Positions 1 to 55,466 of a DNA stretch of 55,466 nucleotides are shown here, in pieces; within the stretch, counting starts at the first letter, position 1; every line of letters begins with the position of its first letter. The notes beneath the pieces were generated by a model. The model saw only the letters and a list, made by a program, of their open reading frames with translations. It was not told the origin of the DNA and did no database searches. The stretch is from Sporichthyaceae bacterium (GTDB lineage: Bacteria; Actinomycetota; Actinomycetes; Sporichthyales; Sporichthyaceae), in NCBI GenBank assembly GCA_036493475.1, contig DASXPS010000116.1, positions 1 through 55,466 on the forward strand. Direction: 5' to 3'. The translations under genes and the position numbers were made by a program.

Positions 1-157
1 CGGTGGCTCGCTTCGCTCGCACCACCGGCACCCCCCCGGGCGGTGGCTCGCTTCGCTCGCACCACCGGCACCCCCCGGGCGGTGGCTCGCTTCGCTCGCA
101 CCACCGGCACCCCCCGGGCGGTGGCTCGCTTCGCTCGCACCGCCGGCACCCCGTGGG
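1..157. repeat. Tandem repeat, four copies of a 39-40 bp unit
   Basis: Four head-to-tail copies begin at 1, 41, 80 and 119. The first is 40 bp because it has one extra C in its C-run, the next two are 39 bp, and the fourth is degenerate near its end. Each unit carries the direct motif GCTCGC-TTC-GCTCGC flanked by GGTGG and CCACC, which could pair as a short outer stem. The array is cut by the window start, so the true copy number is unknown. It lies downstream of the QueA-like gene. No gene reads through it convincingly. The function is not known. Confidence 0.9.
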
Positions 158-210
158 CGGACGGGTGCCGGCGTCGGCTCATGCGCTCGGTGTGGCAACC
201 CCCGGGCACA

Positions 211-262
211 GTTGAAACGGGTGGGGAGCCAGTGGCCGAAGGCTCGCACCAATCGTTTCAAC
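211..262 (-). terminator. Hairpin overlapping the stop of the QueA-like gene
   Basis: Perfect 9-bp arms GTTGAAACG (211-219) and CGTTTCAAC (254-262) enclose further pairing, GGTG with CACC and AGCC with GGCT, giving a long imperfect stem. The TGA of the minus-strand QueA-like gene (258-260) lies inside one arm. There is no T-tract, so this is a terminator or RNA-stabilising hairpin by position only. Confidence 0.5.
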
Positions 263-1331
263 CCTGCCCATCAGTGGTCTGGCGGGAGCCCAAGAACAGC
301 ATCGAGTCGCCGAACTCGTGCCACAGATACCTCCGCTCCAGGGCGGCGGCGTAGGCGTCGGCGACCAGGCGCGCGCCGGCCACCGTCTCGAGCATGACCA
401 GGTGCGTGGCCTCCGGCGGGTGCAGGCCGCTGAGTAGTCCGGTGACGACGCGGATGGGGCGGTCGGGGCCGATGACGAGGTCGGTCCAGCCGGCGGCGGC
501 GCGGACTCGGCCGTCGGCGTCGGCGACCGTCTCCAAGGCGCGCACGACGGTGGTGCCGACCGCGATCACGCGACGGCCGGCGGCGCGAGCGGCGTTCACG
601 GCGTCAGCGGTGGCCGGGGGTACCGCGAATCGTTCCGGGGTCGGAGGTTCGTGCAGTTCGGGGCTGGACACCCCGGTGTGCAGCACCAGTGGTGCGATGG
701 TGACGCCGCGGGTGATCAGCTGCACCAGCATCCGGTCGGTGAACGGTCGTCCGGCGCTGGGCATCTCGGCGCTGCCGGCCTTCCCGGCGTAGACGGTCTG
801 ATGGTCGGCCAGCGTGAACCGGCTGCGTAGGTAGCCGTACTCGATCGGGCGGCCGTGCATCGCCAAGTACGCCGCCAACGGCGGCGCGTTGCTCGGCCGG
901 GCGCGCCACAGGCGGGACGACGCCGCGGTCGGGTCCGGGTAGGGCTTCATCAACTGCACCCACGCCCCGGCGGGCAACCCGATCCACTCACCCCGAGTGC
1001 GGGTCAGATCCGGGCCGGTGTTGTCCGGCCGGCGCAGCTCCACCACCCACGTGCTGTCGTCGAGTTGCGTGGAGACGTGCACCGGCACCGCGGCGCCCGA
1101 TGCGTCGGTACCGCCGAGTGCGGCGGCCAATGTCGCGGAGGTATTGAGCACCACCAGATCGCCGGGCACCAACACCGTCGGCAGATCGCGGAACCGGTGA
1201 TGGGATAACCCGTCCGGCCGGGCCACCAGGAGCCGCCCGCCGTCGCGACCCAGGCCACGCCGTTCGGGCGGAGCGACGGCCTCGGCGCCCGCGGGCAGGT
1301 CGAACACCGTCGCCGGCGTCAGCACCCTCAT
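258..1331 (-). CDS. QueA-like S-adenosylmethionine:tRNA ribosyltransferase-isomerase family protein
   Basis: A 357-aa protein of the QueA family, which transfers the ribosyl group of SAM to 7-aminomethyl-7-deazaguanine in tRNA during queuosine synthesis. Family landmarks are an LNTSATL segment near residue 62, DHQTVYA...GSAEMPSAGRPFT (176-198, the counterpart of the QueA PTAGLHFT region), VGTTVVRALE (258-267) and a C-terminal FGDSMLFL. The length fits the family (about 340-360 aa). Its ATG overlaps the TGA of the upstream SDR gene by 4 nt, so the two form one operon with a SoxR-like box in front. No other queuosine gene is nearby and the catalytic segment is divergent, so a redox-stress-linked paralogous role is possible. 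Family assignment is firm; the substrate is not. Confidence 0.85.
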   Translation of the reverse strand: MRVLTPATVFDLPAGAEAVAPPERRGLGRDGGRLLVARPDGLSHHRFRDLPTVLVPGDLVVLNTSATLAAALGGTDASGAAVPVHVSTQLDDSTWVVELRRPDNTGPDLTRTRGEWIGLPAGAWVQLMKPYPDPTAASSRLWRARPSNAPPLAAYLAMHGRPIEYGYLRSRFTLADHQTVYAGKAGSAEMPSAGRPFTDRMLVQLITRGVTIAPLVLHTGVSSPELHEPPTPERFAVPPATADAVNAARAAGRRVIAVGTTVVRALETVADADGRVRAAAGWTDLVIGPDRPIRVVTGLLSGLHPPEATHLVMLETVAGARLVADAYAAALERRYLWHEFGDSMLFLGSRQTTDGQG

Positions 1332-2017
1332 CGTCGGCCCACCGGCATCATGTCGGCGGCGCGGTAACGGCCGCTGGGCAACTCGGCCTCGATCAGCTCC
1401 AGCAGCGCGGGCACCACCGACTCCGGGCTCGGCCGGTCGTTGATGTCCTCACCGGGGAACGCCAACTGGTGCAGGTCGGTGTTCATGTCGCCGGGGTCGA
1501 CGGCGTACACCCGCAACTCCGAATGCTCTGCGGCCAGCACCGCGCTCAGGTGGTCCAGCGCCGCCTTCGACGAGCCGTACCCTCCCCATCCGGGGTACGC
1601 CTCGACCGCGGCGTCCGAGGACACGTTCACGATCCGGCCGCCCGTGTTGCTCAGCGCCGGCAGCAGCGCTTGCACCAACGCGACCGGCGCGAACGTGTTC
1701 ACCCGGTACACCTCCTCCAACGCCGCCAACGGATACTCCGCCAGGCCCGGTTGCGGTGACGGCCCCAGCACACTCGCGTTGTTCACCAGCAGATCGAGGC
1801 GGGTGCCCACCGCGGCCGCGAGCGCGGCCCGATGCACCGGGTCGGCCACGTCGCCGACGATCGGCTCGGCGCCGATCTCCCGGCCGGCCACCACCAACCG
1901 CTGTGCATCGCGGCCGTCGATGATCACCCGCCAGTCCCGGCTCACCAGGGCAGCGGCCAACGCGCGGCCGAGCCCACGGGATCCACCGGTGATCAGTGCG
2001 GTTCGAATGTTCGTCAT
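1328..2017 (-). CDS. Short-chain dehydrogenase/reductase (SDR)
   Basis: A 229-aa cytosolic NAD(P)-dependent oxidoreductase of the classical SDR fold. TGGSRGLG near residues 10-17 is the TGxxxGxG cofactor loop. VNNAS near residue 79 is the NNAG-type motif. The catalytic Ser lies in VNVSS and the Tyr/Lys pair in YGSSK. The start is supported by AAAGGAG about 7 nt upstream of the ATG. The gene is divergent from soxR and overlaps the QueA-like gene by 4 nt. The SoxR box in the intergenic region suggests induction by redox-cycling compounds, as for known SoxR-controlled oxidoreductases of actinomycetes. The substrate cannot be predicted. Confidence 0.9.
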   Translation of the reverse strand: MTNIRTALITGGSRGLGRALAAALVSRDWRVIIDGRDAQRLVVAGREIGAEPIVGDVADPVHRAALAAAVGTRLDLLVNNASVLGPSPQPGLAEYPLAALEEVYRVNTFAPVALVQALLPALSNTGGRIVNVSSDAAVEAYPGWGGYGSSKAALDHLSAVLAAEHSELRVYAVDPGDMNTDLHQLAFPGEDINDRPSPESVVPALLELIEAELPSGRYRAADMMPVGRR

Positions 2018-2039
2018 CCCTCGCTCCTTTCTGCGAGCT

Positions 2040-2070
2040 AGCCTGCAACTTAAAGTTCACTTGAAGTCAA
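2040..2070 (-). promoter_or_regulatory. SoxR-type operator within a MerR-style promoter
   Basis: A dyad at 2048-2067 has the form ACTTnAAGTnnACTTnAAGT and resembles the classic SoxR box core TCAAGTtAACTTGA. Read on the minus strand, TTGACT (-35, 2070-2065) and CAGGCT (-10, 2045-2040) are separated by 19 bp. The long spacer with the dyad inside it is the hallmark of MerR-family activated promoters. It points at the SDR/QueA-like operon, and the divergent soxR gene starts 12 nt to the other side. Confidence 0.7.
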
Positions 2071-2081
2071 GGGGATTGCCG

Positions 2082-2537
2082 ATGGACCGCGCCACGGACC
2101 TGCTGACGATCGGGGAGTTGGCCGAGCGAGCGGGGTGTGCCACCTCCGCGGTGCGCTACTACGAGTCGCTCGGTCTGATCACCGCCACCCGCACCAGCGG
2201 GGGACAGCGCCGCTTCCGGCGCGAGACGCTGCGCCGCCTGGCTTTCATCCGGGCCGCGCAGAACGTCGGGCTGGCCCTGGACGAGATCCGCGCCGCACTT
2301 GCCGAGCTGCCCGGCGCACGCACCCCGACCAAGGCGGACTGGACGCGGGTGTCCGCGAGTTGGCGGGCCCGGCTGGACCAACACATCGACGCGCTCACCG
2401 CGCTGCGCGACGGGTTGACGGCCTGCATCGGCTGCGGGTGTCTGTCGCTGCGCCGCTGCACCCTGTCCAACCCACAGGACATCGCGGCCTCCCTCGGTCC
2501 CGGCGCGCGCTATCTTCCGCCGGGGGCGAGGGCTTGA
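2082..2537 (+). CDS. soxR: Redox-sensitive transcriptional regulator SoxR
   Basis: A 151-aa MerR-family regulator. The winged-helix DNA-binding domain is at the N-terminus (LTIGELAERAGCATSAVRYY, residues 8-27), followed by a dimerisation helix. The cysteine cluster C115-x2-C118-x-C120-x5-C126 is the [2Fe-2S] site that defines SoxR within the MerR family. The start is the ATG with AAGGGG 8 nt upstream; the open frame continues farther 5' but those residues do not belong to the family. The gene is divergent from the SDR/QueA-like operon with a SoxR-like box between them. In actinomycetes SoxR senses redox-active metabolites rather than mounting a full superoxide response (family knowledge). Confidence 0.93.
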   Translation: MDRATDLLTIGELAERAGCATSAVRYYESLGLITATRTSGGQRRFRRETLRRLAFIRAAQNVGLALDEIRAALAELPGARTPTKADWTRVSASWRARLDQHIDALTALRDGLTACIGCGCLSLRRCTLSNPQDIAASLGPGARYLPPGARA

Positions 2538-2545
2538 CCGCCATG

Positions 2546-2585
2546 GTTACAACTTGTAACTTCGAGCTAAGTTACAAGTCGTAAC
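2546..2585. promoter_or_regulatory. Two palindromic operators upstream of the TetR gene
   Basis: GTTACAACTTGTAAC (2546-2560) is a perfect 7-bp inverted repeat around one base. GTTACAAGTCGTAAC (2571-2585) is the same site with one arm changed. The centres are 25 bp apart and the second site ends 14 nt before the TetR start codon. Position and symmetry indicate autoregulation by the TetR protein. Confidence 0.8.
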
Positions 2586-2599
2586 TTTGTGGAGGGCCG

Positions 2600-3229
2600 A
2601 TGACTCGGCAACGCATGTCCGCCGAGGAACGGCGCCACATGCTGCTGGACATCGCCCGCGACGTCGTGGTCGCCGAGGGCTTCCATGCCGCCACCATCGA
2701 CCGGGTCGCCCGCGATGCCGGGGTCACCCGCACGCTGATCTACGCGCAGTTCGGCGACCTGCCCGGCATGGTCGCCGCGTTGATCGACCGGGAGACCGCG
2801 CAGGCCATGCTCGGCCTGGCCGAGGCCTTGGCGCCGATGCCTGCCGAACTCGACCTTGTCGAGGTCTCCGAGGCGATGCTGCAGGCGATGCTGCACGCCG
2901 TGTCGCTGGCCCCCGCGGCGTGGCGCATCCTGCTCAACCCGCCGGAGGGCGGTCCACCGGAGCTGCACGCGCGTATCGCGTCCGGCCGCGCGCTGGCCCG
3001 CGCGCACGTGCAACACCTGCTCACCAGCCGGCTGCCGGACGGCGTCGCCGACCCGGAACTGGCCGCGCACCTGCACCAACTCGCCGGCGAGGAAATGGTC
3101 CGGCTGCACATGCGTGATCCCAGCACCTACCCAGTGGCGCGCCTGGTGCGCCAAATCCGGGAGATCGCCCGCGGCACCCTCGCCGCCCATCGGACGGACG
3201 CACCCATAGAAATTGAGAGGGCCCGATGA
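2600..3229 (+). CDS. TetR/AcrR-family transcriptional regulator
   Basis: A 209-aa one-component repressor. The N-terminal helix-turn-helix spans about residues 10-55 and includes AATIDRVARDAGVTRTLIYA followed by F; the C-terminal helical ligand domain is poorly conserved, as usual for the family. GGAGG lies about 6 nt upstream of the ATG. Two palindromic sites directly upstream are probable operators. The stop overlaps the start of the MpaB-type oxygenase gene by 4 nt (ATGA), so the repressor and enzyme are translationally coupled and probably share one ligand circuit. The inducer is unknown. Confidence 0.9.
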   Translation: MTRQRMSAEERRHMLLDIARDVVVAEGFHAATIDRVARDAGVTRTLIYAQFGDLPGMVAALIDRETAQAMLGLAEALAPMPAELDLVEVSEAMLQAMLHAVSLAPAAWRILLNPPEGGPPELHARIASGRALARAHVQHLLTSRLPDGVADPELAAHLHQLAGEEMVRLHMRDPSTYPVARLVRQIREIARGTLAAHRTDAPIEIERAR

Positions 3230-4074
3230 CCGTCACCGAACCCGACACCGTCATCGGCGCCCCTATCGGTCCCGGCTCCCTGACCTGGCGTTACCACGGG
3301 GACCGGCTCGGCCTGTTGTTGTTGTGGCGTACCGGCACCCTGCAGAACATGCACCCCGCGGTGAACTCCGCGCTGCAGCAGCTCTCGAACTTCTTCGACG
3401 ACCCGTGGGATCGGTTGTTCCGCTCGATCCCACCGATCGCCGGGGTCATCTACGACGAGAACGCCGAGGCCACCGCGGGAGAGGTGCGCGACTACCACCG
3501 CGACATCAAGGGCAGCGACGACGGGCACGGCCGACGCTGGTCGGCGCTGAACCCGGAGATTTTCTGGTGGACGCACGTCACGTTCGTCGAGGCGATCGTG
3601 GCGACCAATGAGTTCTTCGGCACTCCGCTCACTCTGGAGGAGAAGGACCAGTTGGTCCGTGAGGGGGTGACCTGGTGGCAGCGCTACGGGCTGTCCATGC
3701 GCCCAGTGGTCGAGACATGGGAGGAGTTCGACGCGTACTTCCAGCACATGCTGGAGCACGAGTTGGAGCACAACGAGACCACGCGCTGGGCGATGAGCGC
3801 GGGGGGCCAGGCCATCCCGGCTCCGCCCTATGTGCCGGACGTGCTGTGGCGGGTGCTGCGGTGGCCGACCATGAAGGCCAACGTGTGGCTGGGGGCGGGC
3901 CTGATGCCGCCCAGGGCCCGCGAGACTCTCGAACTCAACTGGACCGCGCGCGACCAACATGTGTTGGACGCGATGTCGTTCGTGATCCGTCAGGTCTGGC
4001 CGCGGCTGCCCGAACGCGTCCGTTACCAACCCCGCGCCTACGCGGCGATCCGTCGGGAACGCGACCCGGCCTGA
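3226..4074 (+). CDS. Oxygenase MpaB / DUF2236-family protein
   Basis: A 282-aa protein of the DUF2236 family, which includes fungal MpaB, latex-clearing protein and many actinobacterial members; characterised relatives bind haem b and oxygenate organic substrates. Diagnostic features are GSLTWRYHGD at the N-terminus, the segment HGRRWSALNPEIFWWTHVTF (about residues 100-119) with conserved His, Arg and Trp, and the following helix EAIVATNEFFGTPLT. The Ala/Arg-rich C-terminus ends without a membrane segment. It is translated from an ATG overlapping the TetR stop. It converges on the PLP-enzyme gene, with stops 3 nt apart. Substrate unknown. Confidence 0.85.
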   Translation: MTVTEPDTVIGAPIGPGSLTWRYHGDRLGLLLLWRTGTLQNMHPAVNSALQQLSNFFDDPWDRLFRSIPPIAGVIYDENAEATAGEVRDYHRDIKGSDDGHGRRWSALNPEIFWWTHVTFVEAIVATNEFFGTPLTLEEKDQLVREGVTWWQRYGLSMRPVVETWEEFDAYFQHMLEHELEHNETTRWAMSAGGQAIPAPPYVPDVLWRVLRWPTMKANVWLGAGLMPPRARETLELNWTARDQHVLDAMSFVIRQVWPRLPERVRYQPRAYAAIRRERDPA

Positions 4075-4077
4075 GCC

Positions 4078-5187
4078 CTACAGCGAGTCCAGCGCCGCGG
4101 CCAGATCCGCCCACAGGTCCTCGACGGCCTCGATGCCGACGGCCATGCGCACCAGACCCTCGGCGATCGTCGGCGACTCACCCGGCCACCGCCGGCGTCG
4201 CTCCAACATGGATTCCACCCCGCCCAGGCTGGTTGCGGTCACCCACAACCGGGTCGCCGTGCAGAACGCGTCCGCGGTCGCCGCATCGGCGAACTCCACG
4301 CTGATCACCGCGCCGAAACTGCCCATCGCCGCGGCCCGGGCGTGGCCGGGATCGGTCGGCAGACCGGGGTAGCGCACCCGTCGGCACGCGGGATGGACGG
4401 CCAGTCGCGGGGCCAACACCGTGGCGTTGGCAGTGGCCCGTTCCACCCGCAGGTGCAGGGTGCGTAACCCGCGCAGGGCCAGCCAGCACTCCATCGGCCC
4501 CGGGATGACCCCGGTGATCCGACGACGTTGTTCCAACCGTTGCCACATCCCGTGGTCCGCGCAGACCAGGGCGCCGAGCACGACGTCGCTGTGCCCGGCG
4601 ATGAATTTCGTCACCGAGTGCAGCACCAGATCCGCGCCGAGTCCCAGCGGGCGCTGGGCCACCGGGGTGGCGAAGGTGTTGTCCACCACCAGCAGGACCC
4701 CGCGTTCGCGGGCGGCCGCGCACAGCGTGGGGAGGTCGGCGACCTCGAGTGCCGGGTTCGTGGGGGACTCCAGCAAGGCCAGGTCCGCACCGTCCAGCGC
4801 GGCGATCACCGCTTCGGTGTCCGCCACATCCACCAGACGGGTCATCAGATCATGCCGAGTTCCCTCCTGCACCAATCGGCCCAACGACCCCAGGTAGGCG
4901 TGCCGCGGCGCGACCACAATGGCATCGGGTCGGACCAGTTCCAGCACCGCACCGAACGCGGCCAGCCCGGACGGATAGGCCAACCCGTGGCCACCCTCCA
5001 GCGCGCCCAATGCGGTCTCGAAGGCCTGCCAGGTCGGATTGCCGTAACGGCCGTACTCCAAATCCCCGCCGGCCACGTAGGTCGAGGCCAAGGTCAGGGG
5101 CGTGTTCATCGGTGCGTCCGGGACCTGCTCGGGTCGACCCGCCACCACCGCGATGGTTTGCGGGTGCAATCCCTGCGTTCCGTTCAT
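4078..5187 (-). CDS. Cys/Met-metabolism PLP-dependent enzyme (cystathionine gamma-synthase/lyase type)
   Basis: A 369-aa fold-type I PLP enzyme of the Cys/Met metabolism family. The PLP-binding Lys lies in SVTKFIAGHSD, the phosphate-contact region in YPSGLAAFG, and the Asp pairing with the pyridine N in VVDNTFATP. Residues YGRYGNPT resemble the substrate loop of cystathionine gamma-synthases, -lyases and homologues, but the exact reaction cannot be chosen from sequence. The ATG overlaps the stop of the upstream NdgR-type gene by 4 nt, so the enzyme is co-transcribed with a regulator known to control leucine and sulphur amino-acid genes in actinomycetes. That supports a role in methionine/cysteine interconversion. 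Confidence 0.88.
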   Translation of the reverse strand: MNGTQGLHPQTIAVVAGRPEQVPDAPMNTPLTLASTYVAGGDLEYGRYGNPTWQAFETALGALEGGHGLAYPSGLAAFGAVLELVRPDAIVVAPRHAYLGSLGRLVQEGTRHDLMTRLVDVADTEAVIAALDGADLALLESPTNPALEVADLPTLCAAARERGVLLVVDNTFATPVAQRPLGLGADLVLHSVTKFIAGHSDVVLGALVCADHGMWQRLEQRRRITGVIPGPMECWLALRGLRTLHLRVERATANATVLAPRLAVHPACRRVRYPGLPTDPGHARAAAMGSFGAVISVEFADAATADAFCTATRLWVTATSLGGVESMLERRRRWPGESPTIAEGLVRMAVGIEAVEDLWADLAAALDSL

Positions 5188-5972
5188 GGCGTGCGCCGCA
5201 CTGCACCACGTCGCGTCGCCGCGGGCTCGGCCTCGGGTCCGGTCTTACCGGTACCCCGACGCAGCGCCTCGGTGAGCTTCTCCGCGGCGGCCATCACCGC
5301 GTTCGCGTGCAACCGACCCGGCTGGCGGGACAACCGATCCAACGGTCCGGACACCGACACCGCGGCGACCACCCGGTGGCCCGGGCCGCGCACCGGCGCG
5401 GATACCGAGACCACCCCGGCCTCGCGTTCGCCGACACTCTGTGCCCACCCACGTCGACGCACCGCGGCCAGCGTGGTCGCCTGGAACACCGCACCCTGCA
5501 ATCCGCGATGCATGCGCTCGGGGTCCTCCCAGGCCAGCAACACCTGTGCGGCCGAGCCCGCGGACATCGGCAGCGAGCTGCCCACCGGCACCGTGTCCCG
5601 CAGCCCGGACAGTCGCTCGGCCGCGGCCACGCACACCCGGTGATCGCCCTGCCGGCGGTAGAGCTGCGCGCTCTCTCCGGTCACGTCGCGCAGGTGCACC
5701 AACACCGGCCCGGCCGCGGCCAACAGGCGGTCCTCACCGGCCGCCGCGGCCAACTCGGCCAATCGCGGACCGAGCACGAAGCGGCCCTGTAGGTCGCGGG
5801 TCACCAACCGGTGATGTTCGAGGGCGACGGCCAACCGGTGCGCGGTGGGACGGGCCAGGCCGGTGGCGGTCACCAGGTTCGCCAAGGTGGCCGGGCCGGC
5901 CTCCAGGGCGCCCAGGACGGCCGCTGCCTTGTCCAGTACGCCAACACCGGATAGTCCGCTAGACTTGTCCAT
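5184..5972 (-). CDS. ndgR: IclR-family regulator of leuCD, NdgR/LtbR type
   Basis: A 262-aa IclR-family regulator with an N-terminal winged helix (LDKAAAVLGALEAG...TGLARPTAHRLAVAL) and a C-terminal GAF-like effector domain. It is divergent from leuC across a 70-bp gap, the arrangement of NdgR (Streptomyces) and LtbR (Corynebacterium). These respond to amino-acid status and control leucine and other amino-acid biosynthesis. I chose the ATG at 5972 because family proteins begin MDxSSGxGVLDKA; the open frame extends 27 codons farther without similarity. There is no clear Shine-Dalgarno sequence, so initiation may be leaderless. The stop overlaps the PLP-enzyme start. Confidence 0.88.
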   Translation of the reverse strand: MDKSSGLSGVGVLDKAAAVLGALEAGPATLANLVTATGLARPTAHRLAVALEHHRLVTRDLQGRFVLGPRLAELAAAAGEDRLLAAAGPVLVHLRDVTGESAQLYRRQGDHRVCVAAAERLSGLRDTVPVGSSLPMSAGSAAQVLLAWEDPERMHRGLQGAVFQATTLAAVRRRGWAQSVGEREAGVVSVSAPVRGPGHRVVAAVSVSGPLDRLSRQPGRLHANAVMAAAEKLTEALRRGTGKTGPEAEPAATRRGAVRRTP

Positions 5973-5975
5973 GGA

Positions 5976-6000
5976 TTGATACTGCCGTCTCATACTGTGA
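5976..6000. promoter_or_regulatory. Candidate NdgR operator in the ndgR-leuC gap
   Basis: The divergent gap contains two direct copies of TACTG (5980-5984 and 5993-5997) in an A/T-richer island (TTGATACTGCC, TCATACTGTGAA) that stands out from the local GC content. The position fits a shared ndgR/leuC operator. No consensus was checked, so the assignment rests on context. Confidence 0.4.
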
Positions 6001-6042
6001 AACTCAACAGCGCGAGACGCAAGTCCGGAGGAGACCGGGATT

Positions 6043-7452
6043 ATGGGCCGCACACTCGCCGAGAAGATCTGGGACGCGCACGTCGTACGACGGGCCGAGA
6101 ACGAGCCGGACCTGCTTTACATCGACCTACACCTCATCCACGAGGTGACCAGCCCCCAGGCCTTCGACGGGCTGCGCGCGGCGGGTCGCCCGGTACGCCG
6201 CCCCGATCTCACGCTGGCCACCGAGGACCACAACGTCCCCACCCTCGACATCGACAAGCCCATCGCCGACCCGGTGTCGCGTACCCAGGTCGATGCACTG
6301 CGCAAGAACTGCGAAGAGTTCGGCATTCGGCTGCACTCGCTCGGCGATGTGGACCAGGGCATCGTGCACGTGGTCGGCCCCCAACTGGGGATCACCCAAC
6401 CCGGCATGACGATCGTCTGCGGCGACAGCCACACCTCCACCCACGGCGCTTTCGGTGCCCTCGCCTTCGGCATCGGCACCAGTGAGGTGGAGCACGTGCT
6501 GGCCACCCAGACCCTGCCGCTCAGGCCGTTCAAGACGATGGCCGTCACGGTGAACGGGGCATTGCCCGTCGGCGTCACCTCGAAAGACATCATCCTCGCG
6601 GTGATCGCGAAGATCGGTACCGGCGGTGGCCAGGGCTATGTCATCGAGTACCGCGGTGAGGCCATTCGTAACTTGTCCATGGAGGGCCGGCTCACCGTAT
6701 GCAACATGTCCATCGAGGCAGGTGCGCGGGCCGGCCTGGTCGCCCCGGACGAGGTCACCTTCGACTATCTGAAGGGCCGCCCGCACGCGCCGAACGGTGC
6801 CGACTGGGATGCTGCGCTGGCCGCCTGGCGCGAGCTGCGCACCGACGACGACGCGACCTTCGACACCGAGGTGGTGCTGAACGCCGCGGACCTCAGCCCG
6901 TTCGTCACCTGGGGTACCAACCCCGCTCAGGGTGCGCCGCTGTCCGAGCGGGTGCCCGACCCGGCGGACATCGCCGACCCGGTCGAGCGCTCCACGGCCG
7001 AGCGCGCGCTGCAATACATGGGCCTGACGGCCGGCATGCCGTTGCGCGAGGTCACCGTGGACACCGTGTTCCTCGGCTCGTGCACCAACGGTCGCATCGA
7101 GGACCTGCGCGCCGCCGCGCAGGTTATCGCCGGCCGCAAGGTCGCACCGGGCGTGCGCATGCTGGTGGTGCCGGGCTCGGCGAAGGTGCGACTGCAGGCC
7201 GAGGCCGAGGGCCTCGATGCGGTGTTCACCGCGGCGGGCGCGGAATGGCGGTTCGCCGGGTGCTCGATGTGTCTGGGCATGAACCCCGACCAGCTGGCCG
7301 CGGGAGAGCGCAGCGCCTCGACGTCCAACCGCAACTTCGAGGGCCGGCAGGGCAAGGGCGGACGGACGCACTTGGTCTCACCACTGGTTGCCGCCGCCAC
7401 CGCGGTCACCGGGCATCTCGCCGCCCCCGCCGACCTGTCCGAGGAGAGCTGA
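6043..7452 (+). CDS. leuC: 3-isopropylmalate dehydratase large subunit
   Basis: A 469-aa large subunit of isopropylmalate isomerase, which converts 2- to 3-isopropylmalate in leucine synthesis with LeuD. The [4Fe-4S]-ligand cysteines lie in GSCTNGR and CSMCLGMN, and the substrate/cluster region in [20 protein letters not shown]. Length is normal for the family (about 465-475). GGAGGAG lies about 10 nt before the ATG. The gene is divergent from ndgR, and leuD follows after one base, giving a classic leuCD operon. Confidence 0.98.
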
Positions 7453-7453
7453 C

Positions 7454-8050
7454 ATGGAAGCCTTCATCACGCACACCGGTCGGATGGTGCCGCTGCGCCG
7501 CAGCAACGTGGACACCGACCAGATCATCCCCGCGGTGTACCTGAAACGAATCAGCCGGGACGGTTTCGAGGACGGTTTATTCGCAAGCTGGCGCACGGAC
7601 CCGAGCTTCGTGCTCAACCACGCGGACCGCGAGGGCGCGACGGTGTTGGTCGCCGGCCCCGACTTCGGCACCGGCTCCTCGCGGGAACACGCGGTGTGGG
7701 CCCTGCAGAACTACGGCTTCCGGGTTGTCATCTCCACCCGATTCGCCGACATCTTCCGAGGCAACTCGCTCAAGGGCGGACTGCTCACGTTGACCCTGCC
7801 GCAGTCATCGGTGGAGCTGTTGTGGGAACGGTCCGAGGCCGATCCGAGTACCGAGATCACCGTCGATTTGGTGGACCGTCAGGTCCGTTGCGGCGACTTC
7901 GTGGCCAACTTCGACATCGACGACTACTCGCGTTGGCGGCTGCTCGAGGGCCTTGACGACATCGGATTGACGTTGCGGCACACCGACGACATCGATGCAT
8001 TCGAGAAGATCCGGCCGGCCTGGTTACCGGCCACCCTGCCCGCCCGCTGA
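7454..8050 (+). CDS. leuD: 3-isopropylmalate dehydratase small subunit
   Basis: A 198-aa swivel-domain subunit that pairs with LeuC. Family landmarks are [10 protein letters not shown] near the N-terminus (residues 15-24), [13 protein letters not shown] in the substrate loop, and [16 protein letters not shown] chose the ATG one base after the leuC stop, preceded by GAGGAG in the end of leuC; an upstream in-frame start inside leuC is less likely. Two inverted repeats follow the gene. Confidence 0.97.
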
Positions 8051-8067
8051 GGTCGGTACCCCGTCGC

Positions 8068-8097
8068 GGACAATCGGCGACAGAGCGCTGATTGTCC
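8068..8097 (+). terminator. Hairpin after leuD
   Basis: Perfect 8-bp arms GGACAATC (8068-8075) and GATTGTCC (8090-8097) around a 14-nt loop, 17 nt after the leuD stop. Only two T residues follow, so termination would be imperfect. A regulatory or stabilising role is equally possible. Confidence 0.5.
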
Positions 8098-8123
8098 TTA
8101 CGGGCAAGGGAAATTCACCGCGA

Positions 8124-8157
8124 ATGCGGACCGACCAAAGTCTCGATTGGTCCGCAT
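8124..8157. repeat. Inverted repeat between leuD and hup
   Basis: Perfect 9-bp arms ATGCGGACC (8124-8132) and GGTCCGCAT (8149-8157), separated by 16 bp, 27 bp after the previous hairpin. It could be a second hairpin or a protein-binding dyad for the hup promoter region. The rest of the 281-bp leuD-hup gap shows no ORF. Confidence 0.6.
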
Positions 8158-8249
8158 GGGTGAACCGAATCGGGCTTCAGAACCGGGGCGAACGGAGCGG
8201 AACTCGGCAGATTCGCTTGCGACACAACGAATCTAGAAGCCTTTGGTGA

Positions 8250-8279
8250 TTGTTTTAGGTACGTCACTGGGCCTAACTT
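8250..8279 (+). promoter_or_regulatory. Candidate promoter of hup
   Basis: TTGTTT (8250-8255) and TAACTT (8274-8279) are separated by 18 bp, about 50 nt before the hup ATG. This matches actinobacterial vegetative promoters (TTGnnn / TAnnnT). Judged by eye only. Confidence 0.4.
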
Positions 8280-8331
8280 CTCCCACGAGCCGGGCTTTTG
8301 TGTGCCCGTAGGTCGGCGTCGGAGGGACGCA

Positions 8332-8979
8332 ATGAACAAGACGCAGCTGATCGACGAGCTGGCGAGCAGATTCGAGGGCAACAAGAAGGCGGCCGCGCAG
8401 GCTCTCGACGCCGTGGTCGACACCATCACCCGCACCGTGGCCCGTGGCGAGAAGGTCGGCATCACCGGCTTCGGTGTGTTCGAAAAGGTCGAGCGGCCGG
8501 CGCGGATGGCCCGTAACCCAGCCACCGGTCAGCGCGTTCGGGTGGCCAAGACCTCGGTGCCTCGTTTCAAGGCCGGCACCGGCTTCAAGGACGTGGTGAG
8601 CGGGGCGAAGAAGTTGCCGCGCATTACCGCCGCTGCTGCCACCGTGACCAGCGCGGCCGCGGGTGCCGCTCGTAAGGTCGCCGCAGCCGCCAAGGCCGCC
8701 GCCCCGGCTCGGGCGACGGCGAAGAAGGCTGCACCGGCGAAGAAGGCCGTGGCGAAGAAGGTCGCACCGGCGAAGAAGGCCGTGGCGAAGAAGGCTGCAC
8801 CGGCCAAGAAGGCCGTGGCGAAGAGGGCCGCACCCGCCAAGAAGGCCGCACCGGCCAAGAAGGCCGTCGCAAAGAAGGCCGTCGCGAAGAAGGCCGCACC
8901 CGCCAAGAAGGCTGTGGCGAAGAAGGCTGCACCGGCCAAGAGGGCGCCCGCGAAGCGCGCGCCGGCCAAGAGGGCCTAG
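8332..8979 (+). CDS. hup: HU-family nucleoid protein with Lys/Ala-rich C-terminal tail
   Basis: A 215-aa nucleoid protein in two parts. Residues 1 to about 93 are a canonical HU domain ([11 protein letters not shown] at the start, [18 protein letters not shown] at the DNA-binding arm). Residues from about 95 on are a low-complexity basic tail made of repeats such as [11 protein letters not shown], ending in three APAKRA-like units. This two-domain architecture is that of mycobacterial HupB and Streptomyces HupS; the tail resembles eukaryotic H1 and tightens DNA binding (family knowledge). GGAGGG lies 6 nt before the ATG. A strong terminator follows. The repetitive tail DNA produces long shadow frames on the other strand. 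Confidence 0.97.
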
Positions 8980-8993
8980 CCAGCACAACGCAC

Positions 8994-9029
8994 GTCGGGG
9001 CCGGAGCAGTTCGCTGCTCCGGCCCCGAC
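8994..9029. terminator. Strong bidirectional hairpin between hup and cofC
   Basis: A perfect 16-bp stem (8994-9009 with 9014-9029) closed by a TTCG tetraloop, between two convergent genes. There is no T-tract, as is common in GC-rich actinobacteria. It probably terminates transcripts from both sides. Confidence 0.85.
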
Positions 9030-9034
9030 GCAGG

Positions 9035-9694
9035 TCAGGGCTCGATCGATTGCACGATGGCGCTCGTGTGCGGGCCCACTCCGAGAGCCACTGCGGCCCA
9101 CAGATCCTCCAGGGTGTCCACGTCCTGCCGGATCGAGGGCACACCCGCGCCGGGGAAGGCCACCGCCCCGCCGGCGACATGTGCCCGCAGGGAGTCCGGG
9201 CCGAAGGCGGGGGCGAATGGCACAGTCGCCGCGGCCAAATAAGCCGTACTGCCCGAGCCGTGCGCATCGGCGACCACCACCGCGCAGTTCGCCACCGAGG
9301 CGAACGCCAACACCTCACCGAGTTCCGCGGTGCGCAGGGCGGGCAGGTCCGCGGACAGCGCCGCGATACCCGCCTGCGGTGCGCGTTGCCGGGCCACCGT
9401 CGCGCCCCAGGACAGTGCCGCGTTCAATCCCGCGTCGGGCCTGTCGTCGACCACGTGGGCGCCCAGTGCCGCGGTGAGCTCTGCGGCCGCGGGATCGTCG
9501 GTCACCACCACCAGTTCAACGACCCCGACGGTGGCCAACGCGGCCGCCGCGGTGTCCGCTGCGAACGCGAGCGCAAGAGCGGCCCGGTGTGCCGCGGCCG
9601 GGCCGCGCAATCGGGATTTCGCCGTGTCCAGGCGTTTGACCGGCAGTACCAGCGACCAGGCTGCGGTCTGCGCGTTCTCACCCCGATCGGTCAT
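9035..9694 (-). CDS. cofC: Guanylyltransferase of coenzyme F420 synthesis (CofC/FbiD)
   Basis: A 219-aa nucleotidyltransferase that makes the GPP-linked precursor of F420, using 2-phospholactate or, in actinobacteria, phosphoenolpyruvate (FbiD). Motifs are SLVLPVKRLDTAKSRL at the N-terminus with the nucleotide-binding Lys/Arg, VVVTDD, GLNAALSWG, and ALSADLPAL. I chose the ATG giving MTDRGENA; the open frame extends 85 codons upstream into sequence without family similarity. It converges on hup and is divergent from plsC. An LLM oxidoreductase of F420 type is encoded 2 kb away, which fits an F420-using cell. Confidence 0.9.
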   Translation of the reverse strand: MTDRGENAQTAAWSLVLPVKRLDTAKSRLRGPAAAHRAALALAFAADTAAAALATVGVVELVVVTDDPAAAELTAALGAHVVDDRPDAGLNAALSWGATVARQRAPQAGIAALSADLPALRTAELGEVLAFASVANCAVVVADAHGSGSTAYLAAATVPFAPAFGPDSLRAHVAGGAVAFPGAGVPSIRQDVDTLEDLWAAVALGVGPHTSAIVQSIEP

Positions 9695-9812
9695 CGCGGC
9701 CGATCCTGTCACCGGATCCAACGGCACCGACGTCGACCCCGTGCACAGCCCACCGGCCCGTTGACGTGAAAGGCTGCCGGCAGCAATCGCGCGAGGAGGG
9801 AAAGGGCGAGGA

Positions 9813-10580
9813 GTGGGCGGTGATCGCAAGCGACCGTGGTTCCGTACGGTCGAGGTGCTGCTCATCCCCTGGCTGCGGTCGATCATCCGACACCGCTGGT
9901 CCGGCGGGGAGAATGTGCCGCGCACCGGCGGAGTTGTGGTTGCCGCCAATCACATCTCGAAGATCGACCCGGTGACCTTCGGCTATTTCATCGACTCCAG
10001 TGGACGCACGCCGCGATTTCTGGCGAAGGCGGAGTTGTTCGAAGCCCGCGGGTTGGGCCGGGTTTTCCGCGGCACCGACATGATTCCGGTGCATCGCGGT
10101 GCGCAGAGCGCAGCGGCCTCGGTGGCCGCGGCGGTGGCCGCCGTGCGTGACCAGGGCGCGTTGGTGATTGTTTATCCGGAGGCCACGATTACCCGCGATC
10201 CCGGGATGTGGCCGATGGTCGGCAAGACCGGCGCGGCTCGCATTGCACTGGAGGCCGGGGCACCGGTGATCCCGGTCGCGCAGTGGGGTGCACAGCGCGT
10301 GCTGGCGCCCTATTCACATCGGCCGACGCTCCTGCCCCGCCGCACGGTGTACGCACGGGCCGGCGCCCCGGTCGACCTTGACGACCTGCGCGGGCGGGAA
10401 CTCACCGCGGAGTTGTTGGCCGAGGCAACGATGCGCATCATGAACGCGATCACCGCGGAGTTGGAGGTGATCCGCGGGGAACAGGCGCCCACCGAACGCT
10501 ACGACCCGCGCACTGCCGGGGTTGCGCCGTTCGGCAGCCCCGGCGCCGTCGGCGGGGCTGCGGAACAGGGGACCGTGTGA
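9813..10580 (+). CDS. plsC: 1-acylglycerol-3-phosphate acyltransferase family protein
   Basis: A 255-aa membrane-associated acyltransferase of phospholipid synthesis. The catalytic block NHISKID is the NHxxxxD motif (about residue 46), and YPEATITR stands in place of the usual EGTRS motif. Several Val/Ala-rich stretches could sit at the membrane face. The start is GTG with a purine-rich GGAGGGAAAGGG region upstream. The stop overlaps the gpsA GTG by 4 nt; acylation and glycerol-3-phosphate supply are thus coupled, an arrangement common in actinobacteria. Confidence 0.9.
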   Translation: MGGDRKRPWFRTVEVLLIPWLRSIIRHRWSGGENVPRTGGVVVAANHISKIDPVTFGYFIDSSGRTPRFLAKAELFEARGLGRVFRGTDMIPVHRGAQSAAASVAAAVAAVRDQGALVIVYPEATITRDPGMWPMVGKTGAARIALEAGAPVIPVAQWGAQRVLAPYSHRPTLLPRRTVYARAGAPVDLDDLRGRELTAELLAEATMRIMNAITAELEVIRGEQAPTERYDPRTAGVAPFGSPGAVGGAAEQGTV

Positions 10581-11587
10581 GTCGGGTAGCGGTGCTCGGC
10601 GCCGGTGCGTGGGGCACAGCGTTCGCGTTGGTCCTGGCTGATGCGGGCAACGAGGTCGCGTTGTGGGCGCGTCGGCCGGAACTCGCCGAGGCGATGGCGG
10701 TCAAGCGGTGCAACGTCGACCATCTGCCCGGCGTGGAACTGCCCGAGGCCGTGGCACCCACCTCGGACGCCGCGGCCGCACTGGCCGACGCGGATCTGGT
10801 GTTCCTCGCCGTGCCCTCCCAACGGTTGCGCGAACACCTAGAGCAGTGGTCGGAGTTGCTGCGCCCCGACGCCGTGCTGATCAGCCTGGCCAAGGGCGTG
10901 GAGTTGACCACCACCTACCGGATGAGTCAGGTGATCACCGAGGTCACCGGGGCCGGCCCGGAGCGGATCGCGGTGGTGACAGGACCGAATCTGGCCGGCG
11001 AGGTGGCGCTGCGTCAGCCCGCGGCGACCGTTGTCGCCAGCGCGCACCTCGACGTGGCCGGGCGCGTCCAGGACGCCTGCCACACCGACTGGTTTCGGGC
11101 CTACACGCACACCGATGTGATCGGCGCCGAACTCGGTGGCGCGGTCAAGAACGTGATCGCGTTGGCGGTCGGCATGGCACACGGCATGGGACTGGGCGAC
11201 AACGCGAAGGCCGCCCTGCTGACCCGCGGCATCGCGGAGACCTCCCGCCTCGGCGTCGCGCTGGGTGCCGATCCCTACACATTCGCCGGCCTGGCGGGCC
11301 TCGGTGACCTGGTGGCCACCTGCCAGTCACCGTTGTCGCGCAACCGCAGCTTCGGTGAGCGGGTCGGCGCCGGTGTCTCCGTCGAGGTGCTCACCGCGGA
11401 CACCCGTCAGGTGGTCGAGGGCGTGAAGACCTGCGAGGCGATCTGCGATCTGGCCGCCCGGCATCGGGTCGAGATGCCGATCGTGACCCAGGTCGCCGCG
11501 GCGATCCGGGACGGCGTGCCACCCGGCGTGGTGCTGCGCACGCTCATGTCCAGATCGGCGAAACACGAACGCGAGGGAATTGGATGA
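10577..11587 (+). CDS. gpsA: NAD(P)-dependent glycerol-3-phosphate dehydrogenase
   Basis: A 336-aa cytosolic enzyme that reduces dihydroxyacetone phosphate to sn-glycerol 3-phosphate for phospholipid synthesis. GAGAWGTAFA (about residues 7-16) is the dinucleotide loop. LAKGVE, VTGPNLAGEVA and ELGGAVKNVIALAVGMA (with the catalytic Lys) are family signatures, and LGDLVATC follows. Translation starts at a GTG overlapping the plsC stop and ends overlapping the next ATG, so three genes are tightly coupled. Confidence 0.97.
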   Translation: MSRVAVLGAGAWGTAFALVLADAGNEVALWARRPELAEAMAVKRCNVDHLPGVELPEAVAPTSDAAAALADADLVFLAVPSQRLREHLEQWSELLRPDAVLISLAKGVELTTTYRMSQVITEVTGAGPERIAVVTGPNLAGEVALRQPAATVVASAHLDVAGRVQDACHTDWFRAYTHTDVIGAELGGAVKNVIALAVGMAHGMGLGDNAKAALLTRGIAETSRLGVALGADPYTFAGLAGLGDLVATCQSPLSRNRSFGERVGAGVSVEVLTADTRQVVEGVKTCEAICDLAARHRVEMPIVTQVAAAIRDGVPPGVVLRTLMSRSAKHEREGIG

Positions 11588-12420
11588 AGACTGGGATCGT
11601 CATCTTCGCCACCGACGAGTCGATCTCGATCACCGAGTTGGCCAGGGCGTGTGAGGAGCGCGGTTTCGAGTCGCTGTTCGTCCCCGAGCACTCGCACATC
11701 CCGGTCTCCCGATTGAGCCCGTGGCCGGGCGGCCCGGAGTTGCCGCGCTTCTACTACCGCACCCTTGATCCGTTCGTCGCGTTGTCCGCGGCGGCCGCGG
11801 TCACCACCAGCCTGCACGTGGGCACCGGTGTCGCCTTGGTCGTGCAGCGTGACCCGATCTACCTGGCCAAGGAGATCGCCTCGCTGGATCACCTCTCCGG
11901 TGGCCGGGTGCTGTTCGGCATCGGAGGTGGCTGGAACCGCGAGGAGATGGCCGATCACGGCACCGACCCGAAGACCCGGTGGGACGTGATGCGCGAGCGG
12001 GTATTGGCCTGCAAGGAGATCTGGAACCACGAGCAGGCCGAGTATCACGGCGACTACGTGAACTTCGATCCGTTGTGGTCCTGGCCCAAGCCGGTGCGCC
12101 AACCCCCGGTGCTCATCGGCGGCGACGGTGCCGGAGCCTTCGACAGGGTGCTGGACTATGGCGACGGCTGGATGCCGATCAACCGCTTCAAACCGGGCAT
12201 GTTTGCCGCCCGGGTGGCCGAGCTGCAGAAGCTGGCCGCCGACCGCGGCCATCCGCCGGTACCGGTCACCATATTCGGCGGTAAGACCACCGAGGAGGCG
12301 GTACACGAATACGCCGAGCTGGGGTTGGAACGCACCCTGTTCATCGCGCCCTCGGCCGCTGCCGACACGGTCCTGCCGGAACTGGACAAGCTCGCGAAAC
12401 TCGCCGATCTGGTGCGCTGA
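11584..12420 (+). CDS. LLM-class oxidoreductase, probably F420-dependent
   Basis: A 278-aa luciferase-like TIM-barrel protein. Diagnostic segments are MKTGIVIFATDESI, FVPEHSHIP, the LAKEIASLDHLSGGRVLFGI region, GGGWNREE and a C-terminal cofactor-binding loop around IGGDGAGAFDR and YGDGWMP. Actinobacterial members of this subfamily usually use F420 rather than FMN (family knowledge), and cofC is close by. Its insertion between gpsA and ddl, with a 4-nt overlap to gpsA, makes it part of the plsC-gpsA operon. Substrate unknown. Confidence 0.88.
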   Translation: MKTGIVIFATDESISITELARACEERGFESLFVPEHSHIPVSRLSPWPGGPELPRFYYRTLDPFVALSAAAAVTTSLHVGTGVALVVQRDPIYLAKEIASLDHLSGGRVLFGIGGGWNREEMADHGTDPKTRWDVMRERVLACKEIWNHEQAEYHGDYVNFDPLWSWPKPVRQPPVLIGGDGAGAFDRVLDYGDGWMPINRFKPGMFAARVAELQKLAADRGHPPVPVTIFGGKTTEEAVHEYAELGLERTLFIAPSAAADTVLPELDKLAKLADLVR

Positions 12421-12426
12421 TCGCGC

Positions 12427-12432
12427 TACTGT
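12427..12432 (+). promoter_or_regulatory. Candidate -10 of a leaderless ddl promoter
   Basis: TACTGT fits TAnnnT and ends 7 nt before the ddl ATG. There is no Shine-Dalgarno sequence before ddl, so transcription starting at or near the A of ATG is likely. Confidence 0.45.
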
Positions 12433-12439
12433 CGACCCG

Positions 12440-13564
12440 ATGAGCGCGCGCAAGCCGAGGGTCGCGGTCGTGTTCGGCGGCCGCTCGTCCGAACACGCGG
12501 TGTCGTGTGTCTCAGCGGCCAGCGTGCTGCGGGCGATTGATCGCGACGTCTATGACGTGGTGCCGGTCGGCATCTCGCAGGAGGGCCGGTGGGTCCTCGC
12601 CGCCGACGACCCGGACCGGCTGGCCATCGTGGGCAACACACTGCCCACCGTGGATGGGCAGTCGTCCCCGGTGGTGCTCGCCGGCGATCCGACGGCCAGT
12701 GGGCTGGCCCTGCACGACAACGGCGCGGTGGCCGGCGCGATCGGCCATTTGGACGTGGTGTTCCCGGTGCTGCACGGGCCGTTCGGTGAGGACGGCACCA
12801 TTCAGGGCCTGTTCGAACTCGCCGATCTGCCCTATGTCGGGTCAGGTGTACTGGCCAGCGCCGTCAGCATGGACAAGGCCTTCATGAAGGTGGTGCTGGC
12901 CGGCGCCGGTCTGCCCGTCGGCCCGTATGTGGTGGTGCCGCCGCGGCGCTGGATCGAGGACGCGGACGGCGTGCGCAAGGCCATCGCGGAACTGGGCTGG
13001 CCGGTGTTCGTGAAGCCGGCACGTGGCGGCTCCAGTGTCGGCATCAGCAAGGTGCACGGTCCCGACGGCCTGGACGCCGCGATGGCGTTGGCCCAGGAAT
13101 GGGATCCGAAGGTTATCGTCGAGGCCGCCATCGTGGGCCGAGAAATCGAGTGCGGGGTGCTGGAGGGCGAGCTGTTGCCCGACGGCACGCCGACCGCGCC
13201 GCAGGCCAGCGTCACCGCGGAGATCCAGGTGGTCGGCGGGCGCGAGTTCTACGATTTCGAGGCCAAATACCTCGAGGACTCCACCCAGCTCACTGTGCCC
13301 GCGGACCTGCCGGAAGAGCTCGCGAACGAGGTGCGCCGGCTGTCGGTGTGCGCCTTCGACGCGTTGTCCTGCGAGGGCCTCGCCCGGGTGGACTTCTTCG
13401 TCACCGACAACGGGCGCATCGTGCTCAACGAGGTGAACACCATGCCGGGCTTCACCCCGGTGTCGATGTTCCCCTCGATGTGGGCCGCATCCGGGATCGA
13501 CTACCCGCAACTGATCGACCGGTTGCTGCGCACCGCGTTGCGCCGCCGCCGCGGCCTGCGCTGA
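12440..13564 (+). CDS. ddl: D-alanine--D-alanine ligase
   Basis: A 374-aa ATP-grasp ligase that makes the D-Ala-D-Ala dipeptide of peptidoglycan. VVFGGRSSEHAVSCVSA at the N-terminus, PVLHGPFGEDGTIQG, VFVKPARGGSSVGISKV for the ATP-grasp loop, and VLNEVNTMPGFTPVSMFP for the metal and substrate site are all present. Length is normal. It begins 19 nt after the LLM gene and has its own candidate leaderless promoter. It converges on the DUF3515 gene. Confidence 0.97.
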   Translation: MSARKPRVAVVFGGRSSEHAVSCVSAASVLRAIDRDVYDVVPVGISQEGRWVLAADDPDRLAIVGNTLPTVDGQSSPVVLAGDPTASGLALHDNGAVAGAIGHLDVVFPVLHGPFGEDGTIQGLFELADLPYVGSGVLASAVSMDKAFMKVVLAGAGLPVGPYVVVPPRRWIEDADGVRKAIAELGWPVFVKPARGGSSVGISKVHGPDGLDAAMALAQEWDPKVIVEAAIVGREIECGVLEGELLPDGTPTAPQASVTAEIQVVGGREFYDFEAKYLEDSTQLTVPADLPEELANEVRRLSVCAFDALSCEGLARVDFFVTDNGRIVLNEVNTMPGFTPVSMFPSMWAASGIDYPQLIDRLLRTALRRRRGLR

Positions 13565-13585
13565 GGCTGCGTCAGACGCCGCTCG

Positions 13586-14002
13586 TCACGCCTTGGGGTC
13601 GATGGCGGTGATGGCCGCCGCGATGTCCACCACGGGGCCCTGCGGCGGGTCGTGCTTGCTCGGGATGCGCATCTCGACGTTCACCCGCCGCCCGACGGTG
13701 GTCCAGATCCGCACGTCGGGTTGGTCGTCGATGAACCAGTAGATCCCGTTCACCCCGGCCAGCACCGAGGTCGGCGTCAGCCCCGCGGGTTTGCCGACGC
13801 CGCAGCGCAGTACCACCGGTGGGTTGCCCCAGGCCGCGGTCGTCCCCTGCTCCGGGGAGATGTGCCGCCGGGGCAAATCGTCGACCTTGTTCGGCAGCGC
13901 GCCGACCAACCGCCGACAGACGTCCTGCGCCGCGGGGGCGGATGACGGCACCGGGCTCACCGCGACCGGCGTCGAGGAACCGCAGCCGGCCAACCCGAGC
14001 AC
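13586..14002 (-). CDS. DUF3515-family putative lipoprotein
   Basis: A 138-aa protein from the GTG used here. LAGC followed by GSS is a clear lipobox, but this start leaves only six residues before the lipid-modified Cys. A CTG at 14032, overlapping the stop of the small Lrp gene, would add RPGPILVLA and give a proper lipoprotein signal peptide with a positive residue and hydrophobic core; no ATG, GTG or TTG lies between. The mature part has two Cys (DVCRRL and VLRCGVG) and conserved PPVVLRCG and WTTVGRRVNVEMRIP segments typical of DUF3515 proteins, which sit next to ddl and thiL in many actinobacteria. Function unknown; the product is probably anchored to the outer face of the membrane. Confidence 0.75.
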   Translation of the reverse strand: MLGLAGCGSSTPVAVSPVPSSAPAAQDVCRRLVGALPNKVDDLPRRHISPEQGTTAAWGNPPVVLRCGVGKPAGLTPTSVLAGVNGIYWFIDDQPDVRIWTTVGRRVNVEMRIPSKHDPPQGPVVDIAAAITAIDPKA

Positions 14003-14028
14003 GGCGAGGACCAGGATCGGACCAGGCC

Positions 14029-14265
14029 TCAGAGGTGGACCACCGGGCAGGTCAGCGTGCGCGTGATGCCGTCCACCGACTGCACCCGGGCGACGACCAA
14101 CTTGCCGAGTTCGTCCACCGACCCGGCCTCGGCCCGCACGATCACGTCGTAGGGGCCGGTGACATCCTCGGCGAGCGTCACCCCGGCGATGTCTTGAATC
14201 TGCTGCGCGACCACCGCTGCCTTGCCCACTTCGGTCTGGATGAGGATGTATGCCTGGACCGACAT
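14029..14265 (-). CDS. Stand-alone Lrp/AsnC ligand-binding (RAM) domain protein
   Basis: A 78-aa protein consisting only of the alpha-beta RAM domain of Lrp/AsnC regulators (VQAYILIQTEVGKA, VTGPYDVIVRAEA, VARVQSVDGITRTLTC). No helix-turn-helix is present and none can be added upstream, so it does not bind DNA alone. It may sense amino acids or modify a full-length Lrp partner. It is divergent from thiL and its stop abuts the DUF3515 gene. The same small gene is found next to thiL in many actinobacteria (recalled synteny). Confidence 0.88.
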   Translation of the reverse strand: MSVQAYILIQTEVGKAAVVAQQIQDIAGVTLAEDVTGPYDVIVRAEAGSVDELGKLVVARVQSVDGITRTLTCPVVHL

Positions 14266-14325
14266 GACTGATGACCTCCGTGTTGTGCCGCGACGCCCCA
14301 GAACCTATCGCGAGGGAGCTTGGCC

Positions 14326-15285
14326 GTGACTCCGACCGTCGGCAGCCTCGGCGAGTTCGGATTGATCGCCGCCCTGACCGCGCGGCTGCCGCAGCACGCC
14401 GGTGTGCTGGTCGGTCCCGGTGACGACGCGGCGGTGCTCAGTTCACCGGACGGGCGGGTGGTCGCCTGCACCGACGTTCTGGTCCAGGACCGGCACTTCC
14501 GGCTCCTCGCGCGACACGGCGCGGCCGTGGGACGCAAGGCCGCTGCGGCCAATCTGGCCGACGTGGCCGCGATGGGCGCGGTACCCACGGCGCTGCTGTG
14601 GGGACTGGTGGCGCCCGCGGAGCTGGACGCGCAGTGGTTGCTGGATGTGGCCACCGGCCTGGCGGTGGAGGCAGCCGAGACGGGCGCCGCGGTCGTGGGC
14701 GGCGATGTCACCGCCGGCCCGCTGGTGGTGCTCGCGGTCAGCGCGCTCGGCGACCTGCAGGGCCGTGCTCCGGTCCGCCGCGCCGGCGCCCGGGCCGGGG
14801 ACGTGGTGGCCGCGTGCGGGCGGTTGGGCGACTCGGCGGCCGGGTTCGCGCTGCTGGAGGCCGGGTTGGGGGTCCGGCATCCCGAGCTGGTCGACGCGCA
14901 CCGGTGCCCACGTCCGCCGTACGCCGCCGGCCCCCGGGCCGCGGACGCCGGTGCCACGGCGATGATCGACGTCAGCGACGGCCTCCTCGCCGACCTCGGC
15001 CACCTCGCCGCGGCGAGCAACGTGCACATCGACCTGGCCACCGACGCCCTGCCGCCCGACGACCGGGTACGGGCGGCGGCCGCGGACCTCGGCGTCGACC
15101 CCGCGGATTGGGTGTTCAGCGGCGGGGAGGACCATGCCCTGGTCGCGACGTTCCCGCCCGGCACGTCGTTGCCGCCGGGCTGGCGCGGCATCGGCTGGGT
15201 GCACGCGGGCGAGCCCGGGGTCACAGTGGACGGTGCGCCGCGCCCCGGCCGTGCCGGGTGGGACCACTATCGGGAGCAGCGTTGA
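14326..15285 (+). CDS. thiL: Thiamine-monophosphate kinase
   Basis: A 319-aa kinase that phosphorylates thiamine monophosphate to the active diphosphate. GDDAAVL, the metal-binding DVLVQDRHF segment, ADVAAMGA, and [14 protein letters not shown] are signatures of the ThiL/PurM fold. I prefer the GTG at 14326, which has GGGAG 7 nt upstream; a TTG two codons earlier is too close to it. The stop overlaps the thiD start (TTGA), coupling two steps of thiamine cofactor synthesis. No TPP riboswitch was seen. Confidence 0.95.
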
Positions 15286-16094
15286 ACGCGGCGGAACGGT
15301 TGCGGGTGCTCGCCATCGCAGGGTCGGACTCCGCCGGCGGGGCGGGCGTGCAGGCAGACGTGAAGACGGTGTTCGCGCTGGGTGGGCACGCGAGCACGGT
15401 GCTCACCGCGGTCACCGCGCAGAGTTCGCGCGGGGTGCACCAGTGGTGGCCGCTGCCCGCGAACGCCGTCCGGGCGCAGTTCGCCGCGGTGCTCGACGAC
15501 CTGGGCGTGGACGCGGTGAAGACCGGCATGCTCGGCTCGGCCGAGGTGGTGGACACGGTCGCCGAGCTGCTGGCCCCGTTGCATGCGGCCGGGGTGCCGA
15601 TCGTCGTAGACCCGGTGCTGGCCTCCACCCACGCCGACCCGTTGTTGGCCGCCGACGCCCTGGACGCGATGCGTACCCGGATGTTGCCGCTGGCCACGGT
15701 GGCCACCCCCAACCTGGGCGAGGTCCGCGTGCTGAGCGGCGTCGTGGTGGCCGAGGAGTCCGATCTGGACGCCGCGGCGATCGCCATGCTCGACCTGGGC
15801 CCGCGCTGGGTGTTGATCAAGGGCGGGCATCTGAGCGGCGACGCCGTGGATCTGCTCAGCGACGGCCACTCGGCCCGGCTCATGCGCGCAAAGCGCCTGG
15901 ACACGCCGCACACGCACGGCACAGGGTGCACGCTGGCCACGGCATTAGCCGTCGGATTGGCCCGCGGACTGGATGTGCCCGGCGCGGCGCGGGCGGCAAA
16001 GGACTTCGTCACCGGCGCGATCGCGGCCGGTTATCCGATGGGTGCCGGCCCGGGGCCGGTCGACCAGCGGTGGGTGCTGCGCTTCAGCGAGTGA
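15282..16094 (+). CDS. thiD: Hydroxymethylpyrimidine (phosphate) kinase
   Basis: A 270-aa ribokinase-fold enzyme that phosphorylates HMP and HMP-P for thiamine synthesis. [18 protein letters not shown] near the N-terminus, VDPVLAST, and [20 protein letters not shown] (anion hole and catalytic Asp region) identify ThiD; the usual catalytic Asp is replaced or shifted within HGTGCT-LA, as in the family. The start is a TTG overlapping the thiL stop, with GGGAG 5 nt upstream. The 3' end overlaps the convergent rpmB by 11 nt. Confidence 0.92.
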
Positions 16095-16269
16095 CCTTGC
16101 CCGCCTTGATGCAGGATGTGCAGGCCTGGATGCGCCGACGGGTACCGCCGACCAGCGCGCGCACGGTCTGGATGTTCGGGTTCCAGCGGCGGCGGGTGCG
16201 CCGGTGGGAGTGCGAGATGCTGTTGCCGAAGCCCGGGCCCTTGCCGCAGACGTCGCAGTTGGCAGCCAC
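16084..16269 (-). CDS. rpmB: 50S ribosomal protein L28 (zinc-binding form)
   Basis: A 61-aa ribosomal protein. Cys pairs at CDVC near the N-terminus and CTSC near the C-terminus make a zinc ribbon, so this is the C+ form. [19 protein letters not shown] is the L28 core. The start is GTG with GGAG 9 nt upstream. The stop lies inside the end of the convergent thiD gene. Actinobacteria often also carry a Zur-repressed C- paralogue elsewhere (family knowledge). Confidence 0.96.
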
Positions 16270-16321
16270 GGGTGCACACTCCAGAACAGGTCCTCGACGG
16301 TCCCCGGCGCGCGCCGGAGAT

Positions 16322-16339
16322 GCCCGGACGTGTCCGGGC
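16322..16339. promoter_or_regulatory. Inverted repeat in the rpmB-DAK divergent region
   Basis: Perfect 8-bp arms GCCCGGAC and GTCCGGGC separated by two bases. The very short loop argues for a protein-binding dyad rather than an RNA hairpin. It lies 53 bp upstream of rpmB and about 97 bp upstream of the DAK gene. The regulator is unknown. Confidence 0.45.
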
Positions 16340-16423
16340 CGAGGACAGACAATAGCCGACCCTGCGGCCGCCGGGCCAACCGACGGCGCGCCGAGGACGG
16401 GCCACGAACCGGCCGGTAGTGAT

Positions 16424-16429
16424 TAAAGT
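16424..16429 (+). promoter_or_regulatory. Candidate -10 of a leaderless DAK-gene promoter
   Basis: TAAAGT fits TAnnnT and ends 6 nt before the ATG at 16436. No Shine-Dalgarno sequence precedes the gene. The spacing is that of leaderless actinobacterial transcripts. Confidence 0.45.
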
Positions 16430-16435
16430 GCCGGA

Positions 16436-18079
16436 ATGACGGTGACTCCCACTCCGGGCGGCCCGGTCGACCGCCCGCCCGCCGCGGTCGACCGACTGGC
16501 CGCCGAGGATGTGCGGCGTTGGGCCGGTGACGTGCTGGCCGAACTGGGCCGGGCGCGGGAGGAAATTGACGCGCTCAACGTGTTCCCGGTGGCCGATTCG
16601 GACACCGGCACCAACCTGTACCTGACCATGGAGGCCGCCGCCCAGGCCGCCAACGAGCTCGGCCCGGAGGCCGACGCGGCGACCTGCGTCGAAGCCGTGG
16701 CCCGCGGGGCCATGCTGGGCGCCTGGGGTAACTCCGGTGCCATCCTCAGCCAGATGCTGCGCGGGGCCGGTCGGGCCTTGCTCGCGCCGGTCGAGCCCGA
16801 TGCCACCGCCGCCCAGATCGTCGCCCGCGCCCTGCGCGCCGCGGCGGATTTGGCGTACGCGGCGGTGGACCGACCCACCGAGGGCACCATGCTGACCGTC
16901 GGCCGGGCCGCTGCGGACGCGGCGACCGGCTCGACCGTCGCCGAGGTGCTGCAGCACGCGGCCACTGCGGCCGGCCAAGCCCTGGAGCTGACGCCGCTGC
17001 AACTGGACGTGCTGGCCCGGGCCGGCGTGGTGGATGCCGGCGGCCGCGGGCTCACCGTCGTTCTCGATGTGTTGGCCGCTCGGGCCAGCGGCCTCACCCG
17101 GATGTCCCCGCCGGCGCGCACCCGGCTGCGCGTGCCCGGACTGCGCACGGAGCGCTGCTCGGTCGGCACCAACACCGCGTACGAGCTGATGTTCCTGTTC
17201 GAGGGCGACGATGGGGCCGCCGCGCGGCTGCGCGCCGATCTGGCCGGCGCCGGCGACTCCCTGGTGGTGGTCGGCGGCGAGGGCCTGTGGAACGTCCATC
17301 TGCACACCGACGACTGTGGCGTCGCGTTGGAAGCCGCGATGCAGTCCGGACGCCCGTACCGGATCCGGATCACCAACATCCTGGAGCGTCCGGAGCACGC
17401 CGGCGAGCGGCTGGGCAACGGGCGGGCGGTGATCGCGCTGGCTTCCGGGCCGGGCCTGGCCAAGTTGCTCGACGAGGCCGGCGCGCTGGTGCTGGAGGTG
17501 CCACCGGGTGCGGTGCCGGCCACCGCTGCCCTGCTGGAGACGGTGCGCCGCCCGCGGGTTAGCGAGGTCGTGCTGCTACCCAACGATTCGGCCAGCCGCG
17601 CGGCCTGCGAGGCCGTCGCCACCCAGGCCCGGGAGGTCGGCATCACCGTCGCGGTGCTGCCCACCGAGGCCTCCGTGCAGGCATTGGCCGCCCTCGCCGT
17701 GCATGAACCCGGCCGCCGCTTCGGTGACGACCTGGTCGCGATGACCTCCGCCGCCGGGGCCACCCGGCACGGCGCGGTGCTGATCGCACCCACGGAGGCG
17801 ATGACCAGCGCCGGAGTGTGCCGCGCCGGGGACGCCCTCGGGCTGATCGACGACGATGTCGTGCTGATCGGCACCGACGCAGAGCTCGTCGGCGCCGGGG
17901 TGGTGGATCGCCTGCTCGGCGGTGGCGGTGAACTGGTCACGTTGATCTCCGGCGTGGGCCTGACCAGTGGCGCCGTCGGCCGGCTCTCCCACGGCGTGCG
18001 CCGGCGCCGCCCGGACGTGGAATGCATCGCCTATGACGGGGGCCAGCCGGACTATCCGTTGCTGATCGGGGTCGAGTGA
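16436..18079 (+). CDS. DAK2-domain protein, FakA-like fatty-acid kinase ATPase subunit
   Basis: A 547-aa protein with an N-terminal DhaL/DAK2 kinase domain (about residues 25-200; NVFPVADSDTGTNLYLTME supplies the metal-binding Asp residues and GAWGNSGAILSQ the nucleotide contact) and a C-terminal half like the YloV/FakA family. In Firmicutes, FakA phosphorylates fatty acids carried by FakB/DegV proteins; the actinobacterial role is less defined. The position just before recG is conserved (recalled). It overlaps recG by 4 nt. Confidence 0.88.
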   Translation: MTVTPTPGGPVDRPPAAVDRLAAEDVRRWAGDVLAELGRAREEIDALNVFPVADSDTGTNLYLTMEAAAQAANELGPEADAATCVEAVARGAMLGAWGNSGAILSQMLRGAGRALLAPVEPDATAAQIVARALRAAADLAYAAVDRPTEGTMLTVGRAAADAATGSTVAEVLQHAATAAGQALELTPLQLDVLARAGVVDAGGRGLTVVLDVLAARASGLTRMSPPARTRLRVPGLRTERCSVGTNTAYELMFLFEGDDGAAARLRADLAGAGDSLVVVGGEGLWNVHLHTDDCGVALEAAMQSGRPYRIRITNILERPEHAGERLGNGRAVIALASGPGLAKLLDEAGALVLEVPPGAVPATAALLETVRRPRVSEVVLLPNDSASRAACEAVATQAREVGITVAVLPTEASVQALAALAVHEPGRRFGDDLVAMTSAAGATRHGAVLIAPTEAMTSAGVCRAGDALGLIDDDVVLIGTDAELVGAGVVDRLLGGGGELVTLISGVGLTSGAVGRLSHGVRRRRPDVECIAYDGGQPDYPLLIGVE

Positions 18080-20301
18080 CCTCCGAGCATCACCCGCTGG
18101 GGGAATCACTGCATCGGGTGGTCGGTGAGGCGACCGCCAAGAAGCTGGAGAAGGCCTTCGGCATGCGCACCGCCGACGACCTGCTGCGTCATTACCCGCG
18201 CCGGTACGAGAAGCGCGGCGAGCTGACCCCGCTGGCTGCATTGGAGCGCGGCAGCCAGGTCACCGTGCTCGCCGAGGTCATCTCGGTGAAGTCGCGGAGC
18301 ATGCAGCGGCGGCACGGCAAGATCTGGGAACTCGTCGTCACCGACGGCCGGCACCAGCTGAATTTGGTCTTCTTCGGCAACCAGCACAACGCCAGGCGCC
18401 TGGAGAAGGGCCATCGCGCGCTGTTCTCCGGCACGGTCGGCTTCTACAACGGCAAGCCGCAGTTGGCGCACCCGGAGTTCCATCTGGTCGGCGACGCCGA
18501 GGACGAACTCCCGATCGGTGACCTCCCGTCCGGCGACCGCGCCGCGACACATTGGATCGGCGAGATGATCCCGGTCTATCCGGCCACCAGGGCGGTGCAG
18601 AGCTGGGACATCATCAAGTACGTCAAGGAGGCGTTGGCCTGGGCGTCCACCAAGGAATTCGCCGACCCGTTGCCCGCCGAGCTGCGCGCCGAGCACAACC
18701 TGGCGAACCTTGCCGATGCGTTGTTCATCGTGCATCGCCCAAAGGACTGGGCGCAGGCCCAGTGGGCCAAGTCCCGGCTGCGTTGGGAAGAGGCCTTCGT
18801 GCTGCAGGCCGCGCTGGCGCAGCGTCGCTCGGCGACCCGTGGTCTGCCCGCGACGCCACGGGTGGCCCGCCCCGACGGCTTGCTGGCCGCTTTCGACAAT
18901 CGGTTGCCCTTCGAACTGACGACGGGTCAGCGCGAGGTGGGTGAGGAACTCACCGCGGAGCTGGCCCGCAGCTGTCCGATGAACCGGCTGCTGCAGGGCG
19001 AGGTCGGTTCCGGCAAGACCGTGGTCGCGCTGCGCGCCATGCTGGCCGTGGTGGACGCCGGCGGACAGGCCGCGCTGCTCGCACCCACCGAGGTGCTCGC
19101 CCAGCAACACCACCGCTTGCTGTGCGCGCTGCTCGGACCGTTGGCCGAGGCGGGCACCCTGGGCGGGGACGAGAACGGCACCCGGGTCGCGCTGCTCACC
19201 GGGTCGCTGGGCACTGCCGCCCGCCGCGCCGCGTTGCTCGATGCGGCCAGTGGCCAGGCCGGCATCGTGGTCGGAACCCACGCGCTGCTGCAGCACAAGG
19301 TTGAGTTCGCCGACCTCGGGCTGGTCGTGGTCGATGAACAGCACCGCTTCGGCGTCGAGCAACGCGACGCACTGCGCGCGAAGAGCATCACCCTGCCGCA
19401 CCTGCTGGTGATGACCGCGACCCCGATCCCGCGCACGGTCGCGATGACCGTGTTCGGCGACCTGGACGTCTCCACGCTCACCGAGCTCCCGGCGGGGCGC
19501 TCGCCGATCGCCACGCACGTGGTGCCGGTCGCGGACAAGCCGAACTTCCTCGACCGCGCTTGGCAGCGCATCCGGGAGGAGGTGACCGGCGGCCACCAGG
19601 CCTATGTGGTCTGCCCGCGCATCGGCGAGGCCGAGGACGAGGACGGCATGCCGCCGGACCCCTTCCTGGAGGACGAAGAGGAACGCCGACCGGCCGCCGC
19701 CGTGCTCGACGTCGCCCCGGACCTCGCCGCCGGACCGCTGGCCGGCCTGCGTGTCGATGTGCTGCACGGACGAATGCCCACCGAGCGCAAGGACGCAGTG
19801 ATGGCTGCGTTCGCGGCCGGCGAGTTGGACGTGCTTATCGCCACCACGGTCATCGAGGTCGGCGTCGACGTGCCCAACGCCACCGTGATGGCCGTGCTGG
19901 ATGCGGAGCGGTTCGGTATCTCGCAGCTGCACCAGTTGCGCGGCCGGGTCGGCCGGGGCACGGCCGCCGGTCTGTGTCTGCTGATCACCGACGCCGAGGC
20001 GGGCACCCCGGCCCGCGAACGCCTCGACGCTGTGGCCGCGACCACCGACGGCTTCGAGTTGTCCCGCGTCGATCTGCTCACCCGCCGGGAGGGCGACGTA
20101 CTCGGCACGTCTCAGTCGGGCGGCCGGTCCAGCCTGCGCATCCTGTCGGTGATCCGGGACGCCGACCTCATCGCCGCGGCCCGCGTCGAGGCGACCCGGG
20201 TCATCGATGCCGACCCGGAACTGCGCTCCCTGCCGGCCCTGGCCGCGGCGTTGGCCGACCTGCTGGACACGCAGCGCGCCGGCTACCTCGACAAGTCGTG
20301 A
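18076..20301 (+). CDS. recG: ATP-dependent DNA helicase RecG
   Basis: A 741-aa helicase that remodels stalled replication forks and branched DNA. An N-terminal wedge/OB domain is followed by helicase motifs: Walker A GEVGSGKT (about residues 311-318), VVDEQHRFG (DExH box), TATPIPRT (motif III), ATTVIEVGVDVPNA (motif V) and QLRGRVGRG (motif VI). Length is normal for the family. The start is GTG overlapping the DAK stop by 4 nt. Its opposite strand holds a 937-codon open frame that is only a GC-rich shadow. Confidence 0.97.
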   Translation: MTSEHHPLGESLHRVVGEATAKKLEKAFGMRTADDLLRHYPRRYEKRGELTPLAALERGSQVTVLAEVISVKSRSMQRRHGKIWELVVTDGRHQLNLVFFGNQHNARRLEKGHRALFSGTVGFYNGKPQLAHPEFHLVGDAEDELPIGDLPSGDRAATHWIGEMIPVYPATRAVQSWDIIKYVKEALAWASTKEFADPLPAELRAEHNLANLADALFIVHRPKDWAQAQWAKSRLRWEEAFVLQAALAQRRSATRGLPATPRVARPDGLLAAFDNRLPFELTTGQREVGEELTAELARSCPMNRLLQGEVGSGKTVVALRAMLAVVDAGGQAALLAPTEVLAQQHHRLLCALLGPLAEAGTLGGDENGTRVALLTGSLGTAARRAALLDAASGQAGIVVGTHALLQHKVEFADLGLVVVDEQHRFGVEQRDALRAKSITLPHLLVMTATPIPRTVAMTVFGDLDVSTLTELPAGRSPIATHVVPVADKPNFLDRAWQRIREEVTGGHQAYVVCPRIGEAEDEDGMPPDPFLEDEEERRPAAAVLDVAPDLAAGPLAGLRVDVLHGRMPTERKDAVMAAFAAGELDVLIATTVIEVGVDVPNATVMAVLDAERFGISQLHQLRGRVGRGTAAGLCLLITDAEAGTPARERLDAVAATTDGFELSRVDLLTRREGDVLGTSQSGGRSSLRILSVIRDADLIAAARVEATRVIDADPELRSLPALAAALADLLDTQRAGYLDKS

Positions 20302-20328
20302 ATTCTTGAGCGGCCGAGTGGGCACAGG

Positions 20329-20913
20329 GTGAACCTGCGGATTGTCGGCGGTACGGCCGGCGGACGTCGGCTGCGGGCCCCGGAGGGCCGGGACACCCGG
20401 CCCACCGCGGACCGCACCCGGGAGGCCCTGTTCTCCACGCTGGCCACGTTGGCCGAGGCCGACGCGCGGTTCCTCGACCTGTACGCGGGCAGCGGCGCGG
20501 TCGGTTTGGAGGCCCGCTCCCGCGGCGCTGCGGCGGTCACCCTGCTCGAGCACAACCCCGACGCATTGCGCGTGCTGCGGGAGAACGTCGCCGCGCTGGC
20601 CCTGGGGGAGTGCACGGTGCTCGCGGGCAAGGTGGCCACGGTGCTGGCCCGCGGCAGTGACGCGGTCTTCGAGGTGGTGTTTGCCGACCCCCCCTACGCC
20701 CTGCCCGCCCCCGACCTGGCCGAGGTGCTGGGCCTGGCCGTCGCCCACGGCTGGCTGGCCGCCGAGGCGGTCGTCGTGGTGGAGCGGGCCGGCCGGGACC
20801 GGGACTGGGTGTGGCCGGACGGGTTCCTCGACGTGCAGCACCGCCGCTACGGCGAGGCCACCCTGTGGTATGGCCGTCGCATCGGAGCCGACCCGGGCGT
20901 GCATCCGGGCTGA
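20329..20913 (+). CDS. rsmD: 16S rRNA (guanine(966)-N2)-methyltransferase
   Basis: A 194-aa SAM-dependent methyltransferase acting on G966 of 16S rRNA. RIVGGTAGGRRLRAPEG and RPTADRTREALFS at the N-terminus, FLDLYAGSGAVGLEA (SAM motif I) and FADPPYALP (catalytic DPPY motif) are all typical. It starts at GTG 27 nt after recG, and coaD follows after 20 nt, so it belongs to the recG transcript. Confidence 0.95.
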   Translation: MNLRIVGGTAGGRRLRAPEGRDTRPTADRTREALFSTLATLAEADARFLDLYAGSGAVGLEARSRGAAAVTLLEHNPDALRVLRENVAALALGECTVLAGKVATVLARGSDAVFEVVFADPPYALPAPDLAEVLGLAVAHGWLAAEAVVVVERAGRDRDWVWPDGFLDVQHRRYGEATLWYGRRIGADPGVHPG

Positions 20914-20933
20914 CGACACGCCACACTGGCCCC

Positions 20934-21416
20934 GTGCGTAGCTGCGTGTGCCCCGGCTCCTTTGATCCGGTGACCAACGGTCATCTCGACGTGATCGCGC
21001 GTGCCGCCAAGCTGGCCGACGAGGTTGTGGTCGCGGTCCTGGTGAACCGGAACAAGCGGGGCTTGTTCAGCCTCGAGGAGCGCCTCGACATGCTCCGCGA
21101 GGAGCTCACCGAGTACGGAAACGTGCGGGTCGACTCCTTCGAGGGCCTGCTGGTCGACTACTGCGCGGCCAATGACATCCCGGCGATCGTGAAAGGCCTG
21201 CGGGTGGTCGGCGACTTCGACTACGAGCTCCAGATGGCCCAGATGAACCACGCGCTCACCGGCGTGGAGACGCTGTTCGTGGCGACCAACCCGGTCTACA
21301 GCTTCCTGTCCTCCAGCTTGGTCAAGGAGGTCGCCGGGCACCGGGCGCACATCACCGGCATGGTGCCCGACCGGGTGCTGGAGCGGCTGCTCAAACGACT
21401 CGCGGAGTCGTCCTGA
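20934..21416 (+). CDS. coaD: Phosphopantetheine adenylyltransferase
   Basis: A 160-aa enzyme for the fourth step of coenzyme A synthesis. CPGSFDPVTNGHLDVI carries the T/HxGH nucleotidyl-transfer motif. KGLRVVGDFDYELQMAQMN and the YSFLSSSLVKEVA motif bind ATP and the pantetheine chain. I chose the GTG giving MRSCVCPGSFDP, the normal N-terminus; upstream frame belongs to rsmD in another frame. Confidence 0.97.
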   Translation: MRSCVCPGSFDPVTNGHLDVIARAAKLADEVVVAVLVNRNKRGLFSLEERLDMLREELTEYGNVRVDSFEGLLVDYCAANDIPAIVKGLRVVGDFDYELQMAQMNHALTGVETLFVATNPVYSFLSSSLVKEVAGHRAHITGMVPDRVLERLLKRLAESS

Positions 21417-21451
21417 CCGGCACCCAACCCGACGTCCCGGACGTCGCCGGT

Positions 21452-22072
21452 TTGCTCGCCGACCTGCGCGAGCAGGTGCGCGGCGCGCGGGCGATGCCGA
21501 TGTCCGCGTCCTGCCTGGTCAACCGGGCGGCGACGCTGGAGCGCATTGACGCCATCAAGGCCGCGTTGCCCGACCGGCTGGCCCGCGCCGACGAGCTGCT
21601 TGCCGAGCGCGACGGGGTGCTGGCGCAGGCCCTCGGGCGGGCGGAGCAGGTGCTCGCCGAGGCTGCCGAGGAGGCCCAGCGGCGGATGTCCCTGACCAGC
21701 GTCGGGGTCGAAGCCGCTGCCTGGGCCGACGCGATGCGGGCTGCCACCGAGGCCGAGCTCGCCGCGGCGCGGGAGCAAGCCGACCTCGACGCGGACGCCA
21801 AACTTGCCCACGTCGAAGTCATCCTGGAGCGCACGCTGTCCCTCGCCCGGCACGCCGGTGAGGATCCCGCGCCCTCCGCGGCCGCGGCCGCGCGGCAGCT
21901 GGGCGATCTGGTCGCCATGCTGGAGCAGATGTTGGACGGCGTCCGCCGGGGCCGGGAGAACATGCACGGGCGCCACCACATGGAGGACCTCGGGGATCAT
22001 CTTCGGGTGGCCGAGGCCGGCGGCGACGCTCCGGAGCAGCACGGTTTGGGCCCACTGGACGAACTCGGGTAA
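21452..22072 (+). CDS. Alanine-rich coiled-coil protein of unknown function
   Basis: A 206-aa protein dominated by Ala, Glu, Arg and Leu, with heptad-like spacing from about residue 30 to 150 (for example LARADELLAERDGVLAQ and AEQVLAEAAEEAQRRM). The composition recalls DivIVA-like and ATP-synthase b-like coiled-coil proteins, but no signature could be confirmed. The C-terminus is His/Gly-rich (HGRHHMEDLGDH). The TTG start is the first acceptable one; a CTG overlapping the coaD stop is the only longer choice. It sits between coaD and the DUF177 gene in the same direction. The function is not known. Confidence 0.7.
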   Translation: MLADLREQVRGARAMPMSASCLVNRAATLERIDAIKAALPDRLARADELLAERDGVLAQALGRAEQVLAEAAEEAQRRMSLTSVGVEAAAWADAMRAATEAELAAAREQADLDADAKLAHVEVILERTLSLARHAGEDPAPSAAAAARQLGDLVAMLEQMLDGVRRGRENMHGRHHMEDLGDHLRVAEAGGDAPEQHGLGPLDELG

Positions 22073-22075
22073 CCT
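22046..22075 (+). promoter_or_regulatory. Candidate promoter of the DUF177-rpmF-rnc-mutM operon
   Basis: TTGGGC (22046-22051) and TAACCT (22070-22075) are separated by 18 bp. The -10 overlaps the TAA of the coiled-coil gene. It would give a leader of about 25 nt before the DUF177 gene. Confidence 0.4.
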
Positions 22076-22107
22076 TCCGCCTTGGTCTGACGGACCACTG
22101 ATGCGTG

Positions 22108-22665
22108 ATGCCCGAAGAGATTCAGAAAACCCAGCGACTCGACCCGCAGGCACCCCTGGTGCTCGACGCCCGCCGTCTCGGCCGGCGGCCCGGGTCGATG
22201 CAACGGGTTTCCCGATCTGTTCCGGCACCTGCGGATCTGGGTCTGCCGGTCATCGGAGTGCCCGAAGGGGCGACCATCGAGCTGGATCTGCGGCTCGAGG
22301 CGGTCCTGGACGGCGTGCTCGTGTCGGGAACGGCAGGGGCGCCGCTGGCTGGGGAGTGCGTGCGCTGCCTGGAGCCCGTCCACGACGAGATTGTCGTGGA
22401 GCTCGCGGAGTTGTTCGTGTTTCCCGGTCGCGACGGCGATGAGGAGACCAGTTGGCTACAGGACGATCTGCTCGATCTGGAGCCGACGTTGCGGGACGCG
22501 GTGGTGCTCATGCTGCCGTTGCAGCCGGTGTGCGAGGACGACTGCGCCGGCCTGTGCGTCGAGTGTGGCGCGCGGCTGGCGGAGGACCCAGAGCACGCTC
22601 ACCAGCAGATCGACCCCCGGTGGGCCGTTTTGCAGGGACTAGTGGGAAACGACGAACAGGAGTGA
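22108..22665 (+). CDS. YceD/DUF177-family protein
   Basis: A 185-aa member of the DUF177 (YceD) family, almost always encoded just before rpmF and implicated in 23S rRNA accumulation in other bacteria. Features are LVLDARRLGRRPGS, the paired Cys in GECVRCLEP, an acidic middle, and CEDDCAGLCVECGARL, which with the first pair could bind zinc. An ATG at 22108 or a GTG one codon earlier is the start; neither has a clear Shine-Dalgarno sequence. The gene ends 6 nt before rpmF. Confidence 0.9.
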   Translation: MPEEIQKTQRLDPQAPLVLDARRLGRRPGSMQRVSRSVPAPADLGLPVIGVPEGATIELDLRLEAVLDGVLVSGTAGAPLAGECVRCLEPVHDEIVVELAELFVFPGRDGDEETSWLQDDLLDLEPTLRDAVVLMLPLQPVCEDDCAGLCVECGARLAEDPEHAHQQIDPRWAVLQGLVGNDEQE

Positions 22666-22671
22666 GTGACC

Positions 22672-22845
22672 GTGGCGGTTCCCAAGCGGAAGATGTCGCG
22701 CAGCAACACCCGCAGCCGACGCGCGAACTGGAAGGCCGCGCCGCTGACGCTGGCCAACTGCGAGCGCTGCCGCGAGCCGAAGCTGCCGCACACCGTGTGC
22801 CCGACGTGTGGGACGTACAACCGCCGTCAGGTGCTCGGTACCTGA
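22672..22845 (+). CDS. rpmF: 50S ribosomal protein L32 (zinc-binding form)
   Basis: A 57-aa ribosomal protein. It begins [20 protein letters not shown], as L32 does, and carries CERC and CPTC for a zinc ribbon (C+ form). GTG start with AGGAG 9 nt upstream. It lies 6 nt after the DUF177 gene and 4 nt before rnc, in the standard DUF177-rpmF-rnc order. Confidence 0.97.
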
Positions 22846-22849
22846 GCTC

Positions 22850-23584
22850 ATGACCGGCTCGCCGGCGGACGAGATCCCCTCCGCGGATCTCGAGAAGCGG
22901 ATGGGCGTCAGCGTGTCCCCACCCCTGCTGGAGCGCGCGCTGACCCACCGTTCGTTCGCCTACGAGCACGGCGGCCTGCCCACCAACGAGCGGCTGGAGT
23001 TCCTCGGCGACTCCGTGCTCGGTCTGGTCGTCACCGACTCGCTGTTCCACCGCCACCCCGACCTGCCCGAGGGGCAGTTGGCCAAGCTGCGTGCCGCGGT
23101 GGTCAACATGCGCGCGCTGGCCGAGGTCGGACGCGATCTGGAACTGGGCGACTTTCTGCGCCTGGGCCGCGGGGAGGAGGGCACCGGCGGGCGGGACAAG
23201 TCCTCGATCCTGGCCGACACCCTGGAGGCGCTGATCGGGGCGGTGTACCTGGACCGTGGCCTGAACGAGGCCTCGGCGCTGGTGCATCGGTTGTTCGATC
23301 CGTTGATTGAGGCCTCGGCCGGTCTCGGCGCCGGCCTGGACTGGAAGACCAGCCTGCAGGAGCTCACCGCGACCGTGGGCATCGGTGTGCCGGAGTACGC
23401 GGTCACCGAGAGCGGGCCGGACCACGAGAAAATGTTCCAGGCCACCGCCCGGGTCGGCGGTGCCGACTACGGCATGGGCAGCGGGCGAAGCAAGAAGGAG
23501 GCCGAGCAGCAGGCCGCCGAGGCCGCGTGGACCTCGTTGCGCCGCAAGCACGCCGCGGACCTGCCCGCCGCGCACGAGTCCTGA
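22850..23584 (+). CDS. rnc: Ribonuclease III
   Basis: A 244-aa double-strand-specific endoribonuclease for rRNA and mRNA processing. [16 protein letters not shown] is the RNase III signature with the catalytic Glu/Asp. [20 protein letters not shown] holds the second acidic pair. The C-terminal double-stranded-RNA-binding domain runs from about residue 165 (DWKTSLQEL ... [17 protein letters not shown]). I chose the ATG 4 nt after rpmF; upstream frame is rpmF in another frame. Confidence 0.97.
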
Positions 23585-23611
23585 CCGCCGGCTTCCCGAC
23601 CCGCCCGCGCC

Positions 23612-24484
23612 GTGCCCGAACTACCCGAGGTGGAGACGGTGCGCGCCGGGCTGGCGCGCTTCGTGTTGGACCGGGAGATCGCCGCGGTCAACGTCGACCA
23701 TCCGCGTGCGGTGCGCCGGCACGTGCCGGGCAGCGCGGACTTTCGCGGTCGGCTGGTCGGCCGGCGCATCCTGTCCGCCGAACGGCGCGGCAAGTACCTG
23801 TGGCTGCCGCTGGACTCCGGCGAGACGGTGCTCGCGCATCTGGGCATGAGCGGGCAGCTGCTGGTGCAGCCGGACACCGCGCCGCTGGAGACCCACCTGC
23901 GGGTGCGCATCCGGTTCGCCGACGGCGGCCCGGAGCTCCGCTTCGTCGACCAGCGCACGTTCGGTGGGCTGTCCGTGGAGCCGATGACCGAGGTGGACGG
24001 CACGGTGCTGCCGGTGCCCATCGCGCACATCGCCCGCGACCCGCTCGATCCCCGCTTCTCCGCACCGCGCTTCGTCGCGGCGATGCGCCGCAAGCGCACC
24101 GAACTCAAGCGGGCCCTGCTCGACCAGAGCCTGATCAGCGGGATCGGCAACATTTACGCCGACGAGGCGCTGTGGGTGGCCAAGCTGCATTACGCCCGGC
24201 CCACGGAGAACCTGCCGCCGGGGAAAATCCGGGAGGTGCTCGCGGCTTCCGTCGAGGTGATGACCGCGGCGCTAGCGGCCGGCGGCACCTCGTTCGACAG
24301 CCTCTATGTGAACGTCAACGGCGCCAGTGGGTACTTCGATCGGTCGCTGCAGGCTTACGGCCGGGAGGACAAACCGTGCGGTCGGTGCGGGACGCCAATT
24401 CGTCGCGAACCGTTCATGAATCGCTCGTCCTATTTCTGTCCACATTGCCAACGGCGCCCGTATCGCGCAGCTCCTGCGCTGTGA
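23612..24484 (+). CDS. mutM: Formamidopyrimidine-DNA glycosylase
   Basis: A 290-aa bifunctional glycosylase/AP lyase that removes 8-oxoguanine and FapyG. The N-terminal PELPEVETV exposes the catalytic Pro after Met removal, with the catalytic Glu at position 3. HLGMSGQLL is a conserved loop, and [17 protein letters not shown] is the helix-two-turn-helix. The C-terminal zinc finger is CGRCGTPI ... [12 protein letters not shown] start 27 nt after rnc. A hairpin begins at the stop codon. Confidence 0.97.
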
Positions 24485-24566
24485 CCGGATCGATATCTAT
24501 GTCCGTCACCCGGTTGCACAATCCACTTGCGTGCGCCAAAGCACTCAGCCATGATCCAGCTGAGTG
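24481..24566 (+). terminator. Two hairpins after mutM
   Basis: The first hairpin (24481-24509) pairs GTGAcCGGA with TCCGTCAC, leaving one bulged base; it includes the mutM stop. The second is a perfect 8-bp stem CACTCAGC (24542-24549) with GCTGAGTG (24559-24566). No T-tract follows either. The remaining 200 bp up to the next gene shows no other clear structure. Confidence 0.5.
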
Positions 24567-24764
24567 GCTCTCAGGTCCCGCCCGCTTTGCCCGGACCTGA
24601 CCAGGGCAGGCGCCGCTGCGCGCTCCCCAGGCTTGACCGGACCGCATTCTGATGCGACTCTAGACGTAACCCGCGCTCCCAGTTCCGGTCACTACCCGCG
24701 TATCGGAGCCGGAGGCAGACACGTCGGCTACCAGCTGGTCTCTCAGCGTGGAGGACCCTCACAG

Positions 24765-24959
24765 ATGGCAAAGGCAATTCTCGGGCACATAGGTGGCCCG
24801 GACCCCCGCATGCTCGCCGAAATGCGGCGTATGCAGCGACGTATTGTCGAACTCGAGTCCGAACTCATGCGAGTACGGGCCGAGAACGATTCGCTCTGCG
24901 CGGCATTGCACCGCGACGAGCTACTCACCGTGGAGCTTCACGAGCCCGCGTTGACCTGA
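24765..24959 (+). CDS. Small conserved-looking coiled-coil protein
   Basis: A 64-aa protein whose middle (RRMQRRIVELESELMRVRAE, continuing NDSL) is a heptad-repeat coiled coil of about five turns. The N-terminus MAKAILGHIGGPDPRMLAEM looks like a fixed family start, and I recall similar small proteins encoded before smc in other actinobacteria, unverified here. GGAGG lies 10 nt upstream of the ATG. A very strong terminator follows at once, so the gene is a monocistronic unit or the end of the mutM transcript. The function is not known. Confidence 0.75.
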   Translation: MAKAILGHIGGPDPRMLAEMRRMQRRIVELESELMRVRAENDSLCAALHRDELLTVELHEPALT

Positions 24960-24978
24960 GCGCTATCGCTCAGCACCT

Positions 24979-25010
24979 AAAAGGGACGCCGTTCTCGGCG
25001 TCCCTTTTTC
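24979..25010 (+). terminator. Rho-independent terminator
   Basis: A perfect 13-bp stem (24979-24991 with 24996-25008) around TTCT, running into a TTTTT tract. It is the only textbook intrinsic terminator with a T-run in the window. It ends the small coiled-coil gene transcript. Confidence 0.95.
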
Positions 25011-25087
25011 CGTGAACCCGAAATGGCAATCGGCGTGGCGGGCCCGCCGTTCCGCGGAAGCGCCCGGCCCCTCCGCTAGCTTGGCCG

Positions 25088-25358
25088 TAACTGGCGCGTG
25101 ACCTCGATCCAACTTGCTCGTTGAGGTCGGCAGAGGGAGTTGATCGTCAGATCGGCGTTTCTCCGCAAAGGGGACTTCGGTCCCTGGTCCCACCCGTTCA
25201 TCGCGCTGGCGGGCGCGCGAGCGGAACCGGGACCGCGGTGAACCCTCGCCCGGTGTCCCTCCTCCGGGAGACGGCACCGCCAGGGCGGTCGGTCGGCGGG
25301 CCTGACCGTCCCCAAGACGCGCTGGGGTGCTCGCAGGCGGGCGCGAGCACCCCAGCGC
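25088..25358 (+). ncRNA. Candidate structured RNA in the pre-smc region
   Basis: The segment begins just after an isolated -10-like TAGCTT (25077-25082) and ends at a strong 16-bp hairpin (25319-25358). In between are GACCTCGA/TTGAGGTC (25100-25107 with 25121-25128), a TTCG-capped stem GGGGAC/GTCCCT (25170-25185), and an arm GGTCCC/GGGACC (25186-25191 with 25229-25234) closed over an inner GTTC/GAAC pair. Overlapping frames look like shadows. No tmRNA, RNase P or SRP RNA landmark was recognised. It may instead be untranscribed repeat DNA. Confidence 0.35.
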
Positions 25359-25463
25359 TCGTCTCGGGGTCTCTGTGTGTGCGGAAAGCGCACACCTACT
25401 CGCCTCGCATCACAGAGCGACGCTCCGCGTCGCGAACGGGTCGCGGCGCTTCGCGCGCGACCC
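25319..25463. repeat. Array of four consecutive near-perfect hairpins
   Basis: Four inverted repeats follow one another: a 16-bp perfect stem (25319-25334 with 25343-25358); GTGTGCG/CGCACAC around GAAAG (25377-25395); GCGACGC/GCGTCGC around TCC (25417-25433); and an 11-bp stem with one bulged G (25438-25463). The first could end a transcript. Four in 145 bp exceed what one terminator needs. Confidence 0.85.
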
Positions 25464-25550
25464 CTACGCGCCTGGCGACACTCCGCGCGTGCACTCCGCC
25501 GCACGCCGCCCGCCGCCCGCACGCCCCGCGCCCCCGCCGCGCGTCACGCC

Positions 25551-25666
25551 GCCCAGAAGGTCACCGCCTGGGTGACCTCCCGCCGCGCGCCCACGCCGCG
25601 CGCCCAAGCCGCCTACCTATCGCGCCCAGAAGGTCACCGCCTGGGTGACCTCCCGCCGCGCGCCCA
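25551..25666. repeat. Two direct copies of a hairpin-containing segment
   Basis: A 43-bp segment at 25551-25593 recurs almost exactly at 25624-25666, a period of 73 bp. Each copy contains the perfect 8-bp inverted repeat AGGTCACC-GCCTG-GGTGACCT (25558-25578 and 25631-25651). No coding potential was accepted here. Confidence 0.9.
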
Positions 25667-25787
25667 AGCCGCGCGCGCCCACGCCGCGTGCGGTCTACCG
25701 CGGCCATGGATGCGAGTTGCGCCCAGTGGGGCGATCGCGGCGCCTCTGGTGTCACTGACGTCGCGACCTGCATCTGGGGTCGTGGCG

Positions 25788-26046
25788 CCCCAAGCTTGAC
25801 CAGCCCCAGGAGCCTCAGCCGACCCACCACCCCCGCACCTGACCCACCGCCCAAGCCCGCCCCCGCCCCCGCTCCAGGCCGCTCTGACCGTCGCGTGGGC
25901 CAGGCGTAGGACCCCCTCGTTCCCCGCCCGCCCCAAGCTTGACCAGCCCCAGGAGCCTCAACCGCCCCACCGCCCGCACCTCACCCACCGCCCGAACCCG
26001 CACCCCGCTCCAGGCCGCTCTGACCGTCGCGTGGGCCAGGCGTAGG
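25788..26046. repeat. Two direct copies of a segment of about 120 bp
   Basis: Copy 1 runs about 25788-25910 and copy 2 about 25931-26046. Both start CCCCAAGCTTGACCAGCCCC and end GTGGGCCAGGCGTAGG. Copy 2 lacks a few bases in its C-rich middle. The near-identity of the two ends suggests recent duplication. The frames across it are Pro/Arg-rich and look non-coding. Confidence 0.9.
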
Positions 26047-26065
26047 AGCCCTGGGTCGCCCCGCT

Positions 26066-26182
26066 CGCTCATTCATGATCTGCGGGTGCTCTCTCATACG
26101 CCGGGCGTCATTGCGAGCGCCATTTCGGGCCCAAGAGTGACGCTTGGCGTATGACAGTCCCCGCTCCAATCATGAATGAGCG
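26066..26182. repeat. Long imperfect palindrome upstream of smc
   Basis: Outer arms CGCTCATTCATGAT (26066-26079) and ATCATGAATGAGCG (26169-26182) match over 14 bp. Inside them, a second pair of 22-bp arms (26092-26113 and 26135-26156) matches at 18 of 22 positions, with core TCATACGCC and GGCGTATGA. The loop is about 21 bp. The whole can fold as one cruciform or RNA hairpin. It is less GC-rich than its surroundings. The inner core recurs at 55447-55466. Confidence 0.9.
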
Positions 26183-26240
26183 GAGGGGAGGGGCCGTCCG
26201 GCGATCACTTTCGCCTCATTGGTATCGGCGTGGTGCGGCA

Positions 26241-26271
26241 TTCGGTGTGGCGTTATGTCAGCGGCTAGTGT
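26241..26271 (+). promoter_or_regulatory. Candidate smc promoter
   Basis: TAGTGT (26266-26271) fits TAnnnT and lies 31 nt before the smc GTG. TTCGGT (26241-26246) is a weak -35 at 19 bp. The palindrome ends about 60 bp upstream. Confidence 0.35.
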
Positions 26272-26301
26272 CGGGCGGAGCCGACTCGGGGGACACTGTC
26301 C

Positions 26302-29300
26302 GTGCATCTGAAAACCCTTACCCTGCGGGGTTTCAAGTCGTTTGCGTCGGCCACGACGCTGCGGTTTGAGCCGGGGATCACCTGTGTCGTGGGGCCCAAT
26401 GGCTCGGGCAAGTCCAATGTGGTGGACGCCCTGTCGTGGGTGATGGGGGAGCAGGGGGCGAAGTCGCTGCGCGGCGGCAAGATGGAGGACGTCATCTTTG
26501 CCGGCACGGCGGGTCGGCCGCCGTTGGGGCGCGCGGAGGTGGCGCTGACCATCGACAACACCGATGGGGCGCTGCCGATCGACTACGCCGAGGTGACCAT
26601 CACGCGGACCATGTTCCGCAACGGTGGGTCCGAATACGCGATCAATGGGGACTCCTGCCGCTTGCTGGATATTCAGGAGTTGCTGTCGGACTCCGGTATT
26701 GGCCGCGAGATGCACGTGATCGTGGGGCAGGGGCAACTTGACGCGGTCCTGTCGGCGTCGCCGGAGGAGCGCCGCGGGTTTATCGAGGAGGCTGCGGGCG
26801 TCCTCAAGCACCGCAAGCGCAAGGAGAAGGCGCTTCGCAAGCTCGACGCCATGCAGGCGAATCTGACCCGGGTCTCCGACCTGGTGACCGAGCTGCGCCG
26901 GCAACTGAAGCCGTTGGGCAAGCAGGCGGAGGTGGCGCGGCGGGCGGCGGTGGTGCAGGCCGATCTGCGCGATGCGCGGCTGCGACTGCTGGCCGACGAC
27001 CTGCTCGCGCTGCGCGCCAACCTCGAGGCGGAGGTGGCCGACGAGGCCGCGCTACGGGAGCGGCAGGCGGAGGTGGAGGGGCAGCTCGCTGCGGTCCGTG
27101 ACCGGGAGACGGCGACCGGCGCACGCCTTGGTGAGGCCGCGCCGGAACTGGCCGCCGCGCAGGAGACCTGGTACCGGCTCTCCGCGCTGCGTGAGCGTTT
27201 GTCCGGCACCGGCAGGCTCGCGGGTGAGCGGGTCCGCCTGCTCGCCGCCGACCCGGAGGACAACCGTCCGGGGCGGGACCCCGATCAGATGCAGCGCGAC
27301 GCGGAGGAGATCCGCGCCCAGGAGGCCGACCTGGCCGACGGCGTCGAGCTGTCCCGCCGGACGCTCACCGACGCGGTCAACACCCGCAAGCAACTCGAGG
27401 ACGAGCTCGCCACCGAGGAACGTCGCGTCGCCAGCGGGCTGCGCGCCGCCGCAGACCGCCGCGAGGGCCTGGCCCGGCTGCAGGGAAAGGTCAACAGCCT
27501 GCGCGCCCGCGCCGCCGCCGCAGCGCAGGAGATCGGCCGGTTGACCGCCGGGCTGACCGAGGCCGAGGCGCGCGCGGAACGGGCCGAGGCGGAGTTCGGC
27601 GAGATCGAGGGCCAGGCCGCGGGGCTCAACAAGGGCGAGGTCGACCTCGACGAGGCCTACGAGGCGGCCGCGGCCGTTCTCGCCGGGGCCGAGGAGACAC
27701 TCAAGGACCTGCGGCAGCGGGACCGGGAGGCCGAGCGGGAACGCACCGCGTTGCGCACCCGGAAGGAAACCCTGGAACTCAGCCTCGCCCGCCGGGACGG
27801 CGCCGCGGTACTGCTCGCCGCCCCCGACGATCACGGCGTGGTCGGCTCGGTCGCCCGCATGCTCACCGTGTCCACCGGCCATGAGACCGCGGTGTCCGCG
27901 GCGCTGGCCGGGGCCTCCGACGCGGTCGCCGTCGCCTCCCTACAGGCTGCGGCCGCCACCCTGGCACACCTCAAGACCACCGATGCCGGGCAGGCGCACC
28001 TGGTGGTCACCCACGCCGCGGCCGCCACGGGCGCCGAACGCAGCACGCCGCCGGGCACCACGCCGCTGCTCGGCCTGGTCGCCGCCCCGGCCTCGCTGCG
28101 GGCCACCGTGCAGGCGTTGCTCGCCGACTGGCTGCTGGTGCCCGACCTGGCCACGGCCGCGGACGTGGTCGGTGCCCACCCCTGGGCCCGCGCGGTCACC
28201 CCGGATGGGGACGTGCTCACCGCGCACCGGGCCGCGGGTGGTTCGGCGAGCCCGCCGAGCCTGCTGACCATCCAGTCCGCCGTGGATGAGGCCGCCGCCG
28301 CACTGGCCGAGGCCGAGACGCTGACCGAGACGTTGCATGCGGACCTGGCCCACGCGGAGGCCGCCCGGGCGGCGGCTGCCGCGGCCGCCGCGGAGGCGCT
28401 GGACAAGCTCAATGAATCCGACGCCGGCCTGGCCGCGTTGGCCGAGCAATTGGGCCGGCTGGGCGCCGCCGCCCGCGGTGCCCGCGCCGAGACCGAGCGG
28501 CTGGCCGCTGCGGTCACCGCTGCCGAGCAGGCGCGCGACGCCGATTTGGTGGGCCTGGCCGAGCTGGAGGAGCGGCTCGAGCAGGCCGAGCGGGACCCGG
28601 TCGAGACCGACGTCGGCACCGAGGAGCGGGACCGGTTGGCCGGGGCCTGCACCACCGCCCGGGCCGCCGAACTGGAGGCCCGTCTGGCGGTCCGCACCGG
28701 CGAGGAGCGCGTCGCGGGTCTGGCCGGTCGCGCCGACGCCCTGCTGCGTGCCGCCGCCGCGGAGCGCGCGGCCCGCGAACGGGCGGCGGCCCGGCAGATC
28801 GAGCGCGCACGCGCGGGTCGGGTGGCCGCCGCGGTCGCCATCGCGGTCACCCACTGCCTCGGGCTGCTGGAGGCGTCACTGGGTACCGCGGCCGAGCAGC
28901 GCGCCGCCGCCGAGGAGTCCCGCCGCAAACTGGAGACAGAGCTCGCCGAGCTGCGCAGCGCCGAGCGGGGGTTGGATGCCGAGCTGAACCGGCTCACCGA
29001 CTCCGTGCACCGCGACGAGGTGGCCCGCGCCGAGCACCGGCTGCGCATCGAGGGCCTGGAGCAGCGCGCCGTCGAAGAGCTGGGCATCGCGCCCGACGCG
29101 CTGATCGCCGAGTACGGCCCGGACCAGTTGGTGCCGGTGCTGGCCGAGGTGCCGGACGCCGAGGGCGGCGCGGTCACGCTGTCCGAGGAGCCCGTCAGTC
29201 TGGTGCCGTTCGTGCGCCCCGACCAGGAGAAGCGGCTACGGGCCGCCGAGCGGGCCCTGGCCCTGCTGGGCAAGGTGAACCCCCTCGCGTTGGAGGAGTT

Positions 29301-29874
29301 CGCCGCTTTGGAGGAGCGCAGCAGCTTCCTCACCACGCAACTGGAGGACCTCAAGAAGTCCCAGCGCGACCTGCTCACCGTCATCGCCGAGGTGGACGCG
29401 CGGGTCCAGCAGGTGTTCACCGCCGCCTGGCTGGACGTGCAGCGGGAGTTCGAGGGCGTGTTCTCCCGGCTGTTCCCGGGCGGCGAGGGCCGGCTGCTGC
29501 TCACCGATCCCGACGACATGCTGACCACCGGCATCGAGGTGGAGGCCCGCCCGCCCGGCAAGAAGGTCAAGCGGCTCTCGCTGCTGTCCGGTGGTGAGCG
29601 CGCCCTGGTCGCGGTCGCGCTGCTGGTCGCCATCTTCCGGGCCCGGCCCAGTCCGTTCTACGTCCTCGACGAGGTCGAGGCGGCGTTGGACGACACCAAC
29701 CTGGGTCGGCTGCTCACGATCATGGAGGAGTTGCGCGACTCCAGCCAGCTGATCGTGATCACCCACCAGAAGCGCACGATGGAGGTCGCCGACGCGCTGT
29801 ACGGCGTCTCCATGCGCGGCGACGGGGTGACCACGGTGATCAGCCAACGACTGCGTGAGGACCAGCCGGTCTGA
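26302..29874 (+). CDS. smc: Chromosome segregation protein SMC
   Basis: A 1190-aa condensin ATPase that compacts and segregates the chromosome with ScpA/ScpB. Order: N-terminal Walker A GPNGSGKSNVVDALSWVMGE (from residue 31), a long coiled coil, a hinge around residues 500-660, the returning coiled coil, and a C-terminal head with the ABC signature LSGGERALVAVALL, Walker B YVLDEVEAALDDTN and the switch His in VITHQKRTME. Full length for the family. The start is GTG with a GGGGGA purine stretch upstream. The hinge and coils are unusually Ala-rich, as in other actinobacterial SMCs. Confidence 0.98.
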   Translation: MHLKTLTLRGFKSFASATTLRFEPGITCVVGPNGSGKSNVVDALSWVMGEQGAKSLRGGKMEDVIFAGTAGRPPLGRAEVALTIDNTDGALPIDYAEVTITRTMFRNGGSEYAINGDSCRLLDIQELLSDSGIGREMHVIVGQGQLDAVLSASPEERRGFIEEAAGVLKHRKRKEKALRKLDAMQANLTRVSDLVTELRRQLKPLGKQAEVARRAAVVQADLRDARLRLLADDLLALRANLEAEVADEAALRERQAEVEGQLAAVRDRETATGARLGEAAPELAAAQETWYRLSALRERLSGTGRLAGERVRLLAADPEDNRPGRDPDQMQRDAEEIRAQEADLADGVELSRRTLTDAVNTRKQLEDELATEERRVASGLRAAADRREGLARLQGKVNSLRARAAAAAQEIGRLTAGLTEAEARAERAEAEFGEIEGQAAGLNKGEVDLDEAYEAAAAVLAGAEETLKDLRQRDREAERERTALRTRKETLELSLARRDGAAVLLAAPDDHGVVGSVARMLTVSTGHETAVSAALAGASDAVAVASLQAAAATLAHLKTTDAGQAHLVVTHAAAATGAERSTPPGTTPLLGLVAAPASLRATVQALLADWLLVPDLATAADVVGAHPWARAVTPDGDVLTAHRAAGGSASPPSLLTIQSAVDEAAAALAEAETLTETLHADLAHAEAARAAAAAAAAEALDKLNESDAGLAALAEQLGRLGAAARGARAETERLAAAVTAAEQARDADLVGLAELEERLEQAERDPVETDVGTEERDRLAGACTTARAAELEARLAVRTGEERVAGLAGRADALLRAAAAERAARERAAARQIERARAGRVAAAVAIAVTHCLGLLEASLGTAAEQRAAAEESRRKLETELAELRSAERGLDAELNRLTDSVHRDEVARAEHRLRIEGLEQRAVEELGIAPDALIAEYGPDQLVPVLAEVPDAEGGAVTLSEEPVSLVPFVRPDQEKRLRAAERALALLGKVNPLALEEFAALEERSSFLTTQLEDLKKSQRDLLTVIAEVDARVQQVFTAAWLDVQREFEGVFSRLFPGGEGRLLLTDPDDMLTTGIEVEARPPGKKVKRLSLLSGGERALVAVALLVAIFRARPSPFYVLDEVEAALDDTNLGRLLTIMEELRDSSQLIVITHQKRTMEVADALYGVSMRGDGVTTVISQRLREDQPV

Positions 29875-29907
29875 CCCCGGCTGGGCCGCGCCCGGGATGA
29901 TGCTGAC

Positions 29908-30534
29908 GTGAGTGCACCCAACGGCGTCGCGGCCTTCCTGTTCGACGTGGACGGCGTGCTGCGCGTGTGGGACGGCTCGCAGGTCGAGGCCATCGAGCGG
30001 CTCTACGGCGTGGAGCCGGGCACCCTCACCGCGGTGGCCTACCACCCCGACCGGTTCGGCCCGGCATTGTTGGGTCGGATCACCGACCAGGACTGGCGCG
30101 CTGCGGTGGCCGCCGCGATGGTGCCCATCTGCGGCGATGTCGGTAAGGCCATCGACTGCGTCGCGGACTGGAGTGCCCGCCACGGGCACATCGACCCCGA
30201 CGTGCTGGACGTGATCACCGGGCTGCGGACCGAAGGGTTCACGGTCGGACTGATCGCCAATGCCACCGACCGGTTGCGCTTCGACCTGGTGGAACTCGAG
30301 GTGGCCGAAAAGGTCGACACCATCATCGACTCCGCCCACGAGGGCGTGGCCAAACCGGACGCCGGTATTTTCCTGCGGGCTGCGGAAATACTTGAGGCTC
30401 GCCCACAGGCATGCTTGTACGTCGGGGCGCGCCCCGAGCACGTCGCCGGCGCCGAGCGCATCGGCATGAAAGGGCACCTGTACGACGGCGTGGAAGGACT
30501 GCGCACCATGCTGGAGCGGTTACCCGCGAAGTGA
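29908..30534 (+). CDS. HAD-like protein lacking motif IV acids
   Basis: A 208-aa protein with the haloacid dehalogenase fold. Motif I FDVDGVL keeps both Asp residues (the usual Thr is Val), motif II is ANAT, and motif III Lys lies in AKPDAGIF. Motif IV, normally VGDS or VDDR with one or two Mg-binding Asp, reads YVGARPEHVAGA: no acid remains. Catalysis may therefore be lost or altered, leaving a binding role. It lies between smc and ftsY on the same strand, with a GTG start 33 nt after smc. Substrate unknown. Confidence 0.8.
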   Translation: MSAPNGVAAFLFDVDGVLRVWDGSQVEAIERLYGVEPGTLTAVAYHPDRFGPALLGRITDQDWRAAVAAAMVPICGDVGKAIDCVADWSARHGHIDPDVLDVITGLRTEGFTVGLIANATDRLRFDLVELEVAEKVDTIIDSAHEGVAKPDAGIFLRAAEILEARPQACLYVGARPEHVAGAERIGMKGHLYDGVEGLRTMLERLPAK

Positions 30535-30582
30535 CACAGCTCGGTCCGGGGTCACCAGATATCTCAACCTCTCGGGGTCGGT

Positions 30583-31752
30583 GTGGAATACCTGATCGTC
30601 ACGATCGTCGTCGTCATGCTGGCCTGTGCCGTCGTGGCCGGACTGGTGGGCGCCGGGCTGCGCGGCCGGCCGTCTCGCGACACCGAGGTCGAGACCCCGA
30701 AGGCTGCGCCGACCGCCCCGCCGAAGGCCAAGCCCACCCAGCCGCCCCCGGCGCAGGTCGACGAGGTCGCGACCACGCTGGAGTCGGTCGAGTCGCTGCT
30801 CGAAGCGCCCCCGCTCGACGTCCCCGAACCGACTGCCGGCCGACTGGTGCGGCTGCGTTCTCGGCTGGCCCGCTCGCAGGGCACCTTCGGCAAGGGCCTG
30901 CTCACCCTGCTCTCCCGCGATGTGCTCGACGAGGACACCTGGCAGGAGATCGAGGAGACGCTGCTGTCCGCGGACATCGGCGTCGGCCCGACCGGTGAGC
31001 TGATGGAGCGGCTGCGCACCGCGGCGCGGGTGGAGGGGGCGCGCACACCGCAGGCCGCGCGGCAGCTGCTGCGCACCGAATTGCTCGCGTTGATCGACGT
31101 CACCATGGATCGGTCGTTGCACGCGGTGCGCGCCAACGGCCAGCGGCCCTCGGTGACCCTGGTGGTCGGCGTCAACGGCACCGGCAAGACCACCACCACG
31201 GGCAAGCTGGCCCGGGTTTTGGTCGCCGACGGGCGCACCGTGGTGCTCGGCGCCGCGGACACCTTCCGGGCCGCCGCCGCGGACCAGCTGCAGACCTGGG
31301 GGAACCGCGTCGGGGCACGGACCGTGCGCGGCCCCGAGGGCGGGGACCCGGCCAGTGTCGCCTTCGACGCGGTCAAGCAGGCCGCCGGCGACGACGTGGA
31401 TGCGGTGCTCATCGATACCGCCGGTCGACTGCACACCAAGGCGGGGCTGATGGACGAGCTCGGCAAGGTGAAGCGGGTGGTGGAGAAGCAGAGCCCGGTG
31501 CACGAGGTGTTGCTCGTGCTGGACGCCACCACCGGCCAGAACGGCCTGATCCAGGCCCGGGTGTTCACCGAGGTGGTCGACGTCACCGGCGTGGTGTTGA
31601 GCAAGCTGGACGGCACCGCCAAGGGCGGCATCGTGATCGCCGTGCAGCGCGACCTCGGCGTGCCGGTGAAGTTGGTCGGCCTCGGCGAGGGTCCGGACGA
31701 CCTTGCGCCGTTCGAGCCCGAGGCGTTCGTGGACGCCCTGTTGGCGGACTGA
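30583..31752 (+). CDS. ftsY: Signal recognition particle receptor FtsY
   Basis: A 389-aa SRP receptor GTPase that delivers ribosome-SRP complexes to the membrane translocon. The N-terminus is a single membrane helix (LIVTIVVVMLACAVVAGLVG) followed by a Pro/Ala-rich linker, as in other actinobacteria. The N domain and G domain follow: GVNGTGKTTTTGKLAR (G1), DTFRAAAADQLQ (insertion box), DTAGRLHTK (G3), TKLDGTAKGG (G4). The GTG start begins the membrane helix. The partner ffh is encoded 6 kb downstream. Confidence 0.97.
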   Translation: MEYLIVTIVVVMLACAVVAGLVGAGLRGRPSRDTEVETPKAAPTAPPKAKPTQPPPAQVDEVATTLESVESLLEAPPLDVPEPTAGRLVRLRSRLARSQGTFGKGLLTLLSRDVLDEDTWQEIEETLLSADIGVGPTGELMERLRTAARVEGARTPQAARQLLRTELLALIDVTMDRSLHAVRANGQRPSVTLVVGVNGTGKTTTTGKLARVLVADGRTVVLGAADTFRAAAADQLQTWGNRVGARTVRGPEGGDPASVAFDAVKQAAGDDVDAVLIDTAGRLHTKAGLMDELGKVKRVVEKQSPVHEVLLVLDATTGQNGLIQARVFTEVVDVTGVVLSKLDGTAKGGIVIAVQRDLGVPVKLVGLGEGPDDLAPFEPEAFVDALLAD

Positions 31753-31759
31753 GGGCGAG

Positions 31760-31806
31760 TTAATCCAGATGTAACACCCGTGCGCCATCGGTGATCTTGC
31801 CGAAAC
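31760..31806 (+). promoter_or_regulatory. GlnR-like boxes upstream of amtB1
   Basis: GTGAT-n6-GAAAC (31791-31806) matches the actinobacterial GlnR half-site pair gTnAc-n6-GaAAc. A weaker pair TTAAT-n6-GTAAC lies at 31760-31775, and GTGCG sits 11 bp before GTGAT. GlnR activates ammonium uptake genes under nitrogen limitation in Streptomyces (established knowledge). Confidence 0.7.
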
Positions 31807-31897
31807 ATGTCCGGCCGCTCGGTGAAACGGAGCATCGGCACGCTCTGGCGAATATGTGATCGCCACCCTGCCTCGCGGCAGGAAGGAGCACTGCCGG

Positions 31898-33705
<1,808 letters not shown>

Positions 33706-33717
33706 ATCCGCTGCACC

Positions 33718-33752
33718 AACGGCCCGCCCGGCACCCTGCCGGGCGGGCCGTT
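33718..33752 (+). terminator. Terminator after glnK1
   Basis: A perfect 16-bp stem (33718-33733 with 33737-33752) closed by CCC, 12 nt after the glnK1 stop. There is no T-tract beyond the two T at the end of the arm. It separates the two amtB-glnK cassettes. Confidence 0.88.
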
Positions 33753-33772
33753 CAGGTTCGCTCCGCCCGCTT

Positions 33773-33799
33773 GTGCGTGTTGCGTGATCCCGACGAAAC
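33773..33799 (+). promoter_or_regulatory. GlnR-like box upstream of amtB2
   Basis: GTGCG-n6-GTGAT-n6-GAAAC spans 33773-33799, the same three elements at the same 11-bp spacing as before amtB1. The bases around it are also shared: both read GTGATCnnGnCGAAACAT and then GGCCG. TACGTT further downstream (33818-33823) could be the -10. The second cassette therefore seems to carry its own nitrogen-regulated promoter. Confidence 0.7.
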
Positions 33800-33861
33800 A
33801 TTCGGCCGACCTGACGGTACGTTCAGCGCGGACTGTCGCGCCCCACTGCCGGAGGACGCCC

Positions 33862-35178
33862 ATGCCTCAGATCAACGCTGCCGACACCGCCTGGCTGTTG
33901 GCCGCCACCACCCTGGTGATGTTGATGGTCCCCGGACTGGCGATCTTCTACGGGGGCATGGTCCGGGCCCGCAGTGTGCTCAACACGATGATGATGACGT
34001 TCGTGACGCTGGGGATCGTCACCCTCGTCTGGGTGCTCTGGGGCTACAGCCTTGCGTTCGGCAAGGACCACGGCCACGGATTGATCGGCGGCTTTCACGA
34101 GGTCGGCCTGAAGAACACCATGGACCAGGTCTATGGCACCGTGCCCACGCCGGTGTTCGCGATGTTCCAGCTGATGTTCGCGCTGGTGACCTGCGCGCTG
34201 GTGTCCGGGTCGATCGTGGACCGGGCCAAGTTCAGCACCTGGTGCGTGTTCACCGTCATCTGGACCACGGTGGTCTACGCGCCCATGGCGCACTGGGTGT
34301 TCTTCTCCGACGGCGGCAACGGCGGCTGGATCATCGACCGATTGCACGTCTACGACTTCGCGGGCGGCACCGCGGTCGAGATCAACTCCGGCGCCTCGGG
34401 GCTGGCCCTGGCGCTGATCCTCGGGCCGCGGCTGGGGTGGAAGAAGGACCCGATGCGCCCGCACAACCTGCCGTTGGTGATGCTCGGCGCCGGTCTGTTG
34501 TGGTTCGGCTGGTTCGGCTTCAACGCCGGATCGGCGTTGGGCGCCAACGCGCAGGCGGGCCTGGCGCTGGTCAACACGCAGATCGCCGGCGCGCTGGGCA
34601 TCATGGGTTGGTTGGCGGTGGAACGGCTGCGCGACGGCACCTTCACCTCCTTCGGTGCCGCCTCCGGGGCCGTCGCCGGACTGGTGGCGATCACCCCGTC
34701 CTGCGGGTCGATCACCCCGGTCGGTGCGCTCGCGGTGGGCGCGATCGCCGGCGCGGTCTGCTCGTTCGCGGTCACCGTGAAGTACCGGGCCGGCTACGAC
34801 GACTCCCTCGACGTTGCGGGGGTGCACATGATCGGCGGCATCGTGGGCCTGCTGATGATCGGCCTGGTGTGCAGCGCGCAGGCCACCGGCATCCTCACCC
34901 CGGACAAGGGCGACGGCGTGGACGGACTGCTCTACGGCGGCGGCCTGGAACAGCTCGGCCGACAGTCGGTGGCGGTCGTCGCGGCCCTGGCCTACTCGTT
35001 CACGGTGACCCTGCTGATCGGCTGGGCGCTGCACAAGATCATGGGCTTCCGGATCGAGCGCGACCACGAGATCTCCGGGGTGGACCTCGCCCTGCACGCG
35101 GAGACCGCGTACGAACTCACGCCCGCTGGTGCCTCCACCGGGCGGATGACCGTATCGTCGCTGGGCAGTGACGGCTGA
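33862..35178 (+). CDS. amtB: Ammonium transporter AmtB, copy 2 (Glu/His pore)
   Basis: A 438-aa Amt-family channel paralogous to copy 1 but shorter, lacking the external insertion near residue 90 and the Pro-rich tail. Gating and helix motifs are intact ([25 protein letters not shown]). The first twin-His position is Glu: GGTAVEINSG, E173, codon GAG at 34378-34380. The second His is kept (VAGVHMIGG, H322). A Glu at this position is known from fungal Mep1/Mep3 transporters, whose transport properties differ from twin-His forms (established knowledge). GGAGGA precedes the ATG. glnK2 follows after 18 nt. Confidence 0.97.
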   Translation: MPQINAADTAWLLAATTLVMLMVPGLAIFYGGMVRARSVLNTMMMTFVTLGIVTLVWVLWGYSLAFGKDHGHGLIGGFHEVGLKNTMDQVYGTVPTPVFAMFQLMFALVTCALVSGSIVDRAKFSTWCVFTVIWTTVVYAPMAHWVFFSDGGNGGWIIDRLHVYDFAGGTAVEINSGASGLALALILGPRLGWKKDPMRPHNLPLVMLGAGLLWFGWFGFNAGSALGANAQAGLALVNTQIAGALGIMGWLAVERLRDGTFTSFGAASGAVAGLVAITPSCGSITPVGALAVGAIAGAVCSFAVTVKYRAGYDDSLDVAGVHMIGGIVGLLMIGLVCSAQATGILTPDKGDGVDGLLYGGGLEQLGRQSVAVVAALAYSFTVTLLIGWALHKIMGFRIERDHEISGVDLALHAETAYELTPAGASTGRMTVSSLGSDG

Positions 35179-35535
<357 letters not shown>

Positions 35536-35568
35536 GCCCGCTGAGCTGACGACACATCAGGAATGCCG

Positions 35569-37875
35569 ATGAGTTATGCGCGCGCGCGGGCGGCGTTGTT
35601 GGAGCGCGCCGAGCCCTACGGGCCGGCGCGCCGGGACGCGCTGCGCCATGCCGCAGACTCCTGGCTGCGGGATTTGTTGCGGGCGGCGAGCAAGGGCGAC
35701 GATTCCGGCGTGGCGCTGGTCGCCGTCGGCGGCTACGGCCGCGGCGAGCTGGTGGCCGGTTCCGACCTGGACGTACTGCTGCTGCACAACAAGCGTCGCG
35801 ACATCGCCCAGTTGGCCGATGCCATTTGGTACCCGGTCTGGGACGACGGGGTGAAGCTGGATCACTCGGTGCGCACCGTCGACCAGGCGCGCGCGGTGGC
35901 CGCCGAGGACATGAAGGCGATGCTCGGTCTGCTCGACGTGCGCCACGTGGCCGGGGATTCCGCGCTGACCGATGCACTGCGGTCGGCGATGTTGGCGGAT
36001 TGGCGCTCGGCGGCGCCCAAACGGCTTCCGGAACTGGAGCAGATGTCCCGTGATCGGGACATCGGAGATTTGGCGTTCCTGTTGGAGCCGGATCTCAAGG
36101 AGAGCCGCGGCGGTCTACGCGATCTGGTCGCACTGCGGGCGGTGGCCGCGTCCTGGGTGGCCGATGTGCCACACGAGCGCATTGCCGCCGCACACGGTCG
36201 ACTGCTCGACGTCCGCGATGCCCTGCACACGGTCACCGGGCGGGCCACCGACCGGCTGGTGTTGCAGGAGCAGGACAACGTGGCCGCCGCGCTGGGCCTG
36301 CTGGACGCCGATGCCTTGATGCGGTCGCTGGCCGAGGTGGGCCGCACCGTCGTCTACGCATCCGACGTCACCTGGCGTCGGGTCGGTCAGCAATTGGAAT
36401 CGCGGACGAAGCGATTCCGGCTGCCCGGAAAGGGGACCAAGCCCGGTGAGCGGGTGCCGCTGGCCGACGGCGTAGTGGCCGGCGACGGTGAGGCGATGCT
36501 GGCCCGCGACGCAGACCCGGCCAAGGATCCGGTGCTGGTGCTGCGCGCCGCGGCGGCCGCGGCTCAGGCGGGTCTACCGCTGTCCCCGACCACAGTGGAC
36601 CGCCTCGCCGCGACCGCGCGGCGGTTGCCGGAGCCGTGGCCGGACTCCGCCCGCGGCGAACTCATCCGGCTGCTCGGCGCCGGACGCCCGGCGGTGGGGG
36701 TGTGGGAGGCGCTGGACCTGGCCGGGGTGATCACCACGCTGCTGCCGGACTGGAGCCGGGTCAGTTGCCGACCGCAGCGCAACGCGGTGCACCGGTTTAC
36801 CGTCGACCGGCATCTGGTGGAGACCGCGGCCAATGCCGCCGCCTTCACCCGCCGGGTGTCCCGGCCGGACCTGCTGCTGCTGGGCGGGCTGCTGCACGAC
36901 ATCGGCAAGGGCTATCCCGGCGACCACAGCATCGCCGGGGAGACCATCGTGCGCGATCTCGCACCCCGGCTGGGTTTCCCGGCCGACGACGTCGAGGTAC
37001 TCGCCTGCCTGGTGCGTCACCACCTGCTGCTGCCGGATACCGCGACCCGCCGCGACCTGGACGACCCGGCGACCGCGGCCACCGTCGCCGAAGCGGTGGG
37101 CAACGTCGAGGTGCTGGAGCTGATGGCCGCCATGGTGGAGGCGGACGCGCTGGCCACCGGGCCCGCGGCGTGGAGCCCGTGGCGGGCCGAGCTGATCGGA
37201 CGCCTGGTGGAACGCACCCGCACGGTGCTGCAGGGCCGGACGCCGCGCTCGACCTCGGTGCTGTCCGACGTGCAGCGCGCGTTGGCAGCCGAGGGCGTGC
37301 TGGACGTGCACATCGGGGCGAGCAACGAGTTGGGTACCCCGGTGACCGTGGTTTCCCCGGACCGGGTCGGCCTGCTGCACACCGTGGCCGGGGTGTTCAG
37401 CGTGCACCGACTGGTGGTGCGCTCCGCGTTCACCGAGACCATCGGCACGAGCGCGGTCACGGTGTGGACGGTCAACCCGGAGTTCGGCTCCCCACCGGAT
37501 GCCGCGCTGCTGCGCGGCGACATCCTGCGGGTGCTGGACGGCCGGTTGGACCTCACCGAGCGGTTGGCCCGCCGCGAGGCGGCCTACCGACCCAAGGCGG
37601 GCATCGTGGTGCCGCCGCCGAACGTCAAGGTGGTGCCGGACGCCTCCGACGCGGCCACCGTGCTGGAGGTGCGCGCGCACGACCGACCCGGCCTGCTGCA
37701 CCGCATCGGGCAGGCGTTGTCCGACGCGCAGGTGGATATTCGCTCGGCCAAGGTGGCCACCTGGGGTGCGGAGGCGGTGGACGTGTTCTACCTGGTCGAT
37801 CCGGTCAACGGCGGCCCGCTGTCCGACGCGCGGGCCGAGCAGGTGCGCGCGGTCGTGCTGGAGGCGTTGGTCTGA
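35569..37875 (+). CDS. glnD: PII nucleotidyltransferase GlnD
   Basis: A 768-aa bifunctional sensor that modifies PII in nitrogen limitation and demodifies it in excess. Order: nucleotidyltransferase domain GGYGRGELVAGSDLDVLLL (about residues 53-71, with DxD), a helical region, the HD hydrolase domain LLHDIGKG, and two C-terminal ACT domains (VVSPDRVGLLHT and VRAHDRPGLLHR). In actinobacteria the enzyme adenylylates Tyr51 of GlnK (family knowledge). I prefer the ATG at 35569, which has AGGA 6 nt upstream, over the ATG two codons earlier that abuts it. Confidence 0.95.
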   Translation: MSYARARAALLERAEPYGPARRDALRHAADSWLRDLLRAASKGDDSGVALVAVGGYGRGELVAGSDLDVLLLHNKRRDIAQLADAIWYPVWDDGVKLDHSVRTVDQARAVAAEDMKAMLGLLDVRHVAGDSALTDALRSAMLADWRSAAPKRLPELEQMSRDRDIGDLAFLLEPDLKESRGGLRDLVALRAVAASWVADVPHERIAAAHGRLLDVRDALHTVTGRATDRLVLQEQDNVAAALGLLDADALMRSLAEVGRTVVYASDVTWRRVGQQLESRTKRFRLPGKGTKPGERVPLADGVVAGDGEAMLARDADPAKDPVLVLRAAAAAAQAGLPLSPTTVDRLAATARRLPEPWPDSARGELIRLLGAGRPAVGVWEALDLAGVITTLLPDWSRVSCRPQRNAVHRFTVDRHLVETAANAAAFTRRVSRPDLLLLGGLLHDIGKGYPGDHSIAGETIVRDLAPRLGFPADDVEVLACLVRHHLLLPDTATRRDLDDPATAATVAEAVGNVEVLELMAAMVEADALATGPAAWSPWRAELIGRLVERTRTVLQGRTPRSTSVLSDVQRALAAEGVLDVHIGASNELGTPVTVVSPDRVGLLHTVAGVFSVHRLVVRSAFTETIGTSAVTVWTVNPEFGSPPDAALLRGDILRVLDGRLDLTERLARREAAYRPKAGIVVPPPNVKVVPDASDAATVLEVRAHDRPGLLHRIGQALSDAQVDIRSAKVATWGAEAVDVFYLVDPVNGGPLSDARAEQVRAVVLEALV

Positions 37876-37886
37876 GCCGTGGCGGC

Positions 37887-37892
37887 TAGGCT
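37887..37892 (+). promoter_or_regulatory. Candidate ffh promoter -10
   Basis: TAGGCT, just after the glnD stop and 39 nt before the ffh GTG. The same hexamer occurs before lepB1. No good -35 was seen. Confidence 0.35.
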
Positions 37893-37931
37893 GAGAGTTC
37901 CGTCCGCGTATCCCGAAGGATCGTCAGCGCT

Positions 37932-39494
37932 GTGTTCGACACCCTGTCCGACCGTCTGTCCGCCACGTTCAAGAACCTGCGCGGCAAGGGCAAGCTCTCC
38001 GACGCGGACATCGACGCCACCGCGCGGGAAATCCGGGTCGCGCTGCTCGAGGCGGACGTCGCGCTGCCGGTGGTCAAGAAGTTCATCGAGGCAGTCAAGG
38101 AGCGGGCCCGCGGGGCCGAGGTCAGCCAGGCGCTGAACCCCGCCCAACAGGTCATCAAGATCGTCGACGAGGAACTGGTCAAGATCCTCGGCGGGGAGAC
38201 CCGCCGGCTGCGCTTCGCGAAGACCTCACCGACGGTGATCATGCTCGCGGGTCTGCAGGGTTCGGGTAAGACGACGCTGGCGGGCAAGCTCGCCAAGTGG
38301 CTGGCCGGGCAGGGTCACCAGCCCATGCTGGTCGCCGCGGACCTGCAGCGGCCCAACGCGGTGCAACAACTGCAGGTGGTCGGTGAGCGCGCGGGGGTGG
38401 TGGTCTACGCCCCCGAACCCGGTAGTGGCGTCGGCGATCCGATCAAGGTCGCCCGCGACTCCATCGACGAGGCACGCCGCCGCCAGCACGACATCGTGAT
38501 TGTGGACACCGCGGGCCGCCTCGGTGTGGACACGGCGATGATGAAGCAGGCCGCGGACATCCGCGACGCGGTGAAGCCCGACGAGATCCTGTTCGTGGTC
38601 GACGCCATGATCGGCCAGGATGCGGTGACCACCGCTGGGGCCTTCCTCGACGGCGTCGGGTTCGACGGCGTCGTGCTCACCAAGCTCGACGGTGACGCCC
38701 GCGGTGGTGCGGCGCTGTCCGTCGCCTCGGTGACCGGCCGTCAGATCATGTTCGCGTCCAACGGCGAGAAGTTGGACGACTTCGACGCCTTCCACCCCGA
38801 GCGGATGGCCTCGCGCATCCTCGGCATGGGCGACATGCTCACGCTGATCGAGCAGGCGGAGAAGCACTTCGAGGCCGACCAGGCCGAGAAGATGGCGCAG
38901 AAGCTGCTCAGGGGCGGCAAGGGCAACGAGTTCACCCTGGAGGACTTCAAGCAGCAGATGCTGCAGGTACGCAAGATGGGCTCGCTGCAGAAGATCTTCG
39001 GCATGTTGCCCGGCATGGGGGAGTTCAAGGACCAGCTCAGCTCGGTCGAGGACTCCGACCTGGACCGCGTGGTCGCCATCATCAACGGGATGACCCCCGC
39101 CGAGCGGGAGGACCCGAAGATCCTCAATGCCTCCCGGCGCTCCCGCATCGCCAAGGGATCCGGGGTCGGCGTCGGGGAGATCAACCAGCTGGTGGAGCGG
39201 TTCTTCGATGCCCGCAAGATGATGCAGCAGATGGCCGGGGGCCTGGGTGGGCTGCCGGGCATGGGTGGGATGCCGTTCGGGCGCGGCGGCGGCAAGAAGT
39301 CGCGCGGCAAGATGGCCGCCAAGCCGGTCAAGGCCAAGGGCAAGGGCGCGCGCAGCGGCAACCCGGCCAAGCGGGCGGCGGAGCAGGCCGCGGCCGAGTC
39401 CGCCGCGGAGAACGGGGTGGCGCCCGCGTTCGATCCGGCGAACTTCGAGCTGCCCCCGGAGTTCAAGGACCTGATGCCGCCCGGATCGCAGTGA
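37932..39494 (+). CDS. ffh: Signal recognition particle protein Ffh
   Basis: A 520-aa SRP GTPase that binds signal peptides and SRP RNA. N and G domains occupy about residues 1-295: GLQGSGKTTLAGKLA, AADLQRPNAVQQLQ, DTAGRLGVD, TKLDGDARGG. The Met-rich M domain follows (ARKMMQQMAGGLGGLPGMGG). The C-terminus is a Lys/Ala-rich then acidic extension of about 60 residues, typical of actinobacteria. GTG start with AAGGATC upstream. The stop overlaps the amidohydrolase gene by 4 nt. Confidence 0.97.
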   Translation: MFDTLSDRLSATFKNLRGKGKLSDADIDATAREIRVALLEADVALPVVKKFIEAVKERARGAEVSQALNPAQQVIKIVDEELVKILGGETRRLRFAKTSPTVIMLAGLQGSGKTTLAGKLAKWLAGQGHQPMLVAADLQRPNAVQQLQVVGERAGVVVYAPEPGSGVGDPIKVARDSIDEARRRQHDIVIVDTAGRLGVDTAMMKQAADIRDAVKPDEILFVVDAMIGQDAVTTAGAFLDGVGFDGVVLTKLDGDARGGAALSVASVTGRQIMFASNGEKLDDFDAFHPERMASRILGMGDMLTLIEQAEKHFEADQAEKMAQKLLRGGKGNEFTLEDFKQQMLQVRKMGSLQKIFGMLPGMGEFKDQLSSVEDSDLDRVVAIINGMTPAEREDPKILNASRRSRIAKGSGVGVGEINQLVERFFDARKMMQQMAGGLGGLPGMGGMPFGRGGGKKSRGKMAAKPVKAKGKGARSGNPAKRAAEQAAAESAAENGVAPAFDPANFELPPEFKDLMPPGSQ

Positions 39495-40573
39495 GCAGCG
39501 ACGAGGTCTTACACGTCCGCGGCGTGCGTTTGCCCGACGAGCAATCGGTCGATCTGTGGATCCGCGATGGTCGGGTCAGCTACGAGCCCTGCGCCGATGC
39601 CCGCACGGTGGGCGAGGGCTGGATCCTGCCCGGCCTGGTCGATCTGCACTGCCACGTCGGACTGGATGCGCACGGCCCCACCTCGCTGGAGGTGACGGAA
39701 CGTCAGGCGCTCGACGAGCGCGCCGCCGGGGTGCTGCTGCTGCGCGACGCCGGCTCGCCGGTGGACACCCGCTGGATGGACGAGCGGGCGGACCTGCCCA
39801 AGGTGGTCCGCGCCGGTCAGCACATCGCCCGTCCCAAGCGCTATTCCCGCGACATCGGCGCCGAGGTGGAGCCGGCGGAGTTGGTCGAGGAGGTGCGCAC
39901 CCAGGCCGCGCGCAGTGACGGCTGGGTGAAGTTCGTCGGCGACTGGATCGACCGCGAGGCGGGGGACCTGACCGCGCTCTGGCCGGTGCAGAACCTGACC
40001 GCGGCGGTGGCCGCCGCGCACCGCGCGGGGGCGCGGGTGACCACCCATGCGTTCGGTCGGCAGGCGCTGGTCGACGCGCTGGACGCCGGCTTCGACTGCA
40101 TCGAGCACGGCACCGGCCTGGATGATGAGCTCATCGCCCGGATGGCCGCGGCGGGCACCGCGCTGGTCCCGACGTTGGTCAACGTCACGGAGAACTTCCC
40201 CGGCATCGCGGACGGCGGCGAGGCGAAGTTTCCGGCCTACGCCGCGCACATGCGACGGCTCTGGTCGGGCGTGGAGGACCGGATCGCCGCGGCGTTCCAG
40301 GCCGGGGTGCCGATCTACGTCGGCTCGGATGCCGGTGGGATGGTCGCGCACGGCCGCTTGGTGGACGAGATCGTCGCGCTGGTCCGCGCCGGACTGCCGA
40401 GCGAGTACGCGCTGGGTGGTGCCTGTTGGCGAGCCCGGAAGTTCCTGGGTCGACCGGGCTTGGCAGAGGGCGACCCAGCCGATTTCCTGGTGCTCGCCGC
40501 GGATCCCCGACAAGACCTGGACACCCTGCGTGCGCCGGTGCGCATCGTGCTGCGCGGTTCCGTGGTGGCATAA
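39491..40573 (+). CDS. Metal-dependent amidohydrolase
   Basis: A 360-aa TIM-barrel hydrolase with a beta-sandwich start and end. Metal ligands are visible: DLHCHVG (HxH) after GEGWILPGLV, a Lys in GWVKFVGDW that could be the carboxylated bridge, THAFG, EHGTG and the Asp of GSDAGG. The family includes imidazolonepropionase- and prolidase-like enzymes; the substrate cannot be called. The GTG overlaps the ffh stop by 4 nt, so it is co-transcribed with ffh although no link to protein targeting is evident. Confidence 0.9.
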   Translation: MSSDEVLHVRGVRLPDEQSVDLWIRDGRVSYEPCADARTVGEGWILPGLVDLHCHVGLDAHGPTSLEVTERQALDERAAGVLLLRDAGSPVDTRWMDERADLPKVVRAGQHIARPKRYSRDIGAEVEPAELVEEVRTQAARSDGWVKFVGDWIDREAGDLTALWPVQNLTAAVAAAHRAGARVTTHAFGRQALVDALDAGFDCIEHGTGLDDELIARMAAAGTALVPTLVNVTENFPGIADGGEAKFPAYAAHMRRLWSGVEDRIAAAFQAGVPIYVGSDAGGMVAHGRLVDEIVALVRAGLPSEYALGGACWRARKFLGRPGLAEGDPADFLVLAADPRQDLDTLRAPVRIVLRGSVVA

Positions 40574-40574
40574 T
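40569..40574 (+). promoter_or_regulatory. Candidate promoter of the rpsP operon
   Basis: CATAAT is one of the best -10 matches in the window and overlaps the TAA of the amidohydrolase gene. It would give a leader of about 125 nt before rpsP. No strong -35 was found. Confidence 0.4.
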
Positions 40575-40703
40575 CGCCCCGCGACCGTGCCGGCTCGGGC
40601 CCTCTACCCCGTCCATTGCGCGGCGATCGGACCACGTCGTACCCGACCCCACTGGGATCGGCGCGGTCCACCGATGTAAAGCAGACCAGGAGATTCGACC
40701 CCC

Positions 40704-41219
40704 GTGGCCGTCAAGATCAAGCTGAAGCGGATGGGCAAGATCCGCGCTCCGTTCTACCGCGTTGTCGTCGCCGACTCCCGCACCAAGCGGGACGGGCGGG
40801 CGATCGAGGAGATCGGTAAGTACCACCCGACCCACGACCCGTCGGTGATCGACATCGACTCCGAGCGCGCCCAGCACTGGCTCAAGGTCGGCGCCCAGCC
40901 CACCGAGGCCGTGATGGCGCTGCTCAAGGTCACCGGGGACTGGCAGAAGTTCAAGGGGCTGCCGGGCGCCGAGGGCACGCTGAAGGTGGCCGAGCCGAGG
41001 GTGCGCCAGGGTGGGGTCCCGTTCGTGGCGACCGGCCTGGACGCCCCCGCCGCTCGGGCCGCGGCGAAGCCGAAGCAGGAGGAGAAGCCCGCCGAGGCGG
41101 CACCCGCCGAGACGGTGCCCGCCGAGGCGGCCGCGGTCGCCGACGCGGTCGCGGAGACCGTGGCGCCCGTCGAGGAATCGGCACCGGCCGAGCCGGCCGC
41201 GACCGAGACCGAGAGCTGA
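40704..41219 (+). CDS. rpsP: 30S ribosomal protein S16 with acidic Ala-rich tail
   Basis: A 171-aa protein. Residues 1 to about 100 are canonical S16 ([37 protein letters not shown], and a GDW motif). The remaining 70 residues are low complexity, rich in Ala, Glu and Pro ([20 protein letters not shown]). Many actinobacterial S16 proteins have such tails, but their role is not known to me. The GTG has AGGAG 10 nt upstream. It is the first gene of rpsP-khpA-rimM-trmD. Confidence 0.96.
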
Positions 41220-41221
41220 GC

Positions 41222-41458
41222 ATGTTGGAGGAAGCCCTCGAGCACCTGGTGCGCGGAATCGTCGAGCACCCGGATGAGGTCCGGGTGCGCGAACGCAACC
41301 AGCGCAACGGCAAGGTGCTCGAGGTCCGCGTCCACCCCGACGACCTCGGCAAGGTGATCGGCCGCGCGGGCCGCACCGCCACCGCGCTACGCACCGTGGT
41401 CAGCGCCCTGGGCGGCCGCAGCGTCAGAGTCGACCTGGTCGATCAGCACGGTCGCTGA
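41222..41458 (+). CDS. khpA: KH-domain RNA-binding protein KhpA (YlqC)
   Basis: A 78-aa single KH-domain protein. The RNA-binding loop is VIGRAGRTA (GxxG), preceded by VRVHPDDLGK. In Firmicutes KhpA works with KhpB in cell elongation and RNA binding (family knowledge). The ATG follows the rpsP stop by 2 nt and rimM starts 10 nt after its end. This rpsP-khpA-rimM-trmD order is widely conserved. Confidence 0.95.
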   Translation: MLEEALEHLVRGIVEHPDEVRVRERNQRNGKVLEVRVHPDDLGKVIGRAGRTATALRTVVSALGGRSVRVDLVDQHGR

Positions 41459-41468
41459 GACCACGCTG

Positions 41469-41990
41469 GTGGAGCTCGTGGTCGGGCGCATCGGGCGTCC
41501 GCACGGCGTGCGCGGCGAGGTCAGCATCGAGGTGCGCACCGACTCCCCGGAGCTGCGGTTCGTGCCGGGCGCGGTGTTGCGCACCGATCCGGCCGGCGTG
41601 GGTCCGGTGACGGTCGAATACACGCACTGGCACAGCGGTCGGCTGCTGCTCGCCCTGGCGGGAGTCGAGGACCGCAACCGCGCCGAGGAACTGCGCAACG
41701 TGCTGCTGCTCATCGATGTCGCCGAAAACGAACGTCCCGAGGACGACGAGGAGTACTACGACCACCAGTTGGTTGGGTTGGCGGCGCACACCGTGGCCGG
41801 CGAACCGATCGGCACGGTCACCGAGGTGCTGCACCTGCCGTCCCAGGACCTGCTGGTGGTCGGCCGGGACGACGGCCGCGAGGTGCTGGTGCCGTTCGTG
41901 TCCGCGATCGTGCCGGAGCTCGACCTGGCCGCCGGGGTGCTGCGCATCGACGCCCCGCCCGGTTTGCTCGACGACGCACCGGAGGAGTAG
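41469..41990 (+). CDS. rimM: 16S rRNA processing protein RimM
   Basis: A 173-aa ribosome-maturation factor for the 30S head that works with S19. It has an N-terminal RimM fold ([19 protein letters not shown]) and a C-terminal PRC-barrel-like domain ([37 protein letters not shown]). The start is GTG 10 nt after khpA. The 63-bp gap to trmD is filled by a tiny ORF. Confidence 0.95.
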
Positions 41991-41993
41991 GGC

Positions 41994-42056
41994 ATGCCTC
42001 CCAACCCCGCTACCGGCGCGACCGGCGTTCGGCGAGGATCAGGAGGCACGCCCTAG
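41994..42056 (+). CDS. Possible 20-codon leader ORF before trmD
   Basis: An ATG 3 nt after the rimM stop opens 20 codons ([20 protein letters not shown]) that end TAG. The final G of TAG is the first base of the trmD GTG, so the two overlap as TAGTG. GGAGGAG at the rimM end lies 7 nt upstream of the ATG, and AGGAGG inside the ORF would serve trmD. Translation is possible but not shown. Confidence 0.35.
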
Positions 42057-42865
42057 TGCGCGTCGACGTCGTCACGATCTTCCCGGACTACCTGGCGCCG
42101 CTGGAACTGTCGCTGGTCGGCAAGGCCCGCCGCGCCGGGCTGATCGACGTGCGCGTGCACGACCTGCGGGAGTGGACCTCGGACGTGCACCGCACCGTCG
42201 ACGACACCCCGTACGGCGGCGGCGCGGGCATGGTCATGCGCCCGGAGCCGTGGGGGCAGGCGCTGGACAGCCTGCTCGCCGAAAGCCCGCCGGACGGGGT
42301 GACGCTGATCGTGCCGACCCCGGCCGGTTGCCCGTTCACCCAGGCCACCGCCGAGAACTGGGCCGCCCGGCCCTGGCTGGTGTTCGCCTGCGGGCGCTAC
42401 GAGGGCATTGACGCCCGGGTAGCTGCTCAGGCCGCCAAGCGACCGGCGATCAACGCCGTCGAGGAGGTGTCCCTCGGCGACTACGTGCTGGCCGGCGGCG
42501 AGGTGGCCGCCCTGGTGATGGTGGAAGCGGTCGCCCGACTGCTGCCCGGCGTGCTCGGCAATCCCGGCTCACTGGACGAGGAATCGCACGCGGCCGGTCT
42601 GTTGGAGTACCCGGTGTGGACCAAGCCGCAGGAGTGGCGCGGGTGGGAAGTGCCCGAGGTGCTGCGCTCCGGCGATCATGCGGCGATCGCCCGCTGGCGC
42701 CGGAACGCGGCGCTGCGGCGCACCGCCACCAGCCGCCCGGATCTGCTGGCCAGGCTGTCCGTCGCCGACTGTGACGCCGCCGACTTGGTCACGCTGGGTG
42801 AGCTGGGATGGACGCCGGGCCCCAACGGCCGGTTTCACCCCGACCGGTCGGCTGTGGCAGACTGA
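42056..42865 (+). CDS. trmD: tRNA (guanine(37)-N1)-methyltransferase
   Basis: A 269-aa SPOUT methyltransferase that makes m1G37 in tRNA and prevents frameshifting. [10 protein letters not shown] at the N-terminus, [30 protein letters not shown] and [17 protein letters not shown] (the trefoil-knot SAM site) are diagnostic. The C-terminal extension contains [17 protein letters not shown]. The start is GTG with AGGAGG 9 nt upstream. rplS follows after 59 nt. Confidence 0.97.
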
Positions 42866-42924
42866 CCCCCGCTCCGGCTGTAGTTCCGGGCCCGTTCCCC
42901 CTGTGATGAGAGAGTGACTTCGCC

Positions 42925-43284
42925 ATGCACACCCTCGACGATGTCGATGCCGCATATCTGCGTTCCGACATCCCGGCGTTTCGCCCCGGCGACACGCTGA
43001 AGGTTCACGTCCGGGTCGTGGAGGGCAACCGGTCCCGTATTCAGGTCTTCCAGGGTGTGGTGATCCGCCGCCAGGGCAGTGGGCTGCGCGAGACCTTCAC
43101 CGTCCGCAAGGTCAGCTTCGGGGTCGGCGTGGAGCGCTCCTTCCCGGTGAACACCCCGTCGATCGACCGGATCGAGCTGCTCACCCGCGGCGACGTGCGC
43201 CGCGCGAAGCTCTACTACCTGCGTGACCTGCGCGGCAAAGCCGCCAAGATCAAGGAGAAGCGGGACGCGGCGCCGGCCCGCTGA
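42925..43284 (+). CDS. rplS: 50S ribosomal protein L19
   Basis: A 119-aa ribosomal protein at the 30S-50S interface. [50 protein letters not shown] and [19 protein letters not shown] are L19 signatures. The Shine-Dalgarno sequence is weak (GAGAGAG). It follows trmD in the conserved order and is closed by a hairpin. Confidence 0.97.
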
Positions 43285-43306
43285 GCACGCCCAACCGTCG
43301 TCACTC

Positions 43307-43345
43307 CCGCGGCGCTGCGCGGTCCGGTTCGACCGGACGCCGCGG
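43307..43345 (+). terminator. Hairpin after rplS
   Basis: GTCCGGT/ACCGGAC around TCG (43322-43338) is extended by CCGCGGC/GCCGCGG across an 8-nt bulge, giving 14 paired bases. It ends one base before the lepB1 -10, so it may also act as an operator. Confidence 0.5.
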
Positions 43346-43346
43346 C

Positions 43347-43352
43347 TAGGCT
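43347..43352 (+). promoter_or_regulatory. Candidate -10 of lepB1
   Basis: TAGGCT ends 9 nt before the lepB1 ATG. No Shine-Dalgarno sequence is present, so a leaderless or near-leaderless transcript is likely. Confidence 0.45.
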
Positions 43353-43361
43353 TGATCGCAA

Positions 43362-44225
43362 ATGGACGGCGCCGCCGATAACCCCGCCGCCGACGCCCCG
43401 GCCGACGCGCCCGCGGGCGCCGACGTCGACCTCAACGCGGCCGACACCGACACTGCGGATGGGCCCGAGGACGACACGCCGGAGCGAGGGGCACATCGGT
43501 TGCTACCGCCGATTCAGTCGGGCCGTGCCGCCCGCCGCAGCACCCGCGCGCAGTTGCGTTCCAAGCGTCGTCGGCGCACGCGTCGGGTGCAGCTGATCGG
43601 CCTGGGGCTGACGGTGGCGCTGATGATCTGCGTACGGGCCTTCCTGTTCCAGGCCTACTTCATTCCTTCGCCGTCGATGGAGCAGACGTTGGACGTCGGC
43701 GATCGGGTGCTGGTCGACAAGTTGTCCTACGACATCGGTCATCCTCGGCGTGGTCAGATCGTGGTTTTCAACGGGGCCAACAGTTTCGAGGCGGAGGGAC
43801 ATCACCACGGCGGGTTCTTCGGACCGCTCTGGTCACTGTTCGGGGCGACAGCCAATGAGGACGACTTCATCAAACGGGTGATAGGGATACCGGGTGACCA
43901 CGTCCAATGTTGTGATGCCACGGGGCATCTGCAGGTGAACGACATCTCACTGACCGAGCCGTACCTCTATCCGGGTGATGTTCCGTCCGGAGAACGCTTC
44001 GATGTGGTGGTTCCTCCCGGTCGGCTGTGGGTGATGGGGGACCACCGAAGTCGATCGGCGGACTCACGTGCCCACTTGGGGGACCCGGGCGGCGGTACTG
44101 TTCCGATAGACAAAGTGGTGGGGCGTGCTGTTGCGATCGTGTGGCCGTGGAGCCACGCGGGTCGGTTGCGGATCCCGGACAGTTTCGAGGGGCTGACGAA
44201 GAATGGACGTGCCACCGGTGACTGA
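43362..44225 (+). CDS. lepB: Signal peptidase I, copy 1
   Basis: A 287-aa membrane serine protease that removes signal peptides. A long acidic Ala/Asp-rich then Arg-rich cytoplasmic N-terminus (about 75 residues) precedes one membrane helix (IGLGLTVALMICVRAFLF). The catalytic Ser is in PSPSMEQTL and the catalytic Lys in KRVIGIPGD; WVMGDHRSRSADSRAH is box D/E. It overlaps copy 2 by 23 nt. Tandem signal peptidases are common in actinobacteria. The 3' third uses slightly less GC-biased codons than its neighbours. Confidence 0.95.
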   Translation: MDGAADNPAADAPADAPAGADVDLNAADTDTADGPEDDTPERGAHRLLPPIQSGRAARRSTRAQLRSKRRRRTRRVQLIGLGLTVALMICVRAFLFQAYFIPSPSMEQTLDVGDRVLVDKLSYDIGHPRRGQIVVFNGANSFEAEGHHHGGFFGPLWSLFGATANEDDFIKRVIGIPGDHVQCCDATGHLQVNDISLTEPYLYPGDVPSGERFDVVVPPGRLWVMGDHRSRSADSRAHLGDPGGGTVPIDKVVGRAVAIVWPWSHAGRLRIPDSFEGLTKNGRATGD

Positions 44226-45144
44226 ACCGGTTGAGCCGGAGCCGCACGAGCCGATGGAGTCACTACCTCCGCGGCCGCTGCAGCGCCGTACCGTCCGTCG
44301 AGAGGAAGAGTTGCCCCCGGAGATCCCGCCCGCCGAGCGCAACGAGATCGGGCGCTCGTCCAGCCTGCTGCGCGAACTGCCGATCCTGGTGTTCGTCGCG
44401 CTCGCGCTGGCCCTGCTGATCAAGACCTTTTTGGTGCAGGCCTTCTTCATCCCGTCGGACTCCATGCAGAACACGCTGCTGGAGGGTGACCGGGTGCTGG
44501 TCAACAAGTTCTCCTCGCACTTCGGCAACCCGAAGCGTGGCGAGGTCATCGTGTTCCGCGACCCCGGCACCTGGCTGGGTGAGGACCGCCCGCAGCGCAC
44601 CGGCAACCCGGTGCTGCGCAGCTTCAAGGACGTGTTCGTGTTCGTCGGCCTGCTGCCCTCGGACAACGAGAAGGACCTGATCAAGCGGGTCGTCGGCGTG
44701 CCCGGCGACCGCGTCGCCTGCTGCACCAACGGCAAGGTCACTGTCAACGGCATCCCGTTGGACGAGCCCTACCTGTACCGCGACCCGGTCACCGGCAAGC
44801 AGAACGCTCCCTCCGAGCGATCATTCAGCGTCACCGTGCCGCCGAACCGGCTGTGGGTGATGGGCGACCACCGCGAGGTCTCCGCGGACTCCCGGTTGCA
44901 CATGAACGAGCCGGGCAACGGCACCATCGCCGAGGACCGGGTGGTGGGTCGCGCGTTCGTGCTGGTCTGGCCGCTGTCGCGGTGGTCCACGTTGCCGGTG
45001 CCGGCCACCTTCAAGCGCAAGGAACTCGACGGCGCCGCGCTGGCCACGTCGGCGCTCGGCGTGGGCGCACTGCTGCCGGTGGCGTTGATCCGGCGACGGC
45101 GCGGCTCGCGGCGGCCGGAGGACCTGCCCGACCTCGCCGTCTGA
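44203..45144 (+). CDS. lepB: Signal peptidase I, copy 2
   Basis: A 313-aa paralogue of copy 1. After a Pro/Glu-rich start, a membrane helix (LPILVFVALALALLIKTFLV) leads into SDSMQNTLLEGDRVLVNKF (catalytic Ser) and IKRVVGVPGD (Lys). WVMGDHREVSADSR follows. Unlike copy 1 it ends with a second hydrophobic segment (LATSALGVGALLPVALI) and a positively charged tail, so both ends face the cytoplasm. The start lies inside copy 1, and rnhB follows after 3 nt. Confidence 0.95.
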   Translation: MDVPPVTEPVEPEPHEPMESLPPRPLQRRTVRREEELPPEIPPAERNEIGRSSSLLRELPILVFVALALALLIKTFLVQAFFIPSDSMQNTLLEGDRVLVNKFSSHFGNPKRGEVIVFRDPGTWLGEDRPQRTGNPVLRSFKDVFVFVGLLPSDNEKDLIKRVVGVPGDRVACCTNGKVTVNGIPLDEPYLYRDPVTGKQNAPSERSFSVTVPPNRLWVMGDHREVSADSRLHMNEPGNGTIAEDRVVGRAFVLVWPLSRWSTLPVPATFKRKELDGAALATSALGVGALLPVALIRRRRGSRRPEDLPDLAV

Positions 45145-45147
45145 GCA

Positions 45148-45840
45148 ATGCGACCGCGTCGTCTGACCGTCCGCGCGGACGGTGACCTCTATGGATACGA
45201 GCGCGCCCTGGCCCGCAGCGGCCTGGCGCCGGTGGCCGGTGCCGATGAGGCCGGCCGCGGCGCCTGCGCCGGGCCGCTGGTGGCCGCCGCGGTGATTTTG
45301 GCGCCGGGCAAGCGGGGCGAGATTCCCGGCCTGGCCGACTCCAAACTGCTCACTCCGGCCGCGCGCGAGGTTGTGTACGCGCAGGTGATGAAGCGGGCGC
45401 TGGCGGTGGGCACGGTGATCGTGCCGCCGGGTGAGATCGACCGGGTGGGCCTGCACCGCAGCAACATCGCCGCGTTGCGCCGGGCACTTGTCCGGCTGAC
45501 CATCCCCGCCTCGTACGTGCTCACCGACGGCTTCGCGGTCAGCGGGTTGGGCGTGCCGGGGCTCGCCGTGTGGAAGGGCGACCAGGTGGCCGGGTGCATC
45601 GCGGCGGCCTCGGTCGTTGCCAAGGTGACCAGGGATCGACTGATGTGCGCCTTGGACGTCGAGCACCCGGACTACGGGTTCGCGGCGCACAAGGGATACA
45701 TCACCCCCGAGCACACCGCCGCGTTGGCGCAGCATGGACCCTGCGCGCACCATCGGTTCTCCTACGTCAACGTGGCGGCGGTGGCCGGGCGCACGGTAGT
45801 GGGCGTGCTCGGGGAGAATGTGGGCACGGAGCCGGAGTGA
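45148..45840 (+). CDS. rnhB: Ribonuclease HII
   Basis: A 230-aa nuclease that cuts RNA in RNA-DNA hybrids and at single ribonucleotides. VAGADEAGRGACAGPLVAAA carries the DEAGRG active site. DSKLLTPAAR, VLTDGFAV (third Asp) and HPDYGFAAHKGY (fourth acidic residue region) are conserved. The ATG is 3 nt after lepB2. It is followed by the tiny ORF and the DUF2469 gene, a lepB-rnhB-DUF2469-yraN order I recall from other actinobacteria. Confidence 0.96.
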   Translation: MRPRRLTVRADGDLYGYERALARSGLAPVAGADEAGRGACAGPLVAAAVILAPGKRGEIPGLADSKLLTPAAREVVYAQVMKRALAVGTVIVPPGEIDRVGLHRSNIAALRRALVRLTIPASYVLTDGFAVSGLGVPGLAVWKGDQVAGCIAAASVVAKVTRDRLMCALDVEHPDYGFAAHKGYITPEHTAALAQHGPCAHHRFSYVNVAAVAGRTVVGVLGENVGTEPE

Positions 45841-45850
45841 GGGGCGGGGG

Positions 45851-45934
45851 ATGAGCGAGCGCAGCGAGCTCATCAATCAGCACAGGGGAAACGTGGTTCC
45901 CCAGCCGCACGAGCGCGGGGAGGTACGCCGATGA
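45851..45934 (+). CDS. Possible 27-codon leader ORF coupled to the DUF2469 gene
   Basis: An ATG at 45851, preceded by a GGGGCGGGGG run, opens 27 codons (MSERSELINQHRG...RGEVRR) ending TGA at 45932-45934. That TGA overlaps the DUF2469 ATG (45931-45933) as ATGA, the coupling used by real operon neighbours here. The first 25 bases also form the inverted repeat GATGAGC...GCTCATC, an SERSE-type sequence often seen near actinobacterial gene starts. It may be a leader peptide or only a repeat with a start codon. Confidence 0.4.
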   Translation: MSERSELINQHRGNVVPQPHERGEVRR

Positions 45935-46239
45935 GCGCCGAGGATCTCGAGAAGTACGAGACCGAGATGGAGCTCCAGCTTTACAAGGAGTACCGCGACG
46001 TCGTCGGCCTGTTCGCCTACGTGGTGGAGACCGAGCGACGGTTCTACCTGACCAACAACGTGGACCTGCAGGTGCGCTCGGAGGCCGGGGAGACCTACTT
46101 CGAGGTGACCATGACTGATGCCTGGGTGTGGGACATGTACCGCCCGGCGCGGTTCGTGAAGAACGTCAAGGTGGTCACCTTCAAGGACGTCAACGTCGAG
46201 GAGCTGACCAAATCGGATCTGAAGCTCCCGGAGAACTGA
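45931..46239 (+). CDS. DUF2469-family protein
   Basis: A 102-aa acidic protein restricted to actinobacteria as far as I know, highly conserved there: MSAEDLEKYETEMELQLYKE at the start and YLTNNVDLQVRSE, TDAWVWDMYRPARFVKNVKV after it. No membrane segment or known catalytic motif. GGGAGG lies 7 nt upstream of the ATG, inside the 27-codon ORF. Always near rnhB and yraN (recalled synteny). The function is not known. Confidence 0.9.
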   Translation: MSAEDLEKYETEMELQLYKEYRDVVGLFAYVVETERRFYLTNNVDLQVRSEAGETYFEVTMTDAWVWDMYRPARFVKNVKVVTFKDVNVEELTKSDLKLPEN

Positions 46240-46244
46240 GCCGC

Positions 46245-46253
46245 TTGTCCACA
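46245..46253 (+). promoter_or_regulatory. Isolated DnaA-box-like sequence
   Basis: TTGTCCACA, a perfect match to the actinobacterial DnaA box, in the DUF2469-yraN gap and followed by GGATAACCC. A single box is not an origin. It could be chance or a DnaA titration or regulatory site. Confidence 0.4.
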
Positions 46254-46317
46254 GGGCGCGGATAACCCTGCGCCGCACCCCCGTCCCCGAGCAGGCTGCG
46301 CGGCGGAGGTGGTGGCC

Positions 46318-46680
46318 GTGCGGGCCAAGGACGAGTTGGGCAGGTACGGGGAACAGCTCGCCGCGAAGTACCTGACCGAGGCCGGTTTCCAGGTGCTGGG
46401 GCGTAACTGGCGCTGTCCGGCGGGGGAGATCGACCTGATCGCCCGGGAGGGCTCGGTGTTGGTCGTGTGCGAGGTGAAGACCCGTCGCGACGACACCTAC
46501 GGTGGCCCGTTCGCGGCGGTCACCGCGGCCAAGCTGGGTCGCCTGCGCCGGTTGGCCGCCAGTTGGTTGGCCGAACACGACGAGGCATCCGGGGCCGCCG
46601 AGGTGCGGGTGGACGTGATCGGGGTGTGGGCCGGGCGGGCGGGCGGCATCCGGGTCGAGCACCTGCGCGGTGTCCTGTGA
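46318..46680 (+). CDS. UPF0102 (YraN) family protein
   Basis: A 120-aa putative nuclease of the restriction-endonuclease-like fold. GRYGEQLAAKYLTEAGFQVL, the metal-site block AGEIDLIARE (Asp) and VVCEVKTRR (ExK) are the family signature. I prefer the GTG at 46318, which has GGAGG 8 nt upstream; GTGs at 46309 and 46312 are too close to it. Encoded directly before comM, in the usual order. Its biological role is not established. Confidence 0.9.
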   Translation: MRAKDELGRYGEQLAAKYLTEAGFQVLGRNWRCPAGEIDLIAREGSVLVVCEVKTRRDDTYGGPFAAVTAAKLGRLRRLAASWLAEHDEASGAAEVRVDVIGVWAGRAGGIRVEHLRGVL

Positions 46681-46696
46681 TGGGCAGGGTCCGCTG

Positions 46697-48241
46697 ATGG
46701 GGCTCGGGCGCAGTTGGTCGGTGGCGCTGACCGGGGTCACCGGGCGGTTGGTGTCCGTGGAGGCCGACGTCGGCAACGGGTTGCCGTCGTTCGCGTTGAT
46801 CGGGCTGCCGGACACCGCGCTGTCCGAGGCCCGGGAGCGCGTGCGGGCCGCGGTGACGAACAGCGAAGAGAACTGGCCCAAGCAGAAAATCACCGTGTCC
46901 ATGTCCCCGGCCGATCTGCGCAAATCCGGGGCGGGCTTCGATCTGGTGCTGGCGCTGGTGGTGTTGGCGGCCGCCGCGCGGGTGCCGCAGGAGGCGCTGG
47001 CCGACCTGGCGGTGCTGGGCGAGCTCGGGCTGGACGGATCGGTGCGCGGACTGCGCGGCGTGCTGCCCGCGGTGGCCACGGCGTCCCGCGCCGGGTTGGG
47101 CCGGGTGCTGGTGCCGCGGACGAACGCGACCGAGGCGGCCCTCGTCCCCGACGTCGAGGTGCTCGCGGTGTCCTCGCTGCGCGAGGCGTTGGCGTTGCTG
47201 CGCGGCGAAGAGGTGCCCGAGCAACTCCAGCTGGAGGTGCCGACCCGGCGCCCGGACGCGCGGCGGCCGCAGCTGGATCTGGCCGAGGTGCGCGGCCAAT
47301 TGGAGGCACGCCGGGCGCTGGAGGTGGCCGCGGCGGGCGGCCATCACGTGTTCCTGCACGGCAGCCCCGGTGTCGGCAAGACCATGTTGGCCGAGCGGCT
47401 GTCCGGGCTGCTGCCCCCGCTGACCCGGCGGGATGCCCTGGCGGTCACCGAGATTCACTCGGTGGCGGGTTTGTTGCCCGCCGACGTCCCGCTGATCAGC
47501 AGCCCGCCCTACCTCCAGCCCCATCATTCGGCGACCCAGGCCGCGATCGTCGGCGGCGGGTCGCGGGAGATTCGACCGGGCGCCATCTCGTTGGCACACC
47601 GGGGGGTGCTGTTCCTGGACGAGGCCACGGAGTTCCGCGGCGGGGTGCTGGACAGCCTGCGTGGGCCGATGGAGAGCGGTGAGGTGGTGATCTTCCGCTC
47701 CGGGCTGACCGCCTGTTTCCCTGCCGACTTCCTGCTGGTGCTGGCCGCGAACCCGTGCCCGTGTGGGCGCGCCGGCCTCGGCGCCGGGGCGGCCTGCACC
47801 TGCAGCTCGATCGTGCGCCGTCGCTACCTGGGACGGCTGTCCCGGCCGTTGCTGGACCGGGTCGACATCCAGGTGATGGTGGATCGGCCCAGTCGTGCCG
47901 AACTATTGGCCGGTAGCGATGGGGAGAGCACCGCGGTCGTGGCGGACCGGGTCAGGTTGGCCCGGGCACGCAGCGCGCACCGACTGGCCGGCACGCCGTG
48001 GACCTTGAACGCGCACCTGCCCAGCCGGCTGCTGCGCGCACGACTGCGCACCGAGGAGCCGGCCACCCGGATCGTGGAGGCGGCGCTGGACCGCGGCACG
48101 TTGACCGCCCGCGGTCTGGATCGGGTGCTGCGGGTGGCCTGGACGTTGGCGGATCTGGCCGGCCGGGATCGACCGGGGGTGGACGAGTTGGGTGCGGCGT
48201 TGGCGCTGCGCGCCGGGTGGCAATCGGGGTGGGCGGCATGA
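46697..48241 (+). CDS. comM: YifB/ComM-family Mg-chelatase-like ATPase
   Basis: A 514-aa AAA+ protein. It has an N-terminal ChlI-like domain (MGLGRSWSVALTGVTGRLVS, FALIGLPDTALSEARERVRA), Walker A HGSPGVGKTM, Walker B VLFLDEATEF, and LAANPCPCGRAG with clustered Cys. In naturally competent bacteria ComM is a branch-migration helicase during transformation (family knowledge). I chose the ATG at 46697, with AGGG upstream; the frame opens 9 codons earlier inside yraN. It overlaps dprA by 4 nt. Confidence 0.93.
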   Translation: MGLGRSWSVALTGVTGRLVSVEADVGNGLPSFALIGLPDTALSEARERVRAAVTNSEENWPKQKITVSMSPADLRKSGAGFDLVLALVVLAAAARVPQEALADLAVLGELGLDGSVRGLRGVLPAVATASRAGLGRVLVPRTNATEAALVPDVEVLAVSSLREALALLRGEEVPEQLQLEVPTRRPDARRPQLDLAEVRGQLEARRALEVAAAGGHHVFLHGSPGVGKTMLAERLSGLLPPLTRRDALAVTEIHSVAGLLPADVPLISSPPYLQPHHSATQAAIVGGGSREIRPGAISLAHRGVLFLDEATEFRGGVLDSLRGPMESGEVVIFRSGLTACFPADFLLVLAANPCPCGRAGLGAGAACTCSSIVRRRYLGRLSRPLLDRVDIQVMVDRPSRAELLAGSDGESTAVVADRVRLARARSAHRLAGTPWTLNAHLPSRLLRARLRTEEPATRIVEAALDRGTLTARGLDRVLRVAWTLADLAGRDRPGVDELGAALALRAGWQSGWAA

Positions 48242-49350
48242 ACTCCGAACAACGAGCGGCGCGGGCGTTGCTCGCCCGGATCGCCGAACCCGCCGAGCCA
48301 CGGTTGGGGGTACTGCTCGACGCCCTGGGCGCGGTCGAGGTGGTGGCCGCGATCCGCGCCGGTCGTACCGAGATCCCGGGTGCGGCGGCCATGCGGGTAC
48401 GACTGGCCGGACTGGACGGCCACGCCGAACTGGAAGCGGGAACCCGGCGCGGGCTGCGCTGGATCTGTCCCGGCGAACCGGAGTGGCCCGGCGGGCTGGA
48501 CGACCTCGGACCGGGCCGGCCATTCGGATTGTGGCTGCTCGGCGGCGTCGGCCTGGCCGAGCACCTGGGAAACTCCGTCGCGATGGTGGGGTCACGGGCG
48601 GCCACGCCGTACGGGACCCACGTGGCCGGTGAGTTCGGGGCGACGCTGGCCGAGTCCGGCTGGGCCGTGGTGTCCGGCGGCGCCTTCGGCATCGACGTGG
48701 CAGCTCACCGCGGCGCGCTGGCTGTCGGCGGGGCCACCGTCGCGGTGCTGGCCGGTGGTGTGGACGTGCCCTATCCCGGCGCGCACGCGGCGCTGCTGGA
48801 GCGCATCGCGGCGGAGGGAGCGGTGCTGTCGGAGGCCGCGCCCGGCGCTGCGCCGGCGCGACGGCGCTTCCTCACCCGCAACCGGATCATCGCGGCGTTG
48901 ACCCGGGGCACGGTGGTGGTGGAGGCGGCCGTGCGCAGCGGCGCGGCCACCACCGCCCGATGGGCCGATGAGCTGGGGCGAACGCTGATGGTGGTGCCCG
49001 GCCCGATCACCTCGGCGATGTCCGCGGGCAGCAATGAACTGCTGCGGTCGCGACACGCGATCCCGATCACCCGGCCCGCTGAGGTCATCGAGGCCATCGG
49101 ACGCCTCGGCGTCGACCTGGCCCCGCCGCGTGCATCCGAACTCCGCCCGCGCGACGAATTGCCCGATCGGCTGCTCGAGGTGCTCGAGGCGCTGCCCGCC
49201 CGCGGATGCGCCAGCGCCGATCGGGTGGCCCGTGAGTGCGGCGTGCCGGACGCGTTGCCCGCGCTGGGCGAACTGGCCGCACTGGCCCTCGCGGAGCGGG
49301 TGGACGGCGGTTGGCGGCTGGCCCGACAAGCGCGGAACGCCCGACATTGA
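48238..49350 (+). CDS. dprA: DNA-processing protein DprA
   Basis: A 370-aa DNA-binding protein that loads RecA on incoming single-stranded DNA. The Rossmann-like core is clear: VAMVGSRAATPYG, VSGGAFGIDVAAHRGAL, FLTRNRIIAAL (the R-N-R motif) and the helical end. A C-terminal winged helix (about residues 300-360; VARECGVPDALPALGELAAL) follows. Its ATG overlaps the comM stop, forming the comM-dprA pair seen in many actinobacteria, including species not known to be competent. Confidence 0.95.
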   Translation: MNSEQRAARALLARIAEPAEPRLGVLLDALGAVEVVAAIRAGRTEIPGAAAMRVRLAGLDGHAELEAGTRRGLRWICPGEPEWPGGLDDLGPGRPFGLWLLGGVGLAEHLGNSVAMVGSRAATPYGTHVAGEFGATLAESGWAVVSGGAFGIDVAAHRGALAVGGATVAVLAGGVDVPYPGAHAALLERIAAEGAVLSEAAPGAAPARRRFLTRNRIIAALTRGTVVVEAAVRSGAATTARWADELGRTLMVVPGPITSAMSAGSNELLRSRHAIPITRPAEVIEAIGRLGVDLAPPRASELRPRDELPDRLLEVLEALPARGCASADRVARECGVPDALPALGELAALALAERVDGGWRLARQARNARH

Positions 49351-49376
49351 GTGCACTGACGCAACATCAGTCACTC
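49349..49376. repeat. Inverted repeat between dprA and xerC
   Basis: GAGTGcACTGA (49349-49359) pairs with TCAGTCACTC (49367-49376) over 10 bp with one bulged C and a 7-base loop. It starts within the dprA stop codon. It may be a terminator or an operator of xerC. Confidence 0.55.
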
Positions 49377-49428
49377 CTGCAACGTGTCGGTGCTTGCATC
49401 TGCGGGCGCCGGCCGAGACCTTGCTGGC

Positions 49429-50379
49429 ATGGGGCAGGGGGTGGCATCGGTTGACGCGCCGACGGGCGGCGCCGTTCTGCCGGCTGCGCTGACCGAGGCA
49501 CTGGCCGCCTTCGAGGTGCATCTGCGCGCCGAGCGCGGCATGTCGCCGCACACCGTCCGCGCCTACCTCGGGGACGTCACCCGGCTGCTGCGGCACGCGG
49601 CCCGCAGCGGGGTCACCTCGCCCGATGGCTTGACCCTGCCGGTGCTGCGTCGCTGGCTGGCCGCCGAGCGCACCACCCGGCACGCCGACGCCACCATCGC
49701 CCGGCGGGCCGCCGCCACCCGCACGTTCACCGAGCACGCGGCGCGCACCGGGCTCGCCCGGCTGGACGCCGGCGCCGGGCTGGTCAGCCCGCGGGTTAGG
49801 CACAAACTGCCCGGCGTGCTGACCCGCGACCAGGCCGCCGCGCTGGTGGAGGTGCCCGCGGAGCACGACGGCCCGATCGGGCTACGCGACCGCGCGGTGC
49901 TGGAACTGCTCTACGCCACCGGGTTGCGGGTCGGGGAACTCGTGGGGCTCGACATCGATGATCTGGACCTCGACCGTCGGGTGCTGCGGGCCATGGGCAA
50001 GGGCGCCAAGCAGCGCACCGTCCCGTTCGGCGAACCCGCCCGAGCCGCCGTGCTGACCTGGTTGATCGATGCCCGCCCGGCGCTGGCCCGCCCGGACAGC
50101 GGGCCCGCGGTGTTCCTGGGCGCGCGCGGCGGGCGGCTGGGTCAACGCGCGGTGCGCGACCTGGTCGGCGCGCACCTGCGGCAGGTACCCCGGGCCCCGG
50201 TGCTGGGTCCACACGGGCTGCGGCACAGCGCGGCCACCCACCTGCTGGAGGGCGGGGCCGACCTGCGCAGCGTGCAGGAACTGCTCGGCCACGCCACGCT
50301 GACCTCAACCCAGCTCTACACCCACGTGTCGGTGGAGCGGCTGCGGGCCTCGTTCGAATCGGCGCATCCCCGTGCCTGA
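49429..50379 (+). CDS. xerC: Site-specific tyrosine recombinase XerC
   Basis: A 316-aa (from this ATG) chromosome dimer-resolution recombinase. An N-terminal SAM-like arm-binding domain ([20 protein letters not shown]) and a C-terminal catalytic domain contain [16 protein letters not shown] (Arg I), the Lys in [20 protein letters not shown] (HxxR), LGHA (His) and the nucleophile in LYTHVS. The open frame starts at GTG 49384, and GTG 49441 is also possible; none has a clear Shine-Dalgarno sequence. No integrase context is present: it sits in the fixed comM-dprA-xerC-whiG order, so it is housekeeping XerC. It overlaps whiG by 8 nt. Confidence 0.92.
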
Positions 50380-51133
50380 GCCGATCGAGACCCTGTGGTC
50401 GCACTACAAGGACTCCGGTGCGGAGGACCTGCGGGAACGGCTGATCCTGCACTACTCCCCGTTGGTCAAGTTCGTTGCGGGGCGCGTCGCGGCGGGGCTG
50501 CCGCGCACCGTGGACCCCGCGGACTGCATCTCGTTCGGCATGTTCGGCCTCATCGATGCGGTGGCCAAGTTCGACCCGACCCGCGGCATCCGCTTCGAGC
50601 CGTATGCGATCGGGCGCATCCGCGGCGCGATCCTCGACGAACTGCGTGCGCTGGACTGGATCCCCCGCTCGATCCGGGCCAAGGCCCGCGCGCTGGAGCG
50701 TGCCTACGCCGCCGTCGAGACCCGCCTGGGCCGTACCCCGACCGAGCCCGAACTGGCCGGCGAGCTCGGTATCGCCACCTCCGAGCTGCACCAGCTGTTC
50801 GGGCAGGTGTCCACGCTCAACGTGTTGGCGCTGGACGAGCTGCTCGGTGCGGTGGATGACACCCCCGGCGCGCCGAACCTGGGCGACACCCTGCACGACC
50901 CGGGCACCCCGGACCCGGCTGCCGTCTTCGAGTCGCTGGAGACCCGACAGTTGCTCGCCGATGCGGTGAGCGCGCTGGCGCAGCGCGAACAAATGCTGGT
51001 CCGGCTGTACTACTTCGAGGGCTTCACGTTGGCCGAGATCGGCAAGGTGCTCGGCGTGACGGAGAGCCGGGTCAGTCAGATGCACTCCAAGGCCGTCCTG
51101 GCCCTGCGAACCCGTCTCGCCGCCATGTCATAG
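50372..51133 (+). CDS. whiG: RNA polymerase sigma factor WhiG/FliA type
   Basis: A 253-aa sigma-28-type factor with regions 2, 3 and 4: [38 protein letters not shown] (region 2.4 area), [36 protein letters not shown] (region 3) and the region 4 helix-turn-helix [20 protein letters not shown]. In Streptomyces WhiG commits aerial hyphae to sporulation; in flagellated bacteria and motile actinobacteria the same factor runs flagellar genes. Which applies here cannot be told. GTG start, overlapping xerC. It is encoded just before rpsB, as in Streptomyces (recalled). Confidence 0.95.
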
Positions 51134-51241
51134 GATGCCTGCGGCGGCCCGGATCACCGGGTCGTACTTCGCACGCCCCCCGGCGCCCGACGAGTTCGGG
51201 TCTCCGGTGTGCACGCTCTCGGTCGGTCATTCCGGTGACCG
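51131..51241 (+). promoter_or_regulatory. Candidate rpsB promoter and leader hairpin
   Basis: TAGGAT (51131-51136) overlaps the whiG stop and is a good -10 with only a weak -35. It would give a leader of about 170 nt before rpsB. Within it CGGTCA/TGACCG (51224-51229 with 51236-51241) forms a hairpin, and a GCGGCG/CGCCGC pair follows. S2 leaders in many bacteria fold for autoregulation, but no consensus was verified. A small ORF in this leader looks like a shadow. Confidence 0.4.
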
Positions 51242-51310
51242 GACGGCGCGCCCGGGGCGTCAGGGCGGCGGCCGACCGGTCGCCGCGACAACCGAGAAGA
51301 GAGAACACCC

Positions 51311-52291
51311 ATGGCCGTCGTCACGATGCGCCAGCTGCTCGAAAGCGGTGTCCACTTCGGACACCAGACGCGCCGCTGGAACCCGAAGATGAAGCGCTAC
51401 ATCTTCACCGAGCGCAATGGCATCTACATCATCGATCTGCAGCAGTCGCTGTCCTACATCGACCGCGCGTTCGAATTCGTCAAGGCCACCGTCGCGCACG
51501 GCGGCTCGGTGATGTTTGTGGGCACCAAGAAGCAGGCCCAGGAGGCCATCGCCGAGCAGGCGACCCGGGTCGGCATGCCCTACGTGAACCAGCGCTGGCT
51601 GGGCGGCATGCTCACCAACTTCTCCACCGTCTACAAGCGGCTGCAGCGGCTCAAGGAACTGGAGCTGCTCGACTATGACGACGTCCCCGGTTCGGGCATG
51701 ACCAAGAAGGAACTGCTCGGTCTGCAGCGCGAGAAGGAGAAGCTGGAGAAGACTCTGGGCGGTATCCGGGAGATGTCCCGGGTGCCCAGCGCGGTGTGGA
51801 TCGTGGACACCAAGAAGGAGCACATCGCCGTCGGTGAGGCCCGGAAGCTGAACATTCCCGTGGTCGCGATCCTGGACACCAACTGCGACCCCGACGAGGT
51901 CGACTACAAGATCCCCGGCAACGACGACGCCATCCGCTCGATCAGCCTGCTCACCCGGGTGGTCGCAGACGCCGTGGCCGAAGGTCTGATGGCGCGTTCC
52001 GGTGCCGCCCGCGGGGATGAGAAGCCATCCGGGCAGGTCGCCACCGACGAGCCGCTGGCCGAGTGGGAGCGCGAGTTGCTCGTCACCGCCGACGTGACTG
52101 CGGATGCGACCACCGGTGCGGAGTCGGCTGCCTCCCCGCCGCCGGTCGAGCCTGCCGCCGAGGCTGCGCCGGAGCCTGCCGCCGAGGCTGCGCCGGAGCC
52201 CGCCGCCGAGGCTGCGCCGGAGCCCGCCGCCGAAGCCGCGCCGGAGCCTGCCGCCGAAGCTGCGCCCGAGCCCTCCGCCGACCAGGCCTGA
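51311..52291 (+). CDS. rpsB: 30S ribosomal protein S2 with repetitive C-terminal tail
   Basis: A 326-aa protein. Residues 1 to about 235 are canonical S2 ([61 protein letters not shown]). The last 60 residues are acidic and Ala/Pro-rich, with five tandem PAAEAAPE units encoded by 24-bp repeats. GAGAAGAGAGA precedes the ATG. It heads the rpsB-tsf-pyrH-frr-cdsA group. The tail parallels that of S16 in this window. Confidence 0.97.
52151..52270 (+). repeat. Five 24-bp tandem repeats in rpsB
   Basis: Five in-frame 24-bp units (52151-52270) encode PAAEAAPE five times with only silent or C/T-level differences between copies, except a slightly altered last unit. Such arrays can change copy number by slippage. 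Confidence 0.92.
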
Positions 52292-52385
52292 GCACGTCGG
52301 TGGTGCGGCCCGATCGGGTCGCACCACCGCAGCGCGCGCTGACGCACAGACTGCGCCCACCCACGAGGAATGGACGAGAAGGATC

Positions 52386-53207
52386 ATGGCCGATTTCACC
52401 GCGGCAGACGTCAAGAAGCTCCGGGAGCTGACCGGCGCCGGAATGATGGACTGCAAGAAGGCGCTGGAGGAGACGAACGGCGACCTCGAAGGCGCCGTCG
52501 ACCACCTGCGCACCAAGGGTGCCGCCAAGGCCGCCAAGCGCAGCGCCGAGCGCACCGCGAACGCCGGCCTCATCGCCGCCTCGGGCAACGCTCTGATCGA
52601 GCTGAACTCCGAGACGGACTTCGTCGCGAAGAACGAGCAGTTCCAGGTGCTCGCTGACGAGATCGTGGCGCAGGCCGATTCGGCCGGCATTGGCGACCGC
52701 GAGGCGCTGCTCGCGGCGACCCTCGCGAGCGGCAAGACCGTGCGGGAGGCCATAGACGCCGCCAGCGCGGTCATCGGCGAGAAGCTCGACCTCGGTCGGG
52801 TGGCGCGCTTCGACGGGCAGGTCGAGATCTATCTGCACCGCAAGAGCAAGGACCTGCCGCCGGCCGTCGGCGTGATCGTCTCCTACGACGGGTCGGACGC
52901 CACCGCCGCCCGCGGTGCCGCCCTGCAGATCGCTTCGATGAAGCCCCTCTACGTGACCCGGGATGAGGTCCCGGCCGAGACCGTGGAGCACGAGCGGAAG
53001 ATCGCCGAGGCCACCTCCCGCGAGGAGGGCAAGCCCGAGGCCGCGCTGCCGAAGATCATCGAGGGTCGAGTGCAGGGCTTCTACAAGGACGTCGTGCTGC
53101 TCGAGCAGAATTCGGTGCAGGACAACAAGAAGTCGGTGAAGGCGGTCCTCGACGAGGCCGGCGTGACCGTCAAGGCCTTCGCGCGGCTCTCGGTCGGCGG
53201 GGCCTGA
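52386..53207 (+). CDS. tsf: Elongation factor Ts
   Basis: A 273-aa nucleotide exchange factor for EF-Tu. [20 protein letters not shown] and [20 protein letters not shown] form the UBA-like N-terminus, and [15 protein letters not shown] is the TDFV core that contacts EF-Tu. The dimerisation and C-terminal parts are normal length. AAGGA lies close before the ATG. It follows rpsB after 94 nt, in the standard order. Confidence 0.97.
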
Positions 53208-53246
53208 CCACCGCGCCCGCACCGCTGAGCACGCATGGGCAACTAA

Positions 53247-54008
<762 letters not shown>

Positions 54009-54016
54009 GAGAGGTC

Positions 54017-54574
54017 ATGATCGACGACATCCTGCTCGAGGCCGAGGACAAGATGGAGAAGGCGGTCGAGGTCGGCAAGGAGGACTTCGCCGCGATCCGG
54101 ACCGGCCGCGCGAACCCGGCCATGTTCTCCAAGATCATGGTCGATTACTACGGCAGTCCGACCCCGGTGAACCAGCTCGCCGGCTTCGCCACGCCCGAGG
54201 CGCGCATGGTGATCGTGACGCCATACGACAAAAGCGCACTGGGTGCCATCGAGCGTGCCATCCGCGATTCGGACCTAGGTGTGAACCCGGGCAACGACGG
54301 CTCGATCATCCGCGTCGCGCTGCCGCTGCTGACCGAGGAACGTCGCAAGGAGTACATCAAGGTCGCCCGGCACAAGGCCGAGGACGCCCGGGTGTCCATT
54401 CGCAACATCCGCCGGCACGCCATGGACCACCTGCACAAGTTGCAGAAGGACGGCGACGCCGGCGAGGACGAGGTGCGGCGCGCGGAGAAGCACTTGGAGG
54501 ACGTCACCCACAAGCACGTCGCCGCGGTCGACGACATGCTCAAGCACAAGGAAGCCGAGCTGCTCGAGGTCTGA
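54017..54574 (+). CDS. frr: Ribosome recycling factor
   Basis: A 185-aa factor that, with EF-G, splits post-termination ribosomes. [58 protein letters not shown] and [20 protein letters not shown] are the family core, making a three-helix bundle and an inserted beta domain. The AGGAGAGG sequence just upstream of the ATG is strong. In the pyrH-frr-cdsA order. Confidence 0.98.
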
Positions 54575-54592
54575 CGAAACGACAGCGAGCTT

Positions 54593-55438
54593 GTGGTGAC
54601 GGCAGCTTCGCCGGCCAAGAGTCCCGGTCGAGCCGGGCGCAATCTGCCCGCCGCGATCGGTGTCGGCGTCGGGCTGGGCGGCACCGTCATCGCGTGTCTC
54701 GTCATCTCCCGGGCCGCGTTCGTCGCGCTGGTGTCCATCGCGGTGCTCATAGCGGTGTGGGAGCTGACCTCCGCGATGGCCACCAAGAATGTGCGCGCCC
54801 CGCTGGTGCCGCTGGCCATCGGCTCGGTGGCGATGTTGGTCGCGGCCTACCAAGGCGGCACCGAGTCGCTGATGGTCGGGCTGGTACTCACCACGCTCGC
54901 GGTGGTCGGCTGGCGGTTGGTGGACGGCCCCGACGGGTTCGCCGCGGACATCACCGCGGGGGTGTTCACCGCGGTCTACGTGCCGTTCCTGGCCGGCTTC
55001 ACGATCCTGATGAACGCCCCGCACGACGGGGCGCGGCGGGTGGCCACCTTCGTGATCGTGGTGGTCTGCAACGACGTCGGCGGCTACGCGGCGGGCGTGT
55101 TATTCGGCAAGCACCAGATGGCGCCGAAAATCAGCCCGAAGAAGTCCTGGGAGGGCATGGCGGGCTCGCTCATCGCGTGCGCGGCGGGCGGCGCGATCTG
55201 CGTGATCGTCATGATCGACGGCGGCTCGTGGTGGCAAGGCGCGCTACTGGGCCTGGCGTTATCCGTGGCGTCGACCGTCGGCGACCTCGGCGAATCCGTG
55301 CTCAAGCGCGACCTGGGCGTCAAGGACATGGGCACCCTGCTGCCCGGCCACGGCGGCATCATGGACCGCCTGGACTCGCTGCTGGTGGCCGCGCCCATCG
55401 CCTGGCTGTTGCTGGCCGCGATCGTCAACCCGCGCTGA
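54593..55438 (+). CDS. cdsA: Phosphatidate cytidylyltransferase
   Basis: A 281-aa multi-pass membrane enzyme that makes CDP-diacylglycerol from phosphatidate and CTP. Seven or eight hydrophobic segments are visible. The signature is the C-terminal ASTVGDLGESVLKRDLGVKD ... LPGHGGIMDRLDSL, with the catalytic Asp residues. PKKSWEGMAGSL is also conserved. The start is GTG 18 nt after frr. It is the last gene in the window. Confidence 0.96.
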   Translation: MVTAASPAKSPGRAGRNLPAAIGVGVGLGGTVIACLVISRAAFVALVSIAVLIAVWELTSAMATKNVRAPLVPLAIGSVAMLVAAYQGGTESLMVGLVLTTLAVVGWRLVDGPDGFAADITAGVFTAVYVPFLAGFTILMNAPHDGARRVATFVIVVVCNDVGGYAAGVLFGKHQMAPKISPKKSWEGMAGSLIACAAGGAICVIVMIDGGSWWQGALLGLALSVASTVGDLGESVLKRDLGVKDMGTLLPGHGGIMDRLDSLLVAAPIAWLLLAAIVNPR

Positions 55439-55446
55439 ACGCCGCC

Positions 55447-55466
55447 ACTGTCATACGCGCAGCGTC
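55447..55466. repeat. Copy of the pre-smc palindrome core, cut by the window end
   Basis: ACTGTCATACGCGCAGCGTC matches the reverse complement of the inner arm of the pre-smc palindrome (26138-26157) at 18 of 20 positions. The element continues past the window end. It starts 9 nt after the cdsA stop. Confidence 0.7.

Follow-up and report, generated by a model that had tools for sequence, protein, structure and literature searches.

A 117-bp palindrome lies upstream of smc at positions 26066-26182 of the window, the whole 55,466-nucleotide stretch of Sporichthyaceae DNA analyzed here. What kind of element is it, and what placed it there? An inverted-repeat scan ranked it strongest in the window, with 45-nt arms that are 78% complementary and spaced 27 nt apart. 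Its predicted fold has an energy of -85.5 kcal/mol (z = -7.2 relative to shuffles). Re-measurement bore out the perfect 14-bp outer arms described in the original prediction. The gene names smc and cdsA come from reading translations, with no family search behind them.

Architecture and dispersal of the palindrome

The smc-upstream copy has a modular layout on the forward strand. A 5' outer module at its T-type end (26066-26093) consists of the near-palindrome GCTCATTCATGATC (26067-26080) and a linker, TGCGGGTGCTCTC. The left core arm, TCATACGCCGGGCGTC, occupies 26094-26109 and is followed by a variable 29-nt loop (26110-26138) with a weak ATTTTsGGGCC..GGCCCsAAAAT dyad. The right core arm, GACGCTTGGCGTATGA, and the A-type end CAGTC span 26139-26159. 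An optional second outer module (26160-26182) terminates in AATCATGAATGAGCG; such a module gives two hairpins and is found in 10 of the 27 standard copies in the genome.

The core motif was also predicted to recur at the window end, after cdsA, and to be cut there. This copy is genuine. A second element occupies 55446-55466 on the reverse strand, where the contig end cuts through it, leaving the A-type end CACTG and a core arm, TCATACGCGCAGCGTC, inside the window. The copy lies 7 bp past a stop codon. Its remainder lies on contig C133 (142-213), which carries the loop, the partner arm (171-186) and the outer hairpin (200-213), so that the reverse-oriented element has its hairpin toward the C133 side. 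The end of the window's contig, C116 (window 55326-55466), is the same sequence as L043 1-141, the start of C133. These shared ends indicate that the assembly broke at the palindrome repeat and that the two contigs are neighbors. The three core instances counted originally are therefore two arms of one element and one arm of another, and the window holds two elements.

We searched the surrounding genome (G000; 4.27 Mb in 217 contigs) for further copies. A two-arm pattern allowing up to three mismatches matched 23 sites, compared with none for a reversed control pattern, and the family comprises 28 two-arm copies in all, so its recurrence is not due to chance. The core arms, TCATACGYnnnGCGTC, are nearly invariant; their start-to-start distance is 45 bp in 24 copies, with the others at 44 or 46 bp. 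The 29-nt loop is mostly constant in length and varies in sequence. Zero-mismatch matches to the outer 14-mer SCTCATTCATGAKC occur in G000 only at elements of this family. Two pairs of copies, on contigs C59/C194 and C32/C215 (the latter in opposite orientation), have nearly identical loops at unrelated sites, which shows that the whole core was copied.

The copies are directional. Despite their symmetric look, their ends usually differ, with a T-type end (GAGYTCTS) opposite an A-type end (SAGTG). Among the 27 standard copies, 22 are asymmetric, and the outer hairpin is found at the T-type end in all 22, including all 12 that have one hairpin. The other five have like ends and one hairpin.

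The 28 copies are intergenic, as had been claimed for those in the window, except that two overlap ORF ends by 23-55 nt; these placements rely on crude gene calls from a simple codon-based gene finder. The neighboring genes are convergent at 10 copies, co-directional at 13 and divergent at 4. Target-site duplications, proposed earlier as a check, were not found in 27 copies, where words shared by both ends were no longer than in shuffled pairs. The suggestion of a MITE-like dispersed element is borne out by the 28 intergenic copies, by the two close-duplicate pairs and by absence at the smc-upstream interval of relatives (described below), and fails on target duplication.

A structured RNA was considered and rejected. 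Variable positions in the left and right core arms show no covariation (one compensatory pair was seen), so single-strand fold-back of the whole core gains no support, and the element has no match in Rfam. A search for exact relatives among 84,980 named genomes, from which near records of G000 itself are perhaps absent, returned just one chance-like hairpin, adjoining the atp genes of a Sphaerobacter MAG. Weak model matches in four distant genomes (G060, G143, G032 and G225) were judged unrelated or due to chance.

The palindrome-flanked gene in related genomes

The palindrome family also exists in a form that carries a gene. On contig C82 of G000, a 318-aa gene lies between two inverted palindrome copies with their hairpins facing outward. 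The same two-palindrome layout surrounds a homologous gene on contig C112 of a relative, G001. The G001 gene is split over two frames, and dispersal in that genome may therefore be past. The genes beside the unit differ between the two loci, and in G001 the counterparts of the genes flanking the G000 unit are separated by about 450 bp that contain no unit. The unit thus sits at different places in two species of the genus. G000 contains at least two more gene-palindrome pairs, on C214 (L173) and C182 (L178); their palindromes are unrelated, and each has dispersed copies.

We compared two further relatives, G002 and G003, that share about 92% identity along a syntenic stretch. G003 carries a whole 1,307-bp palindrome-gene-palindrome unit on contig C40, and the corresponding flanks in G002 are 3 bp apart. 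The empty site in G002 looks like a very small interval separating two convergent genes, and the ends of the unit at this empty/filled site are the palindromes. This difference reflects either a gain in G003 or an exact loss in G002. G003 likewise has a solitary palindrome, about 95 bp long, that the 92%-identical G002 sequence lacks. Palindrome copy number also varies beside a unit that both genomes share, where G003 has extra tandem copies relative to G002. We conclude that the palindrome-gene-palindrome arrangement is a discrete mobile unit of about 1.3 kb, and its mobility is well supported.

The window's own palindrome is absent from the smc-upstream interval of all four relatives (G001, G002, G003 and G004). 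Family-related elements with altered arms are present in G001, G003 and G004. The relatives' smc-upstream interval (window 25434-26301; L140-L143) contains other palindromes, for example of the GGATCAACGTTGTGACT type in G004 and the GCACTGGAGATGACATC type in G003, which suggests an insertion-tolerant region. Two variant forms were seen in G001: a tandem half-arm array (CACTCTCATACGCAGGACGTCATCGTAGGAG) adjoining a full element on contig C4 (L095, near 3900-4071), and a copy without a loop that retains a 50-nt core (L098, 5174-5223).

The encoded protein and its pairing with palindromes across the class

The protein encoded by the unit, P0001, matches AbiEi models weakly, including those of PADLOC. 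Among 35 homologs, domain matches were to AbiEi_4 (28), DUF559 (13) and REase_MTES_1575 (11). Ten residues are invariant in all 35 (R143, D147, E207, D239, E250, D252, G253, K256, R274 and R287), among them the conserved nuclease residues E207, D239, E250, D252 and K256. An AlphaFold2 model of P0001 (pLDDT 91.7) aligns over residues 1-199 with Streptococcus agalactiae AbiEi (6y8q; Z 11.5) and over residues 204-312 with the catalytic domain of I-Bth0305I (Z 11.7), followed by 3hrl (10.9) and Vsr (9.7). As modeled, P0001 combines an AbiEi-like winged-helix DNA-binding part with a nuclease of the Vsr/I-Bth0305I type whose catalytic residues are conserved. Inverted repeats of 23 bp are bound by AbiEi proteins (PMC7319586), and the AbiEi-like part of this predicted nuclease protein likely binds the palindrome. 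The alternative first offered for the palindrome, a binding site, is partly retained in this form; a pure site does not explain the mobility of the unit.

In our view, the window palindrome probably represents a non-autonomous copy of a mobile element, and the product of the AbiEi-nuclease gene is its likely mobilizer. The gene-carrying form would run hairpin, palindromic core, gene, palindromic core and hairpin over about 1.3 kb, with the palindromes inverted. The AbiEi-like winged-helix part would recognize the palindrome, and the Vsr/I-Bth0305I-like endonuclease would cut at or beside it. Strand transfer or host repair could then place a copy of the unit, or of a palindrome by itself, between genes, often directly past a stop codon.

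An operator or marker role for the palindromes would place the AbiEi-type protein in service of the host, as a regulator or defense nuclease, with another, unseen enzyme having spread the repeats. AbiEi proteins are indeed autoregulators that bind inverted repeats in their own promoters (PMC7319586), and the PADLOC matches of P0001 fit such a role. The repeats, however, flank the gene on both sides and mostly sit elsewhere, often at gene ends, and the unit ends coincide with palindromes at the empty/filled site. An operator-only role does not fit palindromes that flank the gene on either side and recur at unrelated sites. No toxin-like neighbor is apparent beside the G000 unit: translations of the adjacent genes, read by eye at this locus only, resemble ABC-transporter and endonuclease III-type proteins. 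We regard this explanation as unlikely.

The structural match of the nuclease part raises the idea of homing, in which the nuclease would cut intergenic or palindromic targets and the unit would be copied in by recombinational repair, not transposed. The best match is the catalytic domain of a homing endonuclease, target duplications are missing, and the additional palindromes arrayed in tandem next to the G003 gene, relative to G002, would also suit this route. It is nevertheless very improbable, as copies occupy unrelated intergenic sites without common flanks and the empty site in G002 has no palindrome. The gene also differs from homing endonuclease genes in that it lies in no group I intron or intein and is free-standing between two genes at the empty/filled site.

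We examined whether the pairing of gene and palindrome extends across the class. A further 69 genomes of the class were searched, and homologs of P0001 turned up in 51. In G000-G004, each close homolog lies between a pair of inverted repeats, mostly palindromic, and the palindrome type switches with the subtype of the enclosed protein. Flank inverted-repeat scores reached 30 or more at 37 of 54 homolog loci, compared with none of 122 ordinary genes of similar size taken from G000 and G001 only; at a threshold of 25, the counts were 43 of 54 and 1 of 122. Most of the repeats flanking the 37 loci are palindromic. The 17 homolog loci scoring below 30 have no clear flanking repeat.

Dispersal accompanies this pairing. 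We searched 17 flanking palindromes, ten belonging to the order and seven to other families, as two joined queries. Among the matches listed, 16 of the 17 have extra copies in their own genome beyond the flanks of their gene, and these counts are lower bounds, as scoring covered up to 40 candidates per genome; for the remaining one, L160, a model search turned up a related copy on contig C7 of G003. For each of the seven distant genomes, all matches listed are to its own palindrome. Within the order, palindrome similarity tracks that of the proteins (r = 0.65, p 0.0005); between families this correlation is absent (r = 0.08, p 0.13), which indicates rapid palindrome turnover.

Comparison with known mobile systems

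The arrangement resembles that of REP/REPIN sequences and their RAYT (TnpA-REP) enzymes, in which one enzyme gene lies between inverted palindromes (PMC3733652, PMC2817692, PMC3116915). The likeness extends to the many lone intergenic palindromes favoring gene ends and to the presence of several gene/palindrome pairs per genome. The two systems differ in their enzymes, an AbiEi protein with a Vsr-like nuclease here and a Y1/HUH transposase, the defining enzyme, in RAYTs, and in their repeats, which here are about 70-145 bp long and carry no GTAG tag. That tag is absent from the consensus of 27 copies, and CGTC lies within the core arm instead of forming an unpaired tag at the end. A CGTC class of REPs has been reported without a dedicated transposase (PMC3733652). 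We conclude that the system works like REP/RAYT with an unrelated enzyme.

The palindromes might instead be ordinary terminators or REP-like repeats dispersed by a RAYT or by an insertion sequence, with AbiEi-nuclease genes merely inserting in or near them. Copies are found mainly between convergent or co-directional genes, as REPs are (PMC3733652), and some insertion sequences target REPs (PMC1525189). Several observations make this reading improbable. G000 has no match to Y1_Tnp (PF01797), and on that ground a RAYT was rejected as the mobilizer. Within the order, palindrome type tracks the subtype of the enclosed gene, with inverted repeats on both sides. Finally, the empty site in G002 lacks the whole unit, palindromes included, so the unit there did not insert into a pre-existing palindrome.

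Other known systems share individual features with the mobile unit. Its N-terminal part has the fold of AbiEi antitoxins (type IV AbiE; 6y8q, Rv2827c), which also bind inverted repeats, but here that fold is fused to a nuclease and encoded by a single gene in a mobile unit, with no toxin neighbor apparent by eye at the G000 unit. Vsr-like endonucleases (I-Bth0305I, Vsr, DUF559, REase_MTES_1575) share the fold of the catalytic domain and its conserved acidic and lysine residues, whereas the gene described here is free-standing, is paired with dispersed palindromes and, judged by context, is not a mismatch-repair gene. MITEs and ERIC/IRU elements are likewise palindromic, non-coding and intergenic, at about 120 bp, and have larger gene-carrying relatives; unlike them, our element shows no target-site duplication, and its gene-carrying relative has no known transposase.

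We found no publication in the open-access literature that links AbiEi or DUF559 genes to dispersed palindromes, and no open-access publication that treats DUF559 and AbiEi together. On balance, we lean toward the view that these units form an undescribed, class-wide group of transposable elements. Their mobilizing enzyme would combine AbiEi and Vsr-like parts and involve no DDE, HUH, tyrosine or serine recombinase; the group would be a source of dispersed palindromes in many actinobacterial-type genomes. REP-like palindromes that have no known enzyme have long been puzzling, and a widespread gene family labeled as abortive-infection antitoxin or DUF559 is now tied to palindromes across many families of the class. 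If the link is causal, P0001 and its homologs represent a new type of mobile-element enzyme, many 'AbiEi' defense annotations need re-reading, and the gene/target pairs are directly testable.

The window also contains repeats of other kinds. The long gap preceding the smc-upstream palindrome holds direct repeats (25790-26050; CCAAGCTTGACCAGCCCCAGGAGCCTCA... and CCAGGCGTAGGA) spaced about 136 bp apart. Perfect short-loop hairpins whose arms measure 16-17 bp are present at 8993-9030, 25319-25358 and 33718-33752, and these are probably terminators.
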